A model generated the notes under the pieces. That model searched no databases. It was not told the origin of the DNA and saw only the letters and a list, made by a program, of their open reading frames with translations. DNA of 47,649 bases from an uncultured Elusimicrobia bacterium (GTDB lineage Bacteria; Elusimicrobiota; Elusimicrobia; Elusimicrobiales; UBA9959), in assembly GCA_903873295.1 (NCBI GenBank), contig CAIQNV010000121.1, forward strand, positions 1 through 47,649. The letters run 5' to 3'. Of the stretch, positions 1 through 47,649 are shown piece by piece. The first letter of the stretch is position 1; every line of letters begins with the position of its first letter. A program made the translations under genes and the position numbers.

Positions 1-447
1 GAAGACGGAAAAAAGCTGGGGGGACACGGGCCAGTTTACGTGCAGCAGCGGCAGGACGCTGGCCAGCAGGCTTGAAACGTAAAGCCCGGCGCTCACCGAA
101 CTTATAGGCCCGGTCACCATGTAGTCGAAAATAAGGGCGGAAACCGAAATCTTCGCCATCGAGGGGCCCATGGCTACGTTCACCACCTTGTAGACCCCGC
201 CGCGCACGAACATGGCGCAGGATTCCACGTAGACCATCAGCATAAGCCCCGCGAAGACCATCACCGCCAGCACGTACCAGGGGAAGGCGGGGCCGAAGGC
301 GTTCATGGCTATGCCGCCGGAGTAATAGGCGCTCGAGCCCATATCGCAGAGGACCACGGCGGAGGCTCTCCAGAATGAGATGAAGGTGAGCATGGCGGTG
401 CTCAGGACCAGAACTTGCTTGTATTTAGACGGTATACGGCTGTGCAT
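1..447 (-). CDS. APC-family amino acid permease, N-terminal part (cut by window edge)
   Basis: The minus-strand frame is open from ATG at 447 to the window edge (149 codons). It encodes a polytopic inner-membrane protein. Hydrophobic segments begin near residues 12, 50 and 100, with the stretches VLVLSTAMLTFISFW and YVLAVMVFAGLMLMVYVESC and a central GGVYKVVNVAMG motif typical of the amino acid-polyamine-organocation superfamily. A GAGGAGG ribosome binding site lies only three bases before the ATG. The c-di-AMP riboswitch upstream (about 545-715) supports a transporter of amino acids, osmolytes or potassium, since that riboswitch class commonly controls such genes. The substrate cannot be told from this fragment. 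Confidence 0.8.
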   Translation of the reverse strand, partial: MHSRIPSKYKQVLVLSTAMLTFISFWRASAVVLCDMGSSAYYSGGIAMNAFGPAFPWYVLAVMVFAGLMLMVYVESCAMFVRGGVYKVVNVAMGPSMAKISVSALIFDYMVTGPISSVSAGLYVSSLLASVLPLLHVNWPVSPQLFSVF

Positions 448-544
448 AGGCCTCCTCGCAGGTGAAAAGGCCATAGGAACATGCAAAAGCGGTGACGCTT
501 TTATAAGTTCGTTACAGTCTCTTCCGGGAGACCCGTCAATCAAG

Positions 545-715
545 TAATAAAGCTGATCGGCTGGATCACCCTTCCAAATGCCTGCGAGGTTAGCTGACGG
601 GCTGGGTCTTGAAAGTGACCTGACAACGGGTTTGCCGTTATCTGCGCCCCGTCCCCGGATATACCGGGGAGTTGGGTCCCCCGCGCCTGCGCTCAGAGCG
701 CCGGCTTAGGCTGTG
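545..715 (-). promoter_or_regulatory. c-di-AMP riboswitch (ydaO-yuaA class)
   Basis: On the minus strand the leader of the permease contains the two hallmark blocks of the ydaO-yuaA aptamer in the right order: GCGCGGGGGACCC (674-686) and CCGTCAGCTAACCTCGCAGG (580-600), with hairpins between them. I recognise these from the B. subtilis ydaO family. Between the aptamer and the start codon are two short stem-loops, one with GTCTC/GAGAC arms near 518-535 and one with AAAAGCG/CGCTTTT arms at about 483-500. The latter has only a short U-run, so it could be a weak terminator or a structure controlling ribosome access. Exact aptamer ends are approximate. Confidence 0.88.
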
Positions 716-724
716 TTAAGGTTT

Positions 725-730
725 ATTATA
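725..730 (-). promoter_or_regulatory. Candidate -10 box for the riboswitch-permease transcript
   Basis: TATAAT on the minus strand would place transcription start near 718, just ahead of the riboswitch aptamer. No good -35 hexamer is seen 16-18 bases upstream, so only the -10 position and its fit to the RNA 5' end support it. Confidence 0.4.
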
Positions 731-834
731 TAAAAAAGCGGGCAGGAGGGTTTTGCCTGAATACGGTTAGATTTTACATGAGTCGATGCACGACAGACCC
801 TTGACGAGGTAATATCTTATAATTACCTATATAT

Positions 835-3800
835 ATGGGGAAAACCGTTAAGGCGGCCGTGCCGGTGCTTGAGGGGGATAAAACCCTTAAGTTCCCGCAC
901 GCTCTGCTCATCAGCGCCTCGGCGGGGTCCGGCAAGACCTATACGCTTACCCAGCGCTATGTGCAGTTCCTTCTTTCTGAAAAAGTCCCCGATAACGATC
1001 TTTCAAGTATCCTCGCGGTGACCTTTACCAACAACGCAGCAAAGGAAATGAAGGCCCGCATTCTGGCCTGTCTCAAAGAGCTGGCTCTGGATAAGAATTG
1101 CCAAAAAATGGAAGAGACCCTTGAGCTGGTCTCGCTTTCCCGGGACGAGATCCACAAGCGCGCCCAGGGCCTGGTCGAGCGCATTATCGCGAACTATTCC
1201 GATTTCCACATTCAGACCATAGACAGCTTCCTGGCCCGGGTGATGAGCGCCTCGGCGGACGAGTTGAAGCTGCCGTTCAGGGCCGAGATCACCATGGCCT
1301 ACGACGTGCTCATAGACCTGGCGCTCTACTCCCTGTTCTCTAAAATAGGAAAAGAGGAGCTGCCGGCGGAAACCGTGGATAAGTTCCTGGCCGTGCTGCC
1401 GAAGACGGGCTCCTACCCGTGGAACCCAGCCCGGCGTGTTAAAGATAATTTCAACAGCTTCCTCACGCAGGAGGGGAAAACCGCCGGGTTGATAAAGACG
1501 TCAGCCGGGGATTACGAGGCCGTTCTTAAAGTTAAATTCTCAGGCGCGCTCAAGTTCTGCGCCGGGCTTGTAAAGCATTTCGGGGCGGAGCTTTTAAAGT
1601 CCAGCTCGGCCGCCGCCATAGAAGCCGGCAATCTTACCGATTTCCTCGCCGCCTACAGCTTCGCCTACGGCATTTTCAACGGCGTAAAGAAAAAAAGTTT
1701 CCCGGCGGATTGGGAAAAAGACATCGCCCATTTAAGCGACCTGGTGATAGAGCTGACCGAGTTGAACGCCGCGGCCTATTATCACCCCTATGTCGGTATT
1801 TATGACAGGTTCAAGGCTGAACTGGAGCGGGTCAAGCGCGGCAAGACCGACGTGATCCACATAAACGACATCGCCAAGAAGCTTTCGGTGTACATAAACG
1901 AAAAGAACGTGCCCGAGATCTACCTGAAGCTCGGGGAGCGCATTTCACATTTTCTCATCGACGAGTTTCAGGACACCAACCGCCTGCAGTGGGACGTCAT
2001 CCGCCCGCTGGCGGAGGAGGCCCTTTCCAAGACCGGCTCGCTGTTCGTGGTGGGCGACATTAAGCAGGCCATCTATATGTTCCGCAACGCCGATTACAGG
2101 ATAATGCGGAGCTTCCTTGATATAGCCGAGGGCCGGAAGCCGAAAGCCGAGTATCTAACGCTGGACTCGCTGGACGGGGAGCTGAAGTACGTGAACCTGC
2201 CGGTGAATTACCGCTCCGACGGCGAGGTATTGGCCTACGTAAATACGATCTTCAAGGAAAAGCTGAAGAGCGTCCCCGAGCTGATAGGCGAGGACCTTAC
2301 CGAACTTACTACCTATTCTCAATCGGTCCGGCCGGGCCGGCTGAAGCACGGCTATGTAAGGACCGATACTCTGGAATTGGAGGATCTCTCCGCGCCCGAC
2401 GGGCAGAAAGAGTGGCTGCTGAAAGCCGTCCGCGGCGCGCGGGAGCGCTATCCTTTGAACGAGATAGCTATTCTGGTGGCCAAGAATAAGCGCATAGAGC
2501 CGGTGGTGGAATGGCTGACCGGAGCCGGCATCCCGGTGGCCTCGCTGAGCTCGCTGGATATCCGCAAGCGCAAGGTGGTGGCGGAGCTTATAGCCTGTCT
2601 CAGATTCCTTGAAACGCCGTCTGACGATCTCTCCTTCGCCGATCTGATCACCGGCGATATCTTCAACAGATCGACCGGGCTGGACCGGGAAGAAATGTTG
2701 AAGTTTATCTTTGATTCCCGGCTCCCGGTTCCCGGCTCCCGGCTTCTTTATTCCGCTTTCCGCAATCACCCGAAATATAAAGCATACTGGGATAAATATT
2801 TAGACGAGCCCTTCCGCAAGGTCGGCCACCTGCCGCTTTACGAGCTGGTCTCGCTGGTTTACGGCAAGTTCGAACTGTTCGATAATTTCCCCGAAGAGGC
2901 CGCTTTTCTTTCCCGCTTTCTGGACGCCGTCACTTCGCTGGAGGCCGAAGGCGTCACCAGCCCCCGCTCTTTTATCGAATACGCCTCGGGCGCGGACGAG
3001 GACAAGGCCGCCGTCTTTTCCATCGCCCTGCCTGAATATCTCGACGCCGTGCGCGTGATGACCTTCCATAAATCCAAGGGCCTGGGTTTCTCCGTGGTGA
3101 TAAATTTGATGTATGAGGAGCGCGGCCAGAGCGATCCGATGTATTTCGACGAGCAGGGCGGGGAGATCCATGTTTACCACATAACCAAAGCCGCGGCCGA
3201 ACAGTCGGTAAAGCTCAGGCCTGTTTACGAAAGCCGCAGGACCGACGGGAACGTGCAGGACTTGAATATCCTTTATGTGATCTCGACCCGCGCCCGCCAC
3301 GAACTTTACAACCTGATAATTAAAAAAACCCGTAAGGCCGCGGCCAAAGAGCCGAAGCCGGCTGACCTTTTTGAAACCTTCGAGGCGGGCACGCCGGAAG
3401 CGCGCAGGCCGGAGCGGCGCACCGCCTCAAAGCCGGTGGAGATAGTTTCCCCTGGCGCGCGGCCGGAGCAGCGCTTTGACGCGCAGAAGCCTACTTATAA
3501 CGGCTTCTTTGAAACCGCCGAGGGCGAACTGGTGCACGATATGCTGGCGCATCTCGCGCCGGGCAGCCGGACTTTACTAGCAGCTCAACTGGAAGAATTA
3601 TATTCGGCCTACGCTCCTGAATATCCTTTTAAATTCGATAAAGCCAAGGTCGTAAAAGGCCTGCTGGCTTTCCTGGCCAGTCCGGAGGCCGCGCCGCTGT
3701 TCGCCGCCGTCCCGGGCCGCCAGACCCTGGTCGAGGCCGAATTTATCGATAAGGCCGGCGCCCTGTTCCGCATGGACCGCGTGCTTATAGACGCGGACGC

Positions 3801-3963
3801 CGTAACCGTAGTGGATTTTAAGACCGGCGGAGAAAATATAAAAAAATATTCGGCCCAGATGAAAAACTACCTGGCCATTATTTCCGAAGTCTATGCCAGG
3901 CCGGTAAAGGGCGTGCTGGCCTATGTGGACCTGGTTGAGGTCCGCGAAGTCAGAAGCGCATAA
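835..3963 (+). CDS. addA: UvrD/Rep-family helicase-nuclease, AddA/RecB-like
   Basis: A 1042-residue superfamily 1 DNA helicase fused to a RecB-type nuclease, acting in double-strand-break resection. In order: Walker A ASAGSGKT (28-35), motif Ia AVTFTNNAAKEM, Walker B IDEFQDTN (about 375), motif III GDIKQAIYMFRNADY (about 406), motif IV NYRSD (about 458), motif V VMTFHKSKGL (about 740), motif VI in YVISTRARHELY. At the C-terminus (about 975-1020) MDRVLID, VVDFKTGG and a downstream QMKNYL form a PD-(D/E)XK nuclease core of the AddA/RecB type. A four-copy heptamer repeat lies in the middle of the frame. No Shine-Dalgarno is seen before the ATG; TATAAT at 818-823 lies 11 bases upstream, so the mRNA leader is short or absent. 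The likely partner is the AddB-like gene at 32645. The AddA assignment rests on domain order, not on an alignment. Confidence 0.85.
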   Translation: MGKTVKAAVPVLEGDKTLKFPHALLISASAGSGKTYTLTQRYVQFLLSEKVPDNDLSSILAVTFTNNAAKEMKARILACLKELALDKNCQKMEETLELVSLSRDEIHKRAQGLVERIIANYSDFHIQTIDSFLARVMSASADELKLPFRAEITMAYDVLIDLALYSLFSKIGKEELPAETVDKFLAVLPKTGSYPWNPARRVKDNFNSFLTQEGKTAGLIKTSAGDYEAVLKVKFSGALKFCAGLVKHFGAELLKSSSAAAIEAGNLTDFLAAYSFAYGIFNGVKKKSFPADWEKDIAHLSDLVIELTELNAAAYYHPYVGIYDRFKAELERVKRGKTDVIHINDIAKKLSVYINEKNVPEIYLKLGERISHFLIDEFQDTNRLQWDVIRPLAEEALSKTGSLFVVGDIKQAIYMFRNADYRIMRSFLDIAEGRKPKAEYLTLDSLDGELKYVNLPVNYRSDGEVLAYVNTIFKEKLKSVPELIGEDLTELTTYSQSVRPGRLKHGYVRTDTLELEDLSAPDGQKEWLLKAVRGARERYPLNEIAILVAKNKRIEPVVEWLTGAGIPVASLSSLDIRKRKVVAELIACLRFLETPSDDLSFADLITGDIFNRSTGLDREEMLKFIFDSRLPVPGSRLLYSAFRNHPKYKAYWDKYLDEPFRKVGHLPLYELVSLVYGKFELFDNFPEEAAFLSRFLDAVTSLEAEGVTSPRSFIEYASGADEDKAAVFSIALPEYLDAVRVMTFHKSKGLGFSVVINLMYEERGQSDPMYFDEQGGEIHVYHITKAAAEQSVKLRPVYESRRTDGNVQDLNILYVISTRARHELYNLIIKKTRKAAAKEPKPADLFETFEAGTPEARRPERRTASKPVEIVSPGARPEQRFDAQKPTYNGFFETAEGELVHDMLAHLAPGSRTLLAAQLEELYSAYAPEYPFKFDKAKVVKGLLAFLASPEAAPLFAAVPGRQTLVEAEFIDKAGALFRMDRVLIDADAVTVVDFKTGGENIKKYSAQMKNYLAIISEVYARPVKGVLAYVDLVEVREVRSA
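2717..2744 (+). repeat. Four-copy heptamer tandem repeat inside the AddA-like gene
   Basis: Units are CCCGGCT, CCCGGTT, CCCGGCT, CCCGGCT, back to back. The unit is 7 bases, so gain or loss of one copy shifts the helicase frame. It encodes an arginine/leucine/proline/glycine-rich bridge between helicase motifs. Confidence 0.85.
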
Positions 3964-4059
3964 ATTTAAAATTATAAAAAACTATCCGACACGCCCTTGG
4001 CCGTCTGATGCGCATAGCGCTTGTTACGGCAGGGCCATAGGCCACACGGGTTTGTCTGC

Positions 4060-4065
4060 TATACT
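4060..4065 (+). promoter_or_regulatory. -10 box directly before recQ start
   Basis: TATACT ends seven bases before the ATG at 4073, which would start the transcript at or next to the start codon. The -35 position (about ATAGGC) is poor, so this is supported mainly by its parallel to 41584-41612 and 32482-32510. Confidence 0.4.
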
Positions 4066-4072
4066 ATATTTG

Positions 4073-5926
4073 ATGAAACCGGAAGAAATATTGAAGAAGC
4101 GCTGGGGTTACGATACCTTTAAGCCGCTGCAGAAAGAGGCCATCGAGGCGGCGCTCGGGGGCCGGGACTGCCTTGTCGTGCTGCCCACCGGCGGCGGAAA
4201 AAGCCTGTGCTACCAGATGCCCGCGGCTATGGGCCGGGGCCTTGTGCTGGTAGTGTCGCCGCTTATAGCCCTGATGGACGACCAGGTGGCTGCCGCGCGC
4301 GAGGCCGGACTTGCCGCCGACGCCCTGCATTCTAATTTAAAAGCCGGCCCCAAAAAAGCCGCCTACCAGAACCTCGCCGACGGAACCACGGAGCTGCTCT
4401 ATGTCAGCCCCGAGCGCCTGCTGACGGGCGACCTGTATGAAACTCTGGCCCCGCGCCTGATACTTGCCGCCGTGGACGAGGCGCACTGCGTCTCCCACTG
4501 GGGCCACGAGTTCCGCCCCGAATACCGCCGCCTTACCGAGGCGCTGGACCGGTTTCCCAAGGCCGCCCGCATGGCCCTCACCGCCACCGCCACCCCCGTA
4601 GTACAGGCCGATATCCGCGCCCAACTGGCGCTGCGGTCTCCGGAAATCCTGATAGGCCATCCTGACCGCCCCAATCTGATCTATCGCGCCTTCCCGCGCC
4701 GCGACCAGAGCAAGCAGGTGCTGGAGGTCGTGCGCGCCCACAAGAGCGAGGGAGGGATAGTTTACGCCCAGACCCGCAAGGATGTGGAGCGCCTGGCCGC
4801 TAACCTGAAGAAGGAAGGCGTTTCCAGCGCCGCTTACCATGCCGGGCTCAACGCCGAGGAAAGGCGCAAGGCGCAGGACGATTTTGTCAACGAGCGGCTG
4901 GATGTTATCGTAGCCACTATAGCCTTCGGCATGGGCATAGACCGCTCCAATGTGCGCTATGTGGTGCACGCCAACACGCCGCGCTCGGTGGAGCATTACC
5001 AGCAGGAGAGCGGCCGCGCCGGGCGCGACGGCCAGCCCGCCGACTGCACCCTGCTTTTTTCAGCCTCCGACCTGGCCATGCACCGCTGGATGGCCAAGAA
5101 AGACGTCACGCTTTCCCCCGAGCGGGAGCGCGCGCTTGAAAAACAGCTGCGCGATATAGGCCGCTATGCAGTGGCCCCGGTCTGCCGCCACAGCCAGCTG
5201 GCCGAGCATTTCAGCGCCCCCTATCCTGTCGAAGCCAGGGCGGAGGAAGGCTGCGGCGCCTGCGACGTGTGTCTGGGCGAGACCAAGGGCCTGCCCGACG
5301 ACGAGGCCATTCTTACGGCCAAGAAAGTTTTAAGCGCCGCCTGGCGCGCCGAGGGCCGCTACGGCACCGGCTATGTGGTGAATTTACTGCTGGGCCGGCC
5401 CAACGACCGCATGACCAATAACGGTCACGACCAGCTTAAGGTCTTCGGGCTGCTTAAAGAGGCAGGGGAACCCGCCGTCAGGTCCTGGATAGACCAGCTT
5501 ATCGTGCAGGACTACCTTGAGGTGACGGAGGAAAACGAATACCCGCTGCTGCGCATCACCGCCGCCGGGCGCGCTCTCTGCCAGGACAAAGGCACGGTGC
5601 GTCTGGGCCTGCCCGTGCCGCCCAAGGCCGGCAAGAAAAAATCCAAGGCCGTGCAAAAAGCGGAAAAGGCCGGCGTGGCTTTCCTCGAGACCGACAAAGA
5701 CCTGTTCGAAAAACTGCGCGCCCTGCGCCGCGGAGTGGCGGACAAGAAGGGTATCCCTCCTTATGTCATCTGCCACGATACCGTACTTATAGAAATGGCC
5801 GCGACAAAACCCCGGACCCTGGACGAGCTGCGCGGCATGAAGGGCATGGGCGAGAAGCGCGTGGAGAAATACGGCCAGCTCTTCCTGGACGTCATAGCCG
5901 ACAAGCATGAAGTTCCGCAGGAGTAG
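4073..5926 (+). CDS. recQ: ATP-dependent DNA helicase RecQ
   Basis: A 617-residue 3'-5' helicase of recombination and fork repair. Visible are Walker A (LPTGGGKSLCYQMPA), a DEAH-type motif II (AVDEAHCVSHWGHEF), motif VI (QESGRAGRDGQ), the RecQ zinc site (a cysteine before RHSQL, then CGACDVC), a winged-helix RQC region, and a C-terminal HRDC domain (LRALRRGVADKKGIPPYVI). I start at ATG 4073 (MKPEEILKKRWGY), where RecQ homology begins; the frame is open further back but that overlaps the helicase gene upstream and reads as unrelated residues. There is no Shine-Dalgarno; TATACT at 4060-4065 sits seven bases before the ATG, suggesting a leaderless transcript. It is convergent with the ABC permease gene at 5949. 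Confidence 0.95.
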   Translation: MKPEEILKKRWGYDTFKPLQKEAIEAALGGRDCLVVLPTGGGKSLCYQMPAAMGRGLVLVVSPLIALMDDQVAAAREAGLAADALHSNLKAGPKKAAYQNLADGTTELLYVSPERLLTGDLYETLAPRLILAAVDEAHCVSHWGHEFRPEYRRLTEALDRFPKAARMALTATATPVVQADIRAQLALRSPEILIGHPDRPNLIYRAFPRRDQSKQVLEVVRAHKSEGGIVYAQTRKDVERLAANLKKEGVSSAAYHAGLNAEERRKAQDDFVNERLDVIVATIAFGMGIDRSNVRYVVHANTPRSVEHYQQESGRAGRDGQPADCTLLFSASDLAMHRWMAKKDVTLSPERERALEKQLRDIGRYAVAPVCRHSQLAEHFSAPYPVEARAEEGCGACDVCLGETKGLPDDEAILTAKKVLSAAWRAEGRYGTGYVVNLLLGRPNDRMTNNGHDQLKVFGLLKEAGEPAVRSWIDQLIVQDYLEVTEENEYPLLRITAAGRALCQDKGTVRLGLPVPPKAGKKKSKAVQKAEKAGVAFLETDKDLFEKLRALRRGVADKKGIPPYVICHDTVLIEMAATKPRTLDELRGMKGMGEKRVEKYGQLFLDVIADKHEVPQE

Positions 5927-5948
5927 ATGTTTTTTTGTCCGGCCCGGT

Positions 5949-7850
5949 TTATACCAATTTCTTTAGCTTGCCTTTCCAGTCCATGAAATAGATCCCGTCC
6001 ACGGCGGCCATGAAGATTCCGCGGCTGGACGCCGAGACATTAGTGGAAAAGAGCGCGTGCTTGCCTCTCCATGCGCTTGCCGGGAGTTTCCAGAGCGCAA
6101 ACTCATTGGTGTTAGCCGCGTTCACCCTGGCCAGGTACCTGTCCTCTATATTGAACCAAAGCGTCCCGCCTTCAGCCCTCAACAGGCTGGTGGTCCCGTC
6201 TGTGGCGCCCGCTTTTTTAAGAGCGGAGCGTATTTGCACCCCGGACAGTTCCGTCCCTTTCCGCGTCAGGATGTAGAATATCGGTTCGTCGAAGTCGTAA
6301 GACCTGCGTCCCGTCAGGCCGGTTTCTGTAATTCGTGAATGGCTAATGGTCGTGCCCCAGGCCGTGCCTTCGGTTGTGACATAAAAGTTCTGTCCCAGCC
6401 TGAAATAATGAGGCCAGAGCATTTTCGCCTTGCCGTCGGGCCGGCAGAGATAGGTTCCGGTCTTGGCCGGAACTATGAAGTTCAGGCCGTCGGCCAGCTT
6501 TAAGCCCTCCGCCGGGAATTTTGTGCCCAGCGCGCCGGGAACGGGCCAACTCTTGTTCTTATAGACCAGGGTTTTTCCTTCGAAGCGCGCCAAACCGGCG
6601 GCTCCCGCTTCTTTACGGACGACGAATGCGCGCAGTTCTTCAGGGGTCTTCAGGGCAGGGAGTTTCTCCCACTTTAGCTCTTTTTTTCCTTCCTGCAGGA
6701 GCGCGTAGAAATACCCGCCGGAATGCGACACCACTATCCCAGGTTTTTCTCCACCCACTAGTTCGCAATCCCAGCGGCTGTTCATCTCGGCGCGCTGGAC
6801 GAAGCCCTCTTTTAGGCTGCCGCTGAACAGCTTATGGTCGTTACCATACTTGCTGAAGATTATCCAGGTGCCGCCGGAGACGCGCAGCACCTGGGCCCGC
6901 GTGAAAGTCGGCGACGGCAGGAGGTAGCCGAACTTTATCCTGCCCGCGTCGCCGCCCCGGTCCAGGACGGCGTTGTTCCCGTCGGTGTCAGCGACCAGGA
7001 CTTCGCCGGTGAAAGGCTTCTGTACCAACATGAACTCCCCGCCTTCCATGCCGCCCGAGGGTGAAAACCTGTAGGCCGGCACGGGGCCCGTGACCTGCCT
7101 GGCCCTGTGATTTACCAGGGACAGCCCCGCGAGCGAGGCCAGCACCGGCGAGGCCAGGAGCAGCGCGGCGGCCGTTATTTTAACGGCGGCATTCTTTTCA
7201 TGCCTGGCATAAACCCCGGAGAGCAGCTTAAGCGCCCCCGCGGCTCCGGCAAGAGCGAGGCCGGCCACGGCCAGTTTCAGCCCGGTCAGGGAGATCAATT
7301 CGAAGGTGATGCTCTGCAGGACCGACATCATGAGCACCGGGTAGACCACGGTAAGCACCGCCGCGGCCGCCAGGGCCGCCCCGGCCACGGCATTCCTGAA
7401 AGCGTAGGAAACCGCGAAGCCGTAGATAGTAAGGAAGGCGGCCGAGAATACGTAGAGCCGGTAAGCGTGCTTCTGCGCGAAGTTCAGCGTTTCGAACGGC
7501 AGCGTAAAGCCCATGACGGCGTAAACAGCCAGCACCAGCGCCCCGACTTCCAGCAGCGCTACCCCGGCTGAGGCGGACAGCAGCCAGCCCTGCGACACCG
7601 GCAGGGGCTGCTCCACGCTGCGTGTGTCACCGGAAGCCGCGTCCGCCCCCGCTATAGCCGACAAGGCCAGCGCGGAGAGCGGGATGCCTACCAGCGCCCA
7701 GTAGACCATGGCCAGGTTAATGGCCTCGGCAGCCGCCATGGCGTTCGCCTTCAGCGCAAGAGAGAGCGGCACTGAAGCCAGTACGGCCAGCAGCAGCACG
7801 GCGAAACTCAGCCGGCTTTTCCTGAAATTAAGTTTGATAAGGTTTATCAT
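5949..7850 (-). CDS. ABC-2 type permease with large soluble C-terminal region
   Basis: A 633-residue protein. The first roughly 245 residues hold about six hydrophobic helices (for example FAVLLLAVLASVPLSLAL near 16 and LLASPVLASLAGLSLV near 232), as in ABC-2 permeases. The rest is a soluble region rich in Trp, Gly and Asp with recurring turn-strand patterns (LVADTDGNNAV, VSHSGGYFYALLQEGKKELKW, FMDWKGKLKKL) that reads like repeated β-sheet blades. ABC-2 permeases of this size usually lack such an appendage. Its ATG overlaps the stop of the ATPase gene upstream by four bases (ATGA), so the two are coupled. Together with the GntR gene this resembles the YtrA-YtrB-YtrC type of cell-envelope-stress ABC system. 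The substrate is unknown. Confidence 0.7.
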   Translation of the reverse strand: MINLIKLNFRKSRLSFAVLLLAVLASVPLSLALKANAMAAAEAINLAMVYWALVGIPLSALALSAIAGADAASGDTRSVEQPLPVSQGWLLSASAGVALLEVGALVLAVYAVMGFTLPFETLNFAQKHAYRLYVFSAAFLTIYGFAVSYAFRNAVAGAALAAAAVLTVVYPVLMMSVLQSITFELISLTGLKLAVAGLALAGAAGALKLLSGVYARHEKNAAVKITAAALLLASPVLASLAGLSLVNHRARQVTGPVPAYRFSPSGGMEGGEFMLVQKPFTGEVLVADTDGNNAVLDRGGDAGRIKFGYLLPSPTFTRAQVLRVSGGTWIIFSKYGNDHKLFSGSLKEGFVQRAEMNSRWDCELVGGEKPGIVVSHSGGYFYALLQEGKKELKWEKLPALKTPEELRAFVVRKEAGAAGLARFEGKTLVYKNKSWPVPGALGTKFPAEGLKLADGLNFIVPAKTGTYLCRPDGKAKMLWPHYFRLGQNFYVTTEGTAWGTTISHSRITETGLTGRRSYDFDEPIFYILTRKGTELSGVQIRSALKKAGATDGTTSLLRAEGGTLWFNIEDRYLARVNAANTNEFALWKLPASAWRGKHALFSTNVSASSRGIFMAAVDGIYFMDWKGKLKKLV

Positions 7851-8725
7851 AACGCCTCCCGCTCGCCCAGCATCACTTTGAAAGCCGCATCCAGTTCCAG
7901 CGGAGAGATTTCCGCCTCACTGAAGCGCGGATCGGCTTTAAGTCTCTCCAGGTTGGCCCGGCCTAGCACGGCCAGCTCTGCCAGGGGCCCGCTGCCGCCC
8001 AGCGAGCTTACCCCGGGGCCGGCTTCCGGCAGGCCGCCTTCCAACCTGGCGCTTACCCTAAAGGCTTCCGTCTTCACGAAATCCGCCGTGTAATCGGCTT
8101 TTATAACCCCGTCCTTAAGCAGGCAGACCCGGTCAAGGATCCCGCCCATCTCGCCCATGCGGTGGTTCGAAACGATGATGGACTTGCCGCCTTCGGCCAG
8201 CTCGCTGATCAGGCCGCTGAGGATATGGTCTCGCACCAGGTAATCCAGCCCTGAGGTGGGCTCGTCCAGCAAAAGCAGGGCGGGGTTATGGGCGACAGCC
8301 GCTATCCAGGCCAGTTTCGCTATCCCGCCTTTGCTCAGCCTGCCGGTTTTAGCGGACAGGTCCAGCTCCAGTTTTTTGCAGAGCTCTTCGGCCTTGCCCA
8401 TATTCCAGAGGGGGAAAAACTTTGCGCGGAATTCCAGGACCTCCCGCACGCTCATGAACGGGTGGAAGGCGGGCTTCTCGGGAACGTAGCCGATCAGGCC
8501 GCGCAGCTTCCCGCTGCCGTCGGGAGAGAGCCCCATTATCTCCACCCCGCCGCAGTCGGCGGCGACCAGGTCCAGCATGACGTTGAAAAGGGTGGTCTTC
8601 CCCGTGCCGTTGCGGCCCAGTATTCCTACCACCTCGCCGGGCGCGCAGGAGAGGGAGAGACCTTTTAGTACCTCGTGGCGGCCGAAAGCTTTGCGCAGGT
8701 CTTTAACTTCAAGAATATTATTCAT
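7847..8725 (-). CDS. ABC transporter ATP-binding protein
   Basis: The 292-residue nucleotide-binding subunit starts at ATG 8725 (MNNILEVKDLRKAFG), with GAGGA six bases upstream. Walker A is GRNGTGKTT, the signature is LSKGG (a variant of LSGGQ), Walker B is LLLLDEPTSGLD, and an H-loop histidine follows in VSNHRMGEMG. The C-terminal 70 residues are an extra domain common in ABC-2 ATPases. A longer frame to 8773 exists but lies inside the GntR gene. The start overlaps the GntR stop by ATGA, and the stop overlaps the permease start the same way, so all three are one translationally coupled operon. Confidence 0.92.
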   Translation of the reverse strand: MNNILEVKDLRKAFGRHEVLKGLSLSCAPGEVVGILGRNGTGKTTLFNVMLDLVAADCGGVEIMGLSPDGSGKLRGLIGYVPEKPAFHPFMSVREVLEFRAKFFPLWNMGKAEELCKKLELDLSAKTGRLSKGGIAKLAWIAAVAHNPALLLLDEPTSGLDYLVRDHILSGLISELAEGGKSIIVSNHRMGEMGGILDRVCLLKDGVIKADYTADFVKTEAFRVSARLEGGLPEAGPGVSSLGGSGPLAELAVLGRANLERLKADPRFSEAEISPLELDAAFKVMLGEREAL

Positions 8726-9093
8726 AAGATCTTCCTCTTTAGCTCCGCTATCATCGCTTCCAGTTCGCGCCAAGTGAAGCCGCCCTCCAGGGCGCCCTTT
8801 ATGGCGGCTTCAAGGGTTTCATGCACCATCTTGGCCGTATTACCCGCTATCGCCTCCGCGCGGAGGGAGATAACGTTCTCCCGCCCGCGGCTGCTTTCGA
8901 AAAAGCCTTCGGCCGTAAGTTCCCTGTAGGCCCGCGCCACGGTATTGGGGTTTACTTTCAGGTCGGAGGCCAGCTTCCTTATTGAAGGGGCCGTATCTCC
9001 GGGCTCGAGCAGCCCTTTCTTAACCAGGCCTTTGAAACCCAGCTTTATCTGGTCGAAGATGGGAACCTGCGAATTTTGATTTAGGTTTATCAT
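8722..9093 (-). CDS. GntR-family regulator, YtrA type
   Basis: A 123-residue repressor with an N-terminal winged helix (PIFDQIKLGFKGLVKKG, then SIRKLASDLKVNPNTVARAY, then LTAEGFFESSRGRENVI) and only a short helical tail, which is the YtrA subclass. Members sit at the head of ABC transporter operons and repress them until an envelope signal appears. Here it leads the two ABC genes with ATGA overlaps. Upstream is an inverted repeat ACTGTA-N12-TACAGT, a likely autoregulatory operator. No clear Shine-Dalgarno precedes the ATG. Confidence 0.92.
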   Translation of the reverse strand: MINLNQNSQVPIFDQIKLGFKGLVKKGLLEPGDTAPSIRKLASDLKVNPNTVARAYRELTAEGFFESSRGRENVISLRAEAIAGNTAKMVHETLEAAIKGALEGGFTWRELEAMIAELKRKIL

Positions 9094-9094
9094 A

Positions 9095-9118
9095 ACTGTA
9101 TCACCATGCTAGTACAGT
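9095..9118. promoter_or_regulatory. Putative GntR operator (inverted repeat)
   Basis: ACTGTA at 9095-9100 and TACAGT at 9113-9118 are exact reverse complements separated by 12 bases, between the promoter and start codon of the GntR gene. Such spacing suits a dimeric YtrA-type repressor. Confidence 0.55.
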
Positions 9119-9121
9119 AAT

Positions 9122-9150
9122 AGCTTAGCAGGCCTTTCTCTTATTGTCAA
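9122..9150 (-). promoter_or_regulatory. Candidate σ70 promoter of the GntR-ABC operon
   Basis: On the minus strand a consensus TTGACA (9145-9150) is followed after 17 bases by TAAGCT (9122-9127), which keeps the most important T, A and final T of a -10 box. Transcription would begin near 9115, at the edge of the operator. Confidence 0.5.
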
Positions 9151-9229
9151 GGGGGGGCGGGTAAGGTTGATACGTAACGAGGGAGCGGCGGTGGCGCCGT
9201 ATGGCTAAGGTTTGTTTAATTACGGGTAT

Positions 9230-9997
9230 TTAGCGGGCTTGGTGGAGCTGTATTCCGGCGGCTATGGCTTGTGCCATCTTTTCCTGCCCTTCTTCGGATT
9301 TTATAAAAGCGGCGTCGTGCTTGTCGGTGAGCACGGCCATTTCTATGGTGAGGGTGGGGATCTTCGAGAAAATAGAGAAGGTCAGCGCGCCCTGGTTCGA
9401 TCCCACCTTGGTCGCCGAGTCTCCCTTCACTCCCAGGTCGGCCAGGCTGCCGGAAAGTTTTTCCTGCATACCCTTCTGTACGGCCAGGGCTAAAACCAGG
9501 CTTTCCTCTATCACCCGTGAGGAGGGCCCCTTAAAGCCATTGTCGGGGTCGTCCTTGTAATCGAATACTCCCTGCCGGTCCGGGTAATAAAGCGTAAAGC
9601 CGCTGCCCGGAGAGCTTTCGCAGTGGAGATGCACGCACAGCGCAGCGCCGGCGCTGTTGGCCATGAGCGCCCGGTCCTTATTCTCCACCGGTTGGAGTTC
9701 TTCCGACCTGGTCAGCAGCACATCAAAACCTTTTTCTTTCAATATGCTTTCAAGTTTTAGAGCGACCTGCCAGTTTATGCGCGTCTCGGTCGTTCCGTTT
9801 ACGGGCTCCAGGCCGCTGTTGAAGCTGTTCGGGTGGCCCGGGTCTACGCAGATAAGGCGGCGGGAGTTAACCGCCTGCGGGACCGGGAGCGAAAAAGCCG
9901 CCGTGTCCGGTCCTGGCCCGGCGAACCCGGCGGCGCCGGCGCGCGGCAGGAGGCCGTAGAAAAGTGCGGCTGCTATTAATAAGGTAAGGCGTTTCAT
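9230..9997 (-). CDS. Secreted N-acetylmuramoyl-L-alanine amidase (Amidase_3)
   Basis: A 255-residue zinc hydrolase that cleaves the lactoyl-peptide bond of peptidoglycan. Start chosen at ATG 9997 (MKRLTLLIAAALFYG), which opens a signal peptide ending near GAAG. Family motifs: VDPGH (first zinc His), a glutamate in TTETRINWQ (second ligand), CVHLHCE (third ligand His) and IPTLTIEMAVLTD holding the catalytic Glu. A σ70 promoter lies just upstream with a leader of only about 15 bases and no Shine-Dalgarno. An export signal plus complete catalytic residues indicate an active periplasmic enzyme. Confidence 0.9.
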   Translation of the reverse strand: MKRLTLLIAAALFYGLLPRAGAAGFAGPGPDTAAFSLPVPQAVNSRRLICVDPGHPNSFNSGLEPVNGTTETRINWQVALKLESILKEKGFDVLLTRSEELQPVENKDRALMANSAGAALCVHLHCESSPGSGFTLYYPDRQGVFDYKDDPDNGFKGPSSRVIEESLVLALAVQKGMQEKLSGSLADLGVKGDSATKVGSNQGALTFSIFSKIPTLTIEMAVLTDKHDAAFIKSEEGQEKMAQAIAAGIQLHQAR

Positions 9998-10018
9998 ATA
10001 GCGCGTTGCGTACAATAA

Positions 10019-10046
10019 ATTTTAACAGTTCTTAATTTATTGTCAA
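10019..10046 (-). promoter_or_regulatory. σ70 promoter of the amidase gene
   Basis: Minus strand: TTGACA (10041-10046), 16-base spacer, TAAAAT (10019-10024). Predicted start near 10012, about 15 bases before ATG 9997. Confidence 0.65.
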
Positions 10047-10070
10047 GGGCCGAAAGGTAGCGGATTTTGA

Positions 10071-10125
10071 ATTAAGGTGACACACAACTTAATTTAATAG
10101 AAATTAAGTTGTGTGTCACTTTAAT
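10071..10125. repeat. Nearly perfect 55-nt inverted repeat (25-nt arms)
   Basis: The arms 10071-10095 and 10101-10125 are reverse complements except for one mismatch; the loop is AATAG. The core of the arm is GTGACACACAACTTAATTT. It is AT-rich in a GC-rich region and lies between two divergent promoters. Without a U-run it is not a classical terminator. It looks like an interspersed hairpin repeat or a miniature mobile element. Confidence 0.85.
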
Positions 10126-10198
10126 CGGCGCCGGCGGCTGGTCTCCGTCGTGAAATGTCGGTTTCAGGCTGCTTGAAAAAATATTTTTATTTACCCCC

Positions 10199-10227
10199 TT
10201 GACAAGTCAACATCCGCCTGTTATACT
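10199..10227 (+). promoter_or_regulatory. Strong σ70 promoter upstream of the structured RNA
   Basis: TTGACA (10199-10204), exactly 17 bases, TATACT (10222-10227): the best promoter in the window. Predicted start near 10234. No gene with a credible protein begins within 500 bases. Confidence 0.8.
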
Positions 10228-10233
10228 CGGTAT

Positions 10234-10660
10234 GTAGTCTTGCTCTCTTACAAATGCGTCGGCGGTGTAGTCGAGATGATCTCGGGAGTTGCGGTCGAGC
10301 TGGTCTCGGTAGTGCGGTACGGCCCGCGGGGTTCATCCCCCGGCCCACGACGCGGTTTCCCCCGGTTCGCGGCCAGCGTCAGCGCGGTGCCTTAGCGGTG
10401 TCGGCAGCGGCGCGATCGTCGGGGTGTTCCCCGGTACGTCTCCCCCACTTTTGTGGGGCGCGGTCGCCGGGGCCCTGGTTCAGCGGCCCGCCATGGGCGG
10501 TGCGGCTCCCGGGTGGGTGTTCCGGCCCTCGGTCTCCGGCGCTAATGCGCCTCTTGGTTCCCGGCTCGCCCCTGAAGTGGTCCGTAGTCTGCGGTCATCA
10601 AGTACCCTGGCCTGTGTGCCAATTGAAGAGCCTCCGTACGCGGGGGCTCTCAATTTATAT
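10234..10660 (+). ncRNA. Candidate structured non-coding RNA of about 420 nt, unknown class
   Basis: The stretch follows a consensus promoter, is very GC-rich and holds many pairings. A GCGTCG/CGACGC helix (10256-10261 with 10348-10353) encloses three hairpins, two of which lie in adjacent near-identical 24-nt repeats (10270-10293, 10294-10317). A nested stem follows: CCCCGG (10429-10434) with CCGGGG (10467-10472), capped by CCCCAC-TTTT-GTGGGG (10443-10458). GGCGC-TAAT-GCGCC lies near 10538-10551. A long terminal stem spans 10621-10655. The reading frames crossing it are Arg/Pro/Cys/Ser-rich and lack ribosome sites. I do not see the signatures of RNase P RNA (GAAAGTCC, ACAGAA), tmRNA (terminal CCA arm), SRP RNA or a standard 6S bubble. 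Promoter and folds are seen; RNA function is inference. Confidence 0.6.
10621..10655 (+). terminator. Terminal stem-loop of the candidate RNA
   Basis: AATTG and AGAGCC pair with GGCTCT and CAATT, continued by CCG/CGG around a TACG loop. A weak AT-rich tract (TATAT) follows instead of a long U-run, so it is either an imperfect terminator or the 3' structural helix. Confidence 0.5.
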
Positions 10661-10782
10661 CCCCTTAAAACAGCCGTCTTTTAAATGGCGGGCATAGTCT
10701 TAAAGATGTAGAATTTCAGAAGAGAATTGCCGGCCTGAAAAATGTGCGTTTACCTGAAGCAGCTTCAAATAAAGGAGATCTT

Positions 10783-11145
10783 ATGAAATTTTGCTGGTGC
10801 ACGGTCTGGGTTAAGGACATGGAGGCTTCGCTGAGGTTTTACCAGGAGGTCGTGGGGCTTCCTCTCAGCAGGCGGTTCGCCTCCGGGCAGGGGATGGAGA
10901 TCTGTTTCCTGGGCGCGGGGGAAACCCAGGTTGAGCTTATTTGCGGGCCGACCCATAAGGTTCCTGCCGACGCGGAAGGTATTTCTCTGGGTTTTAAGGT
11001 TAAGTCGCTGGATGAAACGCTAAGGTTCGTAAAGGAAAAGGGGGTGGCGGTGGCCAGCGGCCCTTTCCAGCCTAATCCGCATATCAAGTTCTTTTATGTT
11101 AAAGATCCCGACGGGGTCAGCGTGCAATTCGTGGAGAACATGTAG
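10783..11145 (+). CDS. VOC/glyoxalase-superfamily protein
   Basis: A 120-residue single-module vicinal-oxygen-chelate protein with two βαβββ halves: FCWCTVWVKDMEASLRFYQEVVG at the start and VKDPDGVSVQFVE at the end. I start at ATG 10783, which has AAAGGAG six bases upstream; the earlier in-frame ATG at 10744 lacks a ribosome site. Family members bind a divalent metal and act as lyases, isomerases, dioxygenases or resistance proteins; the reaction here cannot be named. It is 33 bases ahead of the ABC gene at 11179 and may share its transcript. Confidence 0.85.
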   Translation: MKFCWCTVWVKDMEASLRFYQEVVGLPLSRRFASGQGMEICFLGAGETQVELICGPTHKVPADAEGISLGFKVKSLDETLRFVKEKGVAVASGPFQPNPHIKFFYVKDPDGVSVQFVENM

Positions 11146-11178
11146 GCGGGAGCTTTTCCCTTTGAAAAGGAAGCGGAC

Positions 11179-11865
11179 ATGAACATAATCGAGATCAGGG
11201 ACCTTAAAAAGGACTATCCGCTGGGCGATACTATCGTGCCGGCGCTGCGCGGGGTGGATCTGACCGTGGCCGCGGGGGATTTTATGAGCATCATCGGCCC
11301 GTCGGGCAGCGGCAAGACCACGCTGCTCAACGTCATAGGCTGCATCGATCTCGCCACCGCCGGCAGCGTCAAAGTGGGCGGCCGGGAAATAACCGCGCTC
11401 GACGACAGGCAGATAACCGACATCCGCCTCAATAAGATAGGCTTCATCTTCCAGACCTTCAACCTCATCCCCGTGCTGGACGTCATCGAGAACGTGGAAT
11501 TCCCGCTCCTGCTGATGAAGAGGCCGGCGGCCGAGGCGCGCCGGCGCGCCGACAAGCTCATAGAAGAGGTGGGGCTTAAGGAATACGCCGCGCACCGCCC
11601 GTCCGAACTTTCCGGCGGGCAGCGCCAGCGCGTGGCTATAGCCAGGGCGCTGGTCACCAACCCCGACATCATCCTCGCCGACGAGCCTACCGCCAACCTG
11701 GACTCCGTGACCGGCGCCTCCATCCTGGAGCTGATGCGCCGGATGAACGAGATAGAAAAGACCACTTTCATCTTTTCCACGCACGACGCCAACGTGCTGA
11801 AATACGCCCGGCGCATAGTCAGGATAAAAGACGGGCTTATAGAGAAGGAGCCCGTAGCGGCATGA
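11179..11865 (+). CDS. LolD/MacB-type ABC ATPase
   Basis: A 228-residue ATPase of the type that powers FtsX-like permeases (LolCDE, MacB). Walker A is GPSGSGKTT (40-48), the Q-loop lies in FIFQTFNLIPVLDVIENVEFPL, the signature is LSGGQRQRVAIARAL, Walker B is IILADEPTANLDS, and the H-loop is FSTHD. Size and sequence match LolD closely. GGAAGCGGAC precedes the ATG. The stop overlaps the next permease start by ATGA. With the two permeases, LolA-like protein and barrel that follow, it probably drives extraction of a lipid or lipoprotein from the inner membrane. Confidence 0.92.
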   Translation: MNIIEIRDLKKDYPLGDTIVPALRGVDLTVAAGDFMSIIGPSGSGKTTLLNVIGCIDLATAGSVKVGGREITALDDRQITDIRLNKIGFIFQTFNLIPVLDVIENVEFPLLLMKRPAAEARRRADKLIEEVGLKEYAAHRPSELSGGQRQRVAIARALVTNPDIILADEPTANLDSVTGASILELMRRMNEIEKTTFIFSTHDANVLKYARRIVRIKDGLIEKEPVAA

Positions 11866-13376
11866 AGCTGCTGCTGACCATCGCCTGGCGCAATATCCTG
11901 CGCCACAAGGGAAAAAGCCTGGTGATAGGAATTATCCTGTTCACGGGCGCTTTCCTCATGACCGTGGGCAACGGCGTTATCTCCGGCATGGCCGCCGGCG
12001 TGGAAAAGAACATCATAAACGGCTTTATGGGCGATATTGTCCTGGTCAGCGACGCGCAGAAAAGCGACAACATCCTGCTGAACATGATGGGCTCAAGTAT
12101 AGAGCCGATAAACAGCTACAAGAAAATAAAGGAAGTGCTGGCCGCCCAGCCCTATGTGCGGCATTACCTGCCGGTGGGCAAGAACCTGGCCATGGTGCTG
12201 GACGAGAATTCCGATACGCCGGGCTTCGCCTACCTGATAGGCGTGGATTTCGCCGAATACCGGAAGATGTTCCCGGATAATTTCACGGTCATAGAGGGCA
12301 GCTACCCGGCGCGGGGCGAACGGGCGCTGCTTTTTCCTGATTTCGCGCGCGGCGAATTTTTCAACTATTACAATATCTGGTTCGTGCCCGAGGGCGGGAG
12401 GCTGGTGAAAGAAAATCTCAGCAAAGAGGCGCTGGCAGCCATAAATACCCTGCAGGTAAGCAGCAGCGCCGTGATGCTGGGGATGTCGAGCGGCATAAAC
12501 ACCACCAGCGATATCCGCTTCCCCGTAAGGGGCATAATAAGGTACGGGGCGCTTAACAAGATCTTCGGCCACTTCTGCCTGGTGGACATAGAATCCTACC
12601 GCGAATGCCTGGGTTATTTCACCGCCGCCGACATGGCCGCCCAGGTGCCTAAAGAGGAGAAGCAGCTGCTCGGGCTGGAGGGCTCCGACCTGGACTCGCT
12701 GTTCGGCGGCGACTCCATGATAGTCTCCGGCTATAAGAAGGCGCCGCTGAAGATAAAAGCGAAAAAGATAGTTATCAGCAACACCGAGGACGGAACCTAC
12801 AATGCCGTCTTCATAAAGCTTAACCCGGGCGTAACCTATAAGGATGCCTTGGCGAAACTTAACAAGGCCCTTTCCGAAGCCGGGACCGGCGTGCACGCCG
12901 CGCCCTGGAGCAAAGCCTCCGGCCCCATGGGCAGCATGGCCCTGATAATAAAGAGCGCGCTGTTCATCTTTGTCACGCTGCTTTTCTGCGTGGCGGTGAT
13001 AATAATAGTGAACACGCTTACGATGTCCGCCCTGGAGCGGGCCTCGGAGCTGGGCATGATGCGTGCCGTGGGCGCGCACAAGACTTTCATCGCGGGGATG
13101 TTCCTGGGTGAGACCGCCATACTTTCCTCCGTGTTCGGCGGCGGCGGCATATTGGCCGGCATACTGGCGGTGAGGCTGATCCCGCTTTTCAGGATAACCA
13201 CCGCCAACGATATGCTCCAGATACTTTACGGGGGCAATTATTTCAACCCGCTGCTGAGCCTTTCCGGCGTGCTGCTGACGGTGTTCCAGCTCCTGGTGGT
13301 CACGGTCATAGCGGCGCTGTATCCCATGCGGGTGGCCGGCAATATCACCCCGCTGGACGCGATCTCGAGGGACTGA
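11862..13376 (+). CDS. FtsX-like ABC permease (first of two)
   Basis: A 504-residue inner-membrane protein with one N-terminal helix (about 20-42, SLVIGIILFTGAFLMTVG), a large periplasmic domain (about 45-365) and three C-terminal helices (from about 370). The last part carries FtsX-type MSALERASELGMMRAVGA, the coupling-helix region that docks on the ATPase. This is the LolC/LolE/MacB topology. It starts inside the ATPase stop codon (ATGA overlap), so it is made in step with it. The second permease follows after 25 bases, giving a probable heterodimer. Confidence 0.9.
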   Translation: MKLLLTIAWRNILRHKGKSLVIGIILFTGAFLMTVGNGVISGMAAGVEKNIINGFMGDIVLVSDAQKSDNILLNMMGSSIEPINSYKKIKEVLAAQPYVRHYLPVGKNLAMVLDENSDTPGFAYLIGVDFAEYRKMFPDNFTVIEGSYPARGERALLFPDFARGEFFNYYNIWFVPEGGRLVKENLSKEALAAINTLQVSSSAVMLGMSSGINTTSDIRFPVRGIIRYGALNKIFGHFCLVDIESYRECLGYFTAADMAAQVPKEEKQLLGLEGSDLDSLFGGDSMIVSGYKKAPLKIKAKKIVISNTEDGTYNAVFIKLNPGVTYKDALAKLNKALSEAGTGVHAAPWSKASGPMGSMALIIKSALFIFVTLLFCVAVIIIVNTLTMSALERASELGMMRAVGAHKTFIAGMFLGETAILSSVFGGGGILAGILAVRLIPLFRITTANDMLQILYGGNYFNPLLSLSGVLLTVFQLLVVTVIAALYPMRVAGNITPLDAISRD

Positions 13377-13401
13377 GCAAGAGCCGGGAATATGATTTTA
13401 T

Positions 13402-15162
13402 ATGCTGCTGATTAAACTTTCTTTGCGGAATTTGCTGCGCCAGAAGCGGCGCAATATACTGCTGGGGTCCGCCATGGCTATAGGCGTGTGCATCCTTGTG
13501 GTGGCGAACTCTTTTTCGCACGGCATCTCCGACATAATGTTCAACAAGGTGATGAACTATGTCACCGGCCATGTCGCCATCCGCTTCAACGAGCGCGGCG
13601 GGGTGATGCGCGAGATCTTCCGCGACAGGGCCCGGGTTTTCGCGGCCGTGAAGAACGAGCCGCTGATAGAGTCGGCCGACGAAGCCGTCGGGATGTTCGC
13701 CCGCGCCATAGGCAACGGCCGCTCCGACAATATAATACTGGTAGGGGTCGACACCCGGAAAGGCCTCAGCGAAAAGGGCAGGAAGGAAGTCGAGGAGTCC
13801 TTCCGCCTTATCGAGGGCACCTGGAAGGATATGGAGAGCCCGGCCATAGAGAACCCGGTGATAATTTCCGAAGAAAAAGCCCGCTATCTCAACGTTAAAA
13901 AGAACGACATCGTCCGGGTGCGCTTCCGCAATATGTTCGGGCAGGACCAGGCCGAGCGGCTTACTATCGCAGGCATCATGAAGAACGACAATATCTTCAT
14001 GCAGCCGGTGGTCTTCCTGGAGCTGTCCCGTGAAAAAAAGATGCTCGGCTACCGGTCCTATGAAACCGGCAGCCTGAAATTAAAGATAAAGGACCCGCAG
14101 AAGAACGCTTTCGCGGTGGCGGACCGCATACATGAAAAGCTCCGGCCCGGCACAGCCGTGATCTACGCCTCGGCCGCCGGCCGCTCAGGGCGCAGGCCGG
14201 CTATCCTGCTGGGCTTTAAAAGCGACGACCAGTCCAAAAAACAGATAGCCGGGCTGCTCAAGCTGTCTTCAGGCAGCTTCGAAAAAACATTCAGGAAGGA
14301 CGGGGTTATAGTCCCGGCCGGTCTGGCCCGGGAGCTGGGCGTGACGGCCGGGAGCGAAATGACCGTCCGCTACGACAGGAAGTTCGAGAAAACCCCGAGG
14401 GAAGCCGTCCTGCATGTAAGCGCCGTCTGCGCCGCCGGCGATTATCCCGGCCGGGACGTGATACTGCTGAGCGACTCCGGCTTCTACGACCTTTATTACT
14501 TCGACCTGCCCGCCGGGCCGGGGCCGGGGGCAGAGGCTTACTCCGCGGCGGCGGCCGGCGCCTGGAGCGGGCTTGTGGCGCCCGAGTGGGTGCTGCTCAA
14601 GCGCACGTTCAACACCGAAGATTACACCAAAAAATATCAGGAGATAGCCAGGAACAAATGGAAAGGCACCACCATAGACGTGTCCACCATGTATGAGACG
14701 GCCAGCGATATCCTTAAGCTGGAGTCCGTGCTGAACATCATCACGATCTCCGCCGTGCTGGTCCTGTTCTTCATAATACTGCTGGGCGTTGTGAACACTC
14801 TGCGCATGACCATACGTGAGCGCACCCGCGAGATAGGCACCGTGCGCGCCATCGGCATGCAGCGCTCCGACGTGCGCGATATGTTCATCCTGGAAACCTT
14901 TTTTCTCACGCTGTTCTCGTCCGCGGCCGGGTCGCTGCTGGGTTTTATCGCCATGAGGCTGCTCTCGCTTATCACCTTCCATCCGCAGGATAACCCGCTG
15001 GGCATGCTGCTGGTGAACGGCCATCTTTACTTCCTGCCCACTTTCCCGGGGATAGCCGGCAGCGTGCTCCTGATAATAGCTATAGCCGTCGTAACGGCCT
15101 GGTTCCCCGCGCGCCGGGCCGCTAATTTGTCCCCGGCGCAGGCTTTAGGGCATTTCAGTTAG
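13402..15162 (+). CDS. FtsX-like ABC permease (second of two)
   Basis: A 586-residue partner permease. It has an N-terminal helix (NILLGSAMAIGVCILVVANS), a periplasmic domain of about 400 residues with an insertion near 250-400 (GSFEKTFRKDGVIVPAGLARELG), and three C-terminal helices after TIRERTREIGTVRAIGMQRSDV, the coupling region. It is larger than its neighbour and shares the pattern, not the sequence. No Shine-Dalgarno is visible; TATGAT (13391-13396) lies just ahead of the ATG, so an internal leaderless start is possible, although the gene is also in the operon started upstream. Confidence 0.9.
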   Translation: MLLIKLSLRNLLRQKRRNILLGSAMAIGVCILVVANSFSHGISDIMFNKVMNYVTGHVAIRFNERGGVMREIFRDRARVFAAVKNEPLIESADEAVGMFARAIGNGRSDNIILVGVDTRKGLSEKGRKEVEESFRLIEGTWKDMESPAIENPVIISEEKARYLNVKKNDIVRVRFRNMFGQDQAERLTIAGIMKNDNIFMQPVVFLELSREKKMLGYRSYETGSLKLKIKDPQKNAFAVADRIHEKLRPGTAVIYASAAGRSGRRPAILLGFKSDDQSKKQIAGLLKLSSGSFEKTFRKDGVIVPAGLARELGVTAGSEMTVRYDRKFEKTPREAVLHVSAVCAAGDYPGRDVILLSDSGFYDLYYFDLPAGPGPGAEAYSAAAAGAWSGLVAPEWVLLKRTFNTEDYTKKYQEIARNKWKGTTIDVSTMYETASDILKLESVLNIITISAVLVLFFIILLGVVNTLRMTIRERTREIGTVRAIGMQRSDVRDMFILETFFLTLFSSAAGSLLGFIAMRLLSLITFHPQDNPLGMLLVNGHLYFLPTFPGIAGSVLLIIAIAVVTAWFPARRAANLSPAQALGHFS

Positions 15163-15209
15163 GCGGCGCGGCCGGGAGATGTATGAGTAATGCGGCCTAT
15201 TGATAAACT

Positions 15210-15977
15210 ATGCTTAAAATAATTATCGCAGCCTTCGCCGCCGTTCTCTTCCTCGCGCCCTGCTGCCGCGCCGAGAGCAGGGTGGTGACCATCCTTAAGG
15301 CTATCGACGCTAATTATAAAATGAAAAAGGACGTCAGGGCGGATGTTACGCTCACCCAGCAGCGCGCCGCCCAGGGCACCAAGATAATGCAGATGGCCTA
15401 TTACCGCCGCGACTCCGACGACGCTTTCCTGATAGCGATCAATGGGCCGGAAAATGAAAAAGGCAACGGCTACCTGCGCGTGGGCGATAATTTCTGGATG
15501 TACCGCAAGAACACCCGCACCTTTCAGCACGTTAACCGGGATGAGAGCATAGGCGGCTCGGACGCGCACAGCGACGACTTCGAAACCCGCAAGCTGGAGG
15601 AGCTTTATGGGCCGGTGGTTGACTCTTCCGGCACCGAAAAAATCTCCGAGGAAATGCTCGGGAAGGTGCCGGTCTTTAAATTCGAGATCAAGGCCCGGGT
15701 GAGCGACGTGGATTATCCCAGGCAGATCTTCTGGACGCGCCGCGACAACAGCCTGCTGCTGAAGCAGGAGTCCTATTCCCTTTCGGGGACGCTGATGCAG
15801 ACCGCCTATTTCCTTAAATTCACCGAGATCGAGGGCCGCTACGTGCCGGTGAAGCAGCTGTTCATCGACGAATTCGAGAAAGGCAACAAGACCGTGGTGG
15901 AGATCGCGAACATGGTCCCCGGCACACTGGACGATAAAATATTCACCAAAGCTTACCTGGAGAATCTGAGTAAATAA
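15210..15977 (+). CDS. LolA-like outer-membrane lipoprotein-sorting protein
   Basis: A 255-residue exported protein. Residues 1-21 are a signal peptide (LKIIIAAFAAVLFLAPCC). The mature part fits the LolA-like β-sheet fold found beside RND and ABC lipid exporters: TILKAIDANYKMKKDVRADV, then MAYYRRDSDDAFLIAINGPE, NGYLRVGDNFWMYRKNTRTF, and the conserved tail VPVKQLFIDEFEKGNKTVVEI. Such proteins carry a hydrophobic cargo across the periplasm. It lies 47 bases after the permease and just ahead of an outer-membrane barrel, which supports a through-envelope route. The cargo is unknown. Confidence 0.88.
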   Translation: MLKIIIAAFAAVLFLAPCCRAESRVVTILKAIDANYKMKKDVRADVTLTQQRAAQGTKIMQMAYYRRDSDDAFLIAINGPENEKGNGYLRVGDNFWMYRKNTRTFQHVNRDESIGGSDAHSDDFETRKLEELYGPVVDSSGTEKISEEMLGKVPVFKFEIKARVSDVDYPRQIFWTRRDNSLLLKQESYSLSGTLMQTAYFLKFTEIEGRYVPVKQLFIDEFEKGNKTVVEIANMVPGTLDDKIFTKAYLENLSK

Positions 15978-15988
15978 TAAGAGGGGAG

Positions 15989-16159
15989 TTCACCACGGAG
16001 ACACAGAGAAAGATGAGAGGAGAAGAGGTAAGAGCAGGTTGGGGAAAAGAGTTCACCGCAGAGGCGCAGAGGTCGCTGAGAACATAGTGAGCAGAGCGGA
16101 GAAATACTGATTACCGGTTTCTCATCTGAACTCCTCCCTCTCTGTGTCTCTGTGGTGAA
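15989..16159. repeat. 171-bp element with terminal inverted repeats
   Basis: The ends are TTCACCACGGAGACACAGAG (15989-16008) and its reverse complement with one mismatch (16140-16159). A third related copy, TTCACCGCAGAGGCGCAGAG, lies inside near 16050. It fills the only sizeable gap of the Lol-like operon. I recognise the 'ccacagagacacagag' motif as a common intergenic repeat of environmental bacteria; that statement is from memory. It probably behaves as a miniature mobile element. Confidence 0.75.
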
Positions 16160-16191
16160 TCTCTGCAAGTCCGCCTGAAGGGCGTTATGTT

Positions 16192-17475
16192 ATGAAAAAA
16201 GTTTTATTTTGCGCAGTGCTGGCTTTGTGTCCCGCTTTCGCTTTTGCGGAGGACGCCGCTTCCGAGCTGGAGATGTTCTCGACCCCCGAGGTCGTGACCC
16301 AGGCGGCGGCCGCGGCGGGGGAGACCGGGGAAAAGAAGACCCTGGGGTTTTCCGGCGAGGTCCTAAGCGTGCTGGAGGATGTAGTCTACAGTTCCTCCAC
16401 CGGCAACCCGTTCAACTCGTACATCGTAGGCAATTTGATGCTCGACGCGCGCCTGAAGAACGGCGTCAAGGCTTTCGCCAACATGGAGACCGCCTACCAG
16501 TCCAAAACCAGAGAGACGACCTCCGTCCTGCGCGAGGCCTTCCTGGACTTCAATCTGAACCGTCGCGTTTATTTCCGCACCGGCAAGCAGGTGCTGCAGT
16601 GGGGCAGGTGTTATCTGTGGAACCCCACCGACCTTGTAAATATCGAAAAAAAGACCTTCGTGCGCAAGATAGGCTACCGTGATGGCGCTTACGGCGTTAA
16701 ATTCCACATGCCGTTCGGCACCGACTATAATATTTACGGCTTCCTCGATACGGGGAACGCGCCTGAGGACAGGGACCTGGGCGGCGCGCTGAAATTTGAA
16801 CTGCTCACCGGCAAGACCGAGATGGCTTTCTCCGGCTGGGCCAAGCGCAGCCGCCGGCCGGTTTTCGGCTACGATCTTTCAAGCCGGCTGGGACGGGTGG
16901 ACATAGCCGGAGAGGTCAGCGTGGCGCGCCGCGACAATACCCGCTTCCTCCGGGTCGGCGCGAACGGGCTTGAAATATACAGGAAGAACGAAGCTTGGGT
17001 CACCAAAGCCGCCGTGAATTTCAGCAGAGGCTACAGACTTGGTAATTTTAACGACAGGCTTACCGTGGCGACAGAGTTCTTCTATAATCAGACCGGCTAC
17101 ACTAAAAATCCGTTCAAGGACGGGACTGTTTATAATTTCCCCGGGCCGCTGGCGCTCTTCTATCCGGCCGGCGGCACTAAAAAAGAATTCCTGCTGGGCA
17201 GCGGTCTTTATGAGCCCAACTACCTGTCCAGGTACTACGGGGCCGTGTTCACGAGCGTCAGCCGGTTCATAATTACGGATATGACGCTGAACCTGAACTA
17301 TGTGCGCAACCTTAACGACCAGTCCGGCGTGCTTTCCACCGGCGTGACTTATAAAAATCTTGGCGATCTTTCGGCCGGCTGTCTGGTGAACGCCTACCTT
17401 GGCCCCGCGAACCGGGAATATACCTTCTCCGGAGCCAAGCTCTCCGTGCAGCTTACGGCGGGGGTCTCTTTCTAG
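16192..17475 (+). CDS. Outer-membrane β-barrel protein of the Lol-like operon
   Basis: A 427-residue exported protein. The signal peptide is MKKVLFCAVLALCPAFAFA. The mature part has a regular pattern of amphipathic strands ending in aromatic residues (SYIVGNLMLDARLKNGVKAF, VYFRTGKQVLQWGRCYLWNP, YNIYGFLDTGN) and finishes with a strand ending in phenylalanine (LSVQLTAGVSF), the usual signal for the outer-membrane assembly machinery. I cannot name the family with certainty; it resembles the DUF1302-like barrels seen beside LolA-like proteins and lipid transporters. Its position after the ATPase, permeases and LolA-like protein suggests it receives or exports their cargo. Confidence 0.8.
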   Translation: MKKVLFCAVLALCPAFAFAEDAASELEMFSTPEVVTQAAAAAGETGEKKTLGFSGEVLSVLEDVVYSSSTGNPFNSYIVGNLMLDARLKNGVKAFANMETAYQSKTRETTSVLREAFLDFNLNRRVYFRTGKQVLQWGRCYLWNPTDLVNIEKKTFVRKIGYRDGAYGVKFHMPFGTDYNIYGFLDTGNAPEDRDLGGALKFELLTGKTEMAFSGWAKRSRRPVFGYDLSSRLGRVDIAGEVSVARRDNTRFLRVGANGLEIYRKNEAWVTKAAVNFSRGYRLGNFNDRLTVATEFFYNQTGYTKNPFKDGTVYNFPGPLALFYPAGGTKKEFLLGSGLYEPNYLSRYYGAVFTSVSRFIITDMTLNLNYVRNLNDQSGVLSTGVTYKNLGDLSAGCLVNAYLGPANREYTFSGAKLSVQLTAGVSF

Positions 17476-17484
17476 GAAAATACT

Positions 17485-18051
17485 ATGGAAAAAGCGCGTC
17501 ATTTGACCATGGAAGAACTTGAGGCGGGGCTGCCTGAGATCTGCGGTTCGCCCAAAGATAAAGGCGCGCTTAAATTAATAGTGCGGCGGCCGCGGGCCGG
17601 CGAAAGGGAAGTGCTGGCGGAGGGGGCGCTGGATACGGCGGAGGGGCTTGTCGGAGATAATTGGAAAACCCGGGGAAGCTCCCGCGCGCCGGGCCGGGCG
17701 GCGGATCCGGATTCGCAGCTTACCATCATGAAGTCCCGCGTGATCGCGCTGCTTGCGCGGGCCGAAGACAGATGGCAACTGGCGGGCGACCAGCTTTTCA
17801 TCGATCTGGACCTGAGCGAGGAGAATCTTCCGCCCGGCACCCGGCTGGCGCTGGGCTCGGCGGTGATAGAGGTCACCGCTAAGCCGCATGTCGGCTGCAA
17901 AAAGCTTGTGGACTATTTCGGTCCGGCCGCGATGAAATTCCTCAATCTGCCGGCCCGGCGGCAGCTCCGGCTGCGCGGCGTTAACGCCCGGGTGATCAGG
18001 CCGGGGAAAGTCCGGGCCGGGGATACCGCCCGCAAGCTAACCGTCAAATGA
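17485..18051 (+). CDS. MOSC-domain protein
   Basis: A 188-residue protein of the MOSC fold (molybdenum cofactor sulfurase C-terminal). It has LIVRRPRAGEREVLAEG, a GLVGDNWKTRG segment, the QLTIMKSRVIALLA strand-helix, and the conserved cysteine in KPHVGCKKLVDYFG that receives a sulfur or binds the cofactor. Stand-alone MOSC proteins act in molybdopterin-linked or sulfur-transfer chemistry; the exact reaction is unknown. AGGA precedes the ATG, only nine bases after the barrel stop. Its stop overlaps the next start by ATGA. Its presence in an envelope operon is unexpected. Confidence 0.88.
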   Translation: MEKARHLTMEELEAGLPEICGSPKDKGALKLIVRRPRAGEREVLAEGALDTAEGLVGDNWKTRGSSRAPGRAADPDSQLTIMKSRVIALLARAEDRWQLAGDQLFIDLDLSEENLPPGTRLALGSAVIEVTAKPHVGCKKLVDYFGPAAMKFLNLPARRQLRLRGVNARVIRPGKVRAGDTARKLTVK

Positions 18052-18401
18052 AAATATTTTCCTGGAAGAAGGCCGTTTCGGCGCTGGTTCTGTGCGCCGG
18101 CCTTGCGCCCTGCGGCACCTGTGCGGACTGGACGCCTTTAAAACTTCAGCTGTACGGGGATATCGCTTTCCCGAGGGTGGACACGGTGAGAGGCCTGAGC
18201 TTGAACTTCGCCGGCTACACCGAAAATCTTTACGGGCTGCAGGCCGGCTTTTATAATTCCGCCGTCAATGTAAGAGGCGTGCAGCTGGGCCTGGTGAATG
18301 TCTGTAAAAATACGCTGAAAGGCGTCCAACTGGGCTTCGCGAATATCGGCGGAAAGAACGCGCTGCTGCCGGTCACTATCGGGATCAACATAGGGTTTTA
18401 G
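18048..18401 (+). CDS. Small exported protein with G-x-Q-x-G-x-x-N surface repeats
   Basis: A 117-residue protein with a signal peptide (about residues 1-25) and three degenerate repeats: YGLQAGFYNSAV, RGVQLGLVNVCK, KGVQLGFANIGG. These match the LA_2272/LA_2273-type surface-repeat family as I remember it, usually seen in surface proteins of unknown role. It ends with IGINIGF, an aromatic last residue that would suit a small barrel or barrel-associated protein. The start lies inside the MOSC stop codon (ATGA), so both are coupled. Confidence 0.75.
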   Translation: MKIFSWKKAVSALVLCAGLAPCGTCADWTPLKLQLYGDIAFPRVDTVRGLSLNFAGYTENLYGLQAGFYNSAVNVRGVQLGLVNVCKNTLKGVQLGFANIGGKNALLPVTIGINIGF

Positions 18402-18412
18402 CCGGAGGAAAA

Positions 18413-18844
18413 ATGAAACCAGTTCTCTTCGCGGTTCTGACGGCGGTCTGCTGGAGCATCGGCGGCTTCTTTGAGAAAAAAGGGCTGCGCCTCGGCAACT
18501 TATCACCGGTAATGGGCATAACCGTAAGGACTGCCACCGCCCTCCTTGTCCTGGCGGTCGCCAGTTTCCCGCATTGGAAGACCCTCGCGGTCGCGGGGGT
18601 CACGCCGCTGCTCTATCTGGTGCTGGGCGGAGGCGTGCTGGCGGGCTCGATGGGGATGCTGTTCTTTTATACGGGGATAGCGACCGGGGAACTGAGCCGC
18701 GTGATCCCGGTGGCTTTCGGGTTAACGCCGCTGCTGGGCTTTCTTCTGGGCGCTATCGTAATGAAAGAGCCCGTAACCTTCTATAAAACGCTGGGCGTGA
18801 TCTTCACTTCCATCGGCGTGCTCTGCATCGCCGGCGGCCGATAA
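18413..18844 (+). CDS. EamA-type small membrane transporter (single domain)
   Basis: A 143-residue protein with about five hydrophobic segments, equal to one half of a drug/metabolite transporter. LFAVLTAVCWSIGGFFEKKGL opens it and KEPVTFYKTLGVIFTSIGV is the typical last-helix motif with the conserved glutamate-proline. Single-domain members work as dimers, like the SMR family. GGAGG lies just before the ATG. It is 11 bases after the surface-repeat gene and ends the plus-strand operon, facing the aldehyde dehydrogenase gene. Substrate unknown. Confidence 0.88.
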   Translation: MKPVLFAVLTAVCWSIGGFFEKKGLRLGNLSPVMGITVRTATALLVLAVASFPHWKTLAVAGVTPLLYLVLGGGVLAGSMGMLFFYTGIATGELSRVIPVAFGLTPLLGFLLGAIVMKEPVTFYKTLGVIFTSIGVLCIAGGR

Positions 18845-18867
18845 TCCCCCTGCCCGCATTCTAAATC

Positions 18868-20466
18868 TTATTTAAGGCTGTTATCCACCAACCGCCGCAC
18901 GCGGCGCGGATTGGTTTCGCGCAGCTCCTCGGGCAGGGCCGCGTCAGGGAAGCCCTGAAAACAGACCGGCCGCACATACCTGTAGATCGCCGCGGTCCCC
19001 ACGCTGGTAAAGAAGCTGTGCGTCGTGGCGGGATAGGGGCCGCCGTGGTGCAGGCTCGCGCAGGGCTCAAGGCCCGTCGGGAACCCGTTAAAAACTATCC
19101 GACCCGCCTTGCGCTGAAGCGCCCGCACAAGCCCGCCTTGTTCGCGCAGCTCGCTTTCCGTGCCATGGATGGTGGCGGTAAGGCTGCCCGGCATGTTCCG
19201 GGCTATCTCCAGCATCTGCGCCGTGTTTTTACAGCGGTAAATGACGGTGGCGGGGCCAAAAACTTCCTCGGACAGTTCCGGCCTGCGGCGCAGCAGCGCG
19301 GCGTCGGCGGTAAATATTTTGCAGACCGCCATCTTGGGTCCGGCGCCGCGGGACGCCCCGCCCAGCGCGGTTCCGGCCAGCTTGACGCCCGGAATGGAGG
19401 ATAGCCGCTCCGTGCCGCAGTCATACGCTTTCTGTATGCCGGCATGCAGCATGGCGGCGGGGGGGATACAAGAGGCGTTTTTGCATACCGCTGTCAGGAA
19501 CCTCTCGTACGCGGGTCCGGCTACGGCCAGGACCATGCCCGGGTTAGTGCAGAACTGCCCCACGCCGGTGTTCAGTGAACGCACAAAACCTTCGGCTATA
19601 CCTTCCGCGCGCGCGGCCGCGGCGCCCGGCAATATGAAAACAGGATTTACGCTGCCCATCTCCGCGTACAAGGGGATCGGCGCAGGCCGCGCGGCCGCGG
19701 CGTCGAACAGCGCCCTGCCGCCCTTGAGCGAGCCGGTGAAAGCGACTGCCGCGGTAAGAGGATGCTTCACCAGCGCAAGGCCCGCTTCGTAGCCGGAGGA
19801 CTGGAGCAGAGAGAACATGCCCGGCGGCAATTTAGCCCAGACAATAGCTTCGGCGATAACGCGGGCGACCAGCTCACAGGTGCCCGGGTGTGCCGGATGT
19901 CCTTTTGCCACCACCGGGCAGCGCGCGGCGAAGGCCGCCACGGTATCTGTGCCGGCCACGGAGATGGCCAGCGGGAAATTGCTGGCCCCGAAAACCACCA
20001 CCGGCCCCGCTCCCATGAAAATAGTCCGTATGTCCGGCTTAGGCAGCGGTTTGCGGCCCGGTATGGCGTGATCTATGCGCGCCTGCGCCCAGGAGCCGTC
20101 CAGCGCAAGCTCCGCGAAAGCCCGCGCCTGCCCGGCGGTGCGCGCGAGTTCCGAGCGCAGCCTCTCCGCCGGCAGCGCCGTTTCCAGCTGCGCCCGCTCT
20201 ATGATGGCGGCGGAGCCCGCCTCCAGCCCGGCCGCGATCCGCTCCAGCAGCCCCGCGATCTTTTTGACCGGCACGGTCTGTAAAATTTCAAAAGCTTCGT
20301 CCGCCAGTTCGAGCGCGCAGTTTACTTCGGCGCCGCCGGCCTCGCAGAAAGCCGTAGGGAGCTCCGTCCCGGCAGCCGGATCAATACCCCTGAAACGTCC
20401 GCCCGCGCCGCAATATTTCCCGCCAATAAGATGCTTGCCCGTCAATTCTTTTTCGATTGGTTTCAT
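18868..20466 (-). CDS. NADP-type aldehyde dehydrogenase (α-ketoglutarate semialdehyde DH-like)
   Basis: A 532-residue dehydrogenase oxidising an aldehyde to an acid. It opens with MKPIEKELTGKHLIGGKY, as in the α-ketoglutaric semialdehyde dehydrogenase branch. The cofactor site is FGASNFPLAISVAGTDTVAAFA with KGHPAHPGT; the catalytic glutamate is in YAEMGSVNPVF and the catalytic cysteine in GVGQFCTNPG. FGPATVIYRCKN is the conserved C-terminal block. The true substrate could be another sugar-acid or fatty aldehyde. It runs in the direction of the hydrogenase operon, 64 bases after the maturation protease, so it may be its last gene or an independent one. Confidence 0.9.
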   Translation of the reverse strand: MKPIEKELTGKHLIGGKYCGAGGRFRGIDPAAGTELPTAFCEAGGAEVNCALELADEAFEILQTVPVKKIAGLLERIAAGLEAGSAAIIERAQLETALPAERLRSELARTAGQARAFAELALDGSWAQARIDHAIPGRKPLPKPDIRTIFMGAGPVVVFGASNFPLAISVAGTDTVAAFAARCPVVAKGHPAHPGTCELVARVIAEAIVWAKLPPGMFSLLQSSGYEAGLALVKHPLTAAVAFTGSLKGGRALFDAAAARPAPIPLYAEMGSVNPVFILPGAAAARAEGIAEGFVRSLNTGVGQFCTNPGMVLAVAGPAYERFLTAVCKNASCIPPAAMLHAGIQKAYDCGTERLSSIPGVKLAGTALGGASRGAGPKMAVCKIFTADAALLRRRPELSEEVFGPATVIYRCKNTAQMLEIARNMPGSLTATIHGTESELREQGGLVRALQRKAGRIVFNGFPTGLEPCASLHHGGPYPATTHSFFTSVGTAAIYRYVRPVCFQGFPDAALPEELRETNPRRVRRLVDNSLK

Positions 20467-20530
20467 AATGCGCCGGCCTGTCTCGCGCCTCTCCCCGGTT
20501 ATCGAGTTATCGTGCAGCGTCCCCTGTCTG

Positions 20531-21007
20531 CTACTCCCGGCAGCCCCAGGCGGTCAGGATCTCGCGGGCCGCGGCCGCCATGGCGGGGAGGGCCTGTTTC
20601 GCCTCCGCCGTAAGAGTTTCCCGGAACACCGTGGGGTCGCTCACTTCCATGCACACCACCTGAAGCTCCGTCGGAAAAGCCAAGCCCAGCCGCTCGGCCA
20701 GCTCCAGAATATGCGGCAGGCCGGCCGAATGCTGCGAGGGCGCCACGCAGCGGCGGAAATCCTCCCGGTCCCAGCGAAGGATCGTGCCCGCCGGACACTT
20801 GCCCGTAGCCGCCGCGTCAAGAATAAGCGCCCTGCCATAGGATTCAAGATGGTCCAGCAGCGGCAGGCCCGCCTCCCCCGTCTCGACCACCACCACGCTC
20901 TTCGGGAATTCCGCGCGCAGCAGCCTGGCCGCGTAAAAAGCCACGCCGTCATCCCCCAGGATATCGTTGCCCAAGGCAAGCACCAAAGTTTTGGCTTGAA
21001 GAGTCAT
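20531..21007 (-). CDS. [NiFe]-hydrogenase maturation protease (HycI/HyaD family)
   Basis: A 158-residue endopeptidase that removes the C-terminal tail of the hydrogenase large subunit once nickel is in place. I start at ATG 21007 (MTLQAKTLVLALGNDILGDD); a longer frame to 21166 runs through a hairpin element and reads as low-quality sequence. Motifs: GNDILGDDGVAFY with the first metal-binding acid, ETGEAGLPLLDHLES, the second acid in LILDAAATG, and a histidine in PSQHSAGLPHILE. The likely substrate is the MvhA-type subunit just upstream, whose tail after DPCFGCATH is about 25 residues. No clear Shine-Dalgarno is visible. Confidence 0.92.
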   Translation of the reverse strand: MTLQAKTLVLALGNDILGDDGVAFYAARLLRAEFPKSVVVVETGEAGLPLLDHLESYGRALILDAAATGKCPAGTILRWDREDFRRCVAPSQHSAGLPHILELAERLGLAFPTELQVVCMEVSDPTVFRETLTAEAKQALPAMAAAAREILTAWGCRE

Positions 21008-21032
21008 TAGTTTGTTGTTCCGTAGAGCGATT

Positions 21033-21173
21033 CTGCGGCGCGGCGGGGAGACCGGGTTAGCAAAACCGCGTCGGAGGCCGACGCTTGCGTAAGCGCGGAG
21101 GCCGAGACCCGGAAGGGCGGGCACGGTGTGCCCGACCCTGTTTTTGCGTTCCGGTCTTCCCGTCACGCCGCAG
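21033..21173. repeat. Inverted-repeat hairpin element inside the hydrogenase operon
   Basis: The ends 21033-21055 and 21151-21173 are 23-base inverted repeats with three mismatches (CTGCGGCG…AGACCGG). Inside are further palindromes: GCGTCGG-AGG-CCGACGC (21068-21084), GCTT-GCGT-AAGC (21083-21094) and GGGCAC…GTGCCC near 21117-21133. It occupies the whole gap between mvhA and the protease gene. It could be a mobile repeat, an mRNA-stability element or a partial terminator lowering protease expression. Confidence 0.75.
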
Positions 21174-21176
21174 CTG

Positions 21177-22691
21177 TCAGCGTCTGATCTCGCGGATAAC
21201 TTCGCCTTTAAGGTCGCGCAGCGTCACCACCATCGGCATCTCGCCGGGCAGCGTGTGCGTGGCGCAGCCGAAGCACGGGTCATAGGCCCTGAAGGCCATC
21301 TCCACCATGTTCAGCAGCCCGTCGTTAACTACTCCCTCTTTGATCAGGCCCTTGGCCGCCTTGTCCACGCTCATGGCGATGCGCGCGGAGTTATTCAAAG
21401 TCGCCACTATCAGGTTCGCCCGCTTTATCAGGCCTTTCTCATCGGTCTCATACTGGTGGATAAGCGTGCCGCGGGGAGCTTCCACCGCGCCCACGCCTAT
21501 CTTCGGGATCTTTGTCGGGATAGTGCGGAATTCCCCGCTTACTATCTCCGGGTCGTTGAGCAGCTCCACCATGCGCTCGGCGGCCTGTATCATCTCCACT
21601 ACGCGCGCCCAGTGGTTGGCCAGCGTGTGGTGCACCGGCTTGCCGCCCAGCACCTTGAAATATTCCTCGTAAGCCTTCTGCGCCTCCGGCGTAGCCATGC
21701 CGTCGGCCGCGTTCAGGCGGGCCATCGGAGCCACGGCGAAAATACCGCTGTCCGCTCCCTCCGTAAAGCCCTTCCAGCCGACCTTCTTGAGGAAGGGGAA
21801 CTTGATATAGCTCCAGGGCTCCACATGCTCCGCTATATGCTCAAGGTAGTCCCGCACGGGGAACTTGGCGAATTCTTTGCCCTCGGGCGTCACCACCCGC
21901 AGGTCTCCGTCGTAAAAGTTCACCTTGTTGTTCTTGTCCACCATGCCCATATAGTAAGTCTTATGAGTAAAGGCGTCCGAAGTGATGAGTTTCACATAGG
22001 CTTCGTTCTTTAAAACGATGTCATGGAAAACCTGCAGCGTGAACTTCGCGAACTCCAGCCCCTCTTTGGCTATCTCCTTGAACTTCGGCAGCTCCGCCGG
22101 CGAGATCCCTTTGGCCACGCCGCCGGGCAGGCCCAGCACCGGGTGGATTACCTTGCCGCCCGCGTAATTGATGATCTCGCGGATGCGGCGGCGCATGGAG
22201 ATAACTTTTTTGCCCACGTCCAGGCCCACCTTGCCGATAACCCCTACGATATTGCGCAGTTCCTTCGGGGCGTCGGGGCCCACGATGAAATCCGGCCCGC
22301 CCAGCACATAGACATGCAGGGCGTGGTCCTCGAGCATGAAGGCGTTATAGACCAGCTCCCGTATCTTGCGGCCGGCCGGGTGGCAGTCCACTTCGTAAAG
22401 AGCGTCCAGCGCCTTAGTCGAGGCCATGTGATGCGCCGTGGGGCAGACCCCGCAGATGCGCGAAGTGAGCTGCGGCATATCCTCGGACGGCCGGCCCTGG
22501 CAGAACACCTCGAAGCCCCGGAGCTCCGGGATCTGGAGATAGGCCCTGTCCACGTTGCCCTGGTCGTTCAGGAAGATCTCTATCTTGCCGTGCCCTTCCA
22601 GGCGCGTGATGGGGTCGATGGAGACTGTGCGCTTGCCTGAGTTGGCCTGCTGGTGCGCCTGGTTCCAAACTTTCTGAGCGGTCTTTTCCAT
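21177..22691 (-). CDS. mvhA: F420-non-reducing type [NiFe]-hydrogenase large subunit (MvhA-like)
   Basis: A 504-residue catalytic subunit carrying the Ni-Fe centre. The nickel ligands are in RICGVCPTAHH (N-terminal pair) and DPCFGCATH (C-terminal pair). The protein continues about 25 residues past this histidine (TLPGEMPMVV and on), the tail removed by the maturation protease encoded next. Overall sequence and neighbours (MvhD, MvhG, HdrABC) place it in group 3c, which splits H2 and sends electrons to a heterodisulfide reductase. AGGAG lies eight bases before the ATG; the gap after mvhG is 10 bases. Cytoplasmic. Confidence 0.95.
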   Translation of the reverse strand: MEKTAQKVWNQAHQQANSGKRTVSIDPITRLEGHGKIEIFLNDQGNVDRAYLQIPELRGFEVFCQGRPSEDMPQLTSRICGVCPTAHHMASTKALDALYEVDCHPAGRKIRELVYNAFMLEDHALHVYVLGGPDFIVGPDAPKELRNIVGVIGKVGLDVGKKVISMRRRIREIINYAGGKVIHPVLGLPGGVAKGISPAELPKFKEIAKEGLEFAKFTLQVFHDIVLKNEAYVKLITSDAFTHKTYYMGMVDKNNKVNFYDGDLRVVTPEGKEFAKFPVRDYLEHIAEHVEPWSYIKFPFLKKVGWKGFTEGADSGIFAVAPMARLNAADGMATPEAQKAYEEYFKVLGGKPVHHTLANHWARVVEMIQAAERMVELLNDPEIVSGEFRTIPTKIPKIGVGAVEAPRGTLIHQYETDEKGLIKRANLIVATLNNSARIAMSVDKAAKGLIKEGVVNDGLLNMVEMAFRAYDPCFGCATHTLPGEMPMVVTLRDLKGEVIREIRR

Positions 22692-22701
22692 AATATTGCT
22701 C

Positions 22702-23667
22702 CTAGTTAAGCTTGCGCCGCAGCAGGCACTTTGAAAGGCCGTAGCGGTAGAAGGTCCCTATGGGGTCGGGAATGCCGTCGAGGACGGCGTCTATCTCTTT
22801 TACTTCTTTCGGGGCGATATTCGAGAATACCGACGAGACGAATTTCGCGCCCTGGTCTTTTACCCTTGAAGTAGGCCCGAAGCAGCCGGTGCAGGGCATA
22901 TTGCCGCCCGGGCAGAGGGCTTCGCAGCCGCCCCGGGTGGCCGGGCCCATGCAGACCAGGCCCTGCGCCAGCAGGCACTTTTCCGGGTCGATCTGGACCT
23001 GGTGCGGCCGCTTGAACTCGGTCAGCGCGAGATCGGCCGGCTTGGAGTCCTTGCGCTTGCATTCCTCGCAAAGCGCTATGTCCGGCGACAGCACCGTCCC
23101 CACGGGCGGCAGTTTGCCCGTGAGCAGGGCCAGCACCGCGGCCATTATCAGCTTGGGCGTGGGCGGGCAGCCGGGGAGGTAATATTCCACGTCTATAACC
23201 TGGTCGAGCGAGCGCACCATGCCGTGCAGCTCGGGCAAAGTCAGCGTGCGGCCCTCGTCCTCGCATTTCAGCTGAGGGCGGGTTTTATTCGGATTGTCCA
23301 GGCCGGGGCAATCCTCGTAAACGTATTTCAGGATCCCCTCTTTGGTGGACTGGTTGGCCAGGGCCGGGATGCCCCCGGAATTGGCGCAGGCGCCGAAAGA
23401 GATAACCACCTGGCTCTTTCTCCTCAGCAGGCGCACCCATTCCTCCTGCTCCGTGGTGCGCACCGCGCCGTTTATGAAGCAGGCCACGATAGATTTGTCG
23501 GGCCGGGCTTCGATATCGGATCTCTTGAAATCCATCGCGACGGGCCAGAGCACTATGTCCACGGCCTCCACGACCTTCAGGATATCTTCGGCGAGATCCA
23601 CCACCGCTTCTTCGCAGCCGCCGCAGGAAGCGCACCAGTAAAAAGCTACTTTAGGTTTATCGGGCAT
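22702..23667 (-). CDS. mvhG: [NiFe]-hydrogenase small subunit (MvhG-like)
   Basis: A 321-residue electron-relay subunit. The proximal cluster site is formed by WCASCGGCEEA, a cysteine in SFGACANSGG and YYLPGCPPTP. A C-terminal cysteine-rich part (ALCEECKRKDS, EKCLLAQGLVCMGPATRGGCEALCPGGNMPCTGC split along the chain) binds further iron-sulfur clusters. No twin-arginine signal is present, so the enzyme stays in the cytoplasm, as expected for group 3c. It overlaps the mvhD stop by 11 bases. Confidence 0.95.
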   Translation of the reverse strand: MPDKPKVAFYWCASCGGCEEAVVDLAEDILKVVEAVDIVLWPVAMDFKRSDIEARPDKSIVACFINGAVRTTEQEEWVRLLRRKSQVVISFGACANSGGIPALANQSTKEGILKYVYEDCPGLDNPNKTRPQLKCEDEGRTLTLPELHGMVRSLDQVIDVEYYLPGCPPTPKLIMAAVLALLTGKLPPVGTVLSPDIALCEECKRKDSKPADLALTEFKRPHQVQIDPEKCLLAQGLVCMGPATRGGCEALCPGGNMPCTGCFGPTSRVKDQGAKFVSSVFSNIAPKEVKEIDAVLDGIPDPIGTFYRYGLSKCLLRRKLN

Positions 23668-24157
23668 GGACTGTCTCCTCCTTAGCGGCGCTCTTGCTCA
23701 CCTGCGCCTCCAGCTCCTCTATTTCTTTATCCCATTCCTTGAATTTGCCGGGCAGGTCCAGCGGGCCGAGCTTGCGCACCTTTTCGGTCATGTCGTTGAT
23801 CACGGTCCGCACCTTGTCGCCCTCCGCGCCGGAGATCCACTCCAGGCGGAAGCGGCCGTCGTAAATGCCCATGTCTTTGAGCATCCGCTCCAGCATGCGC
23901 ATGCGGCGCAGGGTCTTGTAGTTGCCCTCGGCGTAGTGGCAGTCGCCGGGGTGGCAGCCGCCCAGCAGCACGCCGTCGGCGCCGCGCGCGAAAGCCTCCA
24001 GCACGAACTGCGGGTCGACGCGGCCCGAGCACATTACGCGTATCACGCGCACGTTGGGGGCGTATTTAAGGCGCGAAACCCCGGCCAGGTCCGCGGCCGT
24101 GTAGGTGCACCAGTTGCAGAAGAACGCGACTATCTTCGGTTCGAATTTTTCGGTCAT
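23657..24157 (-). CDS. mvhD: MvhD, [2Fe-2S] linker between hydrogenase and Hdr
   Basis: A 166-residue protein that passes electrons from the hydrogenase to HdrA. Start chosen at ATG 24157 (MTEKFEPKIVAFFCNWC), which overlaps the hdrA stop by ATGA; the longer frame is a shadow of hdrA. The cysteines that bind the cluster are visible: FFCNWCTYTAAD, VIRVMCSGRVDP, LLGGCHPGDCHY. Length is at the long end for the family, with a charged C-terminal tail. Its place between hdrA and mvhG is the classic order. Confidence 0.95.
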   Translation of the reverse strand: MTEKFEPKIVAFFCNWCTYTAADLAGVSRLKYAPNVRVIRVMCSGRVDPQFVLEAFARGADGVLLGGCHPGDCHYAEGNYKTLRRMRMLERMLKDMGIYDGRFRLEWISGAEGDKVRTVINDMTEKVRKLGPLDLPGKFKEWDKEIEELEAQVSKSAAKEETVHAR

Positions 24158-26154
24158 TTCGCCAGTACCCCCTGTATTTCGCTGAAGATCTCGTCGTCCT
24201 CGAACAGGTTCTGCCGTATCGAGCCCGACGGGCAGGCCGCCGCGCAGACGCCGCAGCCCTTGCAGAGGACTTCGTTGATCACCGCTTTTTTCTTGACCTC
24301 TTCGAAGGTGATAGCGGAATACGGGCAGAGCGGCAGGCAGGACTTGCAGCCGCAGCACTCCTCCTCTATCACGTGCGAAGTGTTGGGCTCCAGCTCCACG
24401 AACCCGGCGTCGATAAGCGCCAGCGCCTCGGCCGCGGCGGCGCCCGCCTGCGCCACGGTGTCGGGGATGTCGCGCGGCGCCTGGCAGGCCCCGGCTATAT
24501 AAATGCCATCGGTGAAAGTATTCACAGGGGCCAGCTTCGGATGCCGCTCCTGGAAGAAGCCTTCGGTGCCGCAGCCGATATTGAAGCGGCGGCGGACCTC
24601 CTGGGCGTCGGCCTGCGGCTCAAGGCCGGTGGAAAGCACGAGCATGTCCACGGGGATGCGCCGCACGAAGCCGGCCAGCGTGTCTTCCACGCGCACTATC
24701 AGGCGGCCCTCTTCCTCGGGCGTCATGGCCCAGTCGTTAACCTCGGCCACGCGGCCGCGGATAAAGTGCACGCCCTCGCTGAGCAGCTTGTCGTAGAATT
24801 CCTCGTAAGCCTTGCCGGGCGCGCGCATGTCTATGTAGAAGTTGTAAACTTCGGCGCCGGAATGCTCCTTTATGAGGTGCGCGAGCTTCAGCGAATACAT
24901 GCAGCAGACGCGGGAGCACCATTTGTTGGTTTTCGCGTCGCGCGAGCCCACGCAGTGCACGATGCCCACCTCCTTGGGATGCCTGCCGTCGCGCAGTACC
25001 ACCTCGCCCGAGGTGGGGCCGGAGGCGTTGACCAGGCGCTCTATCTCGAGCGCGGTATAAACGCCCGGATATTTGCCGTAGCCGTACTGGGGATCGCGCT
25101 TCGCGTCATGAGCTTTGAAGCCGGTGGCCAGCACTATCGCGCCCACCTGTATCTCTTTCATCTCGGCTTTCTGCTCAAAGTCGAAAGCCTTGCGGTCGCA
25201 GACATCCGCGCAGGTTTTTTTGCATTTGCCCGTCTTGAGCTGTATGCAGGTCTCGGGGTCCACCAGCACCACTTTCGGCGTGGCCTGCGGGAAGTCGATG
25301 TAAACCGGCTTGCGCTTGCCAAGCCCCTGGTTGAACTTGTCGTGGAATTTGGGTTCTTTGAAGACGCAGGCGTCTATGCACTCCATGCAGCCCACGCAGA
25401 GGTCTTCTATAACGTAGCGGGGCTTGCGCTTTACCATTACCTTATAGTTTCCCACGTAGCCCTCAACCTTTTCCACCTCGGAGTAGGTCCAGAGCGTAAT
25501 ATTGGGATGCGCCTTCACCGCCGACATCTTGGGGGTCAGGATGCAGGCCGCGCAGTCCAGCGTGGGGAAGGTCTTGTCGAACAGCGCCATGTGGCCGCCG
25601 ATGGTGGCTTCGCGCTCGACCAGCGTCACTTTCTTGCCGGCGTTGGCGAGCGTGAGCGCGGCGTGTATGCCGGCTATGCCGCCGCCCACCACCAGCACAT
25701 TGGGGTCCACCGGCACGCGCTTCTTGTCCAGCGCCTGGTGGTAGCGCACCCGGGTTATGGCCGCGCGGACCAGGTCCTTGGCCTTTTCGGTGGCGGCTTT
25801 TTTGTCCGTGTGCACCCAGGAGGCGTGCTCGCGGATATTTACCATCTGGAAATAGAACGGGTTAAGGCCGCCCTTGGCCGCTGCCTTGCGGAAAGTCTCC
25901 TCGTGCAGGAGCGGCGAACAGGCCGCCACAACCAGGCGCTCCAGCTTGTGCTTCCTTATGTCCTCGGCGATCATCTCCTGGCCGGGGTCCGAGCACATAT
26001 ATTTATAATCGCGCGAAACCGCCACGCCGGGCAGGCCGGCCGCGTATTTCTGCACTTCGGCCGGGTCTATTACGCCGGCGATATTGGTGCCGCAGTGGCA
26101 GATATAGAAGCCGACGCGGGGCAGATTCTCCTGCTTTGGTTTATTCTCTGTCAT
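24154..26154 (-). CDS. hdrA: Heterodisulfide reductase subunit A, FAD bifurcating subunit
   Basis: A 666-residue flavoprotein with several iron-sulfur sites, where electron bifurcation takes place in the MvhADG-HdrABC complex. In order: N-terminal FYICHCGTNIAGVID, the FAD-binding VLVVGGGIAGIHAALTLANA (about residue 150), a cysteine-rich insertion DCAACILTPKMS, a ferredoxin-like CVGCMECIDAC, a thioredoxin-reductase-like second half, and two C-terminal [4Fe-4S] motifs (CCGCKSCLPLCPY and CKGCGVCAAACPS). All are intact. The two-base gap after hdrB and the GGGAGG there indicate tight co-translation. Confidence 0.96.
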   Translation of the reverse strand: MTENKPKQENLPRVGFYICHCGTNIAGVIDPAEVQKYAAGLPGVAVSRDYKYMCSDPGQEMIAEDIRKHKLERLVVAACSPLLHEETFRKAAAKGGLNPFYFQMVNIREHASWVHTDKKAATEKAKDLVRAAITRVRYHQALDKKRVPVDPNVLVVGGGIAGIHAALTLANAGKKVTLVEREATIGGHMALFDKTFPTLDCAACILTPKMSAVKAHPNITLWTYSEVEKVEGYVGNYKVMVKRKPRYVIEDLCVGCMECIDACVFKEPKFHDKFNQGLGKRKPVYIDFPQATPKVVLVDPETCIQLKTGKCKKTCADVCDRKAFDFEQKAEMKEIQVGAIVLATGFKAHDAKRDPQYGYGKYPGVYTALEIERLVNASGPTSGEVVLRDGRHPKEVGIVHCVGSRDAKTNKWCSRVCCMYSLKLAHLIKEHSGAEVYNFYIDMRAPGKAYEEFYDKLLSEGVHFIRGRVAEVNDWAMTPEEEGRLIVRVEDTLAGFVRRIPVDMLVLSTGLEPQADAQEVRRRFNIGCGTEGFFQERHPKLAPVNTFTDGIYIAGACQAPRDIPDTVAQAGAAAAEALALIDAGFVELEPNTSHVIEEECCGCKSCLPLCPYSAITFEEVKKKAVINEVLCKGCGVCAAACPSGSIRQNLFEDDEIFSEIQGVLAK

Positions 26155-26156
26155 AG

Positions 26157-27017
26157 TTACCTCCCCGCCAGTGCGGCTTCCGCGGAAATAATTCCGCGCT
26201 TGATCCCCAATTCTTTGGCGCTCAGGCCCATCGCGAGCCCGATCACCTGGGTGAAGTAAAGCACGGGCATGTCGATCCTCTCGTACTTGCGCGCTATCTG
26301 GTCCTGGTAGCCGTCCAGGTTGAACTGGCAGAGCGGGCAGGGCGTTACAATGGCCTGCGCTCCGCGCTTTTTGGCTTCCTTAAGTATGATGTAGGCCAGG
26401 CGCAGGCCCGCTTCGGGCACTGTGCCGGTAAGGCTGCCGCCGCAGCAGCGGGTTTTCAGCGGCCAGGTCACGCATTCGGCCCCCGCCGTCGCGATAAGCT
26501 TGTCCATCGTTACCGGGTTATGCTGGTCGTCGAAAGTGGCGAAGGGGCGGACAACCTGGCAGCCGTAGTAGGGCGCCAGTTTCAGGCCGGTCAGCGGATT
26601 CTTCACGCGCTTCTTTATTTCCTCCAGGCCCACGTCGTTCACGAGCACGTCGAGCGGGTGGCGCACTTTGGCCGTGCCCTTGTAGTCCAGCTCTCCGGCT
26701 TTCAGGGCGCTGGTCACCTTGCGCTTCAGCTCGGGGTGGTCCTTCAGGCCCTGCATGGTCTTGTTGAGCACCAGGTAGCAGGCGCTGCAGGGCGCGATAA
26801 CGTCTTCCGCGGCGCGCTCGGCTATGGCCAGATTGCGGCCGGCCAGCGCGTAGGATTTCGTCTCGTCGACGGACATGTAGGCGGTGGCGCCGCAGCAGTT
26901 CCAGTCCTCCAGCTCGCTTATTTCAACGCCGAGCGCCTTGAACACGGCCAGGAAAGATTCCTCGTAGGCCCGGCCGGTGCCCTTCAGGGAACAGCCCGGA
27001 AAATATTGGTATTTCAT
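26157..27017 (-). CDS. hdrB: Heterodisulfide reductase subunit B
   Basis: A 286-residue subunit with two cysteine-rich CCG domains, which hold the non-cubane iron-sulfur clusters that reduce disulfides. First domain: FPGCSLKG, WNCCGA, APCSACY. Second: YYGCQVV, RCCGGS, TPCPLCQ. All cysteines of both motifs are present, so the subunit should be active. The start overlaps hdrC by ATGA. Since most bacteria lack CoM-S-S-CoB, the physiological acceptor is probably another disulfide or carrier. Confidence 0.96.
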   Translation of the reverse strand: MKYQYFPGCSLKGTGRAYEESFLAVFKALGVEISELEDWNCCGATAYMSVDETKSYALAGRNLAIAERAAEDVIAPCSACYLVLNKTMQGLKDHPELKRKVTSALKAGELDYKGTAKVRHPLDVLVNDVGLEEIKKRVKNPLTGLKLAPYYGCQVVRPFATFDDQHNPVTMDKLIATAGAECVTWPLKTRCCGGSLTGTVPEAGLRLAYIILKEAKKRGAQAIVTPCPLCQFNLDGYQDQIARKYERIDMPVLYFTQVIGLAMGLSAKELGIKRGIISAEAALAGR

Positions 27018-27607
27018 TTCGCAGCCTCCTTCTTTTCGTCGGACTCTATGGCTTCGAGCACTTTGCGCAGCTCGCCGCGGCGTTTTATTGAATCAGGCAG
27101 CACCGACAGGCGGCCTGTGCGGATAAGGTTCAAGCCGAGGCCCGTCATGCTGAGGAACTTGAACCAGTTGGTGCGCAGGAACAGGTCCGTGACCAGCAGC
27201 GTCTCGTTGACGCGGCCGAACATGAAGATCATCCGGCTGAACTCGCGCGCCAGCACCGGGATGGGGAAGCGGCGCGGGAACACGCCCTCCTCTATGGCTT
27301 TGCGCTTGAGCAGGTACATGATATCAGTTACCTGTATCTCCTTCGGGCACTCTACGCGGCAGGCGTAGCAGCTGGCGCACAGCCAGATGGTGAAAGAGCT
27401 TAAAACTTCCTTTTTGAAGCCTTCGCGGGCGAGGTTTATCAGCCTGCGGGGCGTATAATCCATGTACAGAGAAAGCGGGCAGGTGGCGCTGCAGACTCCG
27501 CATTGTATGCAGTGGCGCAGGTTCTCGCCGCCGGTCTGGCTGCTGACCCATTTTGCGAATTCCTTGTCGCAATCGTTTTCATATTTTATTTTCTGCTCAA
27601 GTGGCAT
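27014..27607 (-). CDS. hdrC: Heterodisulfide reductase subunit C
   Basis: A 197-residue iron-sulfur protein linking HdrA to HdrB. Two [4Fe-4S] motifs are clear: HCIQCGVCSATCPLS and CASCYACRVECPKE. The C-terminal half is helical (LAREFSRMIFMFGRVNETLL). It is the first gene of the operon and has the best ribosome site of the region, AAGGAGGT seven bases before the ATG. The order hdrC-hdrB-hdrA-mvhD-mvhG-mvhA is continuous, with overlaps or tiny gaps. Confidence 0.95.
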   Translation of the reverse strand: MPLEQKIKYENDCDKEFAKWVSSQTGGENLRHCIQCGVCSATCPLSLYMDYTPRRLINLAREGFKKEVLSSFTIWLCASCYACRVECPKEIQVTDIMYLLKRKAIEEGVFPRRFPIPVLAREFSRMIFMFGRVNETLLVTDLFLRTNWFKFLSMTGLGLNLIRTGRLSVLPDSIKRRGELRKVLEAIESDEKKEAAK

Positions 27608-27641
27608 GAAGCAACCTCCTTACTAAGGTTACAACAATCAT

Positions 27642-27670
27642 ATCATGCGCGCGCCCGCGCCCGCCAACAA
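27642..27670 (-). promoter_or_regulatory. Possible promoter of the hdr-mvh operon
   Basis: Minus strand: TTGTTG (27665-27670), 17 bases, CATGAT (27642-27647), about 30 bases before the hdrC start. Both boxes are imperfect; an overlapping TATGAT (27637-27642) is an alternative -10. The rest of the 223-base gap to the divergent gene at 27831 shows no other clear structure. Confidence 0.35.
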
Positions 27671-27830
27671 CTTTTGATTATGCTGGTATAAGATGCGCTA
27701 ATACTCGTAGAAAAACTTTTAATAAAGTGCGCGCTACGGCTCCGGTGCGCCGGAAAATTAGGGAACTTATCCGCCGGTTTATTTTATAGAATAAGGACTT
27801 CTACGGACGGCGATCAAAAGGGGAATACGA

Positions 27831-28187
27831 ATGAAATCTGGATATCGCAGCATAGCGGAAGGAATAATACTGACACTTATCACCTGCGGCATATACAATC
27901 TGTTCTGGAACTGGTATCAGATGGAAGCCTGCAACGAGCTGGTGGGCCGCGAGGAATTCTCTCCTGTAAAAGTTTATCTGCTGTCTCTGGTCACCTGCGG
28001 AATATATTTCGTTTATTACCAGTACTGCATGGGCGGGGTGATAGTGGAGATACAGCGCAAACGCTCGCTTCCGCCCTATGAGAATCTGCCGATAGTGAGC
28101 CTGTTCCTGTCCCTGTTCGGCATGAGCATTATCGTAGACGCGATACATCAGAATGAACTTAATAAGTTCTTCCCCAAGCCGGCTTGA
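27831..28187 (+). CDS. DUF4234-like small membrane protein
   Basis: A 118-residue protein with three to four hydrophobic segments. The duplicated motif LTLITCGIYNLFWNW and LSLVTCGIYFVYY (Leu-Ile-Thr-Cys-Gly-Ile-Tyr) is the DUF4234 signature. Function is unknown for the family. AAAGGGG lies eight bases before the ATG. It is divergent from hdrC and overlaps the next gene by 35 bases, so the two are expressed together. Confidence 0.8.
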   Translation: MKSGYRSIAEGIILTLITCGIYNLFWNWYQMEACNELVGREEFSPVKVYLLSLVTCGIYFVYYQYCMGGVIVEIQRKRSLPPYENLPIVSLFLSLFGMSIIVDAIHQNELNKFFPKPA

Positions 28188-28551
28188 AGCCGACCCGCTC
28201 CGCCTGGCCGCCCGGGCGGTGCTGGCGGTAACCGCGCTGAGCGGGCTGCTGCACCTGGCCGGCTGCAGCCTGCTGGCGGCGCTGCCGAAGGCGGCGCTGT
28301 GCCCGTTCAAAGCGGTTACCGGGCTGCCCTGCCCAGGCTGCGGGATGACGCGCGCTTTTCTGGCGCTGGGCAGGCTGGACTTCGCCGGAGCGTACGCCTG
28401 GAACCCGCTGGTTTTCCCGCTGGCCGCGCTGACGGCGCTGTACGCTGCAGGCAGGGTCCCGCGGGCGCTCGGTTCCGGTAAACTGCTTAACCTGGCGCTT
28501 CTGGGAGTGCTGGTTTTCTGGGGGATCCGCCTGCTGAACCGCATAGGCTGA
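28153..28551 (+). CDS. DUF2752 membrane protein
   Basis: A 132-residue protein with three hydrophobic helices and the family motif CPFKAVTGLPCPGCGMTRAFLAL, cited here in two parts: CPFKAVTGLPC and PGCGMTRAF. The cysteines and the following threonine-arginine are the conserved features of DUF2752. The role is unknown. It starts within the end of the DUF4234 gene; a start further in would cut the first hydrophobic part, so I keep ATG 28153. Confidence 0.85.
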   Translation: MNLISSSPSRLEADPLRLAARAVLAVTALSGLLHLAGCSLLAALPKAALCPFKAVTGLPCPGCGMTRAFLALGRLDFAGAYAWNPLVFPLAALTALYAAGRVPRALGSGKLLNLALLGVLVFWGIRLLNRIG

Positions 28552-28598
28552 CACGGACGCGCTGGGGATATCGCTTTAAGGCCGCTTTCGCGCTTTTT

Positions 28599-30317
28599 AT
28601 GACCAGGATATTTTCAAGAACTTTATTGCTAGCTTTCGCCGCTGCGGCGGCGGTTTTTGCGGCCCCTATCCCGGCGGCTTATGCCGAAGACGGAGGCCTC
28701 CGGCAGGCGCCGCTAAATCCCGCGTTCCTGCAATATCTTGAAACGCTGAAATTGCGCGGCGCTCCGGCCGCGCTTAAAACCCGGACCGGACACAGGCTGG
28801 GCAAGGTTCCCTCTCCCACTGCCGCCATCGTGGGTCCGCCGTCCCCCGCGGGGTCGAAAAGCGGCGCGCAGGTTTCCTATCCTTCCTCCTACGATCTGCG
28901 CGATCATAACAAGCTTACCCCGGTTAAAAATCAGGGCAACTGCGGCTCCTGCTGGGCTTATGCGGCGATGTCCTCCATGGAATCATACTTTAAGCCCGGT
29001 GAAACGCTGGACCTGTCGGAAGCGGACCTGGACGCCAACAGCGGTTTCGATTATGGCTCCTGCATGGGGGGCGACGACAAAATGTCCTCCGCCTATCTGA
29101 CGCGCTGGGACGGCCCGGTCGTGGAGGGCAGCACCACCGTGGTAAAACACGCGCAAAATATCCTGCTGCTCACCCGCCGGTCCGGGCCCGCGGACAACGA
29201 CCGCATCAAAGCCGCCGTGCTGGCCTACGGCGGTCTCGGGGCCGCGTTCTATTATGATGACAGCTACTACAACCCGGGCACCAGTTCTTTTTACGCCAAT
29301 ATTCCCCCCGGCGATAATGCCAGCAACCACGAGGTCACGCTGGTCGGCTGGGACGACAATTATTCCAGAACAAATTTCCTGGTCACGCCGGCCGGCGACG
29401 GCGCTTTTATCTGCAAAAACTCCTGGGACACGGACTGGGGCGACGGCGGCTTTTTCTATGTTTCCTATTACGACGTTATGTTCGGGCGCGCCGACTATGT
29501 TTCCGCCTATACGGGGGAGGGCGTCGGTAACTATACGACCCTGTACAGCTATGACAAGCTCGGGTGGGTCGCGGATCTGGGCTATAGCACGACCACCGCC
29601 TGGTACTCCAATATTTTCACCGCCGCGGGGAATGAAAAGATCAAGGCGGTCGGCTTTTACACCACTGACTCTCACACCGATTATACGGTCGAGCTCTACC
29701 TCGGAGTGACGGCCGGGCAGCCCACCAGCGGAACCCGGGCTTATTCGGCGAGCGGCTCCTTTAATTCGCCGGGTTATTATACCGTGCCGGTCGGTTACCA
29801 GCCGGTCGCCGGCGGGCAGCTGTTTTCGGTGGTGGTTAAAGCCACGAATGCGGGCTATGAATATCCTGTCCCGGTCGAGGCGAAACTGGCGGACTACTCC
29901 AGCCAGGCCGCCTCCTCGGGAAAAAGCTATGTCAGCAGGGACGGCGCGGCCTGGGATGCGCTGACCGTCCTGTATAGCTCATACACTAATGTCAACCTGA
30001 AAGCTTATTCGACCAGCGACCTTCCTGCTGGTACGGCGGCGCTGACGGATAATCTGTTCAGGCCGCTGAAAAACCCCGCCGTAAAATGCCGGATAGCCGT
30101 GACTATCCACGCCGCCGGCAATGTGGCGGTCAAGGCCTACACCATAAACGGCGGCCTTGTAAGAACGATCTACAACGGGCCGCAAAACTCCGGCGCTTTC
30201 AATTATTTCTGGGACGGCAAAACGGACAACGGAAACCTTGTGGCAAGCGGCCTTTATCTCGTTAAGATCCTGGGGCCCAATACGAATATCACCGAAAAAG
30301 TGGTGGTTATAAAATGA
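28599..30317 (+). CDS. Secreted papain-family (C1A) protease with C-terminal sorting-type domain
   Basis: A 572-residue exported cysteine protease. The signal peptide ends near YAEDG; a propeptide follows. The catalytic domain starts at SSYDLRDHNKLTPVKNQG; the nucleophile is in GNCGSCWAYAA (about 117), the histidine in NHEVTLVGWDD (about 243) and the asparagine in ICKNSWDTDWGDGG (about 273). A middle domain (about 305-450, YSYDKLGWVADLG) resembles the lectin-like module found after bacterial C1A proteases. The last 90 residues match FlgD/Por-type C-terminal domains (FNYFWDGKTDNGNLVASGLY, ending EKVVVIK). The stop overlaps the PorV-like start by ATGA. Confidence 0.9.
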   Translation: MTRIFSRTLLLAFAAAAAVFAAPIPAAYAEDGGLRQAPLNPAFLQYLETLKLRGAPAALKTRTGHRLGKVPSPTAAIVGPPSPAGSKSGAQVSYPSSYDLRDHNKLTPVKNQGNCGSCWAYAAMSSMESYFKPGETLDLSEADLDANSGFDYGSCMGGDDKMSSAYLTRWDGPVVEGSTTVVKHAQNILLLTRRSGPADNDRIKAAVLAYGGLGAAFYYDDSYYNPGTSSFYANIPPGDNASNHEVTLVGWDDNYSRTNFLVTPAGDGAFICKNSWDTDWGDGGFFYVSYYDVMFGRADYVSAYTGEGVGNYTTLYSYDKLGWVADLGYSTTTAWYSNIFTAAGNEKIKAVGFYTTDSHTDYTVELYLGVTAGQPTSGTRAYSASGSFNSPGYYTVPVGYQPVAGGQLFSVVVKATNAGYEYPVPVEAKLADYSSQAASSGKSYVSRDGAAWDALTVLYSSYTNVNLKAYSTSDLPAGTAALTDNLFRPLKNPAVKCRIAVTIHAAGNVAVKAYTINGGLVRTIYNGPQNSGAFNYFWDGKTDNGNLVASGLYLVKILGPNTNITEKVVVIK

Positions 30318-31270
30318 GGATCCTGCCGGCGCTCGCCGCCTCTTTTTTTCTCGCGGCCGGTTTTACCCTTAACCCCGCCGGCGCGCGCGGCGAGGCGGGC
30401 CTTACCGCCGCGCCCATACTTAACAGGCCCGTCGGGGCGCGGTCCTCCGGCATGGGCAGGGCGTTTACGGCGGTACCGGGCGACGCCGAAAGCGTGATGT
30501 ATAACCCGGCGGGCCTGGCTTTCGCGACCGGTCTGAAGGCCCACGTCTCATATATGAACGGGTTCGGCGGGGGGGCTTACGGCTTCGCGGCGGTGCCGGT
30601 GAAAGCCGGTAATTTTGTTTTGACCCCGGCTTTCCTTTATTATAATTCCGGGACGATGAGGCTGAATCTCTCCGACGGGACCAGCGGGGACGTGACCGCC
30701 GAGCTGGACACGGTTTCCATGCTGTCGGCCGCCTGCAAACCGCTGCCGGACCTGGCTGTGGGCGCCACGCTCAAACGCACCGCGATGGAGCTGGCCGAAA
30801 CCGCTTCGGCCTCAGGCCTGCATTTTGACTTCGGCGCGCTTTACGCCCCGACTAAAAGCCTCAGCCTCGGGGCGGCGGCCTTAAACAACGGCGGGGCGGT
30901 TAAGTTCGAGGAGAAAGGCGATCCCGCTCCCGCGACGCTCCGGGCCGGGTTTTCTTATAAAGTCGTGATCAACCCCCCAAATTTGCTGGACCGCTCCGCC
31001 GATATCTCTTATTTCGACATCGTTATCGCTTCGGACTGGAGCAGGGTCGTTAAGGAAAAGGGCTATTTTCAGTCGGGTCTCGAGATGAACATGAAAATGC
31101 CGAACTCCCTGTTCCTGAGTCTGCGCGCGGGTTATTTATTCAACCGTCCCGAGGAAGGCTTCACTTTCGGCTTCGGCCTTAAAAGCGGGCGCTGGGACTT
31201 CGGCTTCGGCTTCGAAGCGGCAAAAAAACTCGACTCCCGCCGCCCGGTCTCCCTTTCCTACGAGTTCTGA
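30314..31270 (+). CDS. PorV/PorQ-family outer-membrane protein
   Basis: A 318-residue barrel protein with a signal peptide (about 1-27). The first strand block ARSSGMGRAFTAVPGDAESVMYNPAGLA is the PorV/PorQ (UPF0164-like) hallmark, given here as ARSSGMGRAFTA and VMYNPAGLA. It continues as alternating strands and ends with VSLSYEF. In type IX secretion, PorV shuttles cargo carrying a C-terminal sorting domain to the attachment complex. The ATGA coupling to a protease with such a domain makes a dedicated pair likely. No other type IX genes are in the window. Confidence 0.85.
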   Translation: MRILPALAASFFLAAGFTLNPAGARGEAGLTAAPILNRPVGARSSGMGRAFTAVPGDAESVMYNPAGLAFATGLKAHVSYMNGFGGGAYGFAAVPVKAGNFVLTPAFLYYNSGTMRLNLSDGTSGDVTAELDTVSMLSAACKPLPDLAVGATLKRTAMELAETASASGLHFDFGALYAPTKSLSLGAAALNNGGAVKFEEKGDPAPATLRAGFSYKVVINPPNLLDRSADISYFDIVIASDWSRVVKEKGYFQSGLEMNMKMPNSLFLSLRAGYLFNRPEEGFTFGFGLKSGRWDFGFGFEAAKKLDSRRPVSLSYEF

Positions 31271-31317
31271 CCGCCGCGTTTCTATGTGAAAAGGTCCAGG
31301 GAGACTTTTCCCGCTGC

Positions 31318-31947
31318 CTAAAAGAGTTTGGGGATCTCTTTTTCAAAGAACGCTTTTATCTTGCCCCAGGCTGCCGGTTTCAGCATTCTGGGCATAGGTT
31401 CTTTCTCGGCGTCCTCGAAATAAACCAGCGCTTTCGCGGCCTGAACGGAGAAATTCGGGTGGCCCGGGAATTTTTGTTCCGCCCATTTGAAGAGGTCGGC
31501 CGCTTTGCGTGATTGGAGGATAAAAAACAGGTCGATAAAATCCTTTTTCGAGCCGCGGCTTATTGCGGCGCTCAGTTTCATGGCGGAGATGTCTTCAACG
31601 GAAGCGACCTTAAGCCCGGCCCAGTTGTCCGGCGGCCGCAGCGGCGCGTACGGGTAGTGGAAAAGGCTTACGGCGGTGCTCCCCAGCCGTAAATGGCAGG
31701 TTCCGTCTTTCTCCTCCATGATCTCAACCTTGCCTGAGGCTTCAAGGCTTTTTTTCAGGGCCTGCCTCTCCGGCTGGTTCAGAAAGCATTTGCCTGAAAA
31801 AAGGTCGAGGTCCAGCGAGATCCTGTGTCCCAGCCGGAGAGCCAGGCCCGTGCCGCCGGCAAGGTAAAAATCGCCCCCTGCGGCCAGCGCCAGGCGGCGG
31901 GCGGCTTCATGCCCGGACTTGTCCAGAACTTTCTCGTGCCAGTCCAT
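31318..31947 (-). CDS. AbiEii-type nucleotidyltransferase toxin
   Basis: A 209-residue protein of the nucleotidyltransferase AbiEii/AbiGii family. Motif FYLAGGTGLALRLGHR followed by SLDLDLF gives the GG-x-x-L and D-x-D metal-binding core; VEDISAMKLSAAISRGSKKDFIDLFFIL is the second family block (shown in part: AMKLSAAISRGSKKDFID). AbiEii-type enzymes transfer nucleotides to tRNA ends and block growth or phage. It lies two bases after the HTH protein at 31950, the usual antitoxin-first order. At about 210 residues it is a short member. Confidence 0.88.
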   Translation of the reverse strand: MDWHEKVLDKSGHEAARRLALAAGGDFYLAGGTGLALRLGHRISLDLDLFSGKCFLNQPERQALKKSLEASGKVEIMEEKDGTCHLRLGSTAVSLFHYPYAPLRPPDNWAGLKVASVEDISAMKLSAAISRGSKKDFIDLFFILQSRKAADLFKWAEQKFPGHPNFSVQAAKALVYFEDAEKEPMPRMLKPAAWGKIKAFFEKEIPKLF

Positions 31948-31949
31948 TA

Positions 31950-32474
31950 TTATTTCCTCCAGATCCCGTCATCCCGCCAACCAGGGAGCGGTTCCGGCCT
32001 CGCTCCAAGCACAAGGGACCAGAGCCTGAGCGAGCGGGCGCCTAAAAGCCGGGCCCCGTCCTCTTTTATAAAACCTGACAGCTCCCCGCGGGTGTAGCGC
32101 TTAAAAACCCATTTTATGTCAGCCTGTCCGCCGTTTTCCAGCACGCGCGAGATCACGAGGGTCCTGTCTCTGCCGGCGTTGAGCCTGGAAATGGTATATT
32201 CAGGGAAAAGCGCCGCGAGCCTCTTCGGCAGAGGCTGGACGGTCAGCGGCCTTTCCGCGGCTTTTTCGATCTCTACGGCGTCCAGGAGCCATTCTCCCAG
32301 AAGTTTAGCTTCCGGTTTCAGGAGGCCGGTTTCAATGTAGCGGTAGATCTGCCTGCGGGTGCGCTTTAGTGTCAGCGCCGCCTGCGCGACCGTGCGGACC
32401 TCCCGGGTGCGCCCCCCGGCCTCAAGGAACAGCGCCCCGCTGCTTTTTTGTATAAGCGATAGCTCAATATTCAT
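31950..32474 (-). CDS. Putative antitoxin/DNA-binding partner of the AbiEii toxin
   Basis: A 174-residue protein, start chosen at ATG 32474 (MNIELSLIQKSSGAL). Residues 28-60 (VRTVAQAALTLKRTRRQIYRYIE) look like a helix-turn-helix of the MerR/excisionase kind. The rest (ISRLNAGRDRTLVISRVLENG, IKWVFKRYTRGELSGFI) resembles small AbiEi-like or 'DUF6922'-type antitoxins but I do not recognise it firmly. It has a promoter whose -10 box ends seven bases before the ATG, so the transcript is probably leaderless. The upstream ATG at 32510 lies inside that promoter. Confidence 0.65.
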   Translation of the reverse strand: MNIELSLIQKSSGALFLEAGGRTREVRTVAQAALTLKRTRRQIYRYIETGLLKPEAKLLGEWLLDAVEIEKAAERPLTVQPLPKRLAALFPEYTISRLNAGRDRTLVISRVLENGGQADIKWVFKRYTRGELSGFIKEDGARLLGARSLRLWSLVLGARPEPLPGWRDDGIWRK

Positions 32475-32481
32475 TACATAT

Positions 32482-32510
32482 AGTATGACATAAAAGCTCT
32501 GAAAAGTCAA
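32482..32510 (-). promoter_or_regulatory. σ70 promoter of the toxin-antitoxin pair, leaderless geometry
   Basis: Minus strand: TTGACT (32505-32510), 17 bases, CATACT (32482-32487), then seven bases to ATG 32474. Transcription should begin at the start codon. Confidence 0.6.
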
Positions 32511-32644
32511 TACGCTAATTTCGTGAACGGTATCCCGGCATGGGCCCCGCGGAGCTTATTTATATTTCAGGGAACTGTCCGATCTTTTTTGTATTATAGA
32601 TAAAACATACTGGCGCCAGCCGCCTATGTCTACCGCAAATTATC

Positions 32645-35446
32645 ATGAAATTCAGCGTTATCGGCCCTGAAGAGAATCTGGTGGAGAAAGCGGGGGAGCT
32701 CCTGCTTTCCGCCGCGTCTTTGGCCGATAATATTGTGATCTTTCCGGGGAAGAGGCCGGCGCATTTTCTGCGCAGGTACCTGGCCGGAAAGCGGGGCGGG
32801 GCGCTGCGCGCGCCGGTCATCACTTCGATGGACGGCTTTATCGATCTGGCCGCGGAAGAGCTGGGGATAAAGGGCGGCGGGGCTTCAGCGCTCGATCTGG
32901 CCGGGGTGCTTTACGGCAGGCTAAAAAAAGAACTCTGCCGGGTGATAGCGCGCGATCCCGAAGAGCTTACGCTGGATTCCTTCCTGCCCTGGGCGCTGAA
33001 GCTCACCGGAGATTTCGAGGAGCTTAAGATCGAGCTCAAAACCCAGAAGGACCTGTCCGGTTACGACTCCATCCTGCCCGAAGACCTGCGCCCGGTCTCG
33101 TTCATAAAAAAACTGGAGAGCTTCAGCCGCCTCTATGGGGATTTTTACAGGGAACTGGAGAAAGAGGATCTTCTGACCCGCTCGGTCAAATACGCCCGCG
33201 TGGCGGGAGAGATAGAGAGGCTGGACAGCGCGCGGCATGAAAATATAATTTTTGCGGGCTTCTTCGCCCTGACCAGCGCCGAGAAGGTTATCTTAAAACA
33301 CCTTGCAGCCCGCGGCGCGCACATAATGCTGGAGCCCGGCCCCGGTCTTGACGAACAATTCGCTTTTCTCGGTCCCGCTCCGGCCATCCGTCCGCCCGTC
33401 CGTCCGCCCGCCCGGCCGGCTTTGCGCTTCTACAAAGCTTCGGACGTTCACGGAGAGATCTTCAAGCTGGCTCAGGTGCTGAAGGACCCCGGCCCCGGCG
33501 ACGTGATAGTGCTGCCCGAGGCGCAGACCCTTTTCCCTCTTATCGAAAATGTCCTGCCGAAGGCCGGGGATTACAATATTTCGATGGGCTACCCGCTGGC
33601 CGCCACGCCGGTTTACGCCCTGCTGGACGCCCTGGGCGACCTCCTGGATAAAAAAGGCGAGGCCGGCTACTTCGCGCCCAATTATTTAAAGTTCGTCTTC
33701 CATCCCTACATCAAGAATATTTACCTGAAGGGCTCGGCCGAGCCAAGCAGAATAATTTTCCAGACGGTGGAAGAGCACCTCTCCGGCCGCGTCAATAAAT
33801 ACGTCACGCTGAAAGAAATAGAGGACGACGTGCTGCTTCTTAAGGAAGCTTCGGCCAGGCTGGGGGATTACGGCGAAAAGCTCGGGCCCGCCGACATCAA
33901 GGCCCATATCGCCGGCATTCACAAAACCCTTATCGCCCCGTTCGAAGAGATAAAGAACATCGCCGATCTCGCCGGCAAGCTGCTGGATTTCATCTCCTAT
34001 ATCTCGGAGCACAGCACCGCGCCGCTGCACCCTTACTGGGCGCCGTTCGTGGAAAAAGCCATGGAGCATATAATCGAGCTTAAAAACTCCCGGCTGGCCG
34101 GAGAAAGCTTCGCCGGCGCGGCGGGCTACTTTAAATTTTTCAAGACCTTCATCCAGGGCGCCAATTACCCGTTCCCGGGCACGCCGCTGAAGGGCCTGCA
34201 GGTGCTGGGCTTCCTTGAGACCCGCGGCCTCAGGTTCAACCGGGTTTATTTCCTCGACGCCAACTCCGACATCCTGCCGGCGGCCCGCAAAGAGGACACC
34301 ATCCTCTCCCATTTCGTGCGCGAAGGCCTGGGCCTCTCCACCTATAAGACGCGCGAGCGGCTTTCCCGCTATTATTTCAGCGCCCTGCTTGCCGGCGCGG
34401 CCGAGGCCCACCTCTTCTACAAGGACAGCGCCAACAAAGAGCGCAGCCCCTTCGTGGAAAAGCTGGTCTGGGATCTCGAGCGGCGCAATGAAAAGCCGGA
34501 GGAGAGCGAGGTGCATCTGCGCATTAATTTCTCGCAATCCGAGCCGAAGCTGACGGCAAAAACACCGGAGCTGATAGCCGCTCTCCGCGCCCGGGAATTT
34601 TCGCCCTCGGCCCTGGACGCTTATTTAACCTGCAACCTGAAGTTCTATTACCGGTACGCCCTGCGCCTGAGCGAGAAGGACGAGCTTTCGGACGATATCG
34701 AGCAGCGCGATATCGGAACCATAGTGCACGAGGCGCTGGAGAATTTCTTCAAGACCCGCGCCGGGCAGCCCCTTAATATCCTGGAGAAGGATTATGCCCT
34801 GATGATCGAGGAGGCCGGGCGGGTCTTCGACGCGCGGCTGAAGGGCCATAACGCCGGCTTCGAATACCTGATAAAGCGGCAGGTGGAGCGCCGCCTGCGC
34901 GACATCCTGGATTATCACCGCGACAATCTGGCCGGCATAACGATCCTGGGCTGCGAGACCCAGTTGACGGCGGAGCTGCCGACCAGATACGGCCCGATAA
35001 AATTGAAAGGCCGGGCCGACCGTGTGGACCTGCGCGCCGGCGTCATACACATCCTGGATTACAAGACCGGCGTGCGCGCCGGCGTCCCGAACTGGCAGAA
35101 GTTCGATCTGGGCATGCGCGCCGACTGGCCCTCCACTTTAAAATCCACGCAGCTGCCCTTCTATATCCTGGCCTATATGGCCGGGCATAATATAAGCGGC
35201 GCCGGCGGCCTGGACGCTTCCCTGATGCTGCTGGGCGCGGAAAACATTACAGAGGAAACCCTTTACCGGGAGCGGAATAAAAAAACCCCGGACAAGGCCG
35301 CCGTCTTCGGCACCTATAAAGAGGCCCTCACGGTCCTGATAGAGGAAATACTGGATAAAGACACGCCTTTCTATCCGCCGCCGGACGAAACGCCCTGCGG
35401 CGTCTGCCCCTTCAAAAACCTCTGCGGCCGCCAGTGGGTCGGGTGA
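32645..35446 (+). CDS. addB: AddB-like PD-(D/E)XK nuclease subunit
   Basis: A 933-residue protein. The N-terminal part (about 1-600) is a decayed UvrD-like helicase fold without a functional Walker A: VIFPGKRPAHFLRRYLAG stands where AddB keeps a remnant. The C-terminus has the AddB nuclease: FSPSALDAYLTCNLKFYYRY (first cysteine), GTIVHEALENFF, LKGRADRVDL, HILDYKTG, and the closing PCGVCPFKNLCGRQW that supplies the other three iron-sulfur cysteines. Partner of the AddA-like gene at 835. An eight-unit tetramer repeat lies at 33388. No Shine-Dalgarno is visible. Confidence 0.85.
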   Translation: MKFSVIGPEENLVEKAGELLLSAASLADNIVIFPGKRPAHFLRRYLAGKRGGALRAPVITSMDGFIDLAAEELGIKGGGASALDLAGVLYGRLKKELCRVIARDPEELTLDSFLPWALKLTGDFEELKIELKTQKDLSGYDSILPEDLRPVSFIKKLESFSRLYGDFYRELEKEDLLTRSVKYARVAGEIERLDSARHENIIFAGFFALTSAEKVILKHLAARGAHIMLEPGPGLDEQFAFLGPAPAIRPPVRPPARPALRFYKASDVHGEIFKLAQVLKDPGPGDVIVLPEAQTLFPLIENVLPKAGDYNISMGYPLAATPVYALLDALGDLLDKKGEAGYFAPNYLKFVFHPYIKNIYLKGSAEPSRIIFQTVEEHLSGRVNKYVTLKEIEDDVLLLKEASARLGDYGEKLGPADIKAHIAGIHKTLIAPFEEIKNIADLAGKLLDFISYISEHSTAPLHPYWAPFVEKAMEHIIELKNSRLAGESFAGAAGYFKFFKTFIQGANYPFPGTPLKGLQVLGFLETRGLRFNRVYFLDANSDILPAARKEDTILSHFVREGLGLSTYKTRERLSRYYFSALLAGAAEAHLFYKDSANKERSPFVEKLVWDLERRNEKPEESEVHLRINFSQSEPKLTAKTPELIAALRAREFSPSALDAYLTCNLKFYYRYALRLSEKDELSDDIEQRDIGTIVHEALENFFKTRAGQPLNILEKDYALMIEEAGRVFDARLKGHNAGFEYLIKRQVERRLRDILDYHRDNLAGITILGCETQLTAELPTRYGPIKLKGRADRVDLRAGVIHILDYKTGVRAGVPNWQKFDLGMRADWPSTLKSTQLPFYILAYMAGHNISGAGGLDASLMLLGAENITEETLYRERNKKTPDKAAVFGTYKEALTVLIEEILDKDTPFYPPPDETPCGVCPFKNLCGRQWVG
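33388..33419 (+). repeat. Eight-unit CCGN tandem repeat inside the AddB-like gene
   Basis: The units are CCGT, CCGC, CCGT, CCGT, CCGC, CCGC, CCGG, CCGG without a break. The unit is four bases, so slippage would shift the frame. It encodes an Arg-Pro-rich linker (IRPPVRPPARPALR) before the next domain. Confidence 0.85.
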
Positions 35447-35520
35447 CGAGGGGCGCTTTAAAATTGAAAATTCGTGGGAGAAAAGGCCTGCTTTACAGGG
35501 CGAGTCCGGGTTTGCCTATT

Positions 35521-35529
35521 TGGTATAAT
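35521..35529 (+). promoter_or_regulatory. Extended -10 promoter of the barrel gene
   Basis: TGG-TATAAT is an extended -10 element (TG one base before TATAAT), which can work without a -35 box. Predicted start near 35536, giving a leader of about 60 bases with no recognisable riboswitch. Confidence 0.5.
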
Positions 35530-35595
35530 TGAGGCGGGAATAAGCGGTGGGAGTGACCGGAGACGCCAACAGTGATCGGGCCGGGACCGTAATTT

Positions 35596-37209
35596 ATGAA
35601 AACTACCAGAACCTTCCGCCGCGCGCGTGCGCTGTTGTCCGCGCTCTTCATGGCCTTGGCGCCCGCAATGCGGCCTGCCCAGGCGCTTGAGCTGGATAAT
35701 GCGACATTAGCCGTCCAGCACCAGTTCTTATACACTAATAATGGCATAACCGGCGCCAGCCCCGCGGGCTCCTTCCTGACTCCCGGCAGCCACGCCACGG
35801 ACGATCTCGGTATCCTCTATAACACCACTTCCGGAGACACCGCCTGGGAGGGGGCGCTCGACGGCCGCTATTCGGACGATAAGCGCATTGAGGCCAGACG
35901 CTTAAACCTCAAGCGCCTCTACCTTAAAGGCGAGAACGCGCGCCAATCCGCGGCGGTTGGCGATTATTTCGCTTCCTTCAGTCAATATTCACTTGGCACA
36001 GCGCTCAAAGGCGGCCGCTATAAGCTCAGGCTCAGCGACCAACTGGACCTGACGGCGCTGGCCGGCCTGGCCAGCCCCGACTGGGACGATCTTTGGACCC
36101 ATAAGCGGTCGGAGAGCGTGGACCGCATGTTCTACGGCCTGCGCGCCGCCAGGAGCTTTGAAAACGACGCTTTCCTGGGGGCGAGCTTAGTGCTGGCCGA
36201 AGACAGCCGGGCCCGCTTTAACACCGCCGCCGTCGCTCAGGACCAGCGCCTCGCCGCGGTCGACTGGAGCCTGCCTACTTTCCGCAGGCTGCATCTCTAC
36301 GGCGAATCCTCTTTAGCCAGGACCGTCAGCGACAATCCCGGCTCCGCCGATACCAGCCGGCAGGGCTGGGCGCACCTGGTAAAAGGCGATTATTCCTACA
36401 GGCGCTTTAAGACCCAGAACGAATTTGAGCGGGTAAGCTCCGGGTTCGCCACCAACGGCGGCGCGGCCTCTCCCGACCTGCTCCGGGTGCGCACTCAGAA
36501 TAAACTGACCTTCGCCGGGGTGTGGCGCTGGGTGGTCAATTACACCTGGTTCCATAACAACCTGGACCGCACCGCGGGCGTCTCCACTTATACCACCAGC
36601 ATGCCCGAGACCGGACTGCGCTATGAAGGCCCCGACCGGCGTCCCAATCTCTCCGCCGAGCTGAAAGTGCGCCAGCGCGAGGTGACGGCTTCCCTGACCG
36701 GCATACGTTCCCGCACCCGCAGCCTGCTTGCGAATTATGCGGACCGCTTCGGGCCGGTGAACCTGAATCTGGACTATGAATTCCAGAACGAGGACCGCTC
36801 CGACGGGACCGTAAGCGGCAAACACCATATCTTCGGCGCGGGCGCGAGCTCCATGCACCAGCTCTCCGCGGGCTGGAAGCTGATGCCGAGCCTGCGCTAC
36901 AACCTGCAGCGCGACCGCGACAGCCTGCTCAACAATACCGACGAGGCCGGGCTTATAATGGCGAACGTTGCGTGCGAGTCCCCCTGGGGCCTGGACGCCG
37001 GCGCGGGCTATTCGCGCAACCTGGTTTTAACCGGCGTCAGCCCCGGCTCCGACCGCCGGTCGGCGTCGGCTTCCCTCGGGTATAATATCCGCATGAAGCC
37101 GGAGCACCGCATCACGCTGCGCTACAGGCAGAACGATAACCGGTTCAGCGCCGCCGGCCAGGATTTCAAGGAAACGATTTGGGAAGCGGGGCTGGTGAAC
37201 CGCTTCTAG
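35596..37209 (+). CDS. Outer-membrane β-barrel protein, family not recognised
   Basis: A 537-residue exported protein. The signal peptide (about 1-30) ends near PAQALEL. The mature part is a long run of alternating strands: LAVQHQFLYTNNGI, RLYLKGENARQSAAVGDYF, GVWRWVVNYTWFHNNL, NLNLDYEFQNEDR, HRITLRYRQNDNRF, with the last residue phenylalanine (WEAGLVNRF), the usual barrel-assembly signal. Length suggests 22-26 strands. The early block with a 'DYFASFSQYSLGTALKGGRY' plug-like segment reminds me of exporter barrels of polysaccharide or surface-protein systems, but no function can be given. A FecR-domain protein follows after a 115-base gap. Confidence 0.75.
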   Translation: MKTTRTFRRARALLSALFMALAPAMRPAQALELDNATLAVQHQFLYTNNGITGASPAGSFLTPGSHATDDLGILYNTTSGDTAWEGALDGRYSDDKRIEARRLNLKRLYLKGENARQSAAVGDYFASFSQYSLGTALKGGRYKLRLSDQLDLTALAGLASPDWDDLWTHKRSESVDRMFYGLRAARSFENDAFLGASLVLAEDSRARFNTAAVAQDQRLAAVDWSLPTFRRLHLYGESSLARTVSDNPGSADTSRQGWAHLVKGDYSYRRFKTQNEFERVSSGFATNGGAASPDLLRVRTQNKLTFAGVWRWVVNYTWFHNNLDRTAGVSTYTTSMPETGLRYEGPDRRPNLSAELKVRQREVTASLTGIRSRTRSLLANYADRFGPVNLNLDYEFQNEDRSDGTVSGKHHIFGAGASSMHQLSAGWKLMPSLRYNLQRDRDSLLNNTDEAGLIMANVACESPWGLDAGAGYSRNLVLTGVSPGSDRRSASASLGYNIRMKPEHRITLRYRQNDNRFSAAGQDFKETIWEAGLVNRF

Positions 37210-37310
37210 TGTAGTGTCTCGCAAATGGCTTTGCTTTTGAAGGCTCAGATTTGAGCCGGATGCGAGGTGCGACGAGCGAGCATACCGGTGGTCTGTGAGT
37301 GAGTACACTT
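37210..37310. repeat. Candidate interspersed repeat between barrel and FecR genes
   Basis: The gap contains CTCGCA…TGCGAG (about 37218-37265) around a GCTCA-GATT-TGAGC hairpin, then GCGACGAGCGAGCATACC. I recall closely similar intergenic sequences from other environmental bacteria, so I read it as a dispersed repeat. The recollection is not verified. Confidence 0.4.
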
Positions 37311-37324
37311 AGGAGACAGCTCTC

Positions 37325-39127
37325 ATGAATATGATCTTAAAATCGGCGATCGTCCTGTGTTTGTGCGCCCCCTCAGCCGCCTACGCTAAGCAGCTGGCCG
37401 GCGAGGACTTCAGCAAAGCGTGCGGCACCGGCACCAAAACCTGCCATCTGGTCAGCAACGATAGAGGCGCCACCTGGGTCGGCCCGTTCTGCGGGCCCTG
37501 CACGACGGCTTCTGCCGCGGGAGTTGACCCGGCAAGCTCCCGCGCGGGGGAAAATAGCGGCGTCATCACTATCTTGTCGGCGAATGGTTCCAGGACCTTC
37601 GCGCCCGGCGGGAAGCTTCCGCGGCTTATGGGTGGCGATCAGGTTTCGGTCGGTTCCGGTCTGAGCGGAAATGTCATATTTGAGATCCAGGGGTCCGATC
37701 TCCAAAAGGTAGCCGCCGGCCCGGGCGCGGTCTTCAGGCTTAAGTATCTCAACGCCGACGAAGGCTGGGTGCTGGAAAGCATAAGCATGCAGATAAATGT
37801 CCGGACGAAGGACGGCGTCACAGCCTTGACTCCGGGCCGAGCTATCAGGCTCACTAACATCCGCGCAAACGCCGCCGCCGGGCTAAGAGATAATGTATAT
37901 TTGCCGACCGTCACCAGCACACTGCTCGACTCCAGCGGCAGAATAACCGACTCCAGGCCCACCAGCTCGGAAATTCTCGTCTCCGGCAGAGTTGTTCAGC
38001 CGGGCCCGGCGACCAGCGCCACCAGTACTCCCGGCTCCCTCGCACTTCCCGCCATCGCCAATTCCGTCACCTCCACTGCCATGCTGACCGGCAAGGTCAC
38101 CAATGACCGCGAAAAGATGGCCCCGGCCGCTCCTGACGGCGGGGAAATGAAACCAGCCATTTTTGTCGGGGGCTCCCAGCCGGTAATTGTTAATGATACC
38201 GCCGACAAAGGTGGCGCGGATGCAAAGCCGGCCATCTTCGACCGCTGGGGAGAACAAGGAGGAGAGGAGGGGAAAAAGAGCATCTCTATTGACATTAAAG
38301 ATTACAATCTGGAGGCGAAGGCGGCGCTTCAGGAACTCGCGGACGCCTACAGCGCCAAGCGCAGGACCGCTTTCATGCGGCTGGTTTCCCCGGATTTTTC
38401 CGGGGATGTTTCCACTTTTGAGGACGCCCTCGTTAAGGATTTCCGCACCTACAGTTCCGTCAACCTGAGCCTGACCCCCGACAGGGTCGTAGTCCAGGGT
38501 GATATGGCCTCGGTGGAGTTCCACTACAACCTCACCGTCGTAAACGAACAGGGCGTCAACAAGACGTTCAGCGGCCGCTCGAACTACACCTTCCGCAGGG
38601 AGGAGGGGAAGGTCAGGCTGTATAAGATGGATAAACCCGTTATCTTCGGGAACTCCCTGCCGGCCTCGGAGAATCCCATGGACGCGGGCCAAAATTCCCT
38701 GTCGGCGGCCGGAAGCGCGGCACCCGGAGTGCAGGACACTATCCGCGGTTCCGCTGAAATCACGGCAGCGACCCCCGGCGGAGCCGGCGGCCCGGGCGCT
38801 CCGGGCAGCGGCTTTAGTTTTAACACGCAATCCGCGACCCTGCCTGCGGACGCTTCGACGGATATTTTCGTAGATCCGTCAAATAAGATCTGGGCGAGCC
38901 GGGGGGGTACGATCGTCACGATAGGGGCCTGCAATCTGGAATCCGTCGCTTCGGCGCCGGGGACAATCACAGGGACCTCTGCCGCGGCCGCTGCCGGGGA
39001 GTGCTACGCGGTCAAGACAGCCGCGGGCAAGTACGCGGTCCTGCGGGTGACCTGGATCCCGTCTATCGCCGCTCATGATCTTGGCTTTACCTACAAATTC
39101 CAGCCGGGCGGGTCCAATGCTTTTTAA
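37325..39127 (+). CDS. Exported FecR-domain protein with NTF2-like domain
   Basis: A 600-residue exported protein. The signal peptide is residues 1-21. Residues about 75-185 look like a FecR domain (GDQVSVGSGLSGNVIFEIQG, then VAAGPGAVFRLKYL, VRTKDGVTALTPG). A Pro/Gly/Thr-rich linker (190-320) holds two KPAIF copies. Residues 325-440 look NTF2-like (AALQELADAYSAKRRTAFMR, MASVEFHYNLTVVNEQG, NYTFRREEGKVRLYKM). A Gly-rich stretch and a last small domain with two cysteines (GACNLESV, GECYAVKT) follow. FecR domains outside iron uptake bind surface polymers or partners. The next gene encodes a lipoprotein with a related NTF2-like pattern. Function unknown. Confidence 0.7.
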   Translation: MNMILKSAIVLCLCAPSAAYAKQLAGEDFSKACGTGTKTCHLVSNDRGATWVGPFCGPCTTASAAGVDPASSRAGENSGVITILSANGSRTFAPGGKLPRLMGGDQVSVGSGLSGNVIFEIQGSDLQKVAAGPGAVFRLKYLNADEGWVLESISMQINVRTKDGVTALTPGRAIRLTNIRANAAAGLRDNVYLPTVTSTLLDSSGRITDSRPTSSEILVSGRVVQPGPATSATSTPGSLALPAIANSVTSTAMLTGKVTNDREKMAPAAPDGGEMKPAIFVGGSQPVIVNDTADKGGADAKPAIFDRWGEQGGEEGKKSISIDIKDYNLEAKAALQELADAYSAKRRTAFMRLVSPDFSGDVSTFEDALVKDFRTYSSVNLSLTPDRVVVQGDMASVEFHYNLTVVNEQGVNKTFSGRSNYTFRREEGKVRLYKMDKPVIFGNSLPASENPMDAGQNSLSAAGSAAPGVQDTIRGSAEITAATPGGAGGPGAPGSGFSFNTQSATLPADASTDIFVDPSNKIWASRGGTIVTIGACNLESVASAPGTITGTSAAAAAGECYAVKTAAGKYAVLRVTWIPSIAAHDLGFTYKFQPGGSNAF

Positions 39128-39566
39128 GCCTATGCGCCATTGCTTACTCCTCTCCGCCGCGGCGGCCGGCCTGGCCCTGGCAGGCTGCGGGACAGCGGGC
39201 ACTCGCGGCGGCGATCCTCTGGAGACGGAGGCCCGGAGCGCTATTACAGGCATGGCAGCGGAGTTTCAGAGCGGCCAGGCCGCGGATTTTTTCGGGCGGT
39301 TTGACCACAATTTCCCCAATTACGAAGCTTTCCGCGAGCGGACCCGCGAGTTCCTGCTGCGCAACCGCCAGCTGACCGTGGATATAATCGCGGACACCGT
39401 CCTCTCTGACGGCGGCGAAGTTTCCGTCGCGGCGCACTGGAACCGCAGTTTCACCGACGAGCAGGGTGCGCACAAGCTAGAGGACGGCAGGTGTGAGTTC
39501 AGCTTCCGCCGGCGCCCCTCCGGAGGCCTGACCCTGCTGGCCATCCGCGGCAGTTCGCCTTTCTGA
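39117..39566 (+). CDS. Small lipoprotein with NTF2-like domain
   Basis: A 149-residue lipoprotein; the lipobox is LALAGC, so the cysteine near residue 24 is lipidated. The mature domain (MAAEFQSGQAADFFGRFDHNF, then EVSVAAHWNRSF and RCEFSFRRRPSGGLTLLAIRG) repeats the NTF2-like pattern of the preceding gene. I start at ATG 39117, which overlaps the previous stop by 11 bases; ATG 39132 is also possible. The frame is open further upstream, but inside the FecR gene. Probably anchored in the outer membrane and working with the FecR protein. Confidence 0.75.
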   Translation: MLFKPMRHCLLLSAAAAGLALAGCGTAGTRGGDPLETEARSAITGMAAEFQSGQAADFFGRFDHNFPNYEAFRERTREFLLRNRQLTVDIIADTVLSDGGEVSVAAHWNRSFTDEQGAHKLEDGRCEFSFRRRPSGGLTLLAIRGSSPF

Positions 39567-39610
39567 TCAGTCCGCTCCGGCGGCCGCCGGGGCGCCGCCG
39601 CCAGGCCGTA

Positions 39611-41551
39611 ATGGATAACCTTACTCCGGACAATATAATAAAACGGGTGATAATGACGGGCCTTTGGTCCATCCTGCTGCTGCCTTTTTTTGTCGCGGAC
39701 AAGATGCTCTTCCCTTATATAACCGGGAAGAATTTCGCTTTCAGGGTCATAGTGCAAATAATTTTCGCGCTATGGGCCTATCTCGCCGTCTCCGAACCAA
39801 AATACAGGCCGCGGTTCTCCCTAATCGCGCTGTCGGCCGGGCTCTTTGTTTTTATAATGGCTCTCGCGGATATTTCCGCCGTTTATCCTATGAAGGCGAT
39901 CTGGGGCAATTATGAAAGAATGGACGGGTTCATCACCGTTTTGCATCTGGCTATGTATTTTTTTGTGGCCGGCGCTGTTTTAAATACGGAAAAGCTCTGG
40001 CTGTGTTTCTTCAAGTCTTCCGCGGCGGCAGGCGCGGCGATGGTGAGCCTTCTCGCCTGGGAATGGCTTAATACCGCCGGAGACAGAGTTTCCGCAACCC
40101 TGGGAAATCCTATTTACGCCGCGGTATATCTTCTGTTTAATTTTTTCTTCGCTCTGCTGCTGCTGCACAGGGAATTAATTAAAAGCGGGGACTCTCCCGA
40201 GCCCGCCAAAGCATTTTTTACCAGCTGGCTCACTTATCTATATTCGCTTGCGGCGGCCGCCTGCGTGTTCGGGATCTGGAGAACTTCAACGAGGGGCGTT
40301 ATTCTGGGACTGCTGGGAGGTCTGGGTGCGGCCTCGCTGATAATTTCCGTTCTAGAAAAGAAGAACAGGTTAATGCGGAATTTCTTTCTCGGGATACTTC
40401 TTGCGCTGGCGGCGCTTTCAGCCGGATTTATAGCGAACAGGAACGCCGCCTTCGTGCAAAACGACGGGACCTTAAGAAGATTGGCCGGCATCTCCTGGAC
40501 GCAGGGCTATGGGCTGACCAAGCGGCATCTCTGGCTCGCGGCTTTGAAAGGTTTCCGCGAAAAGCCGGTCCTCGGCTGGGGACAGGAGGGCTTCAGCAAT
40601 GTCTTCAATAAATATTACGACGCAGGAAGCTATAACGGGGAACAGTGGTTCGACAGAGCGCATAATACCCTTTTGGATGTGCTCGTTGCCGGAGGACTGC
40701 TTGGCCTATCGGCATATCTCTCTATCTTCATCGCCGCCGCCGTAGTTATCGTCAGAAAAAGAAATAAATTCAGGGCGGCGGAGATAGGGCTGCTCTCCGG
40801 TTTGCTCGCGGCATATCTTTTTCAGGGTCTTTTTGTTTTCGACCACCTGAGCGGCAGTATCTTCCTCTTTGCCGTGTTCGCATATCTGCATTCAAGGGAC
40901 ACCCGGGAAGGCCCCGCTGCCGGCGGGAAGATCCCGCCCGGCGCCGCAAGCCGCGCCGCCGCCCCGGCGCTGGCGGCGATATTTATCCCGATGTTGTGGT
41001 ATTGCGGCCTCAAGCCCATAAAGGCGAACATGGACCTGGTAAAAGCCATGGATGCGCTCTCCGGCCGGGACCGGGATCCTGCGCTGGCGCTGAATTATTT
41101 CAGGAAAGTCTTCAGCGCCGACACCTTTGGGAATTATGAGGCAAGAGAGCAAATTATGAATCTCGCCCCGGCCGTCCGCAATTCCGGCGGGACAGAGCCG
41201 AAGGTTAAAGAGGAATTCATGGAGTTGGCGCGAGCTCAGGCTTTAGCCCAGGTCGAGCGGACCCCTTATGACGCGAGAAGCCAATATTTCACGGGAGTAT
41301 TTTTCAGCGATCAGGATCAGTTCGAGGCGGCTCTGCCTTATCTGCAGAAAGCCGTGCAGCTCTCTCCCGAGAATCTGCCGATGCTGCTGGCGCTGACAAA
41401 GTGCTATTCATATCTCGGCCAATTTGAAAAAGCGCTTGAAACGTCCGGATATGCGTATTATCTGAACCCCGGATATAATGCCGGTAAAAAAAATTATGTC
41501 AAAGCTCTGCGGCTTAACGGCAAAGACTTGCAGGCCCGGGATCTCCGCTAG
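39611..41551 (+). CDS. O-antigen ligase/polymerase-like membrane protein with TPR tail
   Basis: A 646-residue protein with about 12 hydrophobic helices in residues 15-460 and a TPR-like helical tail (about 540-640: ARSQYFTGVFFSDQDQFEAA, PYLQKAVQLSPENLPML). The Wzy_C family motif is in GWGQEGFSNVFNKYYD, followed by FDRAHNTLLDVLVAGGLLGL, the loop with the conserved histidine before the long periplasmic segment. It joins or polymerises surface glycans linked to undecaprenyl or lipid A. The neighbour at 41619 is a second polytopic glycan-type membrane protein. Confidence 0.88.
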   Translation: MDNLTPDNIIKRVIMTGLWSILLLPFFVADKMLFPYITGKNFAFRVIVQIIFALWAYLAVSEPKYRPRFSLIALSAGLFVFIMALADISAVYPMKAIWGNYERMDGFITVLHLAMYFFVAGAVLNTEKLWLCFFKSSAAAGAAMVSLLAWEWLNTAGDRVSATLGNPIYAAVYLLFNFFFALLLLHRELIKSGDSPEPAKAFFTSWLTYLYSLAAAACVFGIWRTSTRGVILGLLGGLGAASLIISVLEKKNRLMRNFFLGILLALAALSAGFIANRNAAFVQNDGTLRRLAGISWTQGYGLTKRHLWLAALKGFREKPVLGWGQEGFSNVFNKYYDAGSYNGEQWFDRAHNTLLDVLVAGGLLGLSAYLSIFIAAAVVIVRKRNKFRAAEIGLLSGLLAAYLFQGLFVFDHLSGSIFLFAVFAYLHSRDTREGPAAGGKIPPGAASRAAAPALAAIFIPMLWYCGLKPIKANMDLVKAMDALSGRDRDPALALNYFRKVFSADTFGNYEAREQIMNLAPAVRNSGGTEPKVKEEFMELARAQALAQVERTPYDARSQYFTGVFFSDQDQFEAALPYLQKAVQLSPENLPMLLALTKCYSYLGQFEKALETSGYAYYLNPGYNAGKKNYVKALRLNGKDLQARDLR

Positions 41552-41583
41552 TTTTCTTTCTCGCGGAACGAGCGGGCCGGATA

Positions 41584-41612
41584 TTGATATTCAGCGGTTT
41601 AAATCGTAAAGT
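41584..41612 (+). promoter_or_regulatory. σ70 promoter with leaderless geometry
   Basis: TTGATA (41584-41589), exactly 17 bases, TAAAGT (41607-41612), then six bases to ATG 41619. The predicted start is at the ATG. No Shine-Dalgarno exists here. Confidence 0.65.
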
Positions 41613-41618
41613 TATTTC

Positions 41619-43448
41619 ATGGCGAAAAAAAAGTTCGGGAAACGTCCGCCGACCCCGGCGGAGCCGGCGTCCGGGCTGTGGCTGCGGGCGCTTGAACTGG
41701 CGCAGAGCCCGGCCTGCGCCGTCATAACGGGGCTTTTCGTGCTGGCCTGCGTTTTTTTCGCCACCGCTTACCCGCTGGAGGACCTGGATATCTGGTGGCA
41801 CCTCCGCACCGGCAAGTATATCTGCCAGACCGGCGTCATACCGCGGGCCGATATTTTTTCTTATGTCATCCACGGAAAGCCCTGGGTCACCTTCGAATGG
41901 CTTTCCCAGGCGCTTTTTTATAAAGTCTGGGAGGCGTTCGGCCCCCTCGGAATATTCGCCTGGAGGGAGCTGATGGCCGCGCTGCTGTTCGGCGCGCTGT
42001 TCCTGAGCGGCGCTGGCGTTCCGCTGGCGGCGGGCGCCATCCTGCTCTTCGGCCTCTCCTTCGCCGGCCCCGGCATCCTGGAGCGGCCGCAGCTTTTCAC
42101 CTATCTGTTCGCCCTGCTCTTCCGGCTCCTGGCGGAAATTTTCCCGGCGCGACCCCGCCTCGCCGCCGCGGCCGTTATCGGGCTGGCGGTACTCTGGGCC
42201 AATCTGCACGGAGGCGCCTCGGTGGTGGGGCCGCTGATACTGGCCGTGGTCGCCGCCGGGCGCTTCCTGGGCGGAGAGCGCGCTGCCGCGCGCAGGCTGC
42301 TCGTTCTGGCCGCCGCCGCCGCCGCTGCCGCGCTGGTCAACCCCCATTTTTACCGGATCTACACGCACCTTTTCGCCACCTGGTTCGAGCCCGCGCAGAA
42401 ATGGGTGCTGGAGTGGCAGCCGCTTTCGACCTCGGACCCGCAGTTCCCCTTTTACGCCGCGTATCTGCTGCTCCTTGCCGCCGCCGCTTTTCTGCTACCG
42501 GCGCCCCGGAAGTTCGCGGCCCTTCTGCTGGCGGGCCTTTTCGGGGCGTATTTCGGCTTCCGCAGCGCGCGCAATGTCCCGCTGGCTTTCTTCGTCACTG
42601 CCCCCGACCTCCTGGCCGCCGCGAAGGTCTTTTTCCGGGAAAGAAAAAAACCCGCCGCGCTGCTGCTCCCGCTGCTGGCCGCCTGGATAGTCTACGGCTA
42701 CACGGTGCCGCTTAAAATGGTCCGGCCGGGGCCGGTCTCGCCTGACCCGATAGCCCGGGAATGGCTGTCCGGCGCCTGCGATTTCATCGCCGGGCACGGC
42801 CTGACCGGCAGGATGTATAACGATTATGTGATAGGCGGCTATCTTATCTGGCGGCTGGCGCCGGAGCGGCAGGTCTTCGTGGACGGCCGCAGCCTGGAAT
42901 ACGGCGCGCTGATGATGCACCGCATCGCCGGGATATCCATGCGCGAAGGCTTCAAAGACCTCGACGGGGAATACAAGTTCGATTATCTGGTCTTCCAGCA
43001 GCGCAAGGACAGCCGGCTGCTTTACCTCGACGACGATCCCGACTGGCGCTGCCTGTATTTCGACGACGGCGGGCTGGTGTACGCGCACCGCCGGCGGGCC
43101 GACGCCGCGCTGGCGGAGCGGCTGGGCTTCCGCTATCTGCGGCCGAACGAGCAGAGCTTCGGCTACCTGGACGCTTACGCCGGGGAGCCGCGCGCCGCGG
43201 CCGCGGTCCTGAAAGAGCTGGACAGGGCCATCGCCCAGGCCCCGGCCCGCCTGGCCGCCAACGCGTACCTTATGAAGAGCTCTTTCCTTCTGGCAAAGAA
43301 CGGCCCGGAGGCCTGGGCCCGGTGGGTGCGCGCGGCGGGCGACCGCTTCGATTACCCCCAGTGGCACGCCCAGTACCGCGAGGCCGCAAGAATACTGGCT
43401 GAAACAAATCGGGCGATGAAACCGAATGGCCGGGCTGCGCGTATATAG
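41619..43448 (+). CDS. GT-C-like polytopic membrane protein
   Basis: A 609-residue protein with about 11 hydrophobic helices (to residue 370) and a soluble C-terminal half. Its first periplasmic loop carries DLDIWWHLRTGKYICQTGVI with the DxD-like acidic pair, then GKPWVTFEWLSQALFY, the pattern of GT-C glycosyltransferases that use polyprenyl-phosphate sugars. The C-terminal part (AEREWLSGACDFIAGHG-like region, VFVDGRSLEYGALMM) is conserved in this uncharacterised group. It has its own promoter (41584-41612) and is followed after three bases by the ECF sigma gene, so it probably leads a four-gene operon. Confidence 0.75.
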   Translation: MAKKKFGKRPPTPAEPASGLWLRALELAQSPACAVITGLFVLACVFFATAYPLEDLDIWWHLRTGKYICQTGVIPRADIFSYVIHGKPWVTFEWLSQALFYKVWEAFGPLGIFAWRELMAALLFGALFLSGAGVPLAAGAILLFGLSFAGPGILERPQLFTYLFALLFRLLAEIFPARPRLAAAAVIGLAVLWANLHGGASVVGPLILAVVAAGRFLGGERAAARRLLVLAAAAAAAALVNPHFYRIYTHLFATWFEPAQKWVLEWQPLSTSDPQFPFYAAYLLLLAAAAFLLPAPRKFAALLLAGLFGAYFGFRSARNVPLAFFVTAPDLLAAAKVFFRERKKPAALLLPLLAAWIVYGYTVPLKMVRPGPVSPDPIAREWLSGACDFIAGHGLTGRMYNDYVIGGYLIWRLAPERQVFVDGRSLEYGALMMHRIAGISMREGFKDLDGEYKFDYLVFQQRKDSRLLYLDDDPDWRCLYFDDGGLVYAHRRRADAALAERLGFRYLRPNEQSFGYLDAYAGEPRAAAAVLKELDRAIAQAPARLAANAYLMKSSFLLAKNGPEAWARWVRAAGDRFDYPQWHAQYREAARILAETNRAMKPNGRAARI

Positions 43449-43451
43449 ATA

Positions 43452-44018
43452 ATGGGCGAAAACGAAACAGACCTGGTGCGCCGCTGCCTCGAAGGGGACA
43501 ATTCCGCTTTCGCCGGCATCCTTGAAATTTACCAGGATAAAATATACAGCTTCGCCCTGCGCCTGCTCAGGGACCCCGTCGCCGCCGAGGATGCCGCGCA
43601 GGAAGCCTTCGTTAAAGCCTTCCGCGGCCTTTCCTCCTATAACCCGGCCTACCAGTTTTCCTCCTGGCTGTTCCGCATCGCCCACAACGCCTGCATGGAC
43701 GCCCTGCGCGCGGGCAATAAGACGGTTTCCCTTGATCACGAAGATTTTCCCGATCTGCCTGACCCTGTGCGGGGAGTGGCGGAAAGCGTGGCCGATTCTA
43801 TCGACGCGGAGCGCATAGAGGCCCTGCTTGCTTCCCTGCCGCCCTTGTACAGCGAGGTGCTGCTGCTTGCTTACCGGGAGGATATGGGCCCCGCGGAAAT
43901 AGCCCGGGTGATAGGCGCGCCTGAAGGCACGGTAAAGGCCCGGCTGTTCCGCGCGCGGGAGCTTATTAAGGTAAAGCTGGCCGCCGGAGCGGCTGCGGAT
44001 GCAACCGTTCAGGGGTGA
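43452..44018 (+). CDS. ECF-type RNA polymerase sigma factor
   Basis: A 188-residue sigma-70 family factor of the RpoE type. Region 2: CLEGDNSAFAGILEIYQDKIYSFALRLL and AEDAAQEAFVKAFRGL (core binding and -10 recognition; shown in part). Region 4: LPPLYSEVLLLAYREDMGPA and IARVIGAPEGTVKARLFRAREL, the helix-turn-helix for -35 recognition. It starts three bases after the GT-C gene stop. The putative membrane anti-sigma follows after ten bases. The likely signal is envelope state, given its neighbours. Confidence 0.93.
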   Translation: MGENETDLVRRCLEGDNSAFAGILEIYQDKIYSFALRLLRDPVAAEDAAQEAFVKAFRGLSSYNPAYQFSSWLFRIAHNACMDALRAGNKTVSLDHEDFPDLPDPVRGVAESVADSIDAERIEALLASLPPLYSEVLLLAYREDMGPAEIARVIGAPEGTVKARLFRARELIKVKLAAGAAADATVQG

Positions 44019-44028
44019 GGAACGTATT

Positions 44029-44499
44029 ATGAATATGGACGCCGGAAAGACCGACAAACTTATAGCAAGCGCGATAGCCGCCCTGCCTTACAGCAGGCCG
44101 GCGGCCGGCTTCAGCGCCAGGGTGATGGCTGGTATCGCGGCGGGCGAGGCGCGGCAGCCCTGGCAGGCGAGTGTGCTAAAGGCGGCCGGTTTAATAGTTA
44201 CCGCCTGGGCCGCTGCGCTTGTTTTTGTGGCGGCAGGGCTTGTTTATTCCAACCTGGCGGATATGGCGGCCCTGGTCATACAGCCGGACGGCCTGGCGCG
44301 GGCGTTTAACCTCGTTGCGGCGCATGCCGCGCTTGTCTTGGCAAAAACCGTGGCGGTCCTGGCGCTTGCGTCCGATATTATGTCGGCGGCGGCGGCCGGT
44401 CTTCCGGCCTGGTACGAAATTGCGGCGGCGGCGGCGGTGTGTGCGGCGGCCCTGGCGGCGCTTTCTACGAGCGGACGCCTGGCCAGCCGGCGGATCTGA
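44029..44499 (+). CDS. Putative membrane anti-sigma factor
   Basis: A 156-residue protein with a short charged N-terminus (MNMDAGKTDKLIASAIAALP), a region PAAGFSARVMAGIAAGEARQP typical of small sigma-regulatory proteins, and three hydrophobic segments (about 58-80, 100-120 and 130-148). GTGAGG lies eight bases before ATG 44029. There is no HxxxCxxC zinc motif, so if it is an anti-sigma factor it is not the ZAS type. The role is inferred from the position after an ECF sigma gene. The composition is Ala-rich. Confidence 0.6.
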   Translation: MNMDAGKTDKLIASAIAALPYSRPAAGFSARVMAGIAAGEARQPWQASVLKAAGLIVTAWAAALVFVAAGLVYSNLADMAALVIQPDGLARAFNLVAAHAALVLAKTVAVLALASDIMSAAAAGLPAWYEIAAAAAVCAAALAALSTSGRLASRRI

Positions 44500-44520
44500 A
44501 ATGTTACGGAGGAAGGAAAA

Positions 44521-45636
44521 ATGAAAAATATAAAAAAGTATGTCTTATTCGCGGTCGCCCTGGCCTGCCTGGGCACGGCGGCGCAGGCGCGGCGGAGCGA
44601 ACTGCGCCATGACGACGTGAGGATAGAGAAAGGGCAGACCATGACCGGGGACGTGGCTACGGACAGATCGATCACCGTCGACGGCGTGCTGGACGGCGAC
44701 GCGGTTTCCGTAGGCGGCGCCTCCGTCACGGTGAACGGCGAGCTTACCGGCGACCTTGTCGCCGTAGGGGGCCCGGTCAGCGTGACCGGCCTGGTAAAGG
44801 GCAACGTTGCGAGTATCGGCGGCCCGGTCGCGGTCAGCGGCAAGGTCCTGGGCGATGTCGCCAGCGTGGGGGGAGGTGTGGAACTTTCCGGCGCCGGTGA
44901 GGTGGACGGCGATATCTCCGCGCTCGGCGGCGGGGTGGTTAAAGGCGCAAAGGCCGTGCATAAAGGTTCGGTGCGCAGTTTCGACCTGCGGACCGTGCGC
45001 ACGGTGCTGCCGCGCGTTCTCAGGCTGGCGCATTACTCCGGCGGCGATGAACGCGGCGTCAGCCCCTGGCTTGTGGGCGGCCTTGTCGGGCTCGGCCTGC
45101 TTGTTTTCTTTTCCGTTCTGGCCACCGGCGCGGTGCTCCTGCTGCTGCCTGCCGTCTTTTTTCCTAAGAACGTGGAGAGGGCCGCGGCCGTTATTTCCGG
45201 GGACATGTGGCGCGCCTGCGGCATAGGGGCGCTGCTGGTGGTGGGCCTTTTCCCGGGCGTGCTCCTGATGGTGGTCTCCGTGCTTGGCATCCCGCTGGTG
45301 CCGTTCGCGCTCATGCTGTACGGAGCCGCCGTCGTGCTGGGCCTGAGCGCTTTCAGCGCGGTGCTGCAGGGCAGGTTCTTTGAGGGTATAAAAAAGACCG
45401 GCCCCGGCGGACTGCCCGGCAAAGTGGCCGCGGGCTACGCCCTCATGGCGGGGCTGATGCTCTTCGGCAAGCTTATCCCGCTGGTAGGCGGGGTGCTTTC
45501 CCTGATAGGTTTCATGCTGCTGTCTTTCGGGGCCATGCTGGGCCTCGGGGCGGCGTGGCTCACAAGGATGGGCAATCAAACCTGTGAACCCAAAGCGCGC
45601 CCCCCTCAGGGGCAGGTTTTGCCGCCGGTCCAGTAA
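44521..45636 (+). CDS. Bactofilin-like repeat protein with C-terminal membrane domain
   Basis: A 371-residue protein. A signal peptide (1-22) is followed by a right-handed β-helix-like repeat region (about 38-155) of units such as GDAVSVGGASVTVNGELT, GDLVAVGGPVSVTGLVK, GNVASIGGPVAVSGKVL, GDVASVGGGVELSG, as in polymer-forming bactofilins. Residues 185-355 hold four to five hydrophobic helices. Bactofilins are normally cytoplasmic and soluble; here the repeats would be exported. GGAGG precedes the ATG. A strong terminator follows. It is the fourth gene of the ECF operon and probably a target of, or sensor for, it. Confidence 0.8.
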   Translation: MKNIKKYVLFAVALACLGTAAQARRSELRHDDVRIEKGQTMTGDVATDRSITVDGVLDGDAVSVGGASVTVNGELTGDLVAVGGPVSVTGLVKGNVASIGGPVAVSGKVLGDVASVGGGVELSGAGEVDGDISALGGGVVKGAKAVHKGSVRSFDLRTVRTVLPRVLRLAHYSGGDERGVSPWLVGGLVGLGLLVFFSVLATGAVLLLLPAVFFPKNVERAAAVISGDMWRACGIGALLVVGLFPGVLLMVVSVLGIPLVPFALMLYGAAVVLGLSAFSAVLQGRFFEGIKKTGPGGLPGKVAAGYALMAGLMLFGKLIPLVGGVLSLIGFMLLSFGAMLGLGAAWLTRMGNQTCEPKARPPQGQVLPPVQ

Positions 45637-45651
45637 AGACTTGGTGTAATA

Positions 45652-45680
45652 AAAAAGGCCTCCCGTCGGGAGGCCTTTTT
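45652..45680. terminator. Bidirectional intrinsic terminator
   Basis: Stem AAAAAGGCCTCCC (45652-45664), three-base loop GTC, stem GGGAGGCCTTTTT (45668-45680), with a U-run on either strand. It ends the sigma-factor operon. Confidence 0.93.
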
Positions 45681-45829
45681 ATAGGTCAAAGGACCCAGAC
45701 GGGGGGTTCCCTTAAGGCTCAGGCGCTGATGCGGGGCGCGGGGTACAATTTACCAAGCCAAGGTATTTAAGACAGGTTTTTATCAGCGCTTTTATTGAAA
45801 TTATTTTAAACTTATAAGGCAGGCCCTGC

Positions 45830-47065
45830 ATGAAAAAAATCAATAGCTTGATCGCTTTCTCCTTCCTAAGCATTCTTTCTACCGGGGCTTTCGCCCTTGA
45901 CCTTAATAAACCTCTTCCCAACTGGATAGACGCCGGCCGCGAAAAGGCCGACGGCAAGCCGCCTGTCCTCGCTCCCGCGCTCCGCGCCGCGCCCCCGTCG
46001 GATTTCCACCTGCCCGCGGAATACGAGCCTGTCGGCGCCGTAGTTATAGGCTGGGCGGGCTACACCGGCATGCTTTCGGCCATAGGCCAGGCCGTGACCG
46101 GCCCCGGCAAAGCCCAGCTCTGGGGCGTCTCTGCCCCCGCTTCCATCCCGGGCGTGCCTGCCGCCAGCTATACCAGAATAAACGCTCCGCTCGATTCGGT
46201 CTGGATGCGCGACTACGGCCCCTTCGGAGTCAGCGCCGGACAGAACCGCCCCGGCATTATAGACACCATTTACCGCCATTACCAGTACCGCCGCAACGAC
46301 GACGCCCTTCCGTCAGCCCTGGCCAAGGCCAAGAAGATAGATGTGTTCGGCATGCCGATAATCCTGGACGGCGGCAACGTGATGGTGGACAGCAAGGGCG
46401 ACCTGTTCATGACCAAGCGCACCTACCTCTGGAACTCCGACAAGAGCCAGGAGCAGGTTGATTCCCTGCTGAAGACCTATTTCAATCTTGAGAATATCTA
46501 TACCTTCGAATATTCCGGCTACCCCGGCGAGCCCGCCGACGGCACCGGCCACATAGACATGTTCATGAAGCTCCTTAACGACCATACAGTGCTTATCTCC
46601 GTGGCGGAGACCGAGCCCTTTAAATCCAATTCCGAAAAGGCCATCGCTTTCTTCGCTAACCGCAAGGCCGCTGACGGCGAGATGTTCAAAGTGATAACCG
46701 TTAAGGCCTGGGAAGATTCCGGAACCTGGTATACCTATACCAACTCGGTGCTTGTCAACAAGGCGGCTATAATCCCGTCTTATTCCGGCCATGCTTCCGA
46801 GGAAGCCGGCGCTAAGGCCGCCTACCAGGCCGGAATTCCTGGCGTGACCGTGGTGCCTGTGCCCTCCGACGACAGCATAACCGCCGGCGGCTCCATACAC
46901 TGCGTGACCCAGACCATCCCCGTGCTGCCCGGCCGCGCTCTTAATGCCGGCGAGGTTTTTACGGAGAAGCCCGAGTTCAGGGACGTAAATGTGACGGATA
47001 TCGTTATCCCGCTGCGCGACAGCGGCAATTCCGGCGCCGTGGACCAGCTGCTTAACAGCCTGTAA
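45830..47065 (+). CDS. Secreted agmatine/peptidylarginine deiminase family protein
   Basis: A 411-residue enzyme of the PAD_porph/agmatine deiminase family, which converts guanidine groups to ureido groups. The signal peptide is about residues 1-21 (INSLIAFSFLSILSTGAFA). Conserved sites: EYEPVGAVVIGW, SVWMRDYGPFGV (aspartate about 127), ILDGGNVMVD, GTGHIDMFMKLL (catalytic histidine about 239) and GGSIHCVTQTIP (nucleophile cysteine about 357). Cytoplasmic agmatine deiminases have no signal peptide, so this one acts outside the cell or in the periplasm, as in Porphyromonas PPAD. Whether it acts on agmatine or on protein arginine is not decided. Terminators lie on both sides. Confidence 0.92.
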   Translation: MKKINSLIAFSFLSILSTGAFALDLNKPLPNWIDAGREKADGKPPVLAPALRAAPPSDFHLPAEYEPVGAVVIGWAGYTGMLSAIGQAVTGPGKAQLWGVSAPASIPGVPAASYTRINAPLDSVWMRDYGPFGVSAGQNRPGIIDTIYRHYQYRRNDDALPSALAKAKKIDVFGMPIILDGGNVMVDSKGDLFMTKRTYLWNSDKSQEQVDSLLKTYFNLENIYTFEYSGYPGEPADGTGHIDMFMKLLNDHTVLISVAETEPFKSNSEKAIAFFANRKAADGEMFKVITVKAWEDSGTWYTYTNSVLVNKAAIIPSYSGHASEEAGAKAAYQAGIPGVTVVPVPSDDSITAGGSIHCVTQTIPVLPGRALNAGEVFTEKPEFRDVNVTDIVIPLRDSGNSGAVDQLLNSL

Positions 47066-47082
47066 GCCTTTAGGCAGTAAAT

Positions 47083-47120
47083 AAAAAACAGTCCGCCATT
47101 AATGAGGCGGACTGTTTTTT
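47083..47120. terminator. Bidirectional intrinsic terminator
   Basis: Stem AAAAAACAGTCCGCC (47083-47097), eight-base loop, stem GGCGGACTGTTTTTT (47106-47120). It serves the deiminase gene and the minus-strand remnant that ends at 47154. Confidence 0.93.
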
Positions 47121-47153
47121 ATGCGGCCGGCGGAAAGGGCGGAAGCTTTTTAT

Positions 47154-47540
47154 CTATTCATAATCAGCCTGCTCTTTCTCGAACTCAAGCTTCTCCCTCT
47201 CCAGTTTCAGCTTTTCCTTCTCCAGGTCCAGCTTCTGCCGCTCGAGCTTCTGCCGGTCAAGCTTCTGCTTATCGCTGGCGGCGGGTTTCGCGACCGGGAC
47301 GGGCTCTGCCGTAACCTCCTCATCATCCAGGTACGACGGCCTCTTCTTCGGCTTTATCTGTTCGGCTTTCCGCGCGGGCGCGGCGTCGGCCTTATTGTCC
47401 CCAAAATAGTAGCGCAAAGCCAGGTTTACCCGCAGGCCGGAATAATCGTATTCGAGCAGGCGCTCATCAGACGCTAAGGGCGCGGAGGCGTCTACATAGG
47501 ATATAATCGGTTCTTCTGGAATTACAGTGCATACCCATGA
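47154..47540 (-). pseudogene. C-terminal remnant of a barrel protein with coiled-coil tail
   Basis: The minus frame is open from a TAG at 47541-47543 to the TAG at 47154-47156 (128 codons) with no ATG or GTG start; the only TTG (47415-47417) lies within a barrel strand. The first part, LLEYDYSGLRVNLALRYYFGDNK, has the look of the last barrel strands of an outer-membrane protein. It is followed by a Pro/Ala linker and a heptad coiled coil (QKLDRQKLERQKLDLEKEKL and on). The N-terminal part is missing, and the sequence beyond 47520 looks like the end of a mobile element. I take it as a gene cut by insertion, though a fragmented assembly is possible. Confidence 0.6.
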
Positions 47541-47580
47541 CTATGTCACTATTGACCTCGTGATGAAGTAAAGAAAAGAG

Positions 47581-47644
47581 GGGCATCCCGCCTTTCTGGT
47601 ATAAGTTTGTTGCTTAGACAACTTAACCAGGAGGAGAGATGCCC
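47581..47644 (+). promoter_or_regulatory. Long stem-loop sequestering a ribosome site and start codon
   Basis: GGGCATC (47581-47587) pairs with GATGCCC (47638-47644), which contains the ATG at 47639. Inside, TGGTATAAGTTTGT pairs with ACAACTTAACCA with a small bulge. The GGAGGAG ribosome site lies between the stems and can pair with CCTTTC opposite. Such folding would keep translation low, as known for several insertion-sequence transposases. Confidence 0.65.
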
Positions 47645-47649
47645 GACAC
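47639..47649 (+). CDS. First codons of a gene running off the window (possible transposase)
   Basis: ATG CCC GAC AC follows GGAGGAG by a few bases. Only three full codons (M-P-D) are inside the window, so the product is not identifiable. The sequestering leader and the broken gene upstream suggest a mobile element. Confidence 0.4.

Follow-up and report, generated by a model that had tools for sequence, protein, structure and literature searches.

A predicted family of noncoding RNA genes behind a palindromic promoter in a genus of Elusimicrobiota

CsrB, RsmY and RsmZ are noncoding RNAs which occur as several paralogs per genome and titrate the protein CsrA. Their genes have strong, regulated promoters with a palindrome, which in the Rsm RNAs is located far upstream, and an intrinsic terminator; the RNAs carry many copies of a short motif. 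OLE, ROOL and GOLLD are large, ornate, structured bacterial noncoding RNAs of restricted lineages, and the hallmark of 6S RNA is a long hairpin with one central bubble. To our knowledge, the RNA biology of the Elusimicrobiota has been little studied. The FopS RNAs of Bacteroides are paralogous (14 copies), about 65-70 nt long and have the RRM protein RbpB as a partner; their 5' stretch is conserved and single-stranded, a terminator is present and a large folded domain is absent (PMC11697453).

The window, i.e., the whole stretch of DNA analysed here, comprises 47,649 nucleotides of a contig from an uncultured Elusimicrobia bacterium; all coordinates refer to it, and to the plus strand unless stated otherwise. 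Judged by its sequence, the region 10199-10656 very probably is an independent noncoding RNA gene, composed of a promoter, about 420 nt of GC-rich RNA and an intrinsic terminator, and it belongs to a family of such genes. An earlier note had proposed an RNA gene of no known class at this position. The absence of a known class was supported by Rfam 15; the gene is one member of a paralogous family with three copies in this genome.

The RNA gene, its limits and its class

A BLAST search over 61 genomes located the RNA in 31 of the 32 genomes of the same genus and in none of the 29 others. A profile search of the fetched loci yielded 69 copies in these 31 genomes: eight genomes have one copy, ten have two, twelve have three and one has five, numbers which are lower bounds because most of the genomes are drafts. 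The window RNA is one of the three paralogs of its own genome. The full-length set used below consists of 62 copies, 59 delimited by the profile and three (L057, L095, L098) by hand; the alignment excludes seven partial matches (six loci), the majority of which are truncated at contig ends. The length of the RNA has a median of about 390 nt and ranges from 189 to 456 nt in these 62 copies.

The promoter starts with TTGACA at 10199-10204, followed after a 17-nt spacer by TATACT at 10222-10227; a TG at 10219-10220 extends the -10 element (TG-T-TATACT, 10219-10227), and 11 of 12 positions match the consensus. Between 9900 and 10900 five promoter-like sites were found vs 0.5 in shuffled sequence. 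The -35 hexamer is part of a near-invariant palindrome, TTGACAAGTCAA (10199-10210), which is exactly preserved in 60 of the 62 full copies; the combination TTGACAAGTCAA-N7-CTGTTATA is exact in 56. Start of the RNA is expected near 10233-10234. At its 3' end is an intrinsic terminator, a hairpin with a T-rich tail (10622-10656), the stem of which spans 10627-10650 and can be extended to 10622-10654. The hairpin-plus-T pattern is present in 62/62 copies; a simple terminator scan alone was not above chance (2 found, 1.5 expected). Thus, TTGACA-17-TATACT as promoter of an RNA gene of about 420 nt and the 3' terminal stem, both claimed in the earlier note, were borne out, the latter as a terminator hairpin.

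Two sequence features lie just upstream. On the minus strand, a promoter-like TTGACA-16-TAAAAT at 10019-10046 precedes a divergent amidase gene (9230-10015). At 10068-10127 a near-perfect inverted repeat with the arms AGGTGACACACAACTTAATT and AAGTGACACACAACTTAATT shortly precedes the RNA promoter. It is a dispersed palindromic element: allowing one mismatch at most, its arms match 22 times in genome G082, 7 times in G002, 3 times in the own genome, twice in G027 and not at all in G019. In L110/L261 one arm also lies right behind the related RNA.

A protein gene was considered and rejected. The longest ORF across the RNA, 10254-10697, has 147 aa and no Pfam match. Compared with 11 homologs over 10254-10640, substitutions at codon positions 1, 2 and 3 number 170, 182 and 206, a slight excess at the third position, and of 131 indels 116 have lengths not divisible by 3, i.e., the frame of the ORF is not kept. 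This agrees with the original impression that no credible protein is encoded here.

Known RNA classes were likewise rejected. At gathering score Rfam 15 has no family on the RNA; the sole match in the window is a c-di-AMP riboswitch (ydaO/yuaA) at 564-722 on the minus strand, 63.4 bits. Below gathering score the RNA gives chance-like matches only, the best being Phe_leader with an E value of 6.7. The covariance models for RNase P RNA (RF00010), tmRNA (RF00023), 6S RNA (RF00013) and the SRP RNA families have no match in the window, in line with the earlier note, which had seen none of their signatures. The own genome encodes its RNase P RNA (G000:C57:15620-15996, 194.9 bits) and its tmRNA (G000:C64:1740-2092, 132.6 bits) elsewhere. 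The 6S model matched none of 32 genomes, 20 of this genus and 12 of the order, and its control found only 5 of 14 known genomes, so this model misses many. Paper searches returned no report of an Elusimicrobiota RNA among their top-ranked matches. Judged by Rfam 15 and these literature matches, this is an unclassified noncoding RNA family.

Recurring loci and phylogenetic range

Clustering of neighbouring genes together with a tree of the RNAs reveals three recurring sites. At locus A a RecQ-like gene is located upstream, within 3.5 kb in 10 loci; at the window copy the RecQ-like ORF (3923-5926) is farther off and the amidase gene adjoins the RNA. Locus B has a polysaccharide deacetylase gene upstream (23 loci), which begins at most about 1.0 kb from the promoter in 17. 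Locus C (14 loci) is marked by a gene some 1.1 kb upstream for a protein of about 335 aa without Pfam match; a GyrA-like gene frequently lies farther out (8 loci). The names RecQ and GyrA were assigned by eye, and that of the deacetylase comes from a Pfam match of one member. The tree broadly agrees with the loci. The exception is L087 (G027:C238), which has an A-type sequence at a locus B site, likely a case of gene conversion between paralogs. Within this genome, the unit TGCGGTCGAGCTGGTCTCGGT is shared by the window copy and the copy at locus C.

These neighbourhoods bear on two readings of the locus. A strong promoter, a structured RNA and a terminator upstream of a same-strand gene (10744-11145, glyoxalase family) are what one would also expect of a cis-acting leader or attenuator. 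Yet the copies share no downstream gene, no downstream cluster comprising more than 9 of the 69 copies, and at loci B and C it is on the upstream side that neighbours recur. Paralogs at recurring loci which lack a common downstream gene are not the leader of one gene and, with a terminator pattern in every full copy, we consider this reading very improbable. A GC-rich dispersed DNA repeat which happens to carry a promoter would equally be multicopy, and would explain the locus-A sequence of L087 at locus B. Against it, syntenic loci recur across the genus, compensatory changes are present (see below), the repeated motif is strand-specific, promoter and terminator are kept together, and viral contigs give three promoter-like matches and no RNA. 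We consider this reading, too, very improbable.

The promoter pattern, palindrome plus -10 core, was used as a probe of its own. In the own genome it occurs at three sites, which are the three RNA copies, and the reversed control has none. When one genome per species (GTDB 220) was scanned, 77 stretches were returned, 76 of them labelled Elusimicrobia, Elusimicrobiota, Elusimicrobiales or just bacterium, and one from a Clostridia MAG. By profile the RNA is present in 67 of the 77 (57 at >=120 bits and 10 at 58-108 bits, some cut); nine lack it, and one more is truncated too far for a decision.

The covariance model R2, built from 34 sequences of the P3-P5 core, matches 34 of the 59 genomes of the family, i.e., 29/32 in the genus and 3/3 and 2/4 in two further genera. 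Across the phylum, with strict filters, it matches 34/340 genomes and 3/100 genera. This range is a lower bound because R2 scores locus-C copies weakly, leaving some out, and skips diverged relatives, not reporting L106, L116, L159, L157 and L120. Within the range searched, the 'lineage-specific' RNA of the earlier note is an apt description, with 31 of 32 genomes in the genus and 3 of 100 genera in the phylum.

Some relatives differ considerably. L120 and L168/L060 are shorter and strongly diverged, have the same promoter and, downstream of each, an ORF whose start resembles a signal peptide; possibly they represent a fourth locus type. The diverged relatives L106, L116 and L159 have 11-16 GCGGU copies each.

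A conserved fold

The fold of the single window sequence has an energy of -199.1 kcal/mol, no better than that of shuffled sequences (z -0.77; 23 of 100 as good); consequently, energy alone does not demonstrate a highly structured RNA. A first core alignment with all paralog types (A1) gave a poor consensus, with 1 of 16 pairs doubly changed, and was replaced by alignments of A and B copies alone (A2, A3) and by model R2. For the 37 A/B copies of the consensus alignment the picture changes. Their consensus fold has -201.1 kcal/mol vs -145.3 (sd 6.4) in 20 column shuffles. It comprises 101 pairs with 89.4% of the cells paired; 28 pairs show a double change vs 20.3 expected, and doubly changed cells number 113 vs 43.7 (sd 5.3), a value reached by none of 500 shuffles. 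Sliding the partners by 1-3 columns lowers pairing to 40-50%. These shuffle controls ignore relatedness, and the alignment tested is also the one from which the structure had been derived. A phylogeny-aware test of all column pairs in the 62 copies gave no pair at E <0.05 (best 0.6); its three best pairs lie in the predicted structure. Restricted to 88 structure pairs, four pass, two of them in the terminator. Because the shuffle controls pass and the stricter test supports few pairs, a conserved fold is well supported by the comparison of sequences, and single pairs much less so. 'Highly structured', as the RNA had been called, hence holds by comparison of homologs and not by single-sequence energy; the compensatory changes which the earlier note had asked for in homologs are present.

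The RNA begins with a conserved 5' leader (UGUAGUCUUGCUCUCUU..., 10233-10254), and a leader-like pattern is found in 57 of 62 copies. In the consensus 10238-10254 are unpaired, and 10233-10237 form a weak closing helix with 10589-10593. This leader is the centrepiece of a reading as a paralogous base-pairing sRNA, in which the mostly unpaired UGUAGUCYUGNUCUYU would serve as a seed for repression of mRNAs at start sites and an RRM protein would be the partner, after the model of FopS/RbpB. The pattern remains recognisable in relatives outside the genus, and the multicopy layout with a terminator resembles FopS (PMC11697453); the FopS RNAs have about 65-70 nt, however, vs about 420 nt here. Moreover, perfect complements of the 10-nt leader core amount to 12 sites in two genomes, five of which are the RNA genes themselves. 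The seven non-self sites compare with 10 in the reversed control, and one of the seven is at a possible start codon, a comparison of low power. A base-pairing function of this kind is unlikely in our judgement, but deserves to be kept in mind.

Downstream of the leader, helix P1 (10255-10265 with 10345-10354) encloses the 5' domain (10255-10354), which contains GCGGU and CGAG...CUCG units and a small hairpin (10327-10343). The 'closed multi-branch 5' domain' of the earlier note is weakly borne out: helix P1 exists, with 84% of its cells paired, yet it encloses the most variable part of the RNA. The copies have in common the multi-helix part 10360-10573, which starts with helix P2 (10360-10424; 10360-10371 with 10411-10424) and its inner stem 10382-10405. 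Helix P3 (10429-10472) consists of the stacked stems 10429-10435/10466-10472, 10436-10439/10460-10463 and 10443-10448/10453-10458, and in its apical stem two pairs have 8 doubly changed sequences each. P4 (10474-10513) and P5 (10515-10573) both possess inner stems, and P5 includes the weakest stem of all (72% of cells paired). A short conserved hairpin, UGGC...GCCA (10608-10621), precedes the terminator; it is 98% paired, and one of its pairs has 14 doubly changed sequences.

With such an architecture one may ask whether the RNA is part of a housekeeping RNP of this lineage, structural or catalytic and comparable to OLE, ROOL or GOLLD, with its function in P2-P5 and with GCGGU as a by-product of repeat slippage. 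P2-P5 is common to the A/B copies, the P3-P5 model alone matches two further genera, and the 5' domain gains and loses repeat units. Against a housekeeping role stand a copy number of 1 to 5 per genome in 31 drafts (partly a matter of incompleteness), a promoter shared with other genes, and a model that, under strict filters, found nothing in 97 of 100 genera of the phylum. We regard it as distinctly unlikely.

Promoter signature, GCGGU sites and a possible function in trans

The palindrome is not confined to the RNA genes. In six genomes of the genus TTGACAAGTCAA occurs at 53 sites, 8-10 in each, vs 2 for the reversed control; 19 of these are RNA genes and 34 are others. Recurring other sites precede clostripain-like peptidases, formiminotransferase (FTCD) and a protein of about 310 aa with an N-terminal hydrophobic stretch; single cases include one before a pilin-like protein. 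Genes were named by Pfam on representatives only, the rest by eye, and sites without a plausible gene or -10 may be chance.

Among 40 palindrome loci scanned, nine have c-di-GMP-I riboswitches, and in eight of the nine the palindrome is positioned 92-207 nt upstream of the aptamer. The combination is found in 4 of 33 loci of the genus and in 4 of 7 scanned non-RNA stretches of the GTDB promoter-pattern scan. TTGAC(AA or TT)GTCAA stands upstream of c-di-GMP-I riboswitches in L213, L222, L223 and L228 as well as in L111, L112, L133 and L160; in the four genus loci it lies upstream of a separate -35, and in the other genera it overlaps the -35. All loci were chosen for holding the palindrome, hence the link to c-di-GMP is suggestive only; it hints at a regulator tied to c-di-GMP-controlled genes. 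A different riboswitch, 2dG-II of the purine class (74.2 bits), is located in L215 at 1126-1196 on the minus strand.

The most over-represented 5-mer of the RNA is GCGGU, with 477 occurrences in the 62 copies vs 109.8 (sd 8.7) in dinucleotide shuffles. It is present in every copy, 2-14 times, at a density of 22.1 per kb vs 2.26 per kb per strand in the searched loci. Its Watson-Crick complement ACCGC occurs once vs 9.4 expected, and wobble partners are rare (GCCGC 17 vs 108, GCCGU 18 vs 110 expected); when all G-U partners are counted, the complement depletion of 0.41 ranks only sixth of 47 motifs. Accessibility of GCGGU in single-sequence folds is ordinary, 0.28, with 5-mers of the same composition at 0.15-0.32. 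On the consensus 60% are unpaired vs 42% for G/C overall, and other motifs are more open. Many sites are positionally homologous and fall within helices or next to them; part of the excess could therefore be due to structure or to the expansion of repeats.

RRM_1 matches are found in 51 of the 59 genomes of the family, and two or more in 20 of the 32 genomes of this genus and 2 of the 27 others. Nevertheless, their distribution does not follow that of the RNA: RRM genes are also present in genera without the RNA, and the two further RNA-bearing genera mostly have one.

Tentatively, and by analogy, we favour a protein-titrating or protein-scaffolding RNA which would act in trans via its GCGGU sites, following the logic of CsrB while being unrelated to it; we hold this as quite possible, somewhat short of an even chance. 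A regulator recognising TTGAC-NN-GTCAA would set transcription of the RNA together with that of some exported-protein and c-di-GMP-riboswitch genes. P2-P5, the compact helices, may shield the RNA or give it a scaffold, and copies of an RNA-binding protein would attach to the repeated GCGGU sites. RNA from several loci would then titrate this protein off mRNAs, as CsrB/RsmZ do with CsrA; the small RRM proteins of the family are one candidate partner only. Points in favour are the GCGGU excess in all copies (477 vs 110), the shared palindromic promoter, the paralogs and the terminator. Points against are the ordinary accessibility of GCGGU, the sixth rank of its complement depletion among 47 motifs and the RRM genes which do not follow the RNA. 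The complete version, an independently evolved sponge in which multicopy GCGGU-array RNAs sequester an RNA-binding protein and share their palindromic promoter with exported-protein and c-di-GMP-riboswitch genes, appears rather doubtful as a whole. If true, sponge RNAs would couple surface or lifestyle genes to post-transcriptional control in a circuit like that of CsrB and CsrA, but with a motif and a protein that are both new. As the promoter signature picks out most of the RNA genes, and as a consensus fold and a repeated motif are at hand, partner and targets are directly searchable.

How, then, does the window RNA compare with the systems described at the outset? Like 6S RNA it appears to be independent and strongly promoted, in a lineage without a detected 6S RNA (0/32 genomes with a model of limited sensitivity), but the long hairpin with one central bubble is absent from its consensus. 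With OLE, ROOL and GOLLD it has in common that it is large, lineage-restricted, structured and noncoding; it differs by the lack of an Rfam match and by several copies per genome behind a shared promoter. Like FopS (PMC11697453), it is paralogous, has a conserved, mostly unpaired 5' stretch and a terminator, and belongs to a lineage with RRM proteins; FopS is much shorter and without a large folded domain, and a sequence relation is not claimed. The resemblance to CsrB, RsmY and RsmZ comprises paralogs, strong palindrome-associated promoters, an intrinsic terminator and a dense short motif. Differences are the motif itself, GCGGU and not GGA (1.3 GGA per copy), the missing Rfam match, and the palindrome, which here overlaps the -35 whereas that of the Rsm RNAs is far upstream. 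Should the window RNA indeed be a sponge, the logic of CsrB would have been reached with a different motif.
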